From a virus, in the IMG/VR virus record IMGVR_UViG_3300021437_000033, positions 1-43,814 of that record: a stretch of DNA of 43,814 nt; one strand, given 5' to 3'. Below are positions 1 to 43,814 of this stretch, piece after piece (position 1 is the first letter of the stretch; each line of letters begins with the position of its first letter). The translations under genes and the position numbers were made by a program. Under the pieces are notes generated by a model that ran no database searches, was not told the DNA's origin, and saw nothing but the letters and a program-made list of their open reading frames with translations.

Positions 1-165
1 GAGGTACGCGCCATGGAGGTCCGCGCCCCGGAGGTCCGCGCCCCGGAGGTCCGCGCCCTGGAGGTCCGCGCCCTGGAGGTCCGCGCCCTGGAGGTCCGCG
101 CCCCGGAGGTCCGCGCCCCGGAGGTCCGCGCTCTGGAGGTACGCGCCCCGGAGGTACGCGCCCTG
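1..165. repeat. 11 tandem 15-bp units (left end)
   Basis: Eleven units of gaggtNcgcgccNNg. On the minus strand each encodes one pentapeptide, G-A-(D/Y)-L-(Q/R/H). Units differ at three positions only, and the D/Y alternation comes from ggtccg versus ggtacg. The same array resumes at 43750. Confidence 0.95.
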
Positions 166-258
166 CTTGGCGCCTAACTCAACAGCGAGCTTGAGCGATT
201 CTGTCTCAACGGAAAATAGGACCGAAGAATCGAATCGTGATTTGATCTCGAATTTCAT
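1..258 (-). CDS. Pentapeptide-repeat protein, N-terminal part (gene continues at 43814)
   Basis: ATG at 258 follows a GGGGGGTGAG ribosome site. About 30 non-repetitive residues (begin [12 protein letters not shown]) precede consecutive A(D/Y)LxG pentapeptides to the window edge. The family folds as a right-handed quadrilateral beta helix; some members mimic DNA and protect or inhibit gyrase, others have unknown roles. If the ends are joined through the shared 5 bp, the reading frame continues into 43814..43483 and gives about 194 aa. The repeat count may be collapsed by assembly. The gene lies 12 bp after the previous stop, so it is probably co-transcribed with the 1.4 to 0.3 kb operon. Confidence 0.8.
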
Positions 259-270
259 TCACTCACCCCC

Positions 271-585
271 CTAGTCCACAAACGGCAGCATCGGCCCTTT
301 GGCTTCTGCGTAGGCTTGCAATGCTTCCCGATTCTCCATCACCCACCGTACCAGCATGGCGATGGCTACTTGCTCCACCCACTTGTTCACTTCGTGCTGT
401 AACACCTTGAAGAGATTAGAAGAACGGTTAAGTGCCGCTAATTCTAGGTCTTGCAGCGATACCTGAGAGGCAAAGAGAAGAAATTCCAGAGGGGGGAAGA
501 ACTCGGTACTATGTTGACTAAGCGAACTATACCTTATGGGACTACCAGTATTCACAAAACGCTCGCTTTGGGCGGCGGGATTCAT
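271..585 (-). CDS. Hypothetical protein, 104 aa
   Basis: No family recognised. The C-terminal half is amphipathic helical (WVEQVAIAMLVRWVMENREA) and ends in PFVD. The ATG lies 3 bp after the stop of the upstream gene in the junction GCC-TAG-CCC-ATG, which also occurs at the start of the 68-aa gene at 795. Fourth or fifth gene of the leftward operon that begins at 1444; the pentapeptide gene follows. Confidence 0.6.
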   Translation of the reverse strand: MNPAAQSERFVNTGSPIRYSSLSQHSTEFFPPLEFLLFASQVSLQDLELAALNRSSNLFKVLQHEVNKWVEQVAIAMLVRWVMENREALQAYAEAKGPMLPFVD

Positions 586-588
586 GGG

Positions 589-795
589 CTAGGCCCTAGC
601 TCCGTAAGTATCGCCAACCTTCTTGCTGCCCGTTGGCACCGTCACATAGATGGAAGTTTTCAAGCCCCGCCGCATGACCGCCATGCGTTCGATAGCCTCG
701 GCATTGCGTTCTGTCTTACGCTCGCCCATTAGACCAAGTACTTTGCTCGTGCGAATGCTGACTTCGAGCACGTCATAAAGTTTTTCTTCGCTCAT
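589..795 (-). CDS. Hypothetical protein, 68 aa
   Basis: A small basic, helical protein (begins MSEEKLYDVLEVSIRTSKVL; contains ERKTERNAEAIERMAVMRRG). No family recognised. It starts 3 bp after the stop of the 67-aa gene through the same TAG-CCC-ATG junction as its downstream neighbour. Operon position and small size fit an early regulatory or host-interaction gene, but this is inference. Confidence 0.6.
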   Translation of the reverse strand: MSEEKLYDVLEVSIRTSKVLGLMGERKTERNAEAIERMAVMRRGLKTSIYVTVPTGSKKVGDTYGARA

Positions 796-798
796 GGG

Positions 799-1002
799 CT
801 AGGCTCGCTCGCTGGATTCGGTAACCTGTTCAGCGTTCCAACTTTTCAGGGCTCGCAATGCTCCGCCACCATAACCAGCAGAGTTCATCGCGTCAGCAGC
901 AGCGGATTGTCGGTCGTGTCCCCACCCCTCAAGAATTTCCGTTTTGTCGTGCCATTCCAGCGTTACCTTGTAGAGATGCTGAGTTCTCGTAGTTTCGCTC
1001 AT
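799..1002 (-). CDS. Hypothetical protein, 67 aa
   Basis: Begins MSETTRTQHLYKVTLEWHDK, with a beta-hairpin-like start followed by a Gly-rich middle (SAGYGGG). Not recognised. Preceded by GAGGTGAAAGC-ATG; the ATG overlaps the upstream stop by 4 bases, so translation is coupled. Confidence 0.65.
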   Translation of the reverse strand: MSETTRTQHLYKVTLEWHDKTEILEGWGHDRQSAAADAMNSAGYGGGALRALKSWNAEQVTESSERA

Positions 1003-1229
1003 GCTTTCACCTCTGCCGTGGATTCGGCTGCGGCTATACTCTGCTCCTCGGCTTGGCGGATGGCTTCGCGCAGCACCTTGGCAGCCAGTACCGGAGTTCC
1101 CAATTCAATGTGCGCTAGGGCCGCTTTGGCTGCGTCGCGCAGTTCGTCGCGCTGGCGGCGCAGGGTGTCACGGTCGGTTCGCAGATCGGCATACTCCATT
1201 GCCTGTCCAATTGTGAATTGTGTGCTCAT
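999..1229 (-). CDS. Hypothetical coiled-coil protein, 76 aa
   Basis: Nearly all helical, with charged heptads (RTDRDTLRRQRDELRDAAKA) and an Ala/Glu-rich tail. Short coiled-coil proteins of this kind are frequent in phage early operons. Start overlaps the stop of the HTH gene by 4 bases and has GGGAGTGAG upstream. Confidence 0.65.
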   Translation of the reverse strand: MSTQFTIGQAMEYADLRTDRDTLRRQRDELRDAAKAALAHIELGTPVLAAKVLREAIRQAEEQSIAAAESTAEVKA

Positions 1230-1444
1230 GCGCTCACTCCCTGCTCTTTGGACTGACGCGCCACAAAAACAACTTTCCGCTCAAGGCTCAGAGCATTCAG
1301 CACTAATTCTCCAGGCTCCCGGCGCTGGCTGAGAACGTCGCTCAAATAGGCTTCGCTGATACCGAGCTTGGCGGCAAGCGCCTTCTGCGACCCTTCTTCT
1401 GCGGCCATGTTGTAGAGCTTCCTAATGAGTTGTTCCTGCGTCAT
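1226..1444 (-). CDS. Small HTH (Cro/CI-like) DNA-binding protein
   Basis: 72 aa beginning MTQEQLIRKLYNMAAEEG. Residues about 17 to 45 (SQKALAAKLGISEAYLSDVL) form a clear helix-turn-helix, followed by a short beta-like segment. Proteins of this type act as repressors or Cro-like switches. I chose the ATG at 1444 rather than the in-frame ATG at 1453, because the -10 element (1452-1457) overlaps 1453 and leaves 7 bp before 1444, which implies a leaderless mRNA. It is first in the 1.4 to 0.2 kb operon. Confidence 0.8.
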   Translation of the reverse strand: MTQEQLIRKLYNMAAEEGSQKALAAKLGISEAYLSDVLSQRREPGELVLNALSLERKVVFVARQSKEQGVSA

Positions 1445-1451
1445 GGTGAGC

Positions 1452-1480
1452 ATATTCGCATATCAGCGGAATTGTGTCAA
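1452..1480 (-). promoter_or_regulatory. Sigma70-like promoter for the HTH operon, leaderless start
   Basis: Minus strand: -35 TTGACA (1480-1475), 17-bp spacer, -10 GAATAT (1457-1452), then GCTCACC and the ATG. Transcription should begin at or next to the A of the start codon. The core AATATGCTCACCATGA almost repeats at 38224-38239 in front of the replication initiator. AGTACTAG at 1510-1517 also occurs upstream of that second promoter. Confidence 0.75.
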
Positions 1481-1591
1481 GGGAAATCGTAGCGCCGGGT
1501 AAGATTGTGAGTACTAGGACTGTGCAAGAGGCAAGGCCGCGCTGTGGAAGGTCAGCCACGGCCCTGTCCGGGGGGTGAGGCAGAGGAAAAG

Positions 1592-1702
1592 CTAGGCTTT
1601 GTTAATGAGGTCTTTGAGCTTACTGACGCCGACGCCAGCCAGCGCCGCAACAAGCAATCCTATGAGAATCCACCAGCCGCCGCTTAGAGCGAATGCGTAC
1701 AT
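1592..1702 (-). CDS. 36-aa single-span membrane peptide
   Basis: ATG at 1702 with a near-perfect ribosome site TAAGGAGG 6 bp upstream. It reads MYAFALSGGWWILIGLLVAA then LAGVGVSKLKDLINKA: one hydrophobic helix and a short amphipathic basic tail. It lies downstream of the lysis genes and the tRNA-like element. A small holin-like or antiholin-like role is possible but unproven. Confidence 0.7.
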   Translation of the reverse strand: MYAFALSGGWWILIGLLVAALAGVGVSKLKDLINKA

Positions 1703-1743
1703 CGTTGCCTCCTTAGAAACTCAGGGCCAGTATTTCTCTGGCC

Positions 1744-1840
1744 CGAGAAGGTGTTGGATTTGAACCAACGATCTCTGAGCCTTTCGCCGAATAACAGACG
1801 GTCGCAAAGAACTGCGCTCAGTGGGTTAACCAGGCTCCCC
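1744..1840 (-). tRNA. tRNA-like element, aberrant
   Basis: Minus strand shows a textbook T arm: stem GTTGG/CCAAC around loop TTCAAAT (1769-1753). GGGGAG (1840-1835) can pair with CTTCTC (1750-1745), with two G-U pairs, as an acceptor stem. Upstream of the T arm, CTGAGC and GCTCAG form a 6-bp stem followed by AGATC, like an anticodon stem plus variable loop, but they enclose about 35 nt. The D-arm region is short, and CTGTTAT suggests a possible GTT (Asn) anticodon in an alternative fold. No CCA is encoded. It may be a degenerate tRNA, a tRNA with an insertion, or a tRNA mimic. Confidence 0.4.
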
Positions 1841-1845
1841 TAACC

Positions 1846-2484
1846 CTAGAACTTCTTCCCTGCTGCGTAGCCTATCGCTCCGCCAATCACCAAGTATTTT
1901 ACCACTTTCCAAGTTCTTTGCCAGGTCGTTCCGCCTCTTGCCGCTGTCAGCGCCGTATCGCGCTGCTGCTTCAACGAATCAATCTGCTTTTGGGCGAGAG
2001 TTTGTTGCGCTTCGCGGTCCTTCAGGTCGGCCTGAAGTTTCGGCAGTTCGAGCTTGCATTCTTCACAGGTATGGAGGTAGGTTTTGACCTGTGGAGCGTC
2101 TTCCAACATCACTTGAGCTACGGGTTGTGGGTTGGGGTTTTGCGGTGTCGCTGCTGGTGTTGTTATTTGGATGGGCGACTTTAACCCCATTAACTGTGAA
2201 ACGAGCTGCGCTATCTGTACTGGCGTCGTTGCTGTTTGGAATTTGCTATTCAGAGTTTCTAGTTGCTGCTTGTAAGCGGCATCGCGTTCCTTCATCTTCG
2301 CGTCAAAGTTCGCCGACAAAGTAGCGAGCTGCTTCTGGTAGGTACTCTGCGCAACCTGTACCGCGTCGCTGACAGCCTTCTCTCGAACGTGCTGGTCATG
2401 CTCGTGCAGCGCAATTCCGCCAATGACTACCGCGAGAACGGCCCCGGCGATTTCAGCGTGCAAACGTGACAACGTGAGGTTCAT
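1846..2484 (-). CDS. Spanin-like / coiled-coil membrane protein
   Basis: 212 aa. N-terminal hydrophobic segment (about residues 13-26, AGAVLAVVIGGIAL), two long coiled-coil regions (about 30-85 and 145-190), a Pro/Gln-rich linker between, and a C-terminal hydrophobic stretch (YLVIGGAIGYAAGKKF). Topology and position after DUF5675 and holin-like genes fit an i-spanin (Rz-like) that connects inner and outer membranes at lysis. It is longer than usual Rz proteins and has a second hydrophobic end. A CxxC (CEEC) occurs near residue 140. The ATG overlaps the previous stop by 4 bases. Confidence 0.55.
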   Translation of the reverse strand: MNLTLSRLHAEIAGAVLAVVIGGIALHEHDQHVREKAVSDAVQVAQSTYQKQLATLSANFDAKMKERDAAYKQQLETLNSKFQTATTPVQIAQLVSQLMGLKSPIQITTPAATPQNPNPQPVAQVMLEDAPQVKTYLHTCEECKLELPKLQADLKDREAQQTLAQKQIDSLKQQRDTALTAARGGTTWQRTWKVVKYLVIGGAIGYAAGKKF

Positions 2485-2924
2485 TTCTCTTCCACCGCCG
2501 CGTCTTGGACGGCTTCGGCATTATCCGGCACGAAGATGTCCCGTATCTCAATCGAACACCCTTCTCCCTCTATTGCTGCCTGAATCACCGGGAATAGTTC
2601 AGCGAACATCTCCCTGCTATGCCAAACGGCATCCTGGCTCTTTTCCTTGCCCACCAGGATACAACCTTTGGAGTCCAGCGGATAGTTCCCGTAGTGGATT
2701 TCGATTCCACTATGCCCTGGCACGGCCAGCAGCGGCATCAATCTGCCAAAATGAGGGGATGGGTAGAGCGAAATCGGATAGGTTCCCGCAGGGATGCAGT
2801 GAAAGTCGGCGGGGTATTCCGGCAGGGGCCTCTCAAGAGTCCAGCAGACGTGCTGGTCGTCCAGCGTCATCTCGCCTTGCGTGGATTGCGGGCTTTTCGT
2901 CTGCCGCTGAAGAACGAGGTTCAT
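2481..2924 (-). CDS. DUF5675-family protein, candidate lysis or peptidoglycan enzyme
   Basis: 147 aa with DUF5675 hallmarks: CWTLERPLPEYP (27-38), IPAGTYPISLYPSPHFG (44-60) and VPGHSGIEIHYGN...SKGCILVG (68-92). H77 and C88 within HxGN...SKGC resemble the His/Cys pair of L,D-transpeptidases, so peptidoglycan binding or hydrolysis is plausible; activity in the family is not established to my knowledge. It sits between holin-like and spanin-like genes, with 4-base overlaps on both sides. No classical endolysin is visible elsewhere, so it is the best candidate for that job. Confidence 0.8.
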   Translation of the reverse strand: MNLVLQRQTKSPQSTQGEMTLDDQHVCWTLERPLPEYPADFHCIPAGTYPISLYPSPHFGRLMPLLAVPGHSGIEIHYGNYPLDSKGCILVGKEKSQDAVWHSREMFAELFPVIQAAIEGEGCSIEIRDIFVPDNAEAVQDAAVEEK

Positions 2925-3121
2925 TTCGCGTTTGTGCCTCGCGGATAGCTGATATTTTCCGCTTGGAGAGCCCCTTGTTTTTCAGGATGGTTGTGCAGCC
3001 GGTATTCCCCCATCAACCATAGGATTTTGCGGAATCCTAGATAGAATCCGGCAAGTGCGGGCACTAGAACGAATCCAGCTTCAAGCAAGACGTGTGTCCA
3101 ATTGAATACTTCAGGTTGCAA
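2921..3121 (-). CDS. Small holin-like membrane protein, 66 aa
   Basis: One hydrophobic span (about residues 12-30, LEAGFVLVPALAGFYLGFRK) followed by GEYRLHNH, a sequence style common in small phage membrane proteins of lysis regions. The start is TTG at 3121 with GGAGG 6 bp upstream; it overlaps the end of the upstream gene by 11 bases. Probable holin or holin-associated protein. Confidence 0.65.
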   Translation of the reverse strand: MQPEVFNWTHVLLEAGFVLVPALAGFYLGFRKILWLMGEYRLHNHPEKQGALQAENISYPRGTNAK

Positions 3122-3335
3122 TAGAACCTCCGTTGCTGCCAGGCACTTTCAAAGCTACAGCTGCGCGATTGAGATTGCCCGACAGGCCGTGCAGAAACCG
3201 GAAAAGAAACTGGTAGAACAGCGAACTGCCTTGAATGGGGGTAGGCATGGCTCCCACAGCGGCTGAGAACACCCAATAGCTGATAAGCACTTTCCAGAAA
3301 AGTGGGTTCGCTAGCAGGTCCGTAATCGTGTTCAA
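3111..3335 (-). CDS. Small membrane protein of the lysis cassette, 74 aa
   Basis: Reads MNTITDLLANPLFWKVLISY WVFSAAVGAMP, then a helical segment FLFRFLHGLSGNLNRAAVAL. One or two membrane-interacting helices. Starts at TTG with GGAGGAAA upstream. This family recurs in phage genomes beside DUF5675 or holin genes; its function is unknown. Strand and spacing place it in the lysis operon. Confidence 0.7.
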   Translation of the reverse strand: MNTITDLLANPLFWKVLISYWVFSAAVGAMPTPIQGSSLFYQFLFRFLHGLSGNLNRAAVALKVPGSNGGSIAT

Positions 3336-3463
3336 GATTTCCTCCGTTTCGGCCTTACACGCAAAAGATGGTCATGCTGGCGCAAGAGCAATTGGAGAGC
3401 GTGAAGGAGTTTCGTTTCGAGCCCCGTCAAACGGTGAGTGTCCAATATCAGATTGTTCTTCAT
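3332..3463 (-). CDS. 43-aa basic helical peptide
   Basis: ATG at 3463 overlaps the TGA of the tailspike gene (ATGA) and has AAAGGTG upstream. Sequence MKNNLILDTHRLTGLETKLL continues with Leu/His/Arg-rich helix and a basic tail. No transmembrane span. Coupling at both ends supports a real gene. Function unknown. Confidence 0.6.
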   Translation of the reverse strand: MKNNLILDTHRLTGLETKLLHALQLLLRQHDHLLRVRPKRRKS

Positions 3464-5748
3464 TGCACCTTTGCCGCTGACAATCTCAACGCGTAAGTCC
3501 CTGTCCCTGTCGTGCAGGCTGTGTAGGCTGTCGAGTAGGTGATGTTCGCCGCCGCATTGACCCACACGGGGATCTGCGTGTTCGTCAGGCCCGTGGTCGT
3601 TCCAAGAGCTTGCGTGAAAGTCTGTGTTCGTGCTCCGGTCTCATCCGTCCAGCCGAGTGTCAACACAACTTGAGCCGGCCCTGGTGTCGCACAACTTACC
3701 GTCGAAGGCATGTAAATCTGAATCAGGTACTCGCCGATAGGTGCGGAAGCGACGAGATTTGCTGTGGCGATAAGAGCTGTCTGCGCGGCAAAGGATGCCA
3801 CACCGAATTGAACTGTCTTGCCCGTGAACGTTTGCGCCGCGCTGAGCAAGGCGACCGTATCCGACGCCACGGCAGGAATCGTATGCTGCTGAGCCGCCGA
3901 TGGGCCTATGGTTGATGCAATTGGCGCTGTCAGCGTCTTGTTCGTGAGCGTCTGCGTGGCGGCAATTCCAACAACCGTATCATTACCAGATAGAAACTGC
4001 CATCCGGCATTGACAGTGCCCGCTGCGAATCCGGCTGTCGGCGTTCCGGCGTTGCTCGAATACGGAGTATTGAAGTTGAAAATATAGTTCTGGCCAACTA
4101 AGTTGTTGGCCATCGTGCCTAAATCCCGTTCAAAAACAATTCCGTTGTCGCTTGCTGTCGCTGGGCCGAACAGGTGATTACCCTGCACACTGATATTGCT
4201 TACAGTCGCTCCGGCGTTGTTCACCTGAGCCCATATCCCGGCCACCTTGCCCGTTGACCCGCTCACGTCGAATGTGTTGCCAGTGACGTTCACCTTTGTG
4301 AGAGACAGTGCGCTACTCATGCCCATGTAGAGCGCCGCGAAAATGCCAGCTCCGGTATAACTGGCAACACAAGTATTTCCAGTAACCGAAATTTGCGTGT
4401 TGTTGCCGCCATTCGGGTTTATGTCAAAGCAACTGATAGGCGTGCCACTGACCGTGCCGAGATTGGCCTCATTTCCGGAGATAGTACCTCGATTGCCTAA
4501 GTGTTCATACGCTGCCACGGTGAACTGAAAACCGTTAGCAAAGAACTGGTTGCCGGATTGTGCAAAGTCATTCACATTGGAGTAGGAGTAGCCGCCATTC
4601 GTTCCTCCAGCAGTCAACCAGCATTTGTTCCCTGTATCGGTCAATCCGCCTACGGATGCTCCGCCAAAGACGCCAATTTCTTCACAGAAGGCTATTTTGC
4701 TGTTTTGCCCGGCGTGGAAGTGATTGCCCGCGACTGCGATTTCGTTGATGATCGAACCGGCAGCAGTGGCGTGAACAACGAACTCTCCTACGTCATTATT
4801 CTCAAACCGGATGTCTGTCATTGTAGAAGCAGCAGTTACGTTATTTACGAAGAAATCCAGGTCGGCGTTGTTCGCTGAATAGTTATTTGATATGTCCCAG
4901 TGAGAGCCGCCGCCAATTTCCACGATGCCATTGCCGGTAGTTGGCCCAAAATTGCTGACCACATTTTTACGAAAGACGCCAGGCTGGTTCCCTGTAGTTC
5001 CTCCGCCACTCATGACTATTTGCGCTCCTGCGACTGTAATGCCCACGCCTGGTCCTACGAAATTGCATCCTTCAAAACCGCTGCCTACGCCACTGGGCAA
5101 CAATCGACCCGCGGAAGTGAATGTAATGGTCGCATTGTTTTCACATTTGATGATGAGGTTGGCTACGGACCATGCTATGGATGAGGAAATAGTCTGATTT
5201 GAAGGCACTATCACTGTCGTGTTTGCGGAAGGGGCGGCAAGATAGGCGGCTAAGGTGGCAAACTTCGGCCCGTCAATATATACAATGTTGTTGAGCTGGC
5301 CTGCCGTCACTGCCCCTGTGAACGTCTCCGCCCCGCTGTGCGTGTTGTTGCCAGTGAAGGCGTTGTTGGCGCTGGTTGCTACGCAGGTCACGCCAGGAAT
5401 ACAGGAAACCACTACGACATATGGACCGCTGGGCGTCGTAATCCCGGCTCCGCTGAGCGTGTAATCGTACTGGCCTGGCGCAGCGTAAAATGTCGGGGCG
5501 TTCCCTAGCCCATCGGTCTTGAGCGGATTCGTGGTCTGATTGATAGCTTGTGTGAGCGCCGCGTCAGAGAACGCGCTGGCAAAGTTTGTGCATGGATTTC
5601 CCGTTGCGGGATGGACGCAGAAGGAAATCGTAGCCCCGGCCTTCGGCGCTCCGGTCGGCCCGAGGGTGGGCGGAATCGGGACTACTGCACCCTGACCGAA
5701 AGCCATTGCAGGGCACAGCAAAGCTAGGAATAGAGTCAGTTTACGCAC
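3460..5748 (-). CDS. Tailspike / receptor-binding protein, beta-helical, with signal peptide
   Basis: 762 aa. Residues 1-18 form a Sec-type signal peptide (RK, hydrophobic core LTLFLALLCPAMA, cut near AFG-QG). Residues 20-130 look like a virion-attachment or carbohydrate-like domain. About 165-560 is full of short Asn/Gly-rich repeats (SGNxF, VTGNTF, VQGNHLF) typical of a right-handed parallel beta helix as in tailspikes. TQTLTNKTLTAP (about 605-616) is a spacer motif common in tail fibres. The C-terminus (about 660-762) is a compact beta domain with Cys pairs. Starts with GTG after AAAGGAAA. Likely adsorption protein that may degrade host glycans. Confidence 0.8.
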   Translation of the reverse strand: MRKLTLFLALLCPAMAFGQGAVVPIPPTLGPTGAPKAGATISFCVHPATGNPCTNFASAFSDAALTQAINQTTNPLKTDGLGNAPTFYAAPGQYDYTLSGAGITTPSGPYVVVVSCIPGVTCVATSANNAFTGNNTHSGAETFTGAVTAGQLNNIVYIDGPKFATLAAYLAAPSANTTVIVPSNQTISSSIAWSVANLIIKCENNATITFTSAGRLLPSGVGSGFEGCNFVGPGVGITVAGAQIVMSGGGTTGNQPGVFRKNVVSNFGPTTGNGIVEIGGGSHWDISNNYSANNADLDFFVNNVTAASTMTDIRFENNDVGEFVVHATAAGSIINEIAVAGNHFHAGQNSKIAFCEEIGVFGGASVGGLTDTGNKCWLTAGGTNGGYSYSNVNDFAQSGNQFFANGFQFTVAAYEHLGNRGTISGNEANLGTVSGTPISCFDINPNGGNNTQISVTGNTCVASYTGAGIFAALYMGMSSALSLTKVNVTGNTFDVSGSTGKVAGIWAQVNNAGATVSNISVQGNHLFGPATASDNGIVFERDLGTMANNLVGQNYIFNFNTPYSSNAGTPTAGFAAGTVNAGWQFLSGNDTVVGIAATQTLTNKTLTAPIASTIGPSAAQQHTIPAVASDTVALLSAAQTFTGKTVQFGVASFAAQTALIATANLVASAPIGEYLIQIYMPSTVSCATPGPAQVVLTLGWTDETGARTQTFTQALGTTTGLTNTQIPVWVNAAANITYSTAYTACTTGTGTYALRLSAAKVQ

Positions 5749-5799
5749 TTCGGTTTCCTTTCGCCTTGACGGCTACCTATGTACGGCCATTTCCCCATC

Positions 5800-6036
5800 C
5801 TAGACACTTTCGCTTAACGTTCTCTCTTGTATTCCCATGCTCAATGGGAACAAACTTTCAGACATGTCGCTATTTTGGTGGTGCATAATCGCATTGCTTG
5901 TATCTCTAGCATTAGACGATTGGAAATCTTCGCGCATTTGGAAAAAGAATCGCAGCAAACAAGCGGCCCGCAAACTACCTACGATAGTTCCTCCAAGGTA
6001 ACTTCCCAGCGCCAGATTCAACCATATAACCAACAT
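5800..6036 (-). CDS. Possible small membrane protein, 78 aa
   Basis: An open frame that starts inside the end of the 397-aa gene (62-bp overlap) with a strongly hydrophobic start, MLVIWLNLALGSYLGGTIVG, and an unremarkable polar remainder. There is no good ribosome site. If it is not real, 5749-5974 is a 226-bp gap holding only the leader of the spike gene. Confidence 0.3.
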   Translation of the reverse strand: MLVIWLNLALGSYLGGTIVGSLRAACLLRFFFQMREDFQSSNARDTSNAIMHHQNSDMSESLFPLSMGIQERTLSESV

Positions 6037-7168
6037 TTTCAGGAAGTTGTAGCCCTCGCCGCTGCCATTCGTTGATTGCCGTCCTATCACCAGCCTTCAC
6101 CATCCTCAAAAGGTCTGGCTGCGGAACTGATTGATATGTCACTTTAATATCTGGCGGTTCTGATTCCGCGCTGACGATTTTCGCTTTTCCTGGTGCTGAA
6201 AATTTATCCACTAGTTGAATCGTTGGACCCAGCGCGGAAGGTGGACCAACTGCGGACGGCAGTTGCGCATTGCCGATTGGCTTATCTGTTGCGATCATGC
6301 CCTCGAATGGACTTGTTCTAACCTCTGGTGCGTTAACCGCTTTTCGTGCCGCTTGGAATTTCGCATAATAGGGAGATTTAGTCATCGGTATGACTTGTCC
6401 TGCCAATGGTTCCATCTCCGTGTATGCGCCCCCATAAAAGTTTGTAAGCTCAGGACGCTTAGGAAGAAACGCATCTGCTAAGGAAGGGCCAGTAAAGATA
6501 CCCGCAAGTTCTCCCGCTCCTGGAACACCCAAGGCATGACCAGCAGCAGCACCGCCAATTCGAGCTACTGCTTTAGTCGCTGGCGTCAGTTTGTTCTCTG
6601 GAGTGCGGACTACATCCGCTATACCAACCTTAGCGTTACGTGCCGCCGCCGCAAGGTCTTGGCCGCCCGCTTCCACTGGTTTCTTAAACATCGCAAGATT
6701 TGTTACTCCGCCAGCAATGTCCCCAGGTAATCCTTTCCAGTTCTTATTCTCTATGTCTTCGGCTGCTTGGTTAGCACCTGTGATGCTTTTACCAAACTCA
6801 AAGGGATGGCGTAACAGTCCATTCTCTCCGAATAGCATTCCAAGGATTCCTGTTCCGCCGATATTCCCTAGCTCCTTTGCGGGATGGGACCATAGGTTAC
6901 GCGGAAGTCCGGCTAATTCTCCAAGGCTTTTCGCTCCCTCTAGCGGGTGTGCGTAAACATCTTTAGCTTCTCGCACTAGTTCATCAATTGGATGCTGTGT
7001 TCCGAGCGTGACTTCACTGAATCTTTGCAAGGCATTTGGTTTAGATGATTCTGCTCGTACGGATCGAGCCTGTGTTCCGTCACTTACAAGAGTAGCTCCA
7101 GGTGGCAATTTTATCTGCGGCTTCGGCACTTCGCCGCTGACGAGCGTTGCGCCGGGAGGAAGACTCAA
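5975..7168 (-). CDS. Probable internal virion / ejection protein, 397 aa
   Basis: Begins with two copies of LPPGATLVS (residues 3-11 and 21-29), a motif I associate with the starts of large phage internal proteins. Residues about 90-240 are rich in Gly/Ala with amphipathic stretches (GIADVVR, AAAGHALGVPGAGELAGIF), as in ejected proteins that cross the envelope. It lies between the 528-aa coiled-coil protein (4-base overlap) and the tailspike. Role inferred from position and composition only. Confidence 0.5.
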   Translation of the reverse strand: MSLPPGATLVSGEVPKPQIKLPPGATLVSDGTQARSVRAESSKPNALQRFSEVTLGTQHPIDELVREAKDVYAHPLEGAKSLGELAGLPRNLWSHPAKELGNIGGTGILGMLFGENGLLRHPFEFGKSITGANQAAEDIENKNWKGLPGDIAGGVTNLAMFKKPVEAGGQDLAAAARNAKVGIADVVRTPENKLTPATKAVARIGGAAAGHALGVPGAGELAGIFTGPSLADAFLPKRPELTNFYGGAYTEMEPLAGQVIPMTKSPYYAKFQAARKAVNAPEVRTSPFEGMIATDKPIGNAQLPSAVGPPSALGPTIQLVDKFSAPGKAKIVSAESEPPDIKVTYQSVPQPDLLRMVKAGDRTAINEWQRRGLQLPENVGYMVESGAGKLPWRNYRR

Positions 7169-8751
7169 GGTTTTTTGACCTCAGTGTAATTCTTCATATC
7201 GGCTGTGTCGCCGCTGCCATTGTATTGATACTGTTTCCCGTTCATGGAAATGACGTGACCACCCGCTCCGCTTTGTGTGGTATTCGGACCAATTCCTACC
7301 TTGACACCGATTTTCGCGGCCCCTGCCACGGCTTCATCGCTTAGCGGCCCCACTACTTCTTCGATGTTCTTGCCCATCGTATTTTTGAACCGCTTGTTTG
7401 CTTCCGTGAAACGCGCTTGGACTGTGTGGCCCATCTGTTCAAGAGCGCCCACCAATTGATTGGGAGATAGGTCGCCATTAACAATTTTGTCCACAGTGGC
7501 GCGGTCTTCCGTATAGAGTGCGCGGTTGTTGAGCAAATATGCCTCAAACTCTTTCTGTACAGGGTCAAGGGCTGCCAACACCCTTTGATACTGCGCATCA
7601 TTACCCACGTTCTGACGCAACCAGTTGATGGGCTTATTCAAAATCTTAACATCGGTTGTGCCGGAGAGATTCTTCATCGTATCCGCTAGAGCGCCAGCGT
7701 GCTCAAGGAATGTGCCGAATGACTGGAGTTGATCGCCTTGCTTCCCGGTCGTATAATTGTCCAGCATCTTAATTTGGCGATCTACCTTGGCCGTATTGAA
7801 CTGCGGATTGATTTCTTTAGCTCGTGCATAGATGAGAAGTCTCTGGTCGCCACGGAATGAGGAAATATCTTTTAGTCTGGTCAAATCACCGGCCGCCAGA
7901 GCTTGCGCAGCCGCCTCAACTGATTTCTCTTCTTGGCCCTTCTGACTTATAGTTATGCCTAGCCGCTCAGAACCCATCGGGTCAATAGCTTTCAATCGTC
8001 CCTGTAGCGTCTTGACCAGCTTTTGGTCTGGATTCGGTTTTGCTAACTCAGCGTTAATCTGACTTTGAATTTGTTCCTTTGTGCTCTTCGGCGCTGTGTC
8101 TTTCTGCAATCTGGTCTTCGCATCGGCAAGCTGCAAAACCTTTGGGTCGCTGTTCGGGTCAACGCCACGTTGTATAGCATCAGCCACAGCATCGGAGTAT
8201 TGCTGGTCGAGACTATCCGACTTGGCGGGAGTGTTAGCCTTTGCCAATTCCAGTTGTGCTTTCGCTTCTCTCTCGCGCCTCTGGGATTCAACATTTCCCA
8301 ACGTGGCGCTTTCCGCTGCGTGCTTGCGCTCCGTCTCCGCTCCCTCGGTCGCTTGGCCGAGTTCGCGTGTGTAATGTCCAGGACTGCCGGGAATCGCTTG
8401 CTCAAGAGACGGCAGAAAGACTTGTCCGAGAATGTCTAGCCCCTTCTTAAAACCGTGAAGCTGTGGCGGACCTTGAGCCAGCATTTGTTGTTCGCGCTGT
8501 TCCGCTGGACCTGCTTTGTAAGCGGGCATCTCGAACATCGAATCCGGTTTAGGCGCAACCGGCTGTGCTGCGGGGGATGCTATAGCCGGGTTTGACAGGG
8601 ATACAGGTGGCATCCCTGGAACGGTGCGACCTGGCGGGCCAATGTCGGGAGGTCCACCAACGGACGGCATCCCCAATGGTGCAATGGCCGCAAGCCTGCG
8701 ACGGCGCTGCTCTTCGGTTTCAGCCGTGTCTATCGCTGGCATTTCAATCAT
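7165..8751 (-). CDS. Probable internal virion / ejection protein, 528 aa, coiled-coil
   Basis: N-terminal 90 residues are Pro/Gly-rich and disordered. Then comes a long helical region (about 120-420) with Gln/Lys/Ala-rich heptads, and a short beta C-terminal domain ending GKQYQYNGSGDTADMKNYTEV. This architecture fits DNA-ejection (gp14/15/16-like) proteins of podoviruses. It is overlapped by 4 bases by the 397-aa gene and by 1 base by the Gly/Pro-rich gene. Confidence 0.5.
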   Translation of the reverse strand: MIEMPAIDTAETEEQRRRRLAAIAPLGMPSVGGPPDIGPPGRTVPGMPPVSLSNPAIASPAAQPVAPKPDSMFEMPAYKAGPAEQREQQMLAQGPPQLHGFKKGLDILGQVFLPSLEQAIPGSPGHYTRELGQATEGAETERKHAAESATLGNVESQRREREAKAQLELAKANTPAKSDSLDQQYSDAVADAIQRGVDPNSDPKVLQLADAKTRLQKDTAPKSTKEQIQSQINAELAKPNPDQKLVKTLQGRLKAIDPMGSERLGITISQKGQEEKSVEAAAQALAAGDLTRLKDISSFRGDQRLLIYARAKEINPQFNTAKVDRQIKMLDNYTTGKQGDQLQSFGTFLEHAGALADTMKNLSGTTDVKILNKPINWLRQNVGNDAQYQRVLAALDPVQKEFEAYLLNNRALYTEDRATVDKIVNGDLSPNQLVGALEQMGHTVQARFTEANKRFKNTMGKNIEEVVGPLSDEAVAGAAKIGVKVGIGPNTTQSGAGGHVISMNGKQYQYNGSGDTADMKNYTEVKKP

Positions 8752-9065
8752 TAGAAAGCGTTCCTTCCGCCGCCTCTGAATCCCCCTGCATCACCGATGT
8801 ATTTCTTGAGCGGGTCAACAGGCCCAAACTTTGGCGGGGCTATTGGAGCCATTGGAGGCGGGGGAACGGCGGGCATGGTCAACTGCGCTGGCGCGGCTGA
8901 CATGGCTGCGGGCGCATTTGCCCCTGGAGCCATAGGCTGTCCTTGAGGACTAGACGGAAGGCCAAAGCCCTGTTGCAAGCCTCCAGCATCAAATCCACCT
9001 AACCCTCCGGCCATGCCGCCGAACATCCTACGTTGCGGTGAATTGTTGTAATCGTAGCCAAACAT
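8751..9065 (-). CDS. Gly/Pro/Ala-rich virion protein, 104 aa
   Basis: Low-complexity protein (MFGYDYNNSPQRRMFGGMAG then Gly, Pro and Met-rich sequence with PPPMAPIAPP). No fold can be assigned. It belongs to the ejection-protein cluster by position and 1-base overlaps. Confidence 0.6.
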   Translation of the reverse strand: MFGYDYNNSPQRRMFGGMAGGLGGFDAGGLQQGFGLPSSPQGQPMAPGANAPAAMSAAPAQLTMPAVPPPPMAPIAPPKFGPVDPLKKYIGDAGGFRGGGRNAF

Positions 9066-9247
9066 TAGTATTCCTCGTCAGGACCGGGAATTGGTGGCGG
9101 CTCCATCAGCGGTGGTTTCTTTTTCTGGTCTTCTAGGTTCCACTTCTTCGGATTGAGATTGAATTTGTCCAGCAATTGCATCGGCAAGCCCATTCCAGAA
9201 TCAGTTTTTTGTCCAAGAAGCCCTGCCGCAAGGCCCGCCCACATCAC
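9065..9247 (-). CDS. Small virion-cluster protein, 60 aa
   Basis: A short hydrophobic start (MWAGLAAGLLG) followed by a Lys/Pro-rich tail ending PPPIPGPDEEY. GTG 9247 or ATG 9244 could be the start; both overlap the upstream stop. Function unknown. Confidence 0.6.
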   Translation of the reverse strand: MMWAGLAAGLLGQKTDSGMGLPMQLLDKFNLNPKKWNLEDQKKKPPLMEPPPIPGPDEEY

Positions 9248-9723
9248 GAACCTCCAAGAGAAAGCGGACCAAGGTTAAGGCCAAAGCCAAAGCCTTTTCC
9301 GCCTGCTGCGCGAGCGTTGAGCAATTGGCCTGGAATCCCCATGCCTGTGTTGACCGTGCTGATGTCTTGCCCGCGCAAGCCAGCCAATCCTTCGAGTGCG
9401 GCCATCTTTCTCTTGTTTGCCTCTTGGCCGAAGTACTCTTGCAATTTCGCTTCTGCATCGGAAGTCTGTCTTCCGCGCTCACGGGCCAGTTCATCCGTCA
9501 ATTCCCCATAGCCCGCTGTGTTGCGCGTCCTTGCCAAGCGATTTGAGGCATTCTGATTCAGCGCATCGAAAGAAGCTCCCAAGCCGCCTAGCGTCGCGTT
9601 CGTTGTGCCGGTTCGTTCTTCTGCGGAGATGGGATTCTCTGCGATGCCCTGAAGTTTTGGATTGAGATATGCGCTTGAAGCTCGTGTTGCCGCGAGCTGC
9701 TCGGCGTTAATCTTGTTTTGCAA
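9244..9723 (-). CDS. Virion-cluster protein, about 159 aa, start uncertain
   Basis: Helical, Ala/Gln/Asn-rich (ATRASSAYLNPKLQGIAENP; later GRQTSDAEAKLQEYFGQEAN) with a Gly-rich end GKGFGFGLNLGPLSLGGS. The first usual start codon is TTG 9723, which lacks a well-spaced ribosome site. Coding-like sequence (ARGQAAAADTQRE) continues upstream to a stop near 9790, and a strong GGGAGGG site lies in front of an in-frame ACG near 9768. The true start is therefore open. Confidence 0.55.
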   Translation of the reverse strand: MQNKINAEQLAATRASSAYLNPKLQGIAENPISAEERTGTTNATLGGLGASFDALNQNASNRLARTRNTAGYGELTDELARERGRQTSDAEAKLQEYFGQEANKRKMAALEGLAGLRGQDISTVNTGMGIPGQLLNARAAGGKGFGFGLNLGPLSLGGS

Positions 9724-9769
9724 TTCCCTCTGGGTATCAGCGGCAGCGGCTTGGCCTCTCGCCGTATAG

Positions 9770-10177
9770 CTACCCTCCCTCTCTTAGCTCGTACATGTAA
9801 TCCGTCCAAAGCGGACGTTTCCAGCCAAGAGACATCAGTCTTTTTCCAAAACTCTTTTCTACCTGTGGCGGCAGCCAGCAGTGAATATCCTCTAAGCCGA
9901 TGTTCCATGCATCCCTGCGGACCTGCTCATGCAGCGCCACAAACTGCGCCCAGCGGTCACGCGGCGAAATGTCCAGTTCGGGATCAACAAGCAGGTAGGC
10001 TTCCCCGGTCAGGTGAATCATTGCCGCCATTTCCGGCTTAGCGTTGCCGTTCTCTAGCACTTTCTTGCAGAGGAAAGTGGGATTCGATACGTCAGGGAAA
10101 GCATAAGCAAAGTTCTGCTTGGCGTGCATCTGCTTGATAGCTTCCAAATCCCCGTTTTCAAATGGGCGAATAATCAC
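9770..10177 (-). CDS. GNAT-like acetyltransferase-fold protein
   Basis: 135 aa. The start MIIRPFENGDLEAIKQMHA is the typical GNAT beta1-alpha1 opening (xIRPxxxxDLxxI), followed by strands AAMIHLTGEAYLLVDPE and DIHCWLPP. The acetyl-CoA loop (R/Q-x-x-G-x-G/A) is not evident, so it may be a non-catalytic GNAT. GNAT-like proteins lie between structural genes in many podovirus-type phages; role unknown. GTG start overlaps the upstream stop by 4 bases. Confidence 0.7.
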   Translation of the reverse strand: MIIRPFENGDLEAIKQMHAKQNFAYAFPDVSNPTFLCKKVLENGNAKPEMAAMIHLTGEAYLLVDPELDISPRDRWAQFVALHEQVRRDAWNIGLEDIHCWLPPQVEKSFGKRLMSLGWKRPLWTDYMYELREGG

Positions 10178-10704
10178 AATTCGCTCCGAATCGGCCTGCC
10201 AAAGCCTTCTCCGCCAATCGTGCTTGTTCCCGAGCCTTGATAGGCTTGCTGCGTGGGAGCTGCTACGCCTCCTCCAGCCAAGGAAATCGGAGTTGCCCCG
10301 CCATAGGCCACGGGATGCGATGCTGCGGAGCCAAATAGCTGGCTGTAAGCCCGGATGAACAGCGTTTGATTGCCTAGGAATACATTCTTGTTTCTGTGCG
10401 GGCCAAGATTGTCCGTATGCACGATGTTCGTGAAGCCGCTGTCGGTTGCAAACTCAAGAAAGTAGGTAATCGGACGACTGTCTGTGCTCGCAAGCTGGGA
10501 GTTGTCTATAATCTGCACGTTGAACAAACCATTGGCTGCCGTGACGGAAACGGAGGAAATATCTGGCGTAATCTTGAACACACCCACCGGATCGGAGCCT
10601 ACTTGCTGGCCCAAAGAGTTCACCGCCTGGATAATCTTCACTAGCGATTCATAGAGGTACGGGTCGCGGCTCTTTAGCGGTGCAATTTGAGCAATGGTCA
10701 GCAT
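10174..10704 (-). CDS. Tail-associated virion protein, 176 aa
   Basis: A helical N-terminus (LYESLVKIIQAVNSLGQQVG) followed by a fibronectin-like beta region (about 45-125: FNVQIIDN, PITYFLEFATDSGF, QTLFIRAYSQ) and a Gly/Ser-rich tail. It overlaps the 1065-aa gene by 1 base. Probable minor structural or fibre-anchoring protein. Confidence 0.55.
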   Translation of the reverse strand: MLTIAQIAPLKSRDPYLYESLVKIIQAVNSLGQQVGSDPVGVFKITPDISSVSVTAANGLFNVQIIDNSQLASTDSRPITYFLEFATDSGFTNIVHTDNLGPHRNKNVFLGNQTLFIRAYSQLFGSAASHPVAYGGATPISLAGGGVAAPTQQAYQGSGTSTIGGEGFGRPIRSEL

Positions 10705-13700
10705 CAGTTAAACCCGCGAGTTGCCATCCAGGGATCTGTCTTGACGGAAACCGTGATATTCTTCAGCGAGAACCAAGAGCCTAGTGCGCTGATCTTGAAA
10801 CGGAACTTCAACCGCTCGGCCAATACGTTAATCGGAATCTCCATGTCTCGCGCAAGGACGGAAACTGTCCCGCCGCTGGAAGAAGCATCCACCCCAGCCT
10901 GCGTGTAGCTGAATTGTGTGGAATTTACGATGGTCAATCCGCCAAACATCCCGTTGAAGCCAGTCACCGCGGCAATGACCACCACGCTGTAGATGCCAAG
11001 GCCATGCGCCGTGCCCGTGGTGACAGTAACAACTCCACTTGTCCGGCTGATTGCAGTGATTGCCGCAGTCGCAGAAGGGTCTACCAAGGCAGGAAGCGAT
11101 ACTCCAGACTGAGGAATCGCAGTCTCCGCGAAGTTGCCAGAGCCAAACGCCGAAAGAATCAGGTTTCCATGACCTTCTACATAGAGAGCCATCAAATCGA
11201 ATAGTTTCCGGTGCGCGCCAAGCTGATACTGCTGCTCCTGTTCCGGGGAAAGCAGAAAAGAAGTATCGTAATACGAGGTGATGGCCGCACCGTCATCTCC
11301 GAAGTTGGCAGGCACCGCGAATTTATCCACGTCCAGCAAATCGTAGATTTTCCCTGTTCCTGCTCCATTCCCCATGAAAGCGTGCGCTGTGCCATCCGCC
11401 CGTTCGATCATTGCACTGGAATTGATGTTCATGTTCCAGCGTGTAATCTTCCTGGCTCTGTCCATCACGATTTCCTTGCCAGTGTAAGACTCGCGCACGG
11501 AACGATGCGTGGCAATTTCTTCGGCAGTATCAAGATTACGGTAGTCTATGGGAATGACTACGTTTGGGCTTGTAGCGGCATCCAGTGGAGCGCCGACCAT
11601 GATGCGCTTGGAATTGGTGTCAATCGTGACCCAGAGAGTATGCCCAAAAGTCCAGTTGATGCGGTTCCATAGCGGTTGGATTTCCTGAGAAATCTTTACC
11701 GGCTCGCCGCCATCGAAGAGATACACACCTTTCCTGTCAGCAATCACCACCCAATCATCGCCAATGCCAACACCGTGGACAGATTCCGTTCCTATGGTTG
11801 CGGATTGCTGGCTGACAGGCCACAAGGAAGGCTCATGCACGCCATCATCGGCCGTGTACCACAAGCTGCGTTCCTTGGTGAAGTAGAGATTTCCTCTTAA
11901 CTTGAAGGCGCACGTTACGCGAGTGCCGTCATTCACGCCGAATTGCAGGAAGCCGTTCACGCCATCATAGGATTCTGGGTCTTCCACACGAGAAGCGCGA
12001 ACAAGCGAAGAGTTGAAAGGCTGATTGGTGAGGTAGATTTCAATGTTGTCAACGAGAAATAGACCGCCCAAGCCGGATGGTGTGCCATCGGCATAGAGTT
12101 GCAGCACAAGGTCAGTCGGGATGGTTGCTTGCGGACTTAGAATCACCGCTGAGTATTCCACATAGCTAGTGGTGATAGCTCCCGCAGCGAGGGACAGGCC
12201 CGTGGTCGTAAAGCTGCCGCTGGTGGATTGCAGATTGACGTGCAGCGTCCCTTGCGTGAGCGCCGCGCTTTTGGCTACCCTGGCCCGCACGCTGTAGCTA
12301 GTGTTTGGCAGAAGGATCGGAACTTTGTTGCTGTCTTGATACGCCGTCTGTGTAATCTTCCCGCGCGTAGGTGTCGCGCCATTACCTGCAATCTCGTAAG
12401 CATCACCCCACACTACGGGCTGGCCTTGATCGAGAGCGGAAGCGCCGCCAGGAGAGAATGTTGGGTCAAGCGTCCAGCCAAGCGGAAAGTGTGGCAATGG
12501 GCCAGGATTGCCAGAACTGAATCCGCCGTCGAAGCCAAGATTGACGAAATTCTCTACTTTGTTACGCTCGCCCCACCAGAAAAGACGTGAAGCGTAGTCC
12601 ATGACGCCGGCGCACTCGCCAAGTTCCACCAGTTTGAACAAGCCGTCCGCGCTTGTTCCTGCTAGAAGTATGGCATCGGAGAAATCTATGGTCGCTGTAG
12701 TGCTGGTATTGTCCGCAATCACCATTGAAACGGTGTAGAAAAAGCTGGAACCGCCTGCGGCAGTGAAAAGTAGAATCCTGGCCGTTACGTTCGGTGGCCC
12801 TGTGGGGATGGTTGAGAGAATGACTCGTTTTCCGCCTGCCGCAGTCCATGAAGCTGAAGGAGCGGGAGCGGTGATATAACCTTGCCGCGTCTGGAACGCT
12901 ACGCTAACCTTATGAACTCCGGCAGTGATACTTCCCGCGCTGCTTACCGTCCCTCCGCCGGAGGCCGTTAGAGTAAAATTATTGATGTATGTCCACAAAT
13001 GGCCTGTGCCAAGCGGCAACAGGCGGACGGTCCAATTACCGTTGTACGCTGCGACGCCAGCTCCTGCTATTAGGATCGTGGTGAGTCCATTGTTGAAGGT
13101 AGAGCTCGTAAACACTTCTACCTCTCCGGTAGCCATCGTTCCGCCGCCTGAATTGGCAAGGCCCGTCGTGCTGTTGACGAACTGAAAGCTCGTTGGGGAA
13201 ACTACGGCGGAAATAGTGAAAATACCGTTGTAGCCCGCAACCCCGGCTCCGGCAATTTGAATTTGATCACCAATGGCGAGACTTACTGTCGTTGGCGCGG
13301 TAATCGTGACGGTACAAAGATTCGCTGACTCCGAAAGCCCATTGGGAGAGGCTACGATGGTGTATGGAGTACTCTGCCCCAAAGGAAGAAGCCCGTTAGG
13401 AGAAGCTAAAAGAGGATAAGAAAGAATCTCATCGGTAGCAGATGGCGCTTGCCCCGGTCCGCCCTGACTTACCCTGTCGAAGTTGGTATCATCGAATTGG
13501 CGCGGAATATCGCGGCCAAACTTGCCGTCGCCAAATGCGATGTATTCCCGCTCGAATTGCGAAGTGCTTTGCGCGTAGGGCGCAACGATTCCGCTTGCTA
13601 TGCTCGCCAGCGTGCCCGCTGGATTCTCTTTGTAAAAGTTTCCAAGCGAATCCAGCGCCAGCATTCGCAGAAGCAGCGTTTCCGTGGAATAGGTCTTGAG

Positions 13701-13901
13701 ATAGTTGATGGTGGGATTGCCGCCAAGCGCCGTGAAGACATTTTGCAGGCCGGGGCGCGTAACGACACGTCCCGTATTGTACGCTACGTCCTGATTGTCG
13801 GGCGAAGCGCCGTGGGGAAGGTCGGTCGGGGCGGTATCGAGGACAAGCCCTCCGAAAGTTTCCAGCGTTACTTGCGCTGCGCCAACGTCAGTGGCGGACA
13901 C
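10704..13901 (-). CDS. Large tail protein, candidate nozzle (gp12-like)
   Basis: 1065 aa. The opening region (LETFGGLVLDTAPTDLPHGA...DNQDVAYNTGRVVTRPG, about residues 13-50) is a hallmark of large tail-tube or nozzle proteins in podovirus-type phages. About 190-350 holds Ig-like Gly/Thr/Val repeats. A propeller-like part follows (about 660-760: GIGDDWVVIADRKGVYLFDG). The end has another Ig-like repeat. Gene order connector - 130 aa - this gene - spike fits the distal tail. Family naming is by analogy. Confidence 0.6.
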   Translation of the reverse strand: MSATDVGAAQVTLETFGGLVLDTAPTDLPHGASPDNQDVAYNTGRVVTRPGLQNVFTALGGNPTINYLKTYSTETLLLRMLALDSLGNFYKENPAGTLASIASGIVAPYAQSTSQFEREYIAFGDGKFGRDIPRQFDDTNFDRVSQGGPGQAPSATDEILSYPLLASPNGLLPLGQSTPYTIVASPNGLSESANLCTVTITAPTTVSLAIGDQIQIAGAGVAGYNGIFTISAVVSPTSFQFVNSTTGLANSGGGTMATGEVEVFTSSTFNNGLTTILIAGAGVAAYNGNWTVRLLPLGTGHLWTYINNFTLTASGGGTVSSAGSITAGVHKVSVAFQTRQGYITAPAPSASWTAAGGKRVILSTIPTGPPNVTARILLFTAAGGSSFFYTVSMVIADNTSTTATIDFSDAILLAGTSADGLFKLVELGECAGVMDYASRLFWWGERNKVENFVNLGFDGGFSSGNPGPLPHFPLGWTLDPTFSPGGASALDQGQPVVWGDAYEIAGNGATPTRGKITQTAYQDSNKVPILLPNTSYSVRARVAKSAALTQGTLHVNLQSTSGSFTTTGLSLAAGAITTSYVEYSAVILSPQATIPTDLVLQLYADGTPSGLGGLFLVDNIEIYLTNQPFNSSLVRASRVEDPESYDGVNGFLQFGVNDGTRVTCAFKLRGNLYFTKERSLWYTADDGVHEPSLWPVSQQSATIGTESVHGVGIGDDWVVIADRKGVYLFDGGEPVKISQEIQPLWNRINWTFGHTLWVTIDTNSKRIMVGAPLDAATSPNVVIPIDYRNLDTAEEIATHRSVRESYTGKEIVMDRARKITRWNMNINSSAMIERADGTAHAFMGNGAGTGKIYDLLDVDKFAVPANFGDDGAAITSYYDTSFLLSPEQEQQYQLGAHRKLFDLMALYVEGHGNLILSAFGSGNFAETAIPQSGVSLPALVDPSATAAITAISRTSGVVTVTTGTAHGLGIYSVVVIAAVTGFNGMFGGLTIVNSTQFSYTQAGVDASSSGGTVSVLARDMEIPINVLAERLKFRFKISALGSWFSLKNITVSVKTDPWMATRGFN

Positions 13902-13910
13902 TTAGGCCCC

Positions 13911-14303
13911 TTAGATAAGTTTGCGCCAAGTGATTTTGGCGATGATCCTATCGTTTGTAACTGTTGCAGGGTAAGCCCCAGCAGCTAATTGCAGTCCGCC
14001 TCCTGTCCACATCTGTAATTTATAGGCGGCGAGCGTAGCGCCCTGAACAATGGCATAGTAATTGCCGAGCGCCGTGTGGGAAGTTCCTGCTGTATTGCCG
14101 GCACCATTCACATCCACATCCAGAGGCAGGCTACTCGATGGAATCAAGCCAGAGATTGTGGACAGGTCGAGCGTGTCGCCTCCAGTGACGTAGCTGCCAG
14201 AAGGCGTAATCACATGGTACGTCGTGACTACGTTGCTGGAGCTAGCGTCAATATCCCGCGTTGTAAACGGGTTTCCATCCATTCCGTTTATTGCAAGTGC
14301 CAT
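13911..14303 (-). CDS. Small beta-rich virion protein, 130 aa
   Basis: Begins MALAINGMDGNPFTTRDIDA, then Gly/Thr-rich beta segments ending NDRIIAKITWRKLI. It lies between connector and nozzle candidates, and a tail or head-decoration role is likely. No known family recognised. A good GGAGGAAAC ribosome site precedes the ATG. Confidence 0.6.
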   Translation of the reverse strand: MALAINGMDGNPFTTRDIDASSSNVVTTYHVITPSGSYVTGGDTLDLSTISGLIPSSSLPLDVDVNGAGNTAGTSHTALGNYYAIVQGATLAAYKLQMWTGGGLQLAAGAYPATVTNDRIIAKITWRKLI

Positions 14304-14312
14304 TGTTTCCTC

Positions 14313-15038
14313 CTAGAAATTGGGTACACCGAGGGAAGTTCTCCAACTGTACGGCCTGCGCCTGCGTGGACGGTTTTGCATTGCCCGCGTAACGCCGGAA
14401 ATCAAGTCCTCAACTGCGTCCTCAAAGGCAGCGTCCAACTGCGTAGCCAATGGGCTGCCTCGTGACTCCGCCGCAATCGCCGCCGTGCCGATGGCAATGG
14501 CGTCCGCAGCATCACGAATGAGAATGACGCTGTTTCCATCCGTAGCCGCTGGAAACATCTTGCGGTAGCGGATACGAATTTGGGTGTCTTGCGTAGCTCC
14601 AACGAAGTTCAGCATGTCTTGACGCCATTCCCACATCATAAGTGTCGGGCCTTGCTGAATCGAAGGCAGTCCACCCTTGTTCGTTACATCCACCATCGGC
14701 ACGAAGTTCTGCGTGGACAGGTTTGGACGCTCCCAAAGTTCGAGTGGCTCTACTAGGTCCACCGGCAACTGATTCGGCGGGGCGGTGGCATCACTGATAG
14801 ACGCTTGCGCGGAAGCATCCACGGCGATCAGCGCCACAACAACGTAGGCAATGTCCACCTCAAAGGTAGCCGAAGAGATGTTCTTCAGCTTCCGCTGAAC
14901 ACGTTTGTAGGCCAGATTCAGACACGGAATCAAAACCGTGTCCGAATAATAGAGGCCCTGTAAATCGTTCAGCATGGCCCGCGAGAGCGGGGTTACATCG
15001 CTAACCTTGAAATAAGCACTGGACCCCACTACGGGCAT
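14313..15038 (-). CDS. Head-tail connector / adaptor-like protein (gp11-like)
   Basis: 241 aa. Features shared with podovirus adaptors: a first-domain helix LNLAYKRVQRKLKN (about 41-54), a central beta domain (QIRIRYRKMFPAATDG), and the motif IRDAADAIAIGTAAIAAESR (about 175-195) followed by an Arg-rich tail MQNRPRRRRPYSWR. It should sit beneath the portal and bind the nozzle. Its ribosome site AGAGGT overlaps the divergent HNH start codon at 15056. Confidence 0.65.
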   Translation of the reverse strand: MPVVGSSAYFKVSDVTPLSRAMLNDLQGLYYSDTVLIPCLNLAYKRVQRKLKNISSATFEVDIAYVVVALIAVDASAQASISDATAPPNQLPVDLVEPLELWERPNLSTQNFVPMVDVTNKGGLPSIQQGPTLMMWEWRQDMLNFVGATQDTQIRIRYRKMFPAATDGNSVILIRDAADAIAIGTAAIAAESRGSPLATQLDAAFEDAVEDLISGVTRAMQNRPRRRRPYSWRTSLGVPNF

Positions 15039-15055
15039 ATGGTAAAGTACCTCTT

Positions 15056-15550
15056 ATGATCCAACAACCCGGACTCGCTGAACCGTTTTGGAAATGCGTT
15101 AAAAAGACTGAATCGTGTTGGCTTTGGACTGGATATATAAGAAGAAATGGATATGGAACTCTCAGTCTTCGCAGCCACCCATACTATGCTCATCGCGTTT
15201 CTTGGGAACTCCACAACGGCTCTCTTGATGGGAGAGAAATCCATCATCGTCCGACATGCCCTAAACATTGCGTAAATCCAAATCATTTAATGGCAGTTCC
15301 GCGACAAAACAATCCAGACTCTCCAAGCCATATCAACAGGCTGAAAACTCATTGCGTCCGCGGTCATCCGTTGTCAGATAAAAACCTATTAATTTCCAGG
15401 CGCATTAGGTACTGCAAGACCTGTCAAAAAATCTTTAAGGATAAATGGCGTGGCAAGTCCCAAAATCGAAGAAAAGACGTTGAATACGCCAGAAATTACC
15501 GTCTTACTCATCCTGGATACTGGAAAACCTGGCCGAGTAAGCATCGTTGA
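15056..15550 (+). CDS. HNH endonuclease (homing type), antisense insertion
   Basis: 164 aa. KTESCWLWTGYI (residues about 15-26) is the usual opening of phage HNH proteins, followed by HRVSWELHNG, then EIHHRPTCP...CVNPNHLMAV (about 61-80, HNH core), and a C-terminal zinc motif (GHPLS...RYCKTCQ). It nicks or cuts DNA, and such genes spread by homing. It is the only plus-strand gene in the late block, fitted between 15038 and 15557. Related in layout to the HNH at 42818-43327. No convincing promoter was seen. Confidence 0.85.
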   Translation: MIQQPGLAEPFWKCVKKTESCWLWTGYIRRNGYGTLSLRSHPYYAHRVSWELHNGSLDGREIHHRPTCPKHCVNPNHLMAVPRQNNPDSPSHINRLKTHCVRGHPLSDKNLLISRRIRYCKTCQKIFKDKWRGKSQNRRKDVEYARNYRLTHPGYWKTWPSKHR

Positions 15551-15556
15551 TGGCAT

Positions 15557-16231
15557 TTATGCCTTCTTCTGGCTTGCTGGCGCGGGAGCTTCGATAAGGC
15601 CGAACTGTGCCGCCTTGGCTCTGTCGAGGATAGCGCCGCAACTCTTGCATACTGCCACTCCCGGCTTGATAATCTCCGCGCAAACGGGGCACTCCGCTGT
15701 CGGCTTCACGCTGTAGAGCCACGGCGGATCAAGATTGCGAGCCTTTGCTGCCCTGCGATGCACTGCATTGATGGACATGCGTTCCTGCGGGCTTTCCCAC
15801 ATCTGATTCGCCATGCGGATTTGATCATCGTAAAATGAACCCAGCTTCCCTTCCGCGTCGGACACTTCCTTTTGTGTTGGCACAGGACCAGCGCAAACAA
15901 AAACGCCGGAGAATCCTTCCACTGTGGCATCGGAAGGCACCCACAGGTTGCCGTTGATTTCCTTAACCACGTCCTTGGCAATGTCCAGGGCCTTCACGAG
16001 TTCATACTTCGTGTCGCCAATGCCGATGTTGTAGGCCGTGCGCCGAGCCGTGAGTTCGGTCACTTCATACGGTTTGTCCTCGGGGCACGGCAGAATCGTT
16101 ACCGGCCCATAGCTGCGCGGCTTTACATGCGTAATTGGCAGAAGGTTGCAGACATAGGCCCTGGGAGCGGTAAAAATCTCCGCTTCCGCTGCATCCATCT
16201 CTGACTTCATCACTGCGGCTGACTTTGGCAT
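15557..16231 (-). CDS. Virion-block protein with C-terminal zinc ribbon, 224 aa
   Basis: The first 170 residues are mixed alpha/beta without a recognised family (PRSYGPVTILPCPED, TARRTAYNIGIGDTKYELV). C181-x2-C184 and C195-x2-C198 form a zinc ribbon (ECPVCAE...AVCKSCGA). Located between coat and connector genes, so probably structural or an assembly factor. Zinc motifs are unusual here and also occur in this phage's portal. Confidence 0.6.
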   Translation of the reverse strand: MPKSAAVMKSEMDAAEAEIFTAPRAYVCNLLPITHVKPRSYGPVTILPCPEDKPYEVTELTARRTAYNIGIGDTKYELVKALDIAKDVVKEINGNLWVPSDATVEGFSGVFVCAGPVPTQKEVSDAEGKLGSFYDDQIRMANQMWESPQERMSINAVHRRAAKARNLDPPWLYSVKPTAECPVCAEIIKPGVAVCKSCGAILDRAKAAQFGLIEAPAPASQKKA

Positions 16232-16240
16232 TTCTTCTCC

Positions 16241-16717
16241 TTATGGAACGTAAATGTGGGGCTGGCCCTCAAACTTGTTCTCGTCATTCAGCACATCCAT
16301 TGCAAACTTCGTATAATCACTGTCTTTCTTTTCTTCTCTCCGGTACAGAGCGGCTTTACGCTCCGTGTCGCTGAAATTCTGTTGGCCGTAGAGAATCCCG
16401 CTGACGATATGCCGCGCCGCGGCCCCGGTGATTTGCATGAAGCTTCCGTCAGGATTCTCGAACGTGAAGCAGTGCTCGTAACTTCCCCGGTAAGGAAAAA
16501 CCAACACCTTTGTCTCGCGGGCATTCCAGTTTTCCGGCGTGCCGAAAACTTCCGGTGGCAGCCAGCGTTCGAGTATCCAGCGGTTGTTGTAAGGCGCTTC
16601 CATGCCCCAGGAAATGCGGAAGTTCGGTTCATCGAATCTGTTCTTGCCACCAGCAGCCGTAAGAATGGCTTGGAGGCTGTCCCGCGCCCGATGATGCTCC
16701 GCCGTAACCTGAATCAT
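16241..16717 (-). CDS. Hypothetical late protein, 158 aa
   Basis: Mixed alpha/beta, rich in aromatic residues (RWILERWLPPEVFGTPENWN). N-terminal helix EHHRARDSLQAILTAAGG. The ATG overlaps the 85-aa gene's stop by 4 bases. Position suggests head completion; no family recognised. Confidence 0.6.
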   Translation of the reverse strand: MIQVTAEHHRARDSLQAILTAAGGKNRFDEPNFRISWGMEAPYNNRWILERWLPPEVFGTPENWNARETKVLVFPYRGSYEHCFTFENPDGSFMQITGAAARHIVSGILYGQQNFSDTERKAALYRREEKKDSDYTKFAMDVLNDENKFEGQPHIYVP

Positions 16718-16971
16718 CGAGTGCGCTGCTTCGGCGTGCCCTTGACCTTTTCCTTGACTTTCTCTTCCACGGCAACCTTTGGCTCAGCATAGGAAATCTT
16801 GGTCTTGAACTCCAAGAATCCGTGAGGATGCAGCACTGCGGAAGAAGAAACGACCGTGATTACCGAGCCAAAAGGGATTACAGGCCGTTCGGTGTCGGAG
16901 TAAAGTTCCCCGACAAACTCCACGGTAGGCACGGCATCATGCGTCCAAGTAAACCTTGAGCGTTCTTTCAT
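16714..16971 (-). CDS. Hypothetical late protein, 85 aa
   Basis: A small beta domain (RPVIPFGSVITVVSSSAVLH) with a Lys-rich disordered tail (VEEKVKEKVKGTPKQRTR). Overlaps both neighbours by 4 bases. Unknown function, probably a minor head component. Confidence 0.55.
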   Translation of the reverse strand: MKERSRFTWTHDAVPTVEFVGELYSDTERPVIPFGSVITVVSSSAVLHPHGFLEFKTKISYAEPKVAVEEKVKEKVKGTPKQRTR

Positions 16972-17474
16972 TCCATGCCTCCGTAATCATATTTTTTCAG
17001 ATAGTCCAGAGCAGATTGCGCCCAATCAATGCTGATGTCGAGGCGTGACACGGCGAAGTTGCAATGGATACATAACAAGCCCCGAACCTTTTTAGATTTA
17101 TGGTCATGGTCAACATGAAATTTCTTACCAACTTGTGGAAGGCAGCGGCAAATTCCGCATCGCCCGCCTTGTTCAGTAAGTATTTTTTCATAATCATCAG
17201 GAGAGATTCCGTATTTTCTCCTAATGTGCGCTCGCCACATGATAAAATCTCGCCGCTTCGGATTTTTCTTTGACCATCTATCGCAATTCTCTCGGTGTCG
17301 TTCGACATTTTCGACGCGCCATCTGGCTGAATTTGCACGGCAACATTCCTTGCACTTTGGATTAAATATGCCGCCGTCTTGTCGTCTGTAGAAATTCTCA
17401 ATCGCAAGACTGCGCCCGCATTTCAAACATTTCTTGAATCCGTCAATTACTGGGAACCTAGCTTTTGGTGGCAT
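16968..17474 (-). CDS. Recombination endonuclease VII-like protein
   Basis: 168 aa from ATG 17474, chosen because GGAGGTAAGT precedes it; an upstream in-frame start would place that site inside the gene. N-terminal zinc pair CLKCGR and CKECCR. Then the endo VII core: KYGISPDDYEKILTEQGGRC GICRC...VDHDHKSKKVRGLLCIHCN, with HVDHDH as the nuclease centre. T4 endo VII resolves branched DNA before packaging, which would suit a late gene. Its place right after the coat gene could also mark a homing insertion. Confidence 0.85.
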   Translation of the reverse strand: MPPKARFPVIDGFKKCLKCGRSLAIENFYRRQDGGIFNPKCKECCRANSARWRVENVERHRENCDRWSKKNPKRRDFIMWRAHIRRKYGISPDDYEKILTEQGGRCGICRCLPQVGKKFHVDHDHKSKKVRGLLCIHCNFAVSRLDISIDWAQSALDYLKKYDYGGME

Positions 17475-17530
17475 ACTTACCTCCATTTCTGAAAGTAAAT
17501 ATACCACCAAAAAACTAGAAACAGTAGTTT

Positions 17531-18796
17531 TTAATATCCAGCTGGGCGAGATAAGCTGCTAATAAATGACCCACTTCTAGGTGAATCATTAAAGATATTA
17601 AAAACTGTATCGTATGCGAACCAATATGCCGCCGCAGGAGCGCCGGAAGTGGCGTTATACAGCGGGAATACCGTCTTGCCGTCAACCTCGAAGAAGTCAA
17701 TGTCCTTCAGCACGGAACGTCCCCAATGGCTCAAGTCCAAAAAGTCAACGCGGGTTTGGTCGGCGTTGATGCTGGATGTAATGGGAACTCCGCTCATTGT
17801 TTTCTTTCCGGTAAACAGCAAGTCGAGGTCGTTTGCGCCGCCGCCAGAATCCTGCTTGATGATTTGGCTGATGGTGATGCCCAGATTCTCCCACGAATGT
17901 TCCTGGTCCACGTTCATGTAGGCAATCAGCTTTTGCGAGCTTTGCTTCGTTCCGAGAGCCTTGCGAATCTTGTTGATGGCAAGACGCACAAAGCCTGGAG
18001 TCAAAGCTGCCGAGCTTGCATTGACCGATGGCGTAGTCAGGAAAGGCGCGAAAGTCGCCCGGTTGAGGTTCTGCCATGTGCCGGTTGTTGCGGCGCTCTG
18101 GTGATACTTCAAGCCGAAGATGCCGACCGGATTAGCGCCCGTCAGCCCTTCGTACACTAGAACGTCAGTGGCAATCGTGCCAGCAGGAGTGGCGTCGCCA
18201 GTGATTGTCTGCGTCGCGGAAACAGTGTCCACGTTGAGCACGTTGAATGCTCCGCGATTGGTGACAAGGTTTGCGCTGTAAACCGAGACATTTTGCCCGA
18301 CATACACGCCGACTGCGCCAGTTGGAATCGTCATGGTGTAGACGTTCGCGGCCACCGAAGTGATGGTGCCGATAACGCCGTCACCAGCCGATGAGTTGGT
18401 GATTTTGTCCAGGAAGGCGCGGAACTGCTTCATGGACTCCGCAACTTCTCGCTTGGCGGCATTGGCGACGGCCTTTTCCTTGCTGTCCGTTCCGTATTCC
18501 ACGAGCTTCGTGATTTCAACGGAGAACTTGAAAGGCAGCGGAGAAATGCTCGCTACCTCGTAGTCCGTTCCGCCGCCACGGCCCATGTCGCCGCCATCCG
18601 CGTTGTATGCGCCGCCCCGTCCTCCAGAGAACATTTGGAGCGGGATGCGCATTGCGCGGTTCGATACTTTTTCCAAGTCGCCCTTTTGCTGGATCATCGT
18701 GAGCAAAATGTCGTCGCGCTCATACAGCAGAGTCAGCTTCGACCGCACCTTTTCCAGCTCTACTGCAACTACGTTTGCATTGCCTTGTGCAGCCAT
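17531..18796 (-). CDS. Major capsid (coat) protein
   Basis: 421 aa, immediately after the scaffold gene. The N-terminal arm has helical Leu-rich heptads (VRSKLTLLYERDDILLTMIQ). PLPFKFSVEITKLVEYGTDS and a beta insertion around 140-220 (Gly/Thr/Val-rich) follow. The C-terminal core has KLIAYMNVDQEHSWENLGI and FFEVDGKTVFPLYN. Size and neighbours match HK97-fold coat proteins of the P22/podovirus type. The ATG follows a GGAGAAGAG site. Confidence 0.75.
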   Translation of the reverse strand: MAAQGNANVVAVELEKVRSKLTLLYERDDILLTMIQQKGDLEKVSNRAMRIPLQMFSGGRGGAYNADGGDMGRGGGTDYEVASISPLPFKFSVEITKLVEYGTDSKEKAVANAAKREVAESMKQFRAFLDKITNSSAGDGVIGTITSVAANVYTMTIPTGAVGVYVGQNVSVYSANLVTNRGAFNVLNVDTVSATQTITGDATPAGTIATDVLVYEGLTGANPVGIFGLKYHQSAATTGTWQNLNRATFAPFLTTPSVNASSAALTPGFVRLAINKIRKALGTKQSSQKLIAYMNVDQEHSWENLGITISQIIKQDSGGGANDLDLLFTGKKTMSGVPITSSINADQTRVDFLDLSHWGRSVLKDIDFFEVDGKTVFPLYNATSGAPAAAYWFAYDTVFNIFNDSPRSGSFISSLSRPAGY

Positions 18797-18830
18797 CTCT
18801 TCTCCTTAGTCAGCAGAAGGGCGACAAACT

Positions 18831-20093
18831 CTACAGGTTGATGATGTCCTCGTCCGACATCTTGCGATGTTCGGGGCTGCCGATTTTCGGCAACTGCTTC
18901 CCAGTAGGACGCGGACCCGCTCCGCCTGAAATGTCCGTTCGCGCCGCTGCTTGATTTTCTTTTGCGTTCTTTTCCTTGTTGGCGTTTACTGCTGTGCCTG
19001 TGTACGCGGCCATTGCCTGCTTGATGAGGTCGCTCACCATCAATTTGGCAAGACCGGCTTTCAGGTTCACGATTTGCTTCATCGAAGCGTCCGTAATGCC
19101 TTGCGAACGAATGATGTTCGTGACCTGCTTCATGTGGCTCTTGTTTTCCGCAAGCGACTGCGAAACGGAGGAAATCACGTCGTCAACGAGCTTGCCTTTG
19201 GCCCATGAGTTCATGCCCTTCGGCAGGATGGGCGTCAGTTTCGCTTCGACAAGCATTCTCACTTCGTTTGTCGCTGAAGAAATGAGTTTGCTGTTGAAGT
19301 CCTCGAACCGCGTGGTTGCCGCTTCCTGTTTTTCCTTATTGAAGGCAGCGCGCTCGCGCTCGAACTTTTGCCGTTCGGGATCAAGACGGGCTTCCGCCTT
19401 CACGGTAATGCCCATCTTGCCGGACCATCCCACCAGCGCCTTAGTGAGTTCCTTGAGCGATTCCACATCATCTTTCTCAAGGGCTTGCCGCATGGCGTCC
19501 ATGTGAACCGGAAACTTCTCCGATTCCAAAGTGCTGCGAAGGACGCTGCCTGCAATCTCGCGGTAAGCGTTGGGATCACGTTCGGCTAGAAGCTGCGCCG
19601 ACTGCGTGAAAGCCTGGACAAAGGCTTGCGGATTCGATTCGTGAAGCTCCGCGAAGTATTGCGGGTCTCCCGACTCAAACTGCGCATCCGCTTCATCCAG
19701 TTCCAGCGCCTTGGCGACAACCGCTTTAGCCTCGACCAGTCCACCAGGAAACGTTTCCCGCCATCCGCGTGCTTCTTGGATGGTAGGCACCAATTCCCGC
19801 ATGGCTTGGTGTTGATCCCAAAGCCGCTGCACTTCCTTGGCGATAGGAGCTTGTTCGGCATTCTTGAGCAGCCCTTTCAGCCAGTCTGGCATCGGCTGGC
19901 CTGCGGTAAACTCCGTTTCGGTTTCCTCTTGCTGAACAGTTTGCTGTTCAGCTTCGGGTTGCGGTGTTTCCATTTCTACGGATGAAGGTTCCTCAGCACC
20001 TATCCCAAGGATTTCTTCGTCCGTCTGTGCTCCACCATCGCCACCCGGTGAGATAGCTGTTGATGGAGTGTTTGCTTCTACTGCTTCGGGCAT
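18831..20093 (-). CDS. Scaffolding protein
   Basis: 420 aa between portal and coat, as expected for a scaffold. The first 65 residues are acidic and Gln/Pro-rich, and the middle is almost wholly helical. A coiled-coil lies around 245-275 (RQKFERERAAFNKEKQEA). The C-terminus is short and charged (SPEHRKMSDEDIINL), a typical coat-binding tail. The start overlaps the portal stop by one base. It should direct procapsid assembly and then leave or be digested; no protease gene is adjacent. Confidence 0.75.
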   Translation of the reverse strand: MPEAVEANTPSTAISPGGDGGAQTDEEILGIGAEEPSSVEMETPQPEAEQQTVQQEETETEFTAGQPMPDWLKGLLKNAEQAPIAKEVQRLWDQHQAMRELVPTIQEARGWRETFPGGLVEAKAVVAKALELDEADAQFESGDPQYFAELHESNPQAFVQAFTQSAQLLAERDPNAYREIAGSVLRSTLESEKFPVHMDAMRQALEKDDVESLKELTKALVGWSGKMGITVKAEARLDPERQKFERERAAFNKEKQEAATTRFEDFNSKLISSATNEVRMLVEAKLTPILPKGMNSWAKGKLVDDVISSVSQSLAENKSHMKQVTNIIRSQGITDASMKQIVNLKAGLAKLMVSDLIKQAMAAYTGTAVNANKEKNAKENQAAARTDISGGAGPRPTGKQLPKIGSPEHRKMSDEDIINL

Positions 20094-22447
20094 TATTGCC
20101 CTCCTTCAACCCCTCCCTTAGAAGGGGGAACTTGCGGCTGCATCGCCGCCATCAGGGTTTGCATTGCTGCCTGATGCGCTTCGGCATGCGCTCTTACGTT
20201 GGAATATCCAGCTGAATTTTGCACTTTGGCTGTTTGTCCAGCGTCCGAGTTGGCCCATCGCTGGCATTCCTCGAATTCCACTTCGTGATTGTCCAACACA
20301 GCGTCTACCTCGACGGTAGATTGCGGCGGAGATGCGACTGGCCCCATCGGCCCCATTTGCGGAGGCATTTCGATGGGCGCACCTTGCAAAAGCTGTTGAA
20401 TCTCTCTCAGCTGTTTGGTTCGTGAGTCTTCTCCAGGCACTACGAAGTCCGAAAGGCCCATAATGTTCTTGATTTGGCCGATGTTTGCTGGGTCAGACAG
20501 CATTTTGCCCACTACCGGATCTTGCGCCATCGTGAAAAGCTGGTTGATCGCCGCTCGAAGCTGTGATTTCATGCGCGGAAACTGTTCGTCGCCCTCTGGA
20601 TAGGCTTGCAAATTGCCTTTTAGGTCCGCTAGGTGAATGACTTTGCTTTCGAAGTCTCCGCCCTCGCCCCAAATCGGAATTTCCACGTCTTCTGCCCTGT
20701 TTTTTCGGAAACAATCCACTGCAAGCATGATGAGGTCGGTATAAAACTGCCGCCAACGGCCCCACACTAGCCCAATACGTCCCATTGCCTGGTCCCTAGC
20801 GATTCCGTAGCCTGTCGCTGTCTTTTGGTCTTGCATTTCACCGCCAAAAATCGCGGGAAACAAGCCTGTAAGGAATTGCGCTACCGGGCCGACAAGCTCA
20901 TCGGCCTGTTTGTTCATTTCGGGGTGGAATGTAGCTGCCTCCGCCTGATAGAAACTATTTGTCAATGGCTGTCCAGGCTTTGCTCGTGCTGGATACATCG
21001 CAGCAGGCTCCGAAACCGTGTTGGACAGCGCGTCGAAGTCAACAACATTCGGATCAGCGTAAATTGGAGGGATGCCGTACTCGTAAGTCTCCATGGCAAT
21101 GTTGGACAGAATGTTGTAGCGTTCTTGCACCTGAATTGTTGACCCGCCGATCGATGGCCGCGATTGGCCGTCGCCGGGAAGCGCATTCATCACCCGCCAA
21201 TGGTCGTCAAGAATTTCGCTTCGCGCTTCACAATAAGCATCCCCGGCAAAAGCCACGTACACCCCATCAGGAAACAGTTGAAGTAGCTCATCTCGCTTGG
21301 CTTTGTCCTCGATTTGATACAGCGCCCACGGACGAATCCACGTTCTTGCAAAAGTAATGAGGTTTTGGAGAGCGTCTCCTGGCTGCGGCGCTGGAAGCCC
21401 TTGCTTCACGCCTAGCCGGGAAGAACGCGCATACACTTCGTTGCCATCTTGTGCCCCGCTCGGCTGAATCTTGTCCGCTGCCTTTGGATAGGTCGCTTTC
21501 AGCTTCGCTTTATGGACTTCCAGCGTCCACTGCAAGTACGGCATCTCGTAAATTTCATCTGCCCACACAGGACTGTTGATCTCCAAACCTCCGTGGAAGC
21601 TGATTACCTCTTGGCCGTTCGGCATTTTGCGCGTTGCGGTGATGTTCGGCACTTGCGCGTAGTCCGCCTGCTTGAAATTGTCATCGGAAAGCTCTGTCCC
21701 GCAACTCGGGCAAATCATGCCCATCTGCATCTGATTCGCCGGGGTTTCCGTTCCGCATTGCGGGCATACATAAGCGTCTTCGCCCATCTTGGCGAAGTCC
21801 GCTTCCATGTCTTGCTGGTCATGCGTGCCAAAACGCGCTGCGTCGGCAACGTAACGCACGTAACCAGCTATCTTTCCGTCCGTCCACATGTAGTACGCAG
21901 CAGCAGATTCCTTAGCCTGCATCTTGTTGTTGTGCTCGACCAGTTCGGCCACGTCGGAAGCCGCTTTTGCCGCTGTAACATCCTCTTCGGTCTGTGCGCT
22001 TTGCGGATAGAAACGCACGGTAGGCAGTTCTCCAGAAAATGCCGCGATAAAGGAAAGCCCGAAGGCTTGATAGAAATTCGTGACGTACTGATACCGTGGA
22101 ACATCTTCCTTGTCCGTCGAGAATGTCAGCCCATGCCCACTTGTCGGCATTTGCCAGTCGCCTACCACGGGATTCCACCAACCGTACTGAATCCCCTGCC
22201 AAAATAACCGAGCTTGCCGGATGCGCTGAATCTCGTAACGTCTCGCTACAATTCCTTCCTGCTTGTACTGCAAAACCAACTGGCGCAACTCCGCTACCAA
22301 GTCGGGCTTCATCTCTTCGAGGCTCTCGAAGTTTGGCCCGTAAATGTCTTGAGGGCTTTGCTTTTGCGGAGCGTTTCCGTCAGCTTCCGCCATCAGGCCG
22401 GGAGGAAACTGCGATTCGTCCGGCTTGGCTAATGGAGTGGTAGCCAT
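20093..22447 (-). CDS. Portal protein, with zinc-ribbon insertion
   Basis: 784 aa, large as in P22-type portals. N-terminal stem/clip helices (VAELRQLVLQYKQEGIVARR, 51-70), WQGIQYGWWNP, and the conserved helical region around 565-650 (QDQKTATGYGIARDQAMGRI then Arg/Trp-rich helix) support the call, with a Gln/Pro-rich C-terminal barrel-like tail. C228-x2-C231 ... C246-x2-C249 (CPQCG, CPSCG) forms an inserted zinc ribbon that usual portals lack. It forms the dodecameric DNA channel. Confidence 0.8.
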   Translation of the reverse strand: MATTPLAKPDESQFPPGLMAEADGNAPQKQSPQDIYGPNFESLEEMKPDLVAELRQLVLQYKQEGIVARRYEIQRIRQARLFWQGIQYGWWNPVVGDWQMPTSGHGLTFSTDKEDVPRYQYVTNFYQAFGLSFIAAFSGELPTVRFYPQSAQTEEDVTAAKAASDVAELVEHNNKMQAKESAAAYYMWTDGKIAGYVRYVADAARFGTHDQQDMEADFAKMGEDAYVCPQCGTETPANQMQMGMICPSCGTELSDDNFKQADYAQVPNITATRKMPNGQEVISFHGGLEINSPVWADEIYEMPYLQWTLEVHKAKLKATYPKAADKIQPSGAQDGNEVYARSSRLGVKQGLPAPQPGDALQNLITFARTWIRPWALYQIEDKAKRDELLQLFPDGVYVAFAGDAYCEARSEILDDHWRVMNALPGDGQSRPSIGGSTIQVQERYNILSNIAMETYEYGIPPIYADPNVVDFDALSNTVSEPAAMYPARAKPGQPLTNSFYQAEAATFHPEMNKQADELVGPVAQFLTGLFPAIFGGEMQDQKTATGYGIARDQAMGRIGLVWGRWRQFYTDLIMLAVDCFRKNRAEDVEIPIWGEGGDFESKVIHLADLKGNLQAYPEGDEQFPRMKSQLRAAINQLFTMAQDPVVGKMLSDPANIGQIKNIMGLSDFVVPGEDSRTKQLREIQQLLQGAPIEMPPQMGPMGPVASPPQSTVEVDAVLDNHEVEFEECQRWANSDAGQTAKVQNSAGYSNVRAHAEAHQAAMQTLMAAMQPQVPPSKGGVEGGQ

Positions 22448-22636
22448 TTATTTCTTCTTGCCACTAGGGGCGTGCGCCATCTTCTTGAACGTCTTGGCGA
22501 GCCGCGCTTGCTTGCCTGTTTTTCCGCTGTCGTGCTCATGCGCCGTAGCAAACTCCTGCACGCCCATCCCGGCGTGTTCGGCTTTCTGCGTTAATGCGCC
22601 CTTCTTCAGGTGCGCTGCTTGAATCCACTTAGCCAT
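22448..22636 (-). CDS. Small basic late protein, 62 aa
   Basis: MAKWIQAAHLKKGALTQKAE opens a family of small basic helical proteins often found beside phage portal genes. The end is very Lys-rich (RLAKTFKKMAHAPSGKKK). I chose ATG 22636 because GAGGAAAC lies just upstream. Possibly DNA-binding or a virion component. Confidence 0.65.
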   Translation of the reverse strand: MAKWIQAAHLKKGALTQKAEHAGMGVQEFATAHEHDSGKTGKQARLAKTFKKMAHAPSGKKK

Positions 22637-22820
22637 GTTTCCTCGCAGAGGGCGCATGGACCTTTTTCTTTTGCGGCAACCCACTTTCAGGAGTTGCGGC
22701 AAAATCGTGAAGCTGCCCTGCGCTCATTCCCAAAAGCCCTTTGTTGCGGGCATAAAGCTCTTCGGGATGGTGTTCGGCTATCGTCGTAGCCCGGCGCTGG
22801 GCTTTACTCAAGCTAGGCAT
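22629..22820 (-). CDS. Small basic protein, DUF3008-like
   Basis: 63 aa beginning MPSLSKAQRRATTIAEHHPE, which resembles the MPxxSKxQQR start of DUF3008 proteins. A helical middle (MSAGQLHDFAATPE) and Lys-rich tail follow. ATG 22820 has GGAGA just upstream and overlaps the preceding stop by 8 bases. Function unknown. Confidence 0.6.
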   Translation of the reverse strand: MPSLSKAQRRATTIAEHHPEELYARNKGLLGMSAGQLHDFAATPESGLPQKKKVHAPSARKHG

Positions 22821-23349
22821 TCTCCGGCTCTCTTTGCCTCGGCCCGCGATTCCAATTGCAGCAGCCTTCCGGCTCAATGCGGAAAACTGCCTTCGGGAAT
22901 CCCAGTACCTTCCGCAATACATTCGTTAGCGCAACGCACATATCAGCATCCTCATCGGCGCGAACACACCGTTTACACTGGACTTTCCCGAGTACTAACC
23001 CGCTTTGCTTCGGCGTGACATACGGCTTCATCGGCATCGCCATATGGCCTGTTGCCGCTGGGCCTTTCTTATACCAACCACAAGAGGCTTCATTTGGGAC
23101 TGCAATGTCGGGCGAATGAATCGTGCAACGGTTCTTCATCTCGCCAGATTCGATGTGCATCGAGCAGCGATTGCCGCATTGTTTCGTAGTTCCATCTGGT
23201 CCAATATAAATCACTGCGACTCTCAGGTTGGCGATGGCCTCCTCTTCATCGCTTTCAGGAGCCTCGCCGATGGATTCTGGCGCATGACCATGCTCCAAGT
23301 CTTCTTCTTGGAGTTTTGACTTTTTCAGGCTAGGCGCATGAATCATCAC
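22813..23349 (-). CDS. Cysteine-rich protein, HiPIP-like Cys pattern
   Basis: 178 aa. The first 45 residues are acidic and disordered. Then ten Cys: QCGNRCSMH, CTIHSP, SCGWYKKG, CKRC, MCVA and EGCCNWNRG. The pattern CGxCxM...CT(I/L)...CG(L/W)Y...GCC recurs in phage late proteins and recalls high-potential iron-sulfur proteins. A metal or Fe-S centre, or structural zinc, is likely; its role in virions is unknown. It overlaps both neighbours. Confidence 0.65.
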   Translation of the reverse strand: MMIHAPSLKKSKLQEEDLEHGHAPESIGEAPESDEEEAIANLRVAVIYIGPDGTTKQCGNRCSMHIESGEMKNRCTIHSPDIAVPNEASCGWYKKGPAATGHMAMPMKPYVTPKQSGLVLGKVQCKRCVRADEDADMCVALTNVLRKVLGFPKAVFRIEPEGCCNWNRGPRQREPENA

Positions 23350-23606
23350 TGTTCCGCCTCTGTGTCGGCGCGTGCGTTGGCAACCGCTTCCCTGGCCTTT
23401 CGATTGGCATAGGCGAACCAGCTTTCCCGCACTACGGGCTTTACTGGCTTAAATTCTTCCGGCTGAGTAACGGGACTGTATCCGCCACGGAGCAAAAACG
23501 AATCTACTAGAGCAGCATCGCGCCTTCGTAGTCGCACAATCTCCGCATCCTTCTCGGCGATCTGCTTTTCCAGTTCAGCTACATATCGAGTCTTGAATAG
23601 CCTCAT
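23346..23606 (-). CDS. Coiled-coil protein, 86 aa
   Basis: Residues 8-35 form a leucine/isoleucine coiled coil (VAELEKQIAEKDAEIVRLRR). A short linker and a basic C-terminal helix (WFAYANRKAREAVANARADT) follow. Probable oligomerisation or fibre-linking component. Overlaps both neighbours by 4 bases. Confidence 0.6.
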   Translation of the reverse strand: MRLFKTRYVAELEKQIAEKDAEIVRLRRRDAALVDSFLLRGGYSPVTQPEEFKPVKPVVRESWFAYANRKAREAVANARADTEAEQ

Positions 23607-24337
23607 CGGAATGATGGGAACGAAAACCCAAATCTTGTGCCTCTTCCTTGGGCTAACGCCACACCCCCGGAAGTCGTAACATTTCCAACCTGACCCGTAG
23701 CCGTGACGCCGGTAAGCGGCACTGTCAAATTCCCACCGACGGTGACTGTTCCAACCGCGCCCGTTTCCGCTATACCTGCCAGCGGCAAGGAAGTATTGAC
23801 GGCCAGCGCACCGACTGCTCCTGACGCAGCCACGCCGATCTGTGAGACAGTAGAATTGGAAATTACTGAGCCAACGCTGCCGCTTGCGCTGTTGCCGGTA
23901 AGGGCTAGAGAAAATGATGGGACAACTGTTCCCGGTGAGCCTGTTGCCGCCGTCCCGGTAAGAACTTGCGAAGCGGTGACTGCGCCGACGCTTCCAGTGG
24001 CCGCGACACCACTCAGAGGAATATCAAAGCTAGGCGCTACTGTCCCTGCCGCGCCGGTAGCGGAAACCCCCGTCGGGGCAAGGCTACGGTCTGCGGTAAG
24101 ACTTCCAACACTGCCTGTTGCAGCGTTTCCGGTAAGTCCTTGCGCCGGCGCTACGGAGCCTACAGAGCTAGTCGCTACAACGCTAGTTTGGGCTAGGCCA
24201 ATGCTTGGAACGACTGTTCCGACTGCTCCCGTAGCGACTACGCCCGATAGGGCTAGAGTGATGTCCGCAGTCGCTACGGCTACAGCAGCCCAGAGGCCAG
24301 TATTAAAGAATTTGGACTGCGAAAAGTTCGACGGCAT
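23603..24337 (-). CDS. ATGxVG-repeat fibre-like protein, 244 aa
   Basis: Ten imperfect repeats of about 20-24 residues with the core (L)TG(V/N)xATG(A/S)VG(T/S)V span residues about 28-225. They are followed by a basic/aromatic end, RGTRFGFSFPSFR. Such Gly/Ala/Val/Thr repeats suggest a beta-solenoid or collagen-like rod on the capsid or tail. N-terminal residues 1-27 may anchor it. No known name. Confidence 0.65.
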   Translation of the reverse strand: MPSNFSQSKFFNTGLWAAVAVATADITLALSGVVATGAVGTVVPSIGLAQTSVVATSSVGSVAPAQGLTGNAATGSVGSLTADRSLAPTGVSATGAAGTVAPSFDIPLSGVAATGSVGAVTASQVLTGTAATGSPGTVVPSFSLALTGNSASGSVGSVISNSTVSQIGVAASGAVGALAVNTSLPLAGIAETGAVGTVTVGGNLTVPLTGVTATGQVGNVTTSGGVALAQGRGTRFGFSFPSFR

Positions 24338-24338
24338 C

Positions 24339-24926
24339 TTAGTTGAACGACTGCATCGAAGTCCATTCTGTGATGATGGTTGCGCCAGTCACAGAAAAGG
24401 TTACTGCTATGTTGAGTGAGCCGAAGGTGCCTGCTGTGCCGGTTCCAGTGGTGTCAACTGAAACTGCGGCGGTGCTGCCGAAATTGATGCCCCACCCACC
24501 GCCGGCCGTAGCCAGTGTGCCTTGGGATGAAAAGGTTCCTGTCACCCATGCGGTTGAGGAGGTAGCAACACCGGAAATTAAGCGATAAACCAAGTAGCCT
24601 TCCAACGTCCACGGAGCGTTGGAAAGGCTGGCGGTAACTGTTTGCGCCGCCGATGCTCCCATGTCAGTTCCGAAAGCTGTGGCAGTCGTGCCGGGACCGT
24701 GGTAGGGATCAATAATTAAGGTTCCGGTTGCGGGAGTGGTGATGAGTCCACCAGCGGCGAAACGATAGACCTGCCCCGCAAATGGCGCGGCCAGACCATA
24801 ACCAACGGGGAAGCATTGATTCGCTTGTGCCGGCGTCAGGATGGATGTCTTTACTGTCGTTGGCGAGATGGATGCTGCGACGATGAGCGAATCTGCTAGA
24901 GTGCTATTGAAGTATTGACGTGCCAT
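24339..24926 (-). CDS. Beta-rich virion decoration protein, 195 aa
   Basis: Begins MARQYFNSTLADSLIVAASI. It is Ala/Thr/Gly-rich with alternating beta strands (GLITTPATGTLIIDPYHGPG; TLEGYLVYRLISG). Similar small jelly-roll proteins decorate capsids. Assignment rests on composition and place in the structural block. Confidence 0.55.
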   Translation of the reverse strand: MARQYFNSTLADSLIVAASISPTTVKTSILTPAQANQCFPVGYGLAAPFAGQVYRFAAGGLITTPATGTLIIDPYHGPGTTATAFGTDMGASAAQTVTASLSNAPWTLEGYLVYRLISGVATSSTAWVTGTFSSQGTLATAGGGWGINFGSTAAVSVDTTGTGTAGTFGSLNIAVTFSVTGATIITEWTSMQSFN

Positions 24927-24937
24927 TTATCGTCTCC

Positions 24938-25624
24938 TCATATCCTGAGTGATGGGCCTGCTGTCGGAGATTCCCAGCCTGGAACTACGCTTTCCTGGAT
25001 AAAAAACGCCATTGACATCGCATCCCAATCCACTGCTCCGGTGCAGGTGAAGTTGATGGCAGTAGCGCCGGTTGCGCTGAGGTCGTATTCGGCATCGTTG
25101 GCGCTAACGGCTGAAATCCCGCCTTGCGCCTGTGTCCATGGAGCGCCCACTCCGCTTGTAGTCCCGCTGGTAGAGGCAGTGGCATAGAGCAAGGAGTTGG
25201 CGTTCGTTGGGGTGAGGCTGGGAGTATTCGGATTGCTGCTGCCGGTTCCATTGTTCTTGGCATCCTTGTCGAATACCGCCGAGCCGCCTGTTATCGAAAA
25301 CTCTTCCGCCCAAATGTCCGCAACGGTGATTGTTCCCACGGAAAAAGTAGCCGTAATGGTTGCAGTTGCATTCGCGGGCGCTGAGAGCAGATAGGCCATC
25401 CACGCCGACCCAGCAGTTGCATCTCGTGTAGCTTCCGGCGAGCTCGCTGTGATTGTGTACGAGTTGTTATTGCTGTCCTTGACCGTGCCCAGCGTCAGCC
25501 CTTGAAAACCGCCAATCGCGCAGGCAACAAGGTTCCCGGCCGTAGGGGCGGCAGCGAGGGTCACGGCTACCGTGGTCCCGCTGATCGCGCTTCCGATGTT
25601 GCCTTGAACGTGAGTGAAGGCCAT
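24938..25624 (-). CDS. Beta-sandwich virion protein, 228 aa
   Basis: Reads like a lectin/jelly-roll domain: TVAVTLAAAPTAGNLVACAI, SNNNSYTITASSPE, WMAYLLSAPANATATITATF, FTCTGAVDWDAMSMAFFIQE. Probably a capsid-surface or adhesive decoration. One domain over the whole length; no signal peptide. Confidence 0.6.
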   Translation of the reverse strand: MAFTHVQGNIGSAISGTTVAVTLAAAPTAGNLVACAIGGFQGLTLGTVKDSNNNSYTITASSPEATRDATAGSAWMAYLLSAPANATATITATFSVGTITVADIWAEEFSITGGSAVFDKDAKNNGTGSSNPNTPSLTPTNANSLLYATASTSGTTSGVGAPWTQAQGGISAVSANDAEYDLSATGATAINFTCTGAVDWDAMSMAFFIQESVVPGWESPTAGPSLRI

Positions 25625-26083
25625 CTATGCTATGCGAATCAGTCCATTTGTCGCGTCATTTGTCGGCATCGTGAGTGTCAGCGTTCCGGCCGTAATCGTC
25701 TGCGCGCCAAACGTATGCACGCTCAAGGCTAGCTTCGACGCCGAAGTATCGTTGTAAATCAGAACCGCGTCGAACGCCGTTGCCAGCGTTACGTTGGTAT
25801 AGACAATCGAAGCGGAAGGCGTGAAGAATGCTGTCGTGCCGCTCGTGGATGGGCCAGTGGCCGTTGTGACAGCAACGCCCCCGGCAGTGTAGTTCGTTCC
25901 TGAAACTTCGCCAGTAACGCTATAGACTGTGTCGCCTGCGCCGCGTGTGGCCGTGGTCAGATACAGAGCCGCTTTGTAGGCATCTTTTGTCGTCGCGGCG
26001 CGTATGACGCTCGTTCCAAATGCGTGCAGGCCGTTCATTAGATCGGCCTTCGCCTGGGTACAAAAGGCTTGTGTATTCGCCAT
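25625..26083 (-). CDS. Virion structural protein, 152 aa
   Basis: An N-terminal helical segment (MANTQAFCTQAKADLMNGLH) followed by beta-rich repeats of Thr/Ala/Ser ending ITAGTLTLTMPTNDATNGLI. This layout is frequent in phage structural blocks, and its exact role is unknown. One base separates it from the 228-aa gene. Confidence 0.6.
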   Translation of the reverse strand: MANTQAFCTQAKADLMNGLHAFGTSVIRAATTKDAYKAALYLTTATRGAGDTVYSVTGEVSGTNYTAGGVAVTTATGPSTSGTTAFFTPSASIVYTNVTLATAFDAVLIYNDTSASKLALSVHTFGAQTITAGTLTLTMPTNDATNGLIRIA

Positions 26084-26084
26084 G

Positions 26085-26276
26085 CTATTCTCCTAGTTTC
26101 GCTGCTTCACCGAAGGCGCAGACAGGTTTCTTGAGCGTGATGTGCGCGCTCCGATGGATAAGCTCGCCGTCGAGCCAGTATTCCACCCAAGTTGTGTGCT
26201 CGTTCTCATTGTCTACTTTGCCCTCTCTCTTTTCGAGCAAGGCTTCGTCCATCTCGCCATGGGTAGTCGTAATCAT
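26085..26276 (-). CDS. Hypothetical late protein, 63 aa
   Basis: Acidic start (HGEMDEALLEKREGKVDNEN), then a beta-hairpin-like WVEYWLDGELIHRSAHITLK. Unknown. One base gap to the next structural gene. Confidence 0.5.
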   Translation of the reverse strand: MITTTHGEMDEALLEKREGKVDNENEHTTWVEYWLDGELIHRSAHITLKKPVCAFGEAAKLGE

Positions 26277-26293
26277 TTCCTTCTATGAGGTTC

Positions 26294-26590
26294 TCAAAAC
26301 AATGGCTTGCGCTTGAAGTATGCCCAAGCAATCGCAAAATCCTGGTCGGAGCGGCGAAGGCGCTTCTTCCCTCTCCAAACAGCCGCAAGAATCTCACGCG
26401 CTTCTTCCATGCGCCTGTCGCCATCGGGAATTTGCCCACACCGTGGGCAGAACTTCAGGACAGGGTCAATTCCACTGGCATGTTGCAATTCCCGAGTCTT
26501 GATAACCGTCAACACCGCTTCATCTGCCAGCCGCCAGACTGGACTATTCAGCAGTCGCAGGAACCGCCATACAAGCCGTAGCCAACTCAT
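26294..26590 (-). CDS. Basic helical protein with CPRC motif, 98 aa
   Basis: Begins MSWLRLVWRFLRLLNSPVWR. Contains a CPRC pair (FCPRCGQIPDG, residues 48-58) and a basic C-terminal helix (AVWRGKKRLRRSDQDFAIAW). I chose the ATG overlapping the upstream stop (ATGA, 26587-26590). Function unknown. Confidence 0.55.
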   Translation of the reverse strand: MSWLRLVWRFLRLLNSPVWRLADEAVLTVIKTRELQHASGIDPVLKFCPRCGQIPDGDRRMEEAREILAAVWRGKKRLRRSDQDFAIAWAYFKRKPLF

Positions 26591-26901
26591 GCTGAGTTCA
26601 CGTCCAACTCTGAAATGAAGAGGACGCCCGTGCCGCTTGCCACAATGCCCGCTAAAAAAACATTCGTCGCGTCCGTGGCGTGCAGCGCGTCTATCCCGGC
26701 CTTGAGTGGATGGCTGGAAATTGTTGCGGTGATTCCGGCAGTGGTGCCATACACGAAAAAGCAGTCCACGCTCGACCAAAGACGGTATGTCTTGTACTCA
26801 ATTAATTGCGTGTTTGCACTCACCACACCAAGGTTCAGAATGGTCGGCTGACCGACGTAGCGTCCTACTTGTACTCCGTGTCCCGCAGCGTCAGACCGCA
26901 T
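26587..26901 (-). CDS. Small beta-rich virion protein, 104 aa
   Basis: Beta strands throughout (TQLIEYKTYRLWSSVDCFFVYGTT, ATNVFLAGIVASGTGVLFIS). Composition matches neighbouring decoration-type proteins. Coupled by ATGA to the 98-aa gene. Confidence 0.55.
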   Translation of the reverse strand: MRSDAAGHGVQVGRYVGQPTILNLGVVSANTQLIEYKTYRLWSSVDCFFVYGTTAGITATISSHPLKAGIDALHATDATNVFLAGIVASGTGVLFISELDVNSA

Positions 26902-27229
26902 AAGGGAAAGGAACTTGCAAGCTTTGGATAGTTCCTAGAAGCAACCCATCTTTCATAAAGTGGATTTCATCTTTGGGAAGGTCTCTATTGGCATTTGGCC
27001 TGCGTCCAAGCCAGTAGTCACGCTGCCTTTGTACTTGCTCTGGTGCATATGCGCTTAGCCCAAGAAGGTAAGCCAATTCTTCCCAAGCGCAGACTTGAGC
27101 AGGGTGCGCTTCGATTTCGGTAGCATCCCAATACAAGTCTAGCGCAGTACGATAAGCGCGGAGTGTTAGAGCACTTCCGGCCATCTCGAATGCTGGACGA
27201 AGAGATTGGCTCATCGTATTAGTTGACAA
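26891..27229 (-). CDS. Hypothetical late protein, 112 aa
   Basis: Helical and rich in Trp/Tyr (RTALDLYWDATEIEAHPAQV, EQVQRQRDYWLGRR). No known family. It overlaps both neighbours by about 11 bases. May be a head-completion or packaging accessory protein; inference from position near terminase. Confidence 0.5.
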   Translation of the reverse strand: MSTNTMSQSLRPAFEMAGSALTLRAYRTALDLYWDATEIEAHPAQVCAWEELAYLLGLSAYAPEQVQRQRDYWLGRRPNANRDLPKDEIHFMKDGLLLGTIQSLQVPFPYAV

Positions 27230-27587
27230 CCGCGATGAAGAACACGCTCGTTCCAGTAAGCGTCTTGACGTTCAGGCGATACAGCGCGCCGGGATACACT
27301 GGCTGCGTGGCTTTCTGGTTTCCATTGGCCGCGAAGTCAAGCCCTGCCTGCCAGACGTTGAACGTTGTCCCGCCGTCCAAGCTGATCTCAATGTCCACGG
27401 TGAGCACAGTGATGGCTGTCTTGATAGCTTGGATGTCCAGAGAGAAGTCACCGCCCGCAGGCTTTGCCAATGCTCCAAACTGAAAGCTGTTCGCCGTGCC
27501 TGTCGCCGTGACCGTGCCAGTAATTTGGACAGGGATGCCAGCCTCAAGTGCTGCTGTCCCGCCCGCTGCCGAGAGTACTAGTGCCAT
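27219..27587 (-). CDS. Beta-rich virion protein, 122 aa
   Basis: A compact beta sandwich pattern (IPVQITGTVTATGTANSFQF, LTVDIEISLDGGTTFNVWQ, GALYRLNVKTLTGTSVFFIA). Suits a small capsid decoration protein. It overlaps the terminase gene by 10 bases. Confidence 0.55.
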   Translation of the reverse strand: MALVLSAAGGTAALEAGIPVQITGTVTATGTANSFQFGALAKPAGGDFSLDIQAIKTAITVLTVDIEISLDGGTTFNVWQAGLDFAANGNQKATQPVYPGALYRLNVKTLTGTSVFFIAVVN

Positions 27588-29017
27588 TGTTGCCTCCGCC
27601 TTCCAGTGAAATAGATGGGATGGCCGTGCTTGCGCTCTTGCGCGGCGATGACCTGGTACTGAATCGCTCGCATGGACAAGTCTTCTGAAGCTACCTCAGC
27701 CAGCTTTTGCTCGATGCGCACCGCCACGGGAATTGTTCCTACCGGCATGTGGCTCTTCAGACCGTATCGCGCCGAGTCGCAAGCATCGTCGGAATCCATC
27801 TTGAGGCAGTCTTCCAGCTTCTTAGGGTCGCGGGTCAGGATGGGCAGAGTCTCGATCAGTTGCGTGCAACTATCGGAGATAAGCCACAAGTCGCTCTGCA
27901 AGAGGCCGTAGAGCAGTTGCCAGCCACCCACCCGGTCGTTATCCGCTGGGGAACACTCGACTCCCAACTCAGGTACAAGCACTGAGTTAAGCTGAATGGC
28001 AATCGTTTCTTCGCTCGTTCGCTGAGCAAAAGCATCAGGCGATAAGTAGATGGCGAGAATCTTTTCCGGCTGTCCATTTGAGTCAACGCATCTCTCCGCG
28101 ATGGCTTGGCCTAGCATTCGAGGCGTGAGCTTGTTCTGGACAAACTCCCGGTAAGTGATGACTTGGCCGTTTTGAGCAGTGGTGTGCCAGTGGACGGCTG
28201 AAGGATGCTCAAAGCCCCAATCCACGGATACCCACTTCGGCCACCAAGGCTGTGGCTTGACTGTCTCCGCCCTGGTCGTATGCCGCGAGACACTGAAGAT
28301 GTCGAAGTACTGGCCCGCGAAAACGTTCCAGTCGCCATGTAGAAACGCTTGTCTAAGATGGGTAGGCAAGCTCTCCAGCGTCCTGCGATACTCAGCGTCA
28401 TTGGCGTAGATCGGATTATCCGCCAGAGTGGCTTTGATGAACGCATAGTCGTTTGGCTGGTAGAGTTCTGGCCGCTCAAAGCCCGCAGGCGCTCTCTTGT
28501 CAATCCACAATGCTTTGACCCAGGCGTGGCCGATGTTGCCAGGATTGGTGGCACCCGCCATGCAAGGATGCGTCCTAGGAATTGGGCAGCGATTGCGGGT
28601 GGTCAAGAACTGCCACATCTTCAGCGTGAACAATGTCAATTCATCTATGCCGATGAACAGAAACTCCGCACCTTGGTATTGGTAAACGTCGTTTTCATTC
28701 TGGCAGTAGCCGAAGCGCAGAATGCTTTTGTTTGGGAAGTTGGCGATATGGCTGGACTCGTTGTACTTTACGCCCATATCCCGCCAAGGAACGTCTTGCC
28801 GCCATTCCTTGAGCAAACTCATCTCAAGTTCAGGGAAAGTACGGCGAAGCAACAGTACGTCTGCCCCAGGAGTCTCTAACGCCTGCATCACCCCTTCCCA
28901 CAGTAGCGCCTTTGTCTTTCCTGGTCCTGCCGCTCCGCCAAACAGCCGATACTTTGCAGGATTGCCGTGGAATTCGTTTTGTCTCGGGAAAGGAGTGTAC
29001 GTCTTGACTTCGATCAA
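27578..29017 (-). CDS. Terminase large subunit
   Basis: 479 aa. Walker A GGAAGPGKT (27-35), adenine or coupling motifs RRTFPELEMS (58-67), Walker B plus catalytic Glu LFIGIDEL (120-127), and ATNPGN coupling motif (156-161). RNase-H-like nuclease residues: SVDWGF (D266) and MDSDDACDSARYGL (D410/D411/D414). It drives ATP-dependent DNA packaging into the prohead and cuts the concatemer. It overlaps the small subunit by 4 bases. The packaging mode cannot be read from the sequence. Confidence 0.92.
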   Translation of the reverse strand: MIEVKTYTPFPRQNEFHGNPAKYRLFGGAAGPGKTKALLWEGVMQALETPGADVLLLRRTFPELEMSLLKEWRQDVPWRDMGVKYNESSHIANFPNKSILRFGYCQNENDVYQYQGAEFLFIGIDELTLFTLKMWQFLTTRNRCPIPRTHPCMAGATNPGNIGHAWVKALWIDKRAPAGFERPELYQPNDYAFIKATLADNPIYANDAEYRRTLESLPTHLRQAFLHGDWNVFAGQYFDIFSVSRHTTRAETVKPQPWWPKWVSVDWGFEHPSAVHWHTTAQNGQVITYREFVQNKLTPRMLGQAIAERCVDSNGQPEKILAIYLSPDAFAQRTSEETIAIQLNSVLVPELGVECSPADNDRVGGWQLLYGLLQSDLWLISDSCTQLIETLPILTRDPKKLEDCLKMDSDDACDSARYGLKSHMPVGTIPVAVRIEQKLAEVASEDLSMRAIQYQVIAAQERKHGHPIYFTGRRRQQWH

Positions 29018-29310
29018 CTCGGAAAGTCTCCGCGCCTAGCCGGCCGCTCGATTGCGCTCACAATCTGAATCTGCAACGCGCCACCATTGAGGCCGCTAAT
29101 CTCCTGCCGTGGCTGTCCATAGCGGTATTCCAGAAGTCGTAAGAGAACTCTCGCTTCCACGCCTGCATCGAGCGGCTTGTGGAGCAGGTTGACTAGCTTC
29201 TCTATCGGGTCAACTTGCTTGAAAACCGCATCGAGAAGAACCTGAACATCCTGCTGTGACTTGTTCGGAGTGCCCTTCTTCCTGCCGCCTGTTTTGATGC
29301 CTTTTGCCAT
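29014..29310 (-). CDS. Terminase small subunit (putative)
   Basis: 98 aa. GGRKKGTPNKSQQDVQVLLD (8-27) is a basic start seen in phage small terminases and DUF5681-type proteins. The rest is helical with LVNLLHKPLDAGVEARVLL and a disordered tail. The ATGA overlap with TerL strongly supports a partner role: recognising phage DNA and loading the motor. Confidence 0.75.
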   Translation of the reverse strand: MAKGIKTGGRKKGTPNKSQQDVQVLLDAVFKQVDPIEKLVNLLHKPLDAGVEARVLLRLLEYRYGQPRQEISGLNGGALQIQIVSAIERPARRGDFPS

Positions 29311-29384
29311 CTACCGTTTCTCTACCTTAGATAATGCGAGTCCTGGTACTTCACTGAGGTACGCCATGACTCTGCCGCCCCGCC

Positions 29385-29609
29385 TTACCAAAGCCCGCTC
29401 ATGTCACTACCTGGCCGCCGACCCTTCTCGATGTTCACAAAAATGGGCCATTGATTGAACTGGATTCTTGCTCTGTGACCCCAGAACTTGCTGTGTGAGC
29501 CGTTGTTATTCACCCAGTGAATTGTTTGGCCGTAAACGGGCTGACAGTCTCGCAATAGCTTAACCGCTCGACGCACCATTTCCTTAGAAAGTTTTGGCTC
29601 ATCGCTCAT
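29385..29609 (-). CDS. Hypothetical protein, 74 aa
   Basis: Begins MSDEPKLSKEMVRRAVKLLR and ends GRRPGSDMSGLW; the middle is beta (FWGHRARIQFNQWPIFVNIE). ATG 29609 overlaps the stop of the secreted protein gene (ATGA). Unknown role at the start of the late operon. A 74-bp gap to TerS follows and holds no clear signal. Confidence 0.55.
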   Translation of the reverse strand: MSDEPKLSKEMVRRAVKLLRDCQPVYGQTIHWVNNNGSHSKFWGHRARIQFNQWPIFVNIEKGRRPGSDMSGLW

Positions 29610-30118
29610 GGGATCACCTGTATAGCTGAAACAGGATGCAATTCGAGCCAGCGGGCATGATTCGTATCCTGGACCCAGCTTCCGCTCATCCGCACATGGC
29701 TGCCGACTGGCGGGACGACGATATGGCTTTTGTAGCCCTTGCACGTCTGAATTGCATCCTTTTGGCTGACTTTGAAGAGGCAAACGACCTCGAAGACCAG
29801 ATTCCCGCCTTCGTCGCTTTTATTGCCTGCGTTGATGAATTGCTCTTGCCCCCTATCGAGCTTGAGCCATCCGTGAGAGTCACCATCGCTTTCGTGTCGA
29901 AGTCCGTCTTTCCGCTTGCCGTGCGTCGCGTCCACGATGGTGCCGATCACGGTGACACAAATCTCTTTCACAATGAGCCGCTCGGGGTGGTATACATGCC
30001 GCCAAAGGGTGTCATTGCACGGCTTCGCTCGAGCAGGTCCAGCCGCGAGAGCCAGGCTAAGCGCCGTGATAGCCCAGATGGCCCATCTCCTCGAATGCCC
30101 TCTCGCGGCGGATGTCAT
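29606..30118 (-). CDS. Secreted protein with signal peptide, possible OB-fold, 170 aa
   Basis: From ATG 30118: an Arg-rich start, then hydrophobic AIWAITALSLALAAGPARA and a likely cleavage before KPCND. The mature part has alternating strands (ICVTVIGTIVDATHGKRKDG, DGDSHGWLKLD, SHVRMSGSWVQDTNHARWLE) and two Cys. The pattern, closing with HARWLELHPV, recalls small OB-fold exported proteins. It is a probable moron acting in the periplasm, for example as an exclusion factor. An alternative start at 30154 would lengthen the N-terminus by 12 residues. Confidence 0.6.
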   Translation of the reverse strand: MTSAARGHSRRWAIWAITALSLALAAGPARAKPCNDTLWRHVYHPERLIVKEICVTVIGTIVDATHGKRKDGLRHESDGDSHGWLKLDRGQEQFINAGNKSDEGGNLVFEVVCLFKVSQKDAIQTCKGYKSHIVVPPVGSHVRMSGSWVQDTNHARWLELHPVSAIQVIP

Positions 30119-30435
30119 GCCACACCTGCTAATGCGCCCCGCCGAACTTGCCACATGGGAATGCCGTCAGAAGGGAAAATATCCCATACATCATAAAAAT
30201 GGCTGTTGTTCATGCCTCGCGGCTTAACGAGTTCCGGCTTTAGATAAAGCTGGACGCCCATGTGAGCTTCATTGACCCAGAACCCATCACCTTGCTGAAC
30301 GATGGAAAATGCGCGGCTGTTTGTGGTTCGATAGGAAGAATTGCCGTTCGGAAGAATGACTTCTACGTTGCGTCTGGGGATGGCAGTAGCGTCCTGAATT
30401 ACTAGTCGCCTGTGTGCTCCGGCGTCGAGCTTCAC
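30115..30435 (-). CDS. Hypothetical protein, first gene of the late operon, 106 aa
   Basis: A GTG start about 55-60 nt downstream of a strong promoter, without a clear ribosome site. Sequence: basic start, then beta strands (RRNVEVILPNGNSSYRTTNS, GVQLYLKPELVKPR) and PSDGIPMWQVRRGA. Not recognised. The frame stays open upstream to 30540, so the leader could be translated from a non-standard start. Confidence 0.5.
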   Translation of the reverse strand: MKLDAGAHRRLVIQDATAIPRRNVEVILPNGNSSYRTTNSRAFSIVQQGDGFWVNEAHMGVQLYLKPELVKPRGMNNSHFYDVWDIFPSDGIPMWQVRRGALAGVA

Positions 30436-30495
30436 AGGGCGAACTGTAGGTGAGGCGCAGCCCGCCCTGGCTATCGGGAAGTACTCTGCGATGGA

Positions 30496-30524
30496 AACAT
30501 AAGCGACTGGCTGGGGCGTGTCAA
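30496..30524 (-). promoter_or_regulatory. Strong sigma70-type late promoter
   Basis: Minus strand: -35 TTGACA (30524-30519), 17-bp spacer, -10 TATGTT (30501-30496). It is near consensus and faces the 29-kb late block. The -35 overlaps the stop codon of the upstream frame at 30521. No other strong promoter was noticed inside the late block. Confidence 0.75.
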
Positions 30525-30757
30525 GGCTTTGCTGAAGAAACTATAACGCTCTTTTTCGGTCGCCCGCCAAGTTTGCCGTTCTCACGCGAGGCAGCAGCCT
30601 TAGCAGGAGATTTGACCTTGCCGCCGAGCTTGCCGAGCTGAAAAGCATTGAAATTCACTTTGACATAAGGGACATTCAAATGGGCCGTGAGTTCAGCGTT
30701 CCACCGCTCTCCGTCGAAAGAATACTCACGGATGACCGAATCCCTGCGCTTGGCTTG
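30521..30757 (-). pseudogene. GGRPKK-type phage protein lacking a normal start
   Basis: The frame after the stop at 30758 reads EYSFDGERWNAELTAHLNVP, then LGKLGGKVKSPAKAAASREN and GKLGGRPKK. This GGK-x-SPAKAAASREN-GGRPKK pattern is common in phage proteins. The coding look is strong, but there is no ATG or GTG; the first TTG lies in the middle. CAGGGA precedes an ATC at the proper distance. Either the 5' end was lost when the neighbouring island arrived, or a rare start is used. About 78 codons. Confidence 0.5.
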
Positions 30758-30776
30758 TCAAGTAAAAAGTGAAGGT

Positions 30777-30938
30777 CTATCTAAGATTGGTAGTACTGGT
30801 ACTTTTGGTGATCCTCTGTGCCGTTGTCCGGCTCACGTGGTAACGATAGGCTAATTGCCCGCAACTTAGCCCTTGCTTGCGCTTTTGGCGCATCTCCTGC
30901 CGCTGCTGCTCACTCAGCTTTTTTCGTCGGTCCACCAT
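30777..30938 (-). CDS. Small HTH DNA-binding protein, divergent to the transposase operon
   Basis: 53 aa, MVDRRKKLSEQQRQEMRQKR then KQGLSCGQLAYRYHVSRTTA QRITKS: a resolvase/homeodomain-like HTH (residues about 23-45) with very basic flanks. AAAGG lies 6 bp before the ATG. It points away from the plus-strand transposase operon, and the shared intergenic region contains palindromes, so it is the obvious candidate to bind them and repress both promoters. Confidence 0.65.
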   Translation of the reverse strand: MVDRRKKLSEQQRQEMRQKRKQGLSCGQLAYRYHVSRTTAQRITKSTSTTNLR

Positions 30939-30967
30939 GCCCCGCCTTTGCCGCCTGCTCCCGCAAC

Positions 30968-31001
30968 ATTTTAGGGACTTATATACCTGACTCCCTAAAA
31001 T
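30968..31001. promoter_or_regulatory. Palindromic operator in the divergent promoter region
   Basis: Perfect 10-bp inverted arms ATTTTAGGGA / TCCCTAAAAT surround the core. Inside (30974-30995) is a 22-bp imperfect palindrome GGGA-C-TTATATAC...A-C-TCCC. A half copy, GGGAGTTATATAC, overlaps the plus promoter at 31020-31032. A second full copy is at 32571-32592. No T-run follows, so this is not a terminator. Confidence 0.7.
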
Positions 31002-31006
31002 AGTGC

Positions 31007-31035
31007 TTGACAACGGTGAGGGAGTTATATACAAT
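31007..31035 (+). promoter_or_regulatory. Promoter of the plus-strand transposase operon
   Basis: TTGACA (31007-31012), 17-bp spacer, TACAAT (31030-31035). The half operator GGGAGTTATATAC (31020-31032) covers the spacer and start of the -10, so a bound protein should block RNA polymerase. The transcript would start near 31042, 17 bases before the first ATG. Confidence 0.75.
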
Positions 31036-31058
31036 GGAGTCAGAAAGTGAGGTTCCCA

Positions 31059-31295
31059 ATGATTAGCTTTTGGAAAGGCAGTTACGATTACAAGAGGGCG
31101 CTTGAATACGATTTCACTCCTATCGAGTCCACTCAAGTGCCCGGCTCTTTCTTCCGCTGCAAATGTAATCAATGCGGAAAGGTCTACAACATCAATCAGC
31201 GAATGAGAATTTGGCAACACAATTGGAAACACAAAAACGAAGATGCTGAGAGGGCGGGAACGTCGAATGTACCTCTCGGCATCATGGGGTTCTAA
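31059..31295 (+). CDS. Small Cys/His (zinc-finger-like) protein, 78 aa
   Basis: ATG 31059 has GAGG 7 bp upstream. MISFWKGSYDYKRALEYDFT is followed by FFRCKCNQCGKVYNINQRMR IWQHNWKHK (about 34-62), a CxCxxC...HxxxH arrangement like a C2H2 finger, then a Gly-rich end. First gene of the transposase operon; probably DNA-binding. Not a known IS1595 accessory to my knowledge. Confidence 0.65.
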   Translation: MISFWKGSYDYKRALEYDFTPIESTQVPGSFFRCKCNQCGKVYNINQRMRIWQHNWKHKNEDAERAGTSNVPLGIMGF

Positions 31296-31296
31296 A

Positions 31297-31551
31297 ATGG
31301 CAACCCTTACAACTAACCACATAGCAGCACAAGAAAGAAAACGATTGAAACGATTGAAGGTCAACGTGCAAGGGAAAATCGTGGTTGAGGAGCACGGCAT
31401 GTATGACTGGCTTGTGATGTTCCCAAGTGGCCGCATAGAACGCTTCCGCAACAAATCCGAGGTGGAAAGAGTCGCCAAGCAGTATTTCGCCAGACGGGCC
31501 AAAAAGGCGGCAATCAATGCAGGATTGATTGAATGGAGAGATAAACGATGA
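31297..31551 (+). CDS. Small basic protein, 84 aa
   Basis: Begins MATLTTNHIAAQERKRLKRL, with a beta hairpin (VQGKIVVEEHGMYDWLVMFP SGR) and a basic helix ending GLIEWRDKR. It starts 1 bp after the upstream stop and overlaps the transposase by ATGA. A DNA-binding or transposition helper role is inferred from coupling only. Confidence 0.6.
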   Translation: MATLTTNHIAAQERKRLKRLKVNVQGKIVVEEHGMYDWLVMFPSGRIERFRNKSEVERVAKQYFARRAKKAAINAGLIEWRDKR

Positions 31552-32465
31552 GCCGTTCGACAATCAGCACCTTCAAACTCTTCGAGATGTTTCCTGACGA
31601 AGGCAGCGCGAGAACCTATCTGGAATCGCGGCTCTGGCCGAACGGCGTCACCTGCCCGGAGTGCAAGAGCATGGAGCGAATCACCGTCCGCAAAGACGGC
31701 TACTATCGCTGCAATCCCTGCAAATTGGACTTCACTGTCCGAACTGGGACCATTTTCGAGCGGTCGCACGTTCCGCTCCATAAGTGGCTCTATGCGATGT
31801 ACCTGCTCGTTACAGCTCGCAAAGGCATTTCTTCGATGCAACTGGCGAAGGAAATCGGTATCACTCAGAAATCCGCGTGGTTCGTTCTTCACCGTCTCCG
31901 CGAAGCGTGCGGCAAGGACTTGGACAAACTGCGCGGCACCGTCGAGATCGACGAGACTTTCATCGGCGGTTTGGAAATCAACAAGCACGAAGCCGATAAA
32001 CAGAATCTCGGACGCGGCTCGGTTGGCAAGACTCCCGTACTCGGAATGCGGGAGCGCGGCGGTCGCACAAAGGCAATGCCTCTCAAGACCGTGAGCATGG
32101 AAGAAATCCAGAACGCGATTCACCGCAACGTCGAAGTCGGCTCGACTCTCTTCACTGATGAGCACGGAGCGTACAACGACTTGGACGGCCTGTTCTTCCG
32201 GCAAGAGTGGGTCAACCATTCTGCGGGTGAGTACGTTCGCGGAGTCGCCAGGACGAACAGCATTGAGAGCGTGTGGGCCGTCCTCAAGCGCGGACTGCAC
32301 GGCGTCTACCACCAAGTCAGCAAGAAGCATCTCGCCCGCTACGTTGCCGAGTTCACATTCCGGCTGAATCAAGGGAATGTTGCTCGCCACACGCTCAAGC
32401 GGCTCGATTCGTTCGTGGACGCGGTTGTGGGGAAGCGACTCACTTACGAAAGGCTCACCGCATGA
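31548..32465 (+). CDS. IS1595 (ISXO2-like) family transposase
   Basis: 305 aa, full length. N-terminal zinc ribbon C36-x2-C39...C55-x2-C58; winged HTH (about 92-120, SSMQLAKEIGITQKSAWFVL). DDE/N-type catalytic core: VEIDETFIGG (D135), LFTDEHGAY (D204) and RTNSIESVWAVLKRG (N237/E240), then GVYH. No residue appears lost. Unlike a free IS it is embedded in a four-gene operon with ATGA couplings to both neighbours. It may move this island, serve phage integration, or be domesticated. Confidence 0.9.
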   Translation: MSRSTISTFKLFEMFPDEGSARTYLESRLWPNGVTCPECKSMERITVRKDGYYRCNPCKLDFTVRTGTIFERSHVPLHKWLYAMYLLVTARKGISSMQLAKEIGITQKSAWFVLHRLREACGKDLDKLRGTVEIDETFIGGLEINKHEADKQNLGRGSVGKTPVLGMRERGGRTKAMPLKTVSMEEIQNAIHRNVEVGSTLFTDEHGAYNDLDGLFFRQEWVNHSAGEYVRGVARTNSIESVWAVLKRGLHGVYHQVSKKHLARYVAEFTFRLNQGNVARHTLKRLDSFVDAVVGKRLTYERLTA

Positions 32466-32578
32466 ACCGCGAACTCCTAGACCGAGTGACTGACCATGTG
32501 CTCGCATACCGTCCTAAGCCGAAGTCAAGGGCCGCGAAAAAGCGTGCCCGGAAGAAACGAAAAAAGAAAAGGGACTAA
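32462..32578 (+). CDS. Lys/Arg-rich peptide, 38 aa
   Basis: Reads MNRELLDRVTDHVLAYRPKP then a tail of Lys and Arg ending RKKRKKKRD. The ATG overlaps the transposase stop (ATGA). An amphipathic helix plus polybasic tail suggests nucleic-acid binding. Its stop overlaps the convergent PAPS-reductase-like gene's stop. Confidence 0.6.
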   Translation: MNRELLDRVTDHVLAYRPKPKSRAAKKRARKKRKKKRD

Positions 32579-32592
32579 TGTATATAATTCCC
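32571..32592. promoter_or_regulatory. Second 22-bp palindromic site at the far end of the island
   Basis: Read on the minus strand it is GGGA-A-TTATATAC...A-G-TCCC and matches the site at 30974-30995 in 18 of 22 positions. CATTTAAT precedes it where CATTTTA precedes the first. It covers the stop codons of both converging genes. It is either an operator copy or an inverted terminal repeat of the transposase island. Confidence 0.6.
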
Positions 32593-33222
32593 ATTAAATG
32601 CCCCTGGCGTCTCTTGCGCAATGCGTACCAGCTTGGGCAGGCTCTTTTTGTGGCAACAATCACAGTTCCCTTGATGGTCTTTCAATCCCAAGTCGAACGG
32701 CTGCTTCTTCCACCAATCTAAAATTTCCCACTTTAGAGTTGGCCAGATATGCATAAGTGGATACATCACGCCGAGTTTTGGCTTTGATCTGCGCGGTTCA
32801 TCCAATCGAATGCCCTGCAAGATCTTGTAATCCTTCCAGCCGAGACCTTGAATAAAGCTACGGATAGGATTCGCTTTCAACTCCCGCGTGCAATGTAGAT
32901 AGTTCATGTTGGCGATGCCGTACTTCTGGATCACAGCCTCGAACGGCTCGCCGTGTCTGCTTGCTGTCGCATGGTCAACAATCTTGTGAGTACATCCAGT
33001 TCCGCGCTCGTTGACTACAGCTTCTACCCAAATAATTGGCAGGTTCCATTCTTCGGCGCAGCGGTGAACGAATAGCAGCGTTTCTTCACGCTCCTTGCCA
33101 GTGTTGGCGAAAACAACTATTAGCTCATTTGAATTAAACCAACCTTCCTCTAAGAGCTTCCATGTCATGTAAGCAGAAGATCGTCCACCTGAAAAGCTGA
33201 CCAAGAATCGCTCACTCCCCAT
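32575..33222 (-). CDS. PAPS-reductase-family (PP-loop ATP pyrophosphatase) protein
   Basis: 215 aa from ATG 33222 (GGTGGGGA upstream). PP-loop SFSGGRSSAYMT (9-20) with SGGxxS, TGKEREET (41-48), CTRELKANP (111-119), QGIRLDEPRR (136-145) and a CxCC cluster (187-190). The family activates substrates through adenylylation (PAPS reductase, DndC, tRNA/sulfur enzymes). In phages it may serve sulfur-containing base or backbone modification or host metabolism; the methyltransferase at 39.7 kb makes DNA modification plausible. The Cys cluster could bind metal. Confidence 0.8.
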   Translation of the reverse strand: MGSERFLVSFSGGRSSAYMTWKLLEEGWFNSNELIVVFANTGKEREETLLFVHRCAEEWNLPIIWVEAVVNERGTGCTHKIVDHATASRHGEPFEAVIQKYGIANMNYLHCTRELKANPIRSFIQGLGWKDYKILQGIRLDEPRRSKPKLGVMYPLMHIWPTLKWEILDWWKKQPFDLGLKDHQGNCDCCHKKSLPKLVRIAQETPGAFNGNYIH

Positions 33223-33529
33223 TCCCCACCTTCCCCTCCAGCTTTCGGAGCGCATCGTCTGCTGCATTATACGCCCTGTCAATTAGTGCATCACCTTCCT
33301 TATTCGAACTGCCGGGAAAGTACCTCAACTCAGCTTGGCATAGGCGCAGGGCTTCCACCAACTCTTCAATCACCGGCACCAGCTTGGCATGGTGAGCGGA
33401 GAGTTCGTCGGCGGCTTTCCGCATTCCCTCAACGTAATCTCTCTCCCAACTTGGCTCCATGCTCCCAATGGGTAACTTGCGCCATTTCTCCGCCAACCCC
33501 CCGTCCAGCAGCTTGGCTATGTCCATCAT
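33212..33529 (-). CDS. Helical hypothetical protein, 105 aa
   Basis: ATG 33529 (GGAGAAACC upstream; it overlaps the previous stop). An all-helical acidic protein: MMDIAKLLDGGLAEKWRKLP, then YVEGMRKAADELSAHHAKLV and EALRLCQAELRYF. Typical of early phage accessory proteins of unknown role. Confidence 0.55.
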   Translation of the reverse strand: MMDIAKLLDGGLAEKWRKLPIGSMEPSWERDYVEGMRKAADELSAHHAKLVPVIEELVEALRLCQAELRYFPGSSNKEGDALIDRAYNAADDALRKLEGKVGNGE

Positions 33530-34269
33530 GGTTTCTCCTTTGGCTGCGCTGCCCTGCCAGTCCCACCGCAGGCGGTGCAGCAACCAATGTCACCAGTGAG
33601 TGACTGCGTTGCGCCGAGAGCGCGGATGGCCTCGTGGATTTCCTTGTGTTTCTTCAGCATCAATTGGCGTTCTGGCCCGCCCCAATCGCCAATCGCATCG
33701 CTTACCGCATCTAATGCCATCTCCAGCCCCTTCTCGATCCCGCGCTGCTCGGCGGCCATGCTAATTTTACGTTCTCGTTTGTCCCACCAAGTACCATCTA
33801 CGCCAGCAAGTGCCCGTCCAGCATCCTCTACCGATGAATTCCCTTGCGGCGTATCCACAAAAACATTGGCACTGTTAGTGCGAACGATAGAGCCCCGTAG
33901 AACGCCATCACTTTGAGAAGCAGCAGCATTTTTCCCTCCTTGCCGTCCAACATCGGCTTGGGCTGGCTGCCACATCGATTGAATCGCACGGCGGACAATC
34001 GTACGTACTTCGGACCATTGTTCAGCCGTCCAATCGCTGCCAAAAAAATCTAAGTCCACACTTAGCCATCGTTCGAAGCGTCCTGCCGCTTTATCCAACC
34101 AAGCATCAGCGGCGTTGAATAGATTCGCCACCAATTCCGTCACTTGCCCCGGAGCGGATGCGGGGAGCACGCGAGCGCAAATATCGCAATCCTCATGGAA
34201 ATAGATTCGATGCTTTCTGCATACGCGGATTAGGTCCTGCCCCGCTTCTAGCTTCGTTTGTTCGCTCAT
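33526..34269 (-). CDS. Hypothetical early protein, 247 aa, CxxC ends
   Basis: The N-terminus contains CRKHRIYFHEDCDIC (about 17-31), a zinc-like knuckle. A helical middle follows (VANLFNAADAWLDKAAGRFE), then a low-complexity linker (about 108-160), and a C-terminus with CCTACGGTG. A separate short frame with its own strong ribosome site lies inside the linker (33828-33929). Coupled to the 84-aa gene by overlap. Confidence 0.55.
   Translation of the reverse strand: MSEQTKLEAGQDLIRVCRKHRIYFHEDCDICARVLPASAPGQVTELVANLFNAADAWLDKAAGRFERWLSVDLDFFGSDWTAEQWSEVRTIVRRAIQSMWQPAQADVGRQGGKNAAASQSDGVLRGSIVRTNSANVFVDTPQGNSSVEDAGRALAGVDGTWWDKRERKISMAAEQRGIEKGLEMALDAVSDAIGDWGGPERQLMLKKHKEIHEAIRALGATQSLTGDIGCCTACGGTGRAAQPKEKP
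33828..33929 (-). CDS. Nested 33-aa membrane peptide within the 247-aa gene
   Basis: ATG 33929 with AAGGAGGG 4 bp upstream, one of the strongest ribosome sites in the window, in a different frame from its host gene. Encodes MLLLLKVMAFYGALSFALTV followed by PMFLWIRRKGIHR: a full membrane span with basic end (inside-positive). It lies exactly where the host protein becomes low-complexity. Confidence 0.5.
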   Translation of the reverse strand: MLLLLKVMAFYGALSFALTVPMFLWIRRKGIHR

Positions 34270-34520
34270 GGCTTCACACTCTCATCGAGGACTTCTTTCG
34301 GCAATGGCGCGAATAGCTCCTTCCGCCTTTGTTCTAATTCCTTGTTTCGGCGTTCATATCCCCGCTTCTCGGCAACCTTGCGCTCCGCCTCCTTCAACGT
34401 GCGTGCGCGGCGCAGGGCAACAATAATCCGTTCCTTTATGTGGAATGGTCTCTTCTGCTCAAGACGGAGAAGTCTTTCCGTTGTCCGTTCCGCCCAATCC
34501 GGCTTGTGCTTTTGCGTCAT
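34266..34520 (-). CDS. Basic coiled-coil protein, 84 aa
   Basis: Almost wholly charged helix (ERTTERLLRLEQKRPFHIKE; RTLKEAERKVAEKRGYERRN). Possible nucleic-acid-binding or assembly protein. Overlaps both neighbours by 4 bases. Confidence 0.6.
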   Translation of the reverse strand: MTQKHKPDWAERTTERLLRLEQKRPFHIKERIIVALRRARTLKEAERKVAEKRGYERRNKELEQRRKELFAPLPKEVLDESVKP

Positions 34521-34714
34521 AGGCGCACCGTCAAATTCGCAGCCCTACACCGTTGGCACTTGAGTTTCACTTTCGAGAGCGGAACGCCCTGACGGATCAA
34601 TAACGCCTCTATGTCGCCGCAATTTGGACATTCCCCGGTTGCGCTGTAGGCATTTTCCGGCCATTCGTCGCCGAAGCGCACTTTGAAACCCACTTTCATT
34701 TGTTCAGTCATCAC
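34517..34714 (-). CDS. Small zinc-ribbon protein, 65 aa
   Basis: Two CxxC knuckles, CPNC (about 29-32) and CQRC (about 53-56), separated by about 20 residues, with VRFGDEWPENAYSATGECPN before. A classic small zinc ribbon; target unknown. Coupled by 4-base overlaps. Confidence 0.65.
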   Translation of the reverse strand: MMTEQMKVGFKVRFGDEWPENAYSATGECPNCGDIEALLIRQGVPLSKVKLKCQRCRAANLTVRL

Positions 34715-34896
34715 TCAGCCCCTTTCTCGCGGCCCATCAGAAGGATGCTCACGTGTCTCTGTTCGTTTTTTTGTCCACAACGCACACAGAATCCAATCTC
34801 GAATTTATGCTCAGGCCAGCGGCAGCGCATTTCAATCCAGTCACCCTTGCCAAAATTTTCAAGCAGTATGCGATGTTTAGGACAAACGGCCATCAC
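34711..34896 (-). CDS. Small Cys protein, 61 aa
   Basis: MMAVCPKHRILLENFGKGDW followed by MRCRWPEHKFEIGFCVRCGQ. CPKH and CVRC suggest one zinc site. Overlaps the 65-aa gene. Unknown function. Confidence 0.6.
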   Translation of the reverse strand: MMAVCPKHRILLENFGKGDWIEMRCRWPEHKFEIGFCVRCGQKNEQRHVSILLMGREKGAE

Positions 34897-34911
34897 GCTC
34901 CTCCGCGCTCG

Positions 34912-35082
34912 CTAGGCTGCTCTCCGCAATGCGCGGAGTTGCTTCGCTAAACAAATATGCTCACGCTTTCTTCCTGCTTGATCTTGGATATTCCAACTCA
35001 ATCGGTGAGCGGCATCGAGTTGTGCCCGGATTTTTCTCCATAAATAGTCGCGCACTTTTTCGCGTTCAGTTCGGCGTCTCAT
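34912..35082 (-). CDS. Small basic helical protein, 56 aa
   Basis: ATG 35082 preceded by AAAGGAGCAACAA, an excellent ribosome site. Reads MRRRTEREKVRDYLWRKIRA then QLDAAHRLSWNIQDQAGRKR and a basic tail. Likely nucleic-acid-interacting; no family recognised. Confidence 0.65.
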   Translation of the reverse strand: MRRRTEREKVRDYLWRKIRAQLDAAHRLSWNIQDQAGRKREHICLAKQLRALRRAA

Positions 35083-35155
35083 TTGTTGCTCCTTTCCGTC
35101 CCGCCTGTCAGGGGCGCTCGCTCGTTAGCTGCAAGCCCACGCGCCAGCTTCCGGG

Positions 35156-35215
35156 CTACTGCGCTAAAGAACGGCACATACATGGATTACATTTACATTG
35201 TGGACATGCACTCAC
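35156..35215 (-). CDS. Candidate 19-aa Cys-rich micropeptide
   Basis: GTG start gives MSACPQCKCNPCMCRSLAQ: five Cys within eleven residues. AAGGA lies 12 bp upstream, which is rather far. Could be a metal-binding peptide or chance. The rest of 35083-35249 shows no other convincing gene. Confidence 0.3.
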   Translation of the reverse strand: MSACPQCKCNPCMCRSLAQ

Positions 35216-35249
35216 TGAGCATCACCGTCCTTCCTCGCGCTGATGGCGC

Positions 35250-35432
35250 TCACTTGCTCGCATCGTAACGGACGACGCGATACTTGATTCCTTTCAAGGC
35301 AGGTTTGGCTTCGCGCGATCTGCGCTCTTTCCACGCTTCTCTGATATGCAAGAACCCTACGCCACCAGCGGCTACCACCCAACCGAGTCTGTCGTTTAGT
35401 AACTCTACCACCCACACGCTCCGTCGCTTCAT
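35250..35432 (-). CDS. Hypothetical protein, 60 aa
   Basis: MKRRSVWVVELLNDRLGWVV AAGGVGFLHIREAWKERR and a basic end. Begins like a short beta hairpin, then an amphipathic helix. ATG 35432 has GAGGTGAG 6 bp upstream; that site is also the end of the frameshifted gene before it. Confidence 0.55.
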   Translation of the reverse strand: MKRRSVWVVELLNDRLGWVVAAGGVGFLHIREAWKERRSREAKPALKGIKYRVVRYDASK

Positions 35433-35435
35433 CAC

Positions 35436-35634
35436 TCACCTCGTTGACACTTCTCGTAACTGGCTCTTGCCGCACTCTTCACACTCACGGCGCTGGACTT
35501 CGTACTTGCCGACCGTGCGCTGTTCCTCCGGGGGCAACGAAACGCCCGTCAGTGGGTCGTGGGAGCGGAGTAAGTCCCCGCTAGATTGCAGCGTCCATTT
35601 CCCCCCACTTATGATTCCACGGCCAACAAGTCAT
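35436..35634 (-). pseudogene. Zinc-motif protein interrupted by a frameshift at a run of six G
   Basis: Frame 1 from ATG 35634 (GGAG 7 bp upstream) reads MTCWPWNHKWG. After GGGGGG (35601-35606) the sensible sequence continues in the +1 frame: KWTLQSSGDLLRSHDPLTGV ... ECEECGKSQLREVSTR, ending at 35436. Removing one G would join both parts into a coherent 65-aa protein with an N-terminal WNHKW and a CxxC. It may be a mutation, a slippage-regulated gene, or a homopolymer assembly error. Confidence 0.55.
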
Positions 35635-35900
35635 TGCTCATCTCCAAGGGTTGTCAGTGCGATGCTCGCTACTCTATTGAGCACGTGACGTTGACATTCA
35701 GGTTTCCAGTGTCTCGCTGTTGCATTGAGATTAAACTGTTGGCCTCGCCCGCCATCGTTGCGAGCACCGCACTCACAGCCCTGAATGTGGCCCGGCTGGC
35801 TGGCTGCGCGGCTTTTCGCACGGACGCCCAGCTATACAGCAACGCTCGACGCTACCCGTGAGACAACCAACCGGGCCTTTCGCGGTAGACAGCGATGCAC
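35631..35900 (-). pseudogene. Frame broken by an amber codon, CxC/H motif
   Basis: From GTG 35900 the frame runs 22 codons (MHRCLPRKARLVVSRVASSV) to TAG at 35832. It then stays open to TGA 35631, reading GCECGARNDGG, ATARHWKPECQRHV and ending in an overlap (ATGA) with the next ATG. The downstream half looks coding but has no start of its own. The whole may be one gene with an in-frame stop. An alternative frame (begins MSAVLATMAGEAN) competes; confidence is low. Confidence 0.3.
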
Positions 35901-35908
35901 CGCGAAAC

Positions 35909-36283
35909 TCAATTTCTCTTCTCCGGCCACGGCACTCGTCTATCCAATAGCGAGTGATGGGGCCGACACAATGCTTGTAGAGCACTTAAGTTGTCATCCC
36001 GCCGCTTCGAGCGCAAAGTTGTATGATGTGGGTCTGCGCAGGATTCCCGGCACCGTATCCCGCCAGCGATATATTCGCATTGCCCTCCGCACCGTTCCCA
36101 GAGTTCTTCTTTGCGCTTTTTCCAGTCTGCTCCATGCAAGACTTCTGACCCATCGCGCCTGCAAAATGTCCTCGGGTCAGTGTAGCCCCGAATCGCTTTC
36201 AAATCTTCTGCTCGGTCGCTGCATCTACAGCCCCTACTGACCGTTCGTTTAGGTTTCGGAAACTTGAGACAGACTGGTACCAT
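35909..36283 (-). CDS. HNH nuclease, 124 aa
   Basis: Basic N-terminus (KFPKPKRTVSRGCRCSDRAE). HNH centre: CGGQCEYIAGGIRCRESCADPHHTTLRSK with ALCRPHHSLLD after it (about 65-115). Paired Cys plus HH and HH match small phage HNH nucleases, sometimes needed for packaging or found as free homing enzymes. Overlaps the 55-aa Cys gene by 35 bases. Confidence 0.75.
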   Translation of the reverse strand: MVPVCLKFPKPKRTVSRGCRCSDRAEDLKAIRGYTDPRTFCRRDGSEVLHGADWKKRKEELWERCGGQCEYIAGGIRCRESCADPHHTTLRSKRRDDNLSALQALCRPHHSLLDRRVPWPEKRN

Positions 36284-36416
36284 GTTTTCTCCGCCATTCC
36301 TGAAATCCTATCTTTTTGCAAATTCGACATTGGTTCTCTCTCCGCGTCCGGCACTTCCCGCACAAGCAGCGTGGGCTGTGCTTTCCAGAATCATCGAGAA
36401 TGGGCTTGCCTTTCAT
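36249..36416 (-). CDS. Small Cys protein with GKHSPRCLC motif, 55 aa
   Basis: From the ATG overlapping the upstream stop: MKGKPILDDSGKHSPRCLCG KCRTRRENQC, followed by RICKKIGFQEWRRKHG. The first 30 residues are paralogous to the 30-aa protein at 37389-37481, with an added Cys/His-containing helix. Probably binds zinc and nucleic acid. Confidence 0.65.
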   Translation of the reverse strand: MKGKPILDDSGKHSPRCLCGKCRTRRENQCRICKKIGFQEWRRKHGTSLSQVSET

Positions 36417-36757
36417 GCTATGCACCGCTGGGTGGGCACTTGCCCGCGATACAAATGCTCCGCGAGGAATGCTTTTGCCCTGCCGTTGAGAACGTCCTCT
36501 GTCGTGAATCGGAGCAGCCGCCAGCCAAGCATCGTTCCCTGATTCGCCTTGTCGCAATCGGCTTGATACCCTGTGCCGCGTGTGTGCCGCCCCGCAGACC
36601 ATGTGCTGCCCATGATTTCTATGGCGATGCGATGGTCCGTCAGCGCGAAATCCCAGCGCCAGCGGCGAGACTCATGGAAGCGAACCTCCGTCTCGAAGGC
36701 CAGCTTGAGTTCTCGGAGATGCTTCGCCAAAAGAATCTCAGGTGCGCTCTTGCTCAC
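36413..36757 (-). CDS. PD-(D/E)XK-type endonuclease (Vsr/DUF559-like)
   Basis: 114 aa. SAPEILLAKHLRELKLAFET (4-23), RWRWDFALTDHRIAIEIMGS (32-51) with D36 and E47 as metal ligands, GRHTRGTGYQADCDKANQGT (56-75), and GWRLLRFTTEDVLNG (78-92). This is the usual layout of small phage nucleases near replication genes, possibly branch-specific. EIMG replaces the more usual EIDG. GTG start with AGGTGA upstream. Confidence 0.75.
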   Translation of the reverse strand: MSKSAPEILLAKHLRELKLAFETEVRFHESRRWRWDFALTDHRIAIEIMGSTWSAGRHTRGTGYQADCDKANQGTMLGWRLLRFTTEDVLNGRAKAFLAEHLYRGQVPTQRCIA

Positions 36758-36767
36758 GTAACTTCAC

Positions 36768-36854
36768 CTAGTTTCTTTCCATTTTCGCGCATTCAGCTCC
36801 GGCGGTCGTTGATGACTGTGGGGCTGGGCATCTTACTTTGCTTTCTTCGTTCAT
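36768..36854 (-). CDS. 28-aa peptide
   Basis: ATG 36854 with AAAGGAGAAAC just upstream, a strong ribosome site. MNEESKVRCPAPQSSTTAGA then ECAKMERN. A second frame inside (MPSPTVINDRRS, starting about 36837) looks like the start of another phage peptide; which of the two is translated is unclear. Confidence 0.45.
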   Translation of the reverse strand: MNEESKVRCPAPQSSTTAGAECAKMERN

Positions 36855-36866
36855 CGTTTCTCCTTT

Positions 36867-36995
36867 TTAGTTTCTATCCGCTGACACTTGGTCAGGTGGG
36901 TTACATCTAATAAACTCTTGCATGGCCTTCACCATGTAGGCTCGCTGCGCATTGCTAATCCAAGTGAATTCTGGCCCGTCGAACGAGAAAATCAT
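36867..36995 (-). CDS. Hypothetical protein, 42 aa
   Basis: MIFSFDGPEFTWISNAQRAY MVKAMQEFIRCNPPDQVSAD RN: a short beta start followed by a helix. AGGG lies upstream. Tight spacing with neighbours (12 bp each side) supports a gene. Confidence 0.55.
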   Translation of the reverse strand: MIFSFDGPEFTWISNAQRAYMVKAMQEFIRCNPPDQVSADRN

Positions 36996-37007
36996 CAGCG
37001 CAAAGCC

Positions 37008-37121
37008 CTACTTCTCATCACACTTCTGCCCGAATCGCTCGAACGCGCGACCGAGCGCAGCGGCAATATCGCTTCCACATGCTTCCATAGCCCGGAGCCG
37101 TTCTCCGTCCATTTCTCTCAT
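37008..37121 (-). CDS. Hypothetical protein, 37 aa
   Basis: ATG 37121 with GGGGGAAGG upstream. MREMDGERLRAMEACGSDIA AALGRAFERFGQKCDEK: one amphipathic helix with two Cys. A 13-codon leader (MSDGILVREGGRR), starting in GTGA overlap with the previous stop, ends in ATGA overlap with this start and may couple translation. Confidence 0.55.
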   Translation of the reverse strand: MREMDGERLRAMEACGSDIAAALGRAFERFGQKCDEK

Positions 37122-37155
37122 CGCCTTCCCCCTTCCCGCACTAGAATCCCGTCGC

Positions 37156-37392
37156 TCACAACTGGCTCAAGTACCGATGGCCCAATTTCTCCTGCCGCAT
37201 CCGGTAGTTCGTCGGCAAGCACTGTTCCGTCCCTGCTTCCACCCACGGGCAGCCTTTGCGCGGGCAGCGCCACACAATTCGCGTTGCTCGCCGCGCACAG
37301 TCTGCTTGTCCATACCGGCTGCCTGTAAACGGCACGCGCTCCTCATGGGCTACCATGCGACAGGAATGAATCCGACAGTGTGGAACTTTCAC
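37156..37392 (-). CDS. Cys/His-rich small protein, 78 aa
   Basis: A GTG start in GTGA overlap with the 30-aa gene. VKVPHCRIHSCRMVAHEERV, then YGQADCARRATRIVWRCPRK GCPWVEAGTEQC. Six Cys and several His suggest zinc binding (CPRKGC knuckle). Position between initiator and nuclease genes suggests a DNA-related role. Confidence 0.6.
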   Translation of the reverse strand: MKVPHCRIHSCRMVAHEERVPFTGSRYGQADCARRATRIVWRCPRKGCPWVEAGTEQCLPTNYRMRQEKLGHRYLSQL

Positions 37393-37481
37393 GGCTGCCT
37401 CTCTCGCCGCGCCCGGCAAGTCACACACAAACACTTTGGAGAGTGCTTGCCGTTCTTGTCGAGCAAAGGTCTGCCTTTCAC
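37389..37481 (-). CDS. 30-aa GKHSPKCLC peptide
   Basis: GTG 37481 overlaps the initiator's stop. MKGRPLLDKNGKHSPKCLCV TCRARRERQP: a CxCxxC knuckle with a basic end. Closely related to the first 30 residues of the protein at 36249-36416; both match KG(R/K)PxLDxxGKHSP(K/R)CLCxxCRxRRE. Confidence 0.65.
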   Translation of the reverse strand: MKGRPLLDKNGKHSPKCLCVTCRARRERQP

Positions 37482-38227
37482 AGCCGCGTCACCTTGTAGG
37501 CTTGCTGCGCCTCTATCTTTTCGATCTCGCGCTTGTGCGCGAAAAATCGCCCCGGCACTTTTACCTTGGCCCGCTGGCATAGCTCGATTGTTCGCTCCAT
37601 CGCATCCGCCCATGAATCACTCCCTTTGTGCCGGGCAAACTCAGCCGACCAGTAGGCTCTGAAGGTTTTGCTTCCGAATGGTTCACAACCAATCGCTTGA
37701 AACGCGAGGGAGGTGGTGGCGGCCTCCGCCGCCTCTACTTCTACTTCTCCCTCTACTTCTCCCTCTATCGCGCACCTTTCCGTGTTTTCCGTAGTAACTT
37801 TAGGTGTAACTTTAGGTGTAACTTTAGCCGCACCTTTTCGTGTCTTGCGTTGCCGCATGTACTCAGACTGGTACCGTTCCCAACTGAGAATCCTGACGAC
37901 ATAGAGCGCAGGTTCCTCTCTCCGGGTCATTATCACTTCTACTTTTCCTTGTGACTGGAAAAGATTCAGTGTCTCCAAAACGTTCACCGACGGGTCACCC
38001 AGAATGCCCTCATACCGCGACACCGGATAGCCGAAAAACCCATTGTTTTCGCTGTTTGCGCAGATAACACCAGGCACCCGCGAACGGCCAGCCAGGGTCA
38101 AAAGGTCAACCCAGAAGGCCCGCTGCGCGCCGGTCATCTCGTAGCGAGTGCTTCCGTCAAGCCACTCCCCCACCCAAAGTTTGACCCAACTCCTGCCCTT
38201 AGACCTATAGGTTGACGGTGCGCTCAT
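37478..38227 (-). CDS. Replication initiator / replisome-organiser-like protein
   Basis: 249 aa from ATG 38227. N-terminal winged-helix region (about 10-120): KLWVGEWLDGSTRYEMTGAQ RAFWVDLLTLAGRSRVPG and LYVVRILSWERYQSEYMRQR, as in phage replication organisers (DnaD/O-like). A linker of short repeats (KVTPKVTPKVTT, EGEVEGEVEVEA) follows. The C-terminal helical domain (about 175-249; FRAYWSAEFARHK) could contact the host helicase or loader. Iteron-like DNA repeats lie within the gene. The leaderless promoter sits directly upstream. Confidence 0.7.
   Translation of the reverse strand: MSAPSTYRSKGRSWVKLWVGEWLDGSTRYEMTGAQRAFWVDLLTLAGRSRVPGVICANSENNGFFGYPVSRYEGILGDPSVNVLETLNLFQSQGKVEVIMTRREEPALYVVRILSWERYQSEYMRQRKTRKGAAKVTPKVTPKVTTENTERCAIEGEVEGEVEVEAAEAATTSLAFQAIGCEPFGSKTFRAYWSAEFARHKGSDSWADAMERTIELCQRAKVKVPGRFFAHKREIEKIEAQQAYKVTRL
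37794..37829. repeat. Three 12-bp iteron-like repeats inside the initiator gene
   Basis: GTAACTTTAGGT occurs at 37794-37805 and 37806-37817, with a third 10/12 copy at 37818-37829. A second tandem pair, CTACTTCTCCCT, lies at 37741-37764. They encode the linker repeats. Lambda's origin lies within its initiator gene O in the same way, so this is the best origin candidate in the window. Confidence 0.5.
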
Positions 38228-38234
38228 TGTGCGC

Positions 38235-38264
38235 ATATTACCTATTTAGTGACGCGAAAGTCAA
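38235..38264 (-). promoter_or_regulatory. Promoter of the replication operon, leaderless start
   Basis: Minus strand: -35 TTGACT (38264-38259), 18-bp spacer, -10 TAATAT (38240-38235), then GCGCACA and the ATG at 38227. Expected transcription start is at the ATG. AATATGCGCACAATGA here matches the HTH-operon promoter in 14 of 16 positions. Confidence 0.75.
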
Positions 38265-38276
38265 GCGAAAAAATGT

Positions 38277-38288
38277 ACTAGTACTAGT
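38277..38288. promoter_or_regulatory. Perfect 12-bp palindrome upstream of the replication promoter
   Basis: ACTAGTACTAGT, 12 bp upstream of the -35. Its core AGTACTAG also occurs at 1510-1517 upstream of the HTH-operon promoter. Candidate operator, possibly for the HTH protein at 1226-1444. Confidence 0.5.
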
Positions 38289-38305
38289 CATTACTCTTAC
38301 GTCGC

Positions 38306-38530
38306 TCATGCCGCCGTTTCCTTTCGCTGCTCATCTAGCAAGCGGTACGTGCAAATCCTAGTCTTACCCCGCCACTGCTCGGACATCTCGATCTCGTAGC
38401 CTTGCTTGCGTAGCTCGAAAATCCTGCGAGTCACAGACAAGATATTTAGCTCTGGGCCGATCTGCCAGGTCGTAGCCGGGCCGCGCTGCAAGCGTTCCAG
38501 GATACGGGCGGATTGGGATTGGCGAGTCAC
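38306..38530 (-). CDS. Winged-helix protein, 74 aa
   Basis: A GTG start (GGAGG 6 bp upstream; GTGA overlap with the membrane-peptide gene). TRQSQSARILERLQRGPATT WQIGPELNILSVTRRIFELR is a wHTH (about 8-50), followed by the wing GYEIEMSEQWRGKTRICTYR. Common in phage early regions as a regulator or DNA-binding factor. An upstream ATG (38548) lacks a ribosome site. Confidence 0.7.
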   Translation of the reverse strand: MTRQSQSARILERLQRGPATTWQIGPELNILSVTRRIFELRKQGYEIEMSEQWRGKTRICTYRLLDEQRKETAA

Positions 38531-38634
38531 CAAATCCCTCCGTGCCATAGTATCAGCGCCGCTCCGTAGCCGCACACCGCCAGCAGGTACAAAGCCCAGC
38601 GGAGCAAATCTCGCTCTGTGACTTCGCGGATCAT
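38527..38634 (-). CDS. 35-aa membrane peptide
   Basis: ATG 38634. MIREVTERDLLRWALYLLAV CGYGAALILWHGGIW: charged N-terminus and one membrane span. Overlaps the wHTH start by GTGA and the preceding stop by 4 bases. Unknown role; superinfection exclusion is one possibility. Confidence 0.6.
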   Translation of the reverse strand: MIREVTERDLLRWALYLLAVCGYGAALILWHGGIW

Positions 38635-38798
38635 TGGCCCCAGCCCACGATGTACGCCAGCACCGCTAGCGAAATCAGCAGCAACACCAGCCCTTGCCAC
38701 CAGCGAATCTTTACGGGCTTGCGATTCACCGCCCGCAGCGCACGGCGATTCCGCTCTAACTCGGAGATGTCGGATTGAAAATCACTCCACACACTCAT
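38631..38798 (-). CDS. 55-aa membrane protein
   Basis: ATG 38798 with GGGGTGA upstream. A helical cytoplasmic part (WSDFQSDISELERNRRALRA), basic KPVKIRWW, then a membrane span GLVLLLISLAVLAYIVGWG. A typical small phage tail-anchored protein next to another membrane peptide; the two may act together. Confidence 0.65.
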   Translation of the reverse strand: MSVWSDFQSDISELERNRRALRAVNRKPVKIRWWQGLVLLLISLAVLAYIVGWGQ

Positions 38799-39001
38799 CA
38801 ATTCACCCCGCTCAGTTCGATAACTTCCTGCCCGAAAAACGCCTTCAGTTGTGCTTCCAAATCGTGGCATGATAGGCAGAGAATCTTCCGCGCCTTCCCT
38901 GTCTCTCGATTGTTCTGGCGCTTGTCGGGGCACGCGCAACACCAAATTACATCGCCGCAAGAACTGCAAACGTGGCTGTGGATGGGGTGCAGGTCAGGCA
39001 T
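38798..39001 (-). CDS. Zinc-binding protein, 67 aa
   Basis: HSHVCSSCGDVIWCCACPDK (9-28) and ILCLSCHDLEAQL (about 40-52): CxxC, CCxC and CxxCH suggest one or two zinc sites. Overlaps the HNH gene's end. Function unknown. Confidence 0.6.
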   Translation of the reverse strand: MPDLHPIHSHVCSSCGDVIWCCACPDKRQNNRETGKARKILCLSCHDLEAQLKAFFGQEVIELSGVN

Positions 39002-39341
39002 CTAATCGCCTATGTTGATGCATCTTTTCGTGACATATCTGGCAAACCCATATCACTTCCAATGGCCTTGAATAATCAGGATGATGCCCATGTGGCTTGC
39101 AATGGCATCCACATTCCGAACATTTACTGGGACGAATCAACAAACCCTTTCTAATCGCTATCTGCAACTGAATGTGTGCTGCTCTCTTGTGTTTGTTTGC
39201 TTGTATCCATTTCTCTCTTCTTTTTTGAGCCGCTTCTGGATTTCTCTGCTTTGTTCGATTGCCCCAAAATCTGGATTTCTCAATGTTCTTCTCGCGCCAT
39301 GAACGCATGTAAATGCGATGATATTCTTTTCTGTTAAGCAT
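38994..39341 (-). CDS. HNH-like small protein, 115 aa
   Basis: A basic N-terminus (EYHRIYMRSWREKNIEKSRF). Then KCSECGCHCKPHGHHPDYSR and WVCQICHEKMHQH (about 73-110), the HNH/zinc layout CxxC...HGHH...CxxCH. Such genes move as homing endonucleases. Overlaps both neighbours by 8 bases. Confidence 0.75.
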   Translation of the reverse strand: MLNRKEYHRIYMRSWREKNIEKSRFWGNRTKQRNPEAAQKRREKWIQANKHKRAAHIQLQIAIRKGLLIRPSKCSECGCHCKPHGHHPDYSRPLEVIWVCQICHEKMHQHRRLDA

Positions 39342-39675
39342 CGGACAGGCTCCCGGTTTCTATCGGCTGTTCATCCTCAGCAAGTTTGCGAATGCTTGAA
39401 TCGGGCAGTTGCTTGAGCAAACGAAGCATGATTCCATAGGCAATATGCGGATTGCCGCCGCTGTGCTCGATGTAGCGGTCAAACTGCTCATTGAAATCCG
39501 AATAGGTTTGATGGTTGTCCATCTCGCGGATAAAACGTGTCCGGCCTTCCTTGTTCTCCCGCCGCCGCTGTGCTTCGAGCCGTGGCAAGACCAACTTCGC
39601 AGGCTCCATGCCCCGGCCATGCTCAATTAGAAACTTGGCGTGCTCCAAAGCATCGTTAACGGTTGGCACGGTCAA
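39334..39675 (-). CDS. Hypothetical protein, 113 aa
   Basis: Helical: NDALEHAKFLIEHGRGMEPA and HIAYGIMLRLLKQLPDSSIR. It overlaps the methyltransferase gene by 20 bases. Not recognised; context suggests a role with methylation or recombination. Confidence 0.5.
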   Translation of the reverse strand: MTVPTVNDALEHAKFLIEHGRGMEPAKLVLPRLEAQRRRENKEGRTRFIREMDNHQTYSDFNEQFDRYIEHSGGNPHIAYGIMLRLLKQLPDSSIRKLAEDEQPIETGSLSDA

Positions 39676-40378
39676 ACTCCAAGACTTCCTGGCTCAGCCG
39701 CTTGGCCGCAATTTCGCAGTACTTTTCTTCGATTTCTATGCCGATACACTTAACGCCTTGGACCTTGCAGGCGAGCGCCGTTGTGCCGCTGCCAAGAAAC
39801 GGGTCAAGCACCAGGTCTCCGCCGTACCATCTCACAAGCCAGCGGACATGCTGCAATCGTCGGGCGCAGGGATGCGGCAAAGCTCCGTTATCGTGAGCGA
39901 GGGCAATATCCTTTCGCCGCGTAAAGTGCTTGTCTTTTCCAATCCATGTGGACCGTGTGAAGAGTTTGTCTGATTTGGTACTGATGTAGCGACCTGGCAG
40001 AAGTTTGCGGCCGAGATTCGGCAGTTCGCCAAAGGCATAGGCGATGTCGCCGCCCTGGACAATTCGCCCTTTGTAAGTCGGCCTTGCATAGTCCAAATCG
40101 CATACGCGGATGAATGGAAAGCGGTCCGGCACAGCAGCTAAGAATCGCGGGTCGGAGTCACAACCCATGTGAATGACTACCCGCTTCGCCTTAACATCCT
40201 GGAGTACGTCGGTGAGCAGCTTCCGAGGATTCATGCCAGGGAACACACGCGAGGAGTTCGGCCAAATCGGGTCAGTGATTACCGCATCGGCCAAGAATTC
40301 GCTTATCAACTCTCGCGCATCCCCGTGGTAAATTGTGATGCCCGCGTGCTCGTAGTAGGGCTTCAACGGAGCCTCCAC
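39656..40378 (-). CDS. DNA methyltransferase (amino-MTase, beta class order)
   Basis: 240 aa. Catalytic motif IV ITDPIWPNS (34-42; DPIW in place of DPPW/Y) precedes the SAM-binding motif I VLDPFLGSGTTALAC (190-204), the order of N4C/N6A beta-class enzymes. HPCARRLQHVRW (169-180) replaces the usual HPTQKP. It should methylate A-N6 or C-N4, perhaps protecting phage DNA from host restriction. No cognate restriction gene is adjacent. GTG start. Confidence 0.85.
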   Translation of the reverse strand: MEAPLKPYYEHAGITIYHGDARELISEFLADAVITDPIWPNSSRVFPGMNPRKLLTDVLQDVKAKRVVIHMGCDSDPRFLAAVPDRFPFIRVCDLDYARPTYKGRIVQGGDIAYAFGELPNLGRKLLPGRYISTKSDKLFTRSTWIGKDKHFTRRKDIALAHDNGALPHPCARRLQHVRWLVRWYGGDLVLDPFLGSGTTALACKVQGVKCIGIEIEEKYCEIAAKRLSQEVLEFDRANR

Positions 40379-40461
40379 TGCCGCTTGCGTTGCCTTGGAG
40401 ACGCCCCTAGAGCCTGAACAGGGGTACGGGCTGTAAATTTAGAAGCGTCTCCAAAGATCAT
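40363..40461 (-). CDS. 32-aa basic peptide
   Basis: ATG overlaps the stop of the RecT-like gene (ATGA). MIFGDASKFTARTPVQALGA SPRQRKRQWRLR: polybasic end. Contains both arms of a 10-bp inverted repeat. It overlaps the methyltransferase start by 16 bases, which suggests coupling. Confidence 0.5.
   Translation of the reverse strand: MIFGDASKFTARTPVQALGASPRQRKRQWRLR
40395..40454. repeat. 10-bp inverted repeat spanning the 32-aa gene
   Basis: TTGGAGACGC (40395-40404) and GCGTCTCCAA (40445-40454), perfect arms 40 bp apart. In RNA it would fold over the peptide gene and the region upstream of the methyltransferase start; there is no T-run to suggest termination. Confidence 0.6.
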
Positions 40462-41342
40462 TGCGCCGCCTTCAATTCCTTGAACGGAATGTTTTCGTTC
40501 CTTGCCGAGACTTGCAGAGTATCGAAATGGTCTATGGAAATCAGGAATCTGTCCGGCTCTGCTTTCCACTTCGCTTTGATGTCCGGCCCAATCAACCATT
40601 CCTTCCACTTCGCCAGCAAGTTCGCATCGCCAGTCAGTAGGAAGTAATTCCCATTCTGCTCGGGAGGCTGTGTCCAAAAGAGTGCTGGCTGGTAATTTAG
40701 TTTTTCTTTGAGGTCTTTGATTTTCTCAGTTGCGATGGCTTGTTGAGCATCGCGGGAGCCTGTCTGCTCGATAATGACGCGGCCTCTTGGTGTGACCTCG
40801 TTGTAATCGTCAAGCCCTTCGATTTCGATTTCATCCAAGAAACTCAGGCCGCAAATAGAAAGTGTTGCGCGCCGCTTCGCCTTCGTCTCCGTTTTCATTA
40901 GAGCGTTGCAAAGCTCCGTTCCTTTCATGCCTTGAATCCAGACTTCTCCTGTCGCCGCATCTGTGCGGCCTGTCTTGTCGCGTACTTCGACTTCGGCGCT
41001 GGAAAGGTTTTCGTTCTTGGCCTTGTTCAGCTTCGTTACGCTGATTCCGTGAATCTTCCGCAATTGGTCGGTACAGTTGCGCGTTGCGTAGAATTGGAGC
41101 TTATTGTTGTAAACGATGTAATCAAAAGGCCGCGTCAGAGGATTCAAGCCGAGCGACTTGCAGACCGTCTTGTAGTAAGAAACGCGCTGCTCGGACGTTA
41201 GAGGCATCAGATCGCCGGTGATGAGAACCTTCTCGATGGCTTCTGCAAGGGTGAACTGCTCTGTTTTGACGATAGCAGTGCGCTTGCGCTGTTTCGGTTG
41301 TGCAGCGATACGCTTCTGAACTGATTTAGATTGAGTCTTCAC
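40458..41342 (-). CDS. RecT-like single-strand annealing recombinase
   Basis: 294 aa from GTG 41342 (GAGG 6 bp upstream). Core: QRVSYYKTVCKSLGLNPLTR PFDYIVYNNKLQFYATRNCT DQLRK, and LMKTETKAKRRATLSICGLS FLDE, the RecT/Bet-family signature for ssDNA annealing. A Lys-rich N-terminus and a C-terminal tail (about 220-294) follow. It works with an exonuclease in recombination-dependent replication; no exonuclease is recognised nearby. Coupled to the coiled-coil gene upstream. Confidence 0.75.
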   Translation of the reverse strand: MKTQSKSVQKRIAAQPKQRKRTAIVKTEQFTLAEAIEKVLITGDLMPLTSEQRVSYYKTVCKSLGLNPLTRPFDYIVYNNKLQFYATRNCTDQLRKIHGISVTKLNKAKNENLSSAEVEVRDKTGRTDAATGEVWIQGMKGTELCNALMKTETKAKRRATLSICGLSFLDEIEIEGLDDYNEVTPRGRVIIEQTGSRDAQQAIATEKIKDLKEKLNYQPALFWTQPPEQNGNYFLLTGDANLLAKWKEWLIGPDIKAKWKAEPDRFLISIDHFDTLQVSARNENIPFKELKAAQ

Positions 41343-42087
41343 TGTAAGCCTCAATCCCCGGAATGACTTCCCCGGGCTGTTTCGTTTCGCGCACAAAATA
41401 GCCGATGGAGACTTCGTTGGGTTGCATGTACTGGCGCGGAATCTTATTCACATCTATGATGCGGAACTTCCAGTTCACCCGAGCGCGTATTCCCGCCACC
41501 TTCGGCACGGACGGCGCAACTGTTACCGCTTGGACATTTGCAGCGGTTTCGACAGCTTGCTTTGCGGCCAATGCCCTTGCCGCCGCTTCATCCTCAGCCG
41601 CTTGCTTCGCCAGTCGGGCCTCTTCACGCTTGCCGATTTCCCCCGCCTTGCGCGCTTCGGCCAATTCACTCTCGCGTCGCTCGCGGTCCAACTTAGCCTG
41701 TTCCTCGGCGGCTTTGCGCTCCAACTCCGCCTTCTGGGCGGCTTCCGCTCGCCGCTGCTGATTGATGCGCTCCTCTTCGGCGGCAGCCTTGCGCCGTTCC
41801 TCCGCCTTCCAGTCTTCGCCCTTGCGCTCCGCGATTCCGACAATCTGCTTTGCAGGGCCGATGTACTTCTCTTTCTCTTGGCGCAAGAAGTCGAGATGCT
41901 CCCGCGCAGAATTGATGCCTGGATCGAGCTTGAATCCAACATCCTTGATGTAAGAGCGGCCTTCCTTCACCAATTCGCACACCGCGATGTAGTCGTTCTG
42001 GTCCCGTACCGCTATCGCTTCGACACGCGCCCGCAAAGTTGCCAGCGGAGTCTCAAGCGACTTGATTACTTCGATTGCCGTTGCCAT
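41326..42087 (-). CDS. Coiled-coil protein paired with RecT, 253 aa
   Basis: An N-terminal helical domain (1-100), then an Ala/Glu/Arg coiled coil (about 95-185, AERKGEDWKAEERRKAAAEE). A short C-terminal domain follows: VPKVAGIRARVNWKFRIIDV and IPRQYMQPNEVSIGYFVRE. Genes with this layout often precede recT in phages; a recombination or DNA-protection role is likely. ATG with GGGGTGAG upstream. Confidence 0.65.
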   Translation of the reverse strand: MATAIEVIKSLETPLATLRARVEAIAVRDQNDYIAVCELVKEGRSYIKDVGFKLDPGINSAREHLDFLRQEKEKYIGPAKQIVGIAERKGEDWKAEERRKAAAEEERINQQRRAEAAQKAELERKAAEEQAKLDRERRESELAEARKAGEIGKREEARLAKQAAEDEAAARALAAKQAVETAANVQAVTVAPSVPKVAGIRARVNWKFRIIDVNKIPRQYMQPNEVSIGYFVRETKQPGEVIPGIEAYSEDSI

Positions 42088-42090
42088 TTC

Positions 42091-42318
42091 TCACCCCTTT
42101 TTGTGATTCTCAGTCACTTCTACCAGCGCCGTGTCTTGTGGCCTCTTCCAGCTTGCCAGCACGTCGGCAAACAAATCGGGGCTGTTCTTCGCTGCTACCC
42201 GCTCTTGCCGCTCCGCGATGGCAGGCTCGTACTCAGGAATTTCTTCGTGCCCGCCGCCTGCGTGCATCCCTTCGCCAGCGGCTTGATCTTCGCGCTCAGT
42301 CTCGTAAGCATCCCTCAT
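42091..42318 (-). CDS. Acidic disordered protein, 75 aa
   Basis: Starts MRDAYETEREDQAAGEGMHA with a GGGHEE stretch and ends LVEVTENHKKG. Mostly disordered. Overlaps the 96-aa gene by 4 bases and precedes the coiled-coil gene by 3 bp. Unknown. Confidence 0.55.
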   Translation of the reverse strand: MRDAYETEREDQAAGEGMHAGGGHEEIPEYEPAIAERQERVAAKNSPDLFADVLASWKRPQDTALVEVTENHKKG

Positions 42319-42605
42319 GGCGTCACCGCAAGGATTCTTTTCGATTCTGGGATGAGATTGAAGATTTCTTCTAGGCTTGGTTTTGCGCGGTCGCCGAGGA
42401 ATTCTTTCCTCAATTGCTCGACGTTTGAACTGGCGAATTCATGTGTCCAAACCGAACGTCCCAAAGCTTGCTCAACTGCTTCATGGAATGCCCCGAAAGG
42501 CATCAGCAGCCTATCCTCGAATAGTTGAACAGAGCAGATGTCTCTAGCGGATTTCCCCACCCACCACTTCGTCCGAAAGACTTCTGTTGCTTGTTCTCTG
42601 GTCAT
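42315..42605 (-). CDS. Hypothetical protein, 96 aa
   Basis: Helical: MTREQATEVFRTKWWVGKSA, GAFHEAVEQALGRSVWTHEF, NVEQLRKEFLG. A GGGGTGAGGT ribosome site precedes it. Not recognised; early gene. Confidence 0.6.
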   Translation of the reverse strand: MTREQATEVFRTKWWVGKSARDICSVQLFEDRLLMPFGAFHEAVEQALGRSVWTHEFASSNVEQLRKEFLGDRAKPSLEEIFNLIPESKRILAVTP

Positions 42606-42627
42606 ACCTCACCCCTTTCGATTCCAC

Positions 42628-42849
42628 TCAAATGCAAATCAGCCAATCCGTAGCAAGCTGAATAGCGTGCTCTTTTCCGCAAGCGTGTCTCTGCTCAAGG
42701 GTCTTAGGAATGCTGATTGTGTTTTCCCAGCGATTGATGCCGATGTACTTGGGAGTGCGGGAGAGCGTTACAATGAACCATCCGTCTTCATTGTTTGCTC
42801 TTCGTCTCTCGCAAGCATCACAGACATACTGCTGTGGAATTATTGCCAT
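42628..42849 (-). CDS. Small CxxC protein, 73 aa
   Basis: MAIIPQQYVCDACERRRANN then a beta hairpin DGWFIVTLSRTPKYIGINRW and RHACGKEHAIQLATDWL. A likely zinc site from CDAC and C/H later. GAGGTGAGCG precedes the ATG. Overlaps the end of the HNH gene by 32 bases. Confidence 0.6.
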   Translation of the reverse strand: MAIIPQQYVCDACERRRANNEDGWFIVTLSRTPKYIGINRWENTISIPKTLEQRHACGKEHAIQLATDWLICI

Positions 42850-43327
42850 CGCTCACCTCTTTCGACTTCTGCTCTTCCGCCAGCTTCAAAATCCGACGCC
42901 GTTTCTTTTCCTGAATCGCTCTGCACTTCCTGCATCTCCTGTGACCACGGGGAGTTCTATAAGTGTTCCTTTCTTCATAGGCATGACCCGCTGGGCAATG
43001 TGTTAGATTCCAACGGTAAATACCCCTTCTTAGATTTTCCTTATGTGTTACAGGTTCTAAGTGCCAAGGATTGCAGCAAGCGCGATTACGGCAAAGGTGG
43101 TCTAATTCCATTCCGTGTGGTATCGCACCACGCAGCAGAGCATAGGCTAATCTGTGGGTGCTAACCGAAACATTGAACCAACTAGTCTGCCCGTACTCGT
43201 TTCCAAGGCCGCCCGTCCAATGATGTTTGTAACCAGTCCAAATCCAACAGGATTCAGTTTTTCTGACCTTACTCCAGAAGTGGGCTTCTCTATCCAAAGC
43301 GGTCTTAAATCGGACGCCGTACGGCAT
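42818..43327 (-). CDS. HNH homing endonuclease, 169 aa
   Basis: FWSKVRKTESCWIWTGYKHH (about 17-36), STHRLAYALLRGAIP, ELDHLCRNRACCNPWHLEPV (about 74-93, HNH centre with zinc Cys), then LTHCPAGHAYEERNTYRTPR GHRRCRKC, a C-terminal zinc module. Layout matches the plus-strand HNH at 15056. It cuts or nicks DNA; probably selfish. Confidence 0.85.
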   Translation of the reverse strand: MPYGVRFKTALDREAHFWSKVRKTESCWIWTGYKHHWTGGLGNEYGQTSWFNVSVSTHRLAYALLRGAIPHGMELDHLCRNRACCNPWHLEPVTHKENLRRGIYRWNLTHCPAGHAYEERNTYRTPRGHRRCRKCRAIQEKKRRRILKLAEEQKSKEVSDGNNSTAVCL

Positions 43328-43478
43328 TGAGCTTCCTTTTCTCAGATTCGGCTAAGAGCATTATTCGGTCAACCCAAGTACTCCATTCTTCGTCCGTCAT
43401 CGGCTCTTCGCGGTACGGCTGCTTGACCACCTGCTGCAACAGGTTCCCTACCTCAGCGAATGCATCCACGGGTTTCAT
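43305..43478 (-). CDS. Small acidic protein, 57 aa
   Basis: MKPVDAFAEVGNLLQQVVKQ PYREEPMTDEEWSTWVDRIM and a charged end. ATG 43478 with GGGGTGAGGCG upstream, 4 bp after the stop of the pentapeptide gene. Its end overlaps the HNH start by 23 bases. No family recognised. Confidence 0.55.
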   Translation of the reverse strand: MKPVDAFAEVGNLLQQVVKQPYREEPMTDEEWSTWVDRIMLLAESEKRKLNAVRRPI

Positions 43479-43482
43479 CGCC

Positions 43483-43814
43483 TCACCCCGCTACTTCGGT
43501 TTCTTTCTCTTTCTTCTTGTTCCAGAGCAATTCAGAAATCTTGCGGATGTGCGCGATGTGCAGCTTGTAGATTTCGATGTCCAGCGGCGAGTAGCCTTCG
43601 ATTGCTCCGATGCGCTCCGCATTTTCCTGCCAGTAATTGAAAGTTTTCTTGTGGCAGCCGATTTGCAGTTGGCCGTCCGGTGTCGTGATGAGCCAATGTT
43701 TGTGCCCGACAAGTTGGATAGGAAAGTTTTTTAATCCGTCCGCGCCCCGGAGGTACGCGCCCTGGAGGTCCGCGCCCTGGAGGTACGCGCCCTGGAGGTA
43801 CGCGCCCTGGAGGT
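43483..43814 (-). CDS. Pentapeptide-repeat protein, C-terminal part (gene begins at 258)
   Basis: Four more pentapeptide units lead into a non-repetitive domain: LKNFPIQLVGHKHWLITTPD, CHKKTFNYWQENAERIGAIE and a helical tail rich in Lys/Glu. This C-terminal part has a His/Trp-rich beta hairpin (HWLITTPDGQLQIGC) and looks like a separate domain of about 85 aa. A shorter GC-rich frame elsewhere on this stretch is a shadow. Confidence 0.8.
   Translation of the reverse strand, partial: LQGAYLQGAYLQGADLQGAYLRGADGLKNFPIQLVGHKHWLITTPDGQLQIGCHKKTFNYWQENAERIGAIEGYSPLDIEIYKLHIAHIRKISELLWNKKKEKETEVAG
43750..43814. repeat. 15-bp tandem units (right end)
   Basis: Four full units (43750-43809) plus gaggt, the first 5 bp of the next unit and identical to positions 1-5. 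Joining there keeps both the 15-bp period and the reading frame. Confidence 0.95.

Follow-up and report, generated by a model that had tools for sequence, protein, structure and literature searches.

The stretch of DNA analysed here, hereafter the window, spans 43,814 bp and constitutes one IMG/VR virus record. We found in it an HTH-like ORF on the minus strand and, to its right, four plus-strand ORFs of 78, 84, 305 and 38 aa, as the original prediction had described them. They are listed here together with the promoter, the terminal inverted repeats (TIRs) and the adjoining phage gene.

30777-30938, minus strand: 53-aa HTH-like ORF, outside the element, ending 35 bp left of the left TIR
30974-32592, plus strand: predicted full-length IS1595-family element (1,619 bp) that carries passenger genes; paired TIRs found by end profile (PWM) and pattern
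30974-30996, plus strand: left TIR GGGACTTATATACCTGACTCCCT, 23 bp
31007-31035, plus strand: sigma70-like promoter, TTGACA at 31007-31012, 17-bp spacer, TACAAT at 31030-31035
31019-31032, plus strand: internal copy AGGGAGTTATATAC, putative transposase operator, overlapping the -10 region
31059-31295, plus strand: cargo gene 1, 78-aa zinc-finger-like protein
31297-31551, plus strand: cargo gene 2, 84-aa protein
31548-32465, plus strand: IS1595-family transposase, 305 aa, by Pfam and NCBIfam models
32462-32578, plus strand: 38-aa basic protein, putative accessory, with an ATGA overlap with the transposase
32570-32592, minus strand: right TIR, reverse complement GGGAATTATATACATTAGTCCCT, 23 bp
32575-33228, minus strand: PAPS-reductase-like phage gene, cut by the right end of the element

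Judged by transposase models, catalytic residues and the GGG ends of the element, the 305-aa protein belongs to the IS1595 family. It matched the IS1595 transposase model NF033547 (E 1.4e-58, 198 bits, cut-off 75) and the Pfam models DDE_Tnp_IS1595 (E 3.9e-41, 141 bits, cut-off 27) and Zn_ribbon_IS1595 (E 2.7e-11, 43.7 bits, cut-off 25.4). Residues D135, D204, N237, E240 and K247, which are 98-100% conserved in 110 sequences, are all present, and the CxxC...CxxC zinc ribbon is intact. The IS1016 signature quoted in PMC12561309 matches the catalytic residues of the window transposase.

The four ORFs had been described as joined by ATGA overlaps. We found such overlaps at two of the three plus-strand junctions (31548 and 32462), whereas the 78-aa and 84-aa ORFs lie 1 nt apart. 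The 53-aa ORF gave Pfam matches to HTH_Tnp_4 and HTH_7, all under the curated cut-off, and was not found beside any relative of the element except in the identical contig L002. No Pfam match to a tyrosine integrase or a serine resolvase was detected in the window, in agreement with the original prediction. At the left edge of the window, positions 1-162 gave many overlapping translated matches to L048 (709-1134) and L058, which suggests a repetitive protein there.

Ends of the element and its mobile relatives

The ends were recognised by comparison with the closest relatives, L003, L004, L005 and L066 (90-95% at the amino-acid level). DNA similarity to these relatives covers the transposase and continues to about 32595, and a separate block of 61-67 nt at 30971-31037, left of the cargo, is shared with L003 and L066. 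Both window TIRs begin with GGG, and the inner end of the right one overlaps the last codons of the gene for the 38-aa protein. The 22-bp end pattern has no further copy in the window (chance expectation 0.00), and the element is present once in the record. The promoter, which is conserved in L003, L066 and L004, had been thought to lie under a palindrome; a sigma70-like promoter is indeed present, but the supposed palindrome is the left TIR of a mobile element. At L004:3400-3460 the left terminal repeat is truncated, starting near ATGACTCCCC, and this copy is probably immobilised.

The right boundary of the window copy is fixed independently of the repeats, because the element interrupts a PAPS-reductase-like gene. 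This gene reads ...RIAQETPGAFN and then takes its last five codons and stop (GNYIH-stop) out of the TIR; eight intact relatives on other viral contigs go on for about 60-70 aa as WWGxM... from exactly that point. The missing 3' part had no match in the flank left of the element. We infer that the element broke the gene and that the opposite flank subsequently disappeared or was rearranged, so that the window copy would have lost one original flank and would now be anchored in the broken gene. Its left end is assigned from TIR identity and the comparison with L003 and L066.

Target-site duplications, which the original prediction had proposed to look for, are exact in 71 relatives but absent at the window copy, which is flanked by ACATTTTA and ATTAAATG; the lost flank would explain the absence. 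L066 (92% aa) has the same ends as the window element and a perfect 8-bp duplication, AAAACTTT. Its transposase frame (L066:10001-10919) is shifted near position 10670, and together with the perfect duplication this indicates a recently moved, now broken copy. To survey the family, an end profile trained on relatives with duplications was applied to 127 related loci. Paired ends were found at 102 of them and an exact 8-bp target duplication at the 71 just mentioned (66 once a few near-identical contigs are left out), compared with none of 264 control positions. The duplications are 84% A/T, and the elements measure 1.4-4.7 kb, with a median of 1.8 kb.

We also found an empty site. By searching for the joined flanks of L018, a 1,785-bp element with the duplication ATTGTTTT, we obtained a sister-phage contig, L129, from which this element is absent. 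The flanks (300 + 300 bp) are 100% identical to those of L018 and enclose a single copy of the 8 bp. L129 bears its own 85%-identical element at another place, with other cargo (L012). The same search for L009, L041 and L073 found nothing. The exact empty site of L018 is the comparative basis on which we consider that the passenger-carrying unit probably transposes as a whole.

Because the flanks of the viral loci carry terminase, tail fibre and DNA polymerase genes, we take these loci to be phages. Bacterial copies were found as well: 47 loci came from the genome collection, and among 399 Terriglobia genomes 10 each had a single copy. In the tree, copies from viruses and from genomes are intermixed, and, given this and the Terriglobia copies, a strict viral specialisation of the family is not claimed. 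One 60-kb viral contig, IMGVR_UViG_3300048824_000144, holds two elements (L008 and L019) at different sites, with perfect 8-bp duplications and different cargo.

Taken together, these comparisons of sequences indicate, with a probability of about 0.88, that the island is a passenger-carrying transposable element of the IS1595 family, resident in phage genomes and in some bacterial ones. Of the readings first offered, that of a phage-borne mobile unit is thus borne out by the ends, the duplications of the relatives and one exact empty site. A repressor of its own, which this unit might have carried, is not supported: the HTH gene lies outside the element and is otherwise seen only in L002.

The other early reading was that of an integration or lysogeny device; as we considered it, the transposase would integrate the phage and the HTH protein would repress the divergent promoter. 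A window that yields neither an integrase nor a resolvase, and an HTH gene that adjoins a promoter with symmetric sites, would suit such a device. The inverted repeats, however, bound 1.6 kb inside the phage and not the phage genome, the relatives occupy unconnected sites in phages and bacteria that are themselves unrelated, where 8-bp duplications surround the small unit, the HTH gene is not conserved, and one viral contig holds two copies at different sites. We therefore regard this reading as exceedingly improbable, and the interpretation of such islands as genetic switches is corrected here. It is also very unlikely that the transposase has been domesticated, the operon being a fixed phage gene cluster with relic ends and the small proteins acting as phage regulators. 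That idea draws on features of the window copy itself, namely its missing duplication, its single occurrence in the record and its lost flank, but both TIRs, the promoter and the catalytic residues are intact and the closest relatives sit in other contexts with other cargo. L066 moreover retains a perfect duplication, though its own transposase frame is shifted.

The cargo slot and its partner genes

The cargo ORFs enclosed by paired TIRs, in the window and in the catalogued relatives, are passenger genes of the type known from tIS, the passenger-gene elements of the IS1595 family. We compared elements that carry cargo in front of the transposase. In 58 pairs the DNA of the main block is identical to 80% or more, yet for 55 of these pairs the shared part of the slot is below 10%. 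On the left, the shared DNA extends past the promoter and stops at a median of 93 bp; on the right, conservation resumes at the transposase start codon, the distance being 6 nt or less in 48 of 57 pairs. No shared recombination site was seen by eye at the cargo junctions. Some clades have cargo behind the transposase instead of in front of it, and in a quick tree this position follows the branching only partly.

The two cargo proteins of the window have few relatives. The 78-aa protein had none in phage records or IMG/VR beyond the identical contig, and relatives of the 84-aa protein turned up only among the cargo of two elements, L004 and L077, of which L077 belongs to a different clade. The AF2 model of the 84-aa protein has a pLDDT of 75, and a fold search with it returned no confident match. 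As both are absent from other copies, the two proteins presumably play no part in transposition.

The small protein behind the transposase behaves differently. In most members of the family the gene downstream of the transposase encodes a basic protein (38 aa in the window) with the motif LDxIxDxVLAYRPKPKxKxAKKR. The idea that three small proteins accompany the transposase therefore holds for this regular partner but not for the 78-aa and 84-aa proteins. Beside chromosomal IS1595 elements of 36-44% identity the partner was not found, except for one weak match (L145), so it looks like a trait of this transposase subfamily and not a general IS1595 partner. Probably the partner either binds DNA as an accessory or modulates transposition. 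Several of these chromosomal relatives also have paired ends, duplications and long cargo-sized stretches. Three of them, L144, L145 and L147 (38-44% identity), are 2.5-3.4 kb long with paired ends, 8-bp duplications and long downstream stretches, and have no clear basic partner.

The sequences show two inverted 23-bp ends around a single operon, in which an internal promoter is followed by a cargo slot, the transposase and its small basic partner. The following mechanism would fit these observations. The transposase would bind the ends through its zinc ribbon/HTH N-terminus, and cargo lying between the promoter and the transposase start codon would be exchanged between elements. The simplest route may be homologous recombination between co-infecting phages, in which the conserved left ~90 bp and the transposase block of ~1 kb would serve as arms; exchange through such arms is deduced from the end products. 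Occasional illegitimate joins might accompany it. In L066 we found a 33-nt second copy of the transposase start that is closer to the sequence of the window than to that of L066 itself, and this duplicate is likely a recombination scar left by such a join.

Cargo functions and expression

We examined 149 cargo ORFs. C5 cytosine methyltransferases (7) make up most of those that can be recognised; an N4/N6 methyltransferase, Mom, Lar (restriction alleviation) and PAPS-reductase-like proteins also occur. Most cargo ORFs, both window genes included, match no characterised function. As a control we used 115 length-matched ORFs from the flanks of viral elements. DNA-modification and restriction-alleviation families account for 8-9 of 115 phage-borne cargo ORFs and for none of the 115 neighbours (Fisher p 0.003-0.007), on small numbers and with families chosen after the cargo had been seen.

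These data bear on whether the cargo is selected at all. The element could be a passenger IS with random cargo of no selected function, its turnover reflecting sloppy recombination only; most cargo ORFs are indeed small orphans, and passenger IS1595 elements were already known. Yet the cargo is mostly co-directional, often has ribosome-binding sites and overlaps the transposase start, and DNA-modification genes recur in it and are missing from the matched neighbours. We consider random cargo rather unlikely. In our mechanism cargo would be kept for a benefit to the phage, the recognisable cases being mostly directed against restriction. One may extend this, as a possibility that we put forward tentatively and hold to be somewhat short of even odds, to a phage-adapted transposon family that carries counter-defence cassettes: a fixed shell of two ends, a self-repressed promoter, the transposase and its coupled basic protein would move among phages, the cassette in the slot would be traded when phages co-infect, and small genes against restriction and other defences would spread in this way; many of the orphan cargo proteins would be unrecognised anti-defence proteins.

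Two further observations concern unusual cargo. At L092:10915-12207 the small basic protein is apparently fused to a C5 DNA methyltransferase, joining cargo to the partner gene. Cargo in bacterial MAGs (L091:1414-1941, L097:11031-11561 and L117:9422-11521) includes membrane proteins reminiscent of defence effectors and other large uncharacterised proteins. Our impression is that defence genes may be the cargo of host copies, and counter-defence genes that of phage copies.

The promoter points to a possible control of cargo expression. Read on the opposite strand, the GGGAGT in AGGGAGTTATATAC gives ACTCCC, the inner bases of the TIR. When each element was compared with its own ends, the promoter region held the reverse complement of its own TIR variant in 30 of 69 elements, against a mean of 13.8 (maximum 20) with swapped partners, a count inflated by relatedness since the GCGAGT clade is counted several times. 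Examples of covarying pairs are GCGAGT with ACTCGC, TGGAGT with ACTCCA and GGAAGT with ACTTCC. This pattern is only suggestive of a transposase that binds both the TIR and the promoter copy and represses its own operon. Bound to this half-copy of the end repeat, the transposase would limit its own expression and that of the cargo.

Gene-exchanging mobile elements of phages are far less known than bacterial ones. With its standard shell and a slot whose gene can be replaced, a small transposon present in many phages would give them a mechanism for trading accessory genes. Its 23-bp ends and the transposase start codon would also offer a bioinformatic handle for collecting candidate anti-defence genes.

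Comparison with known systems

Mu-like transposable phages are a known case of a DDE transposase in a phage. Unlike in those phages, only two copies of the end repeat are present here and they bound 1.6 kb of interior, in a record that may be a fragment of the phage genome. The element resembles the integron gene cassettes of phages (PMC9892861), where a fixed promoter likewise precedes genes that can be interchanged, but the window has no match to PF00589 (tyrosine recombinase), and the shell itself is a transposon.

Among IS1595 insertion sequences, ISApl4 is 712 bp long and contains the transposase only. The window element shares with such sequences (IS1016 subgroup, ISApl4) the transposase family, the catalytic signature and the GGG ends, and its relatives have A/T-rich 8-bp direct repeats like those described for ISApl4 (PMC12561309). 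Unlike ISApl4, the window element also has a slot for cargo between its promoter and the transposase, and its transposase gene is coupled to that of a 38-aa basic protein.

Siguier et al. 2009 is reportedly the defining paper for tIS. The described examples tISCpe8, MTnSag1/tISSag10 and ISNha5 (PMC5704250, PMC11891212), together with the cargo-sized stretches of the chromosomal relatives, weaken the earlier statement that ordinary IS1595 elements carry little besides the transposase. Like these three, the window element combines an IS1595 transposase with passenger genes within its ends. They carry resistance or regulator genes in bacteria, and two of them are mobilised by conjugation, whereas the present element is phage-borne and nearly every copy in its family has different cargo between the promoter and the transposase start codon. 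We found no description of tIS in phages or with exchangeable cargo in the open-access literature; since tIS as such are known, we regard the family as a new variant rather than a new kind. As far as the sequences compared here allow us to judge, what is new relative to the known tIS is a shell, present in many phages, whose cargo slot takes interchangeable contents.
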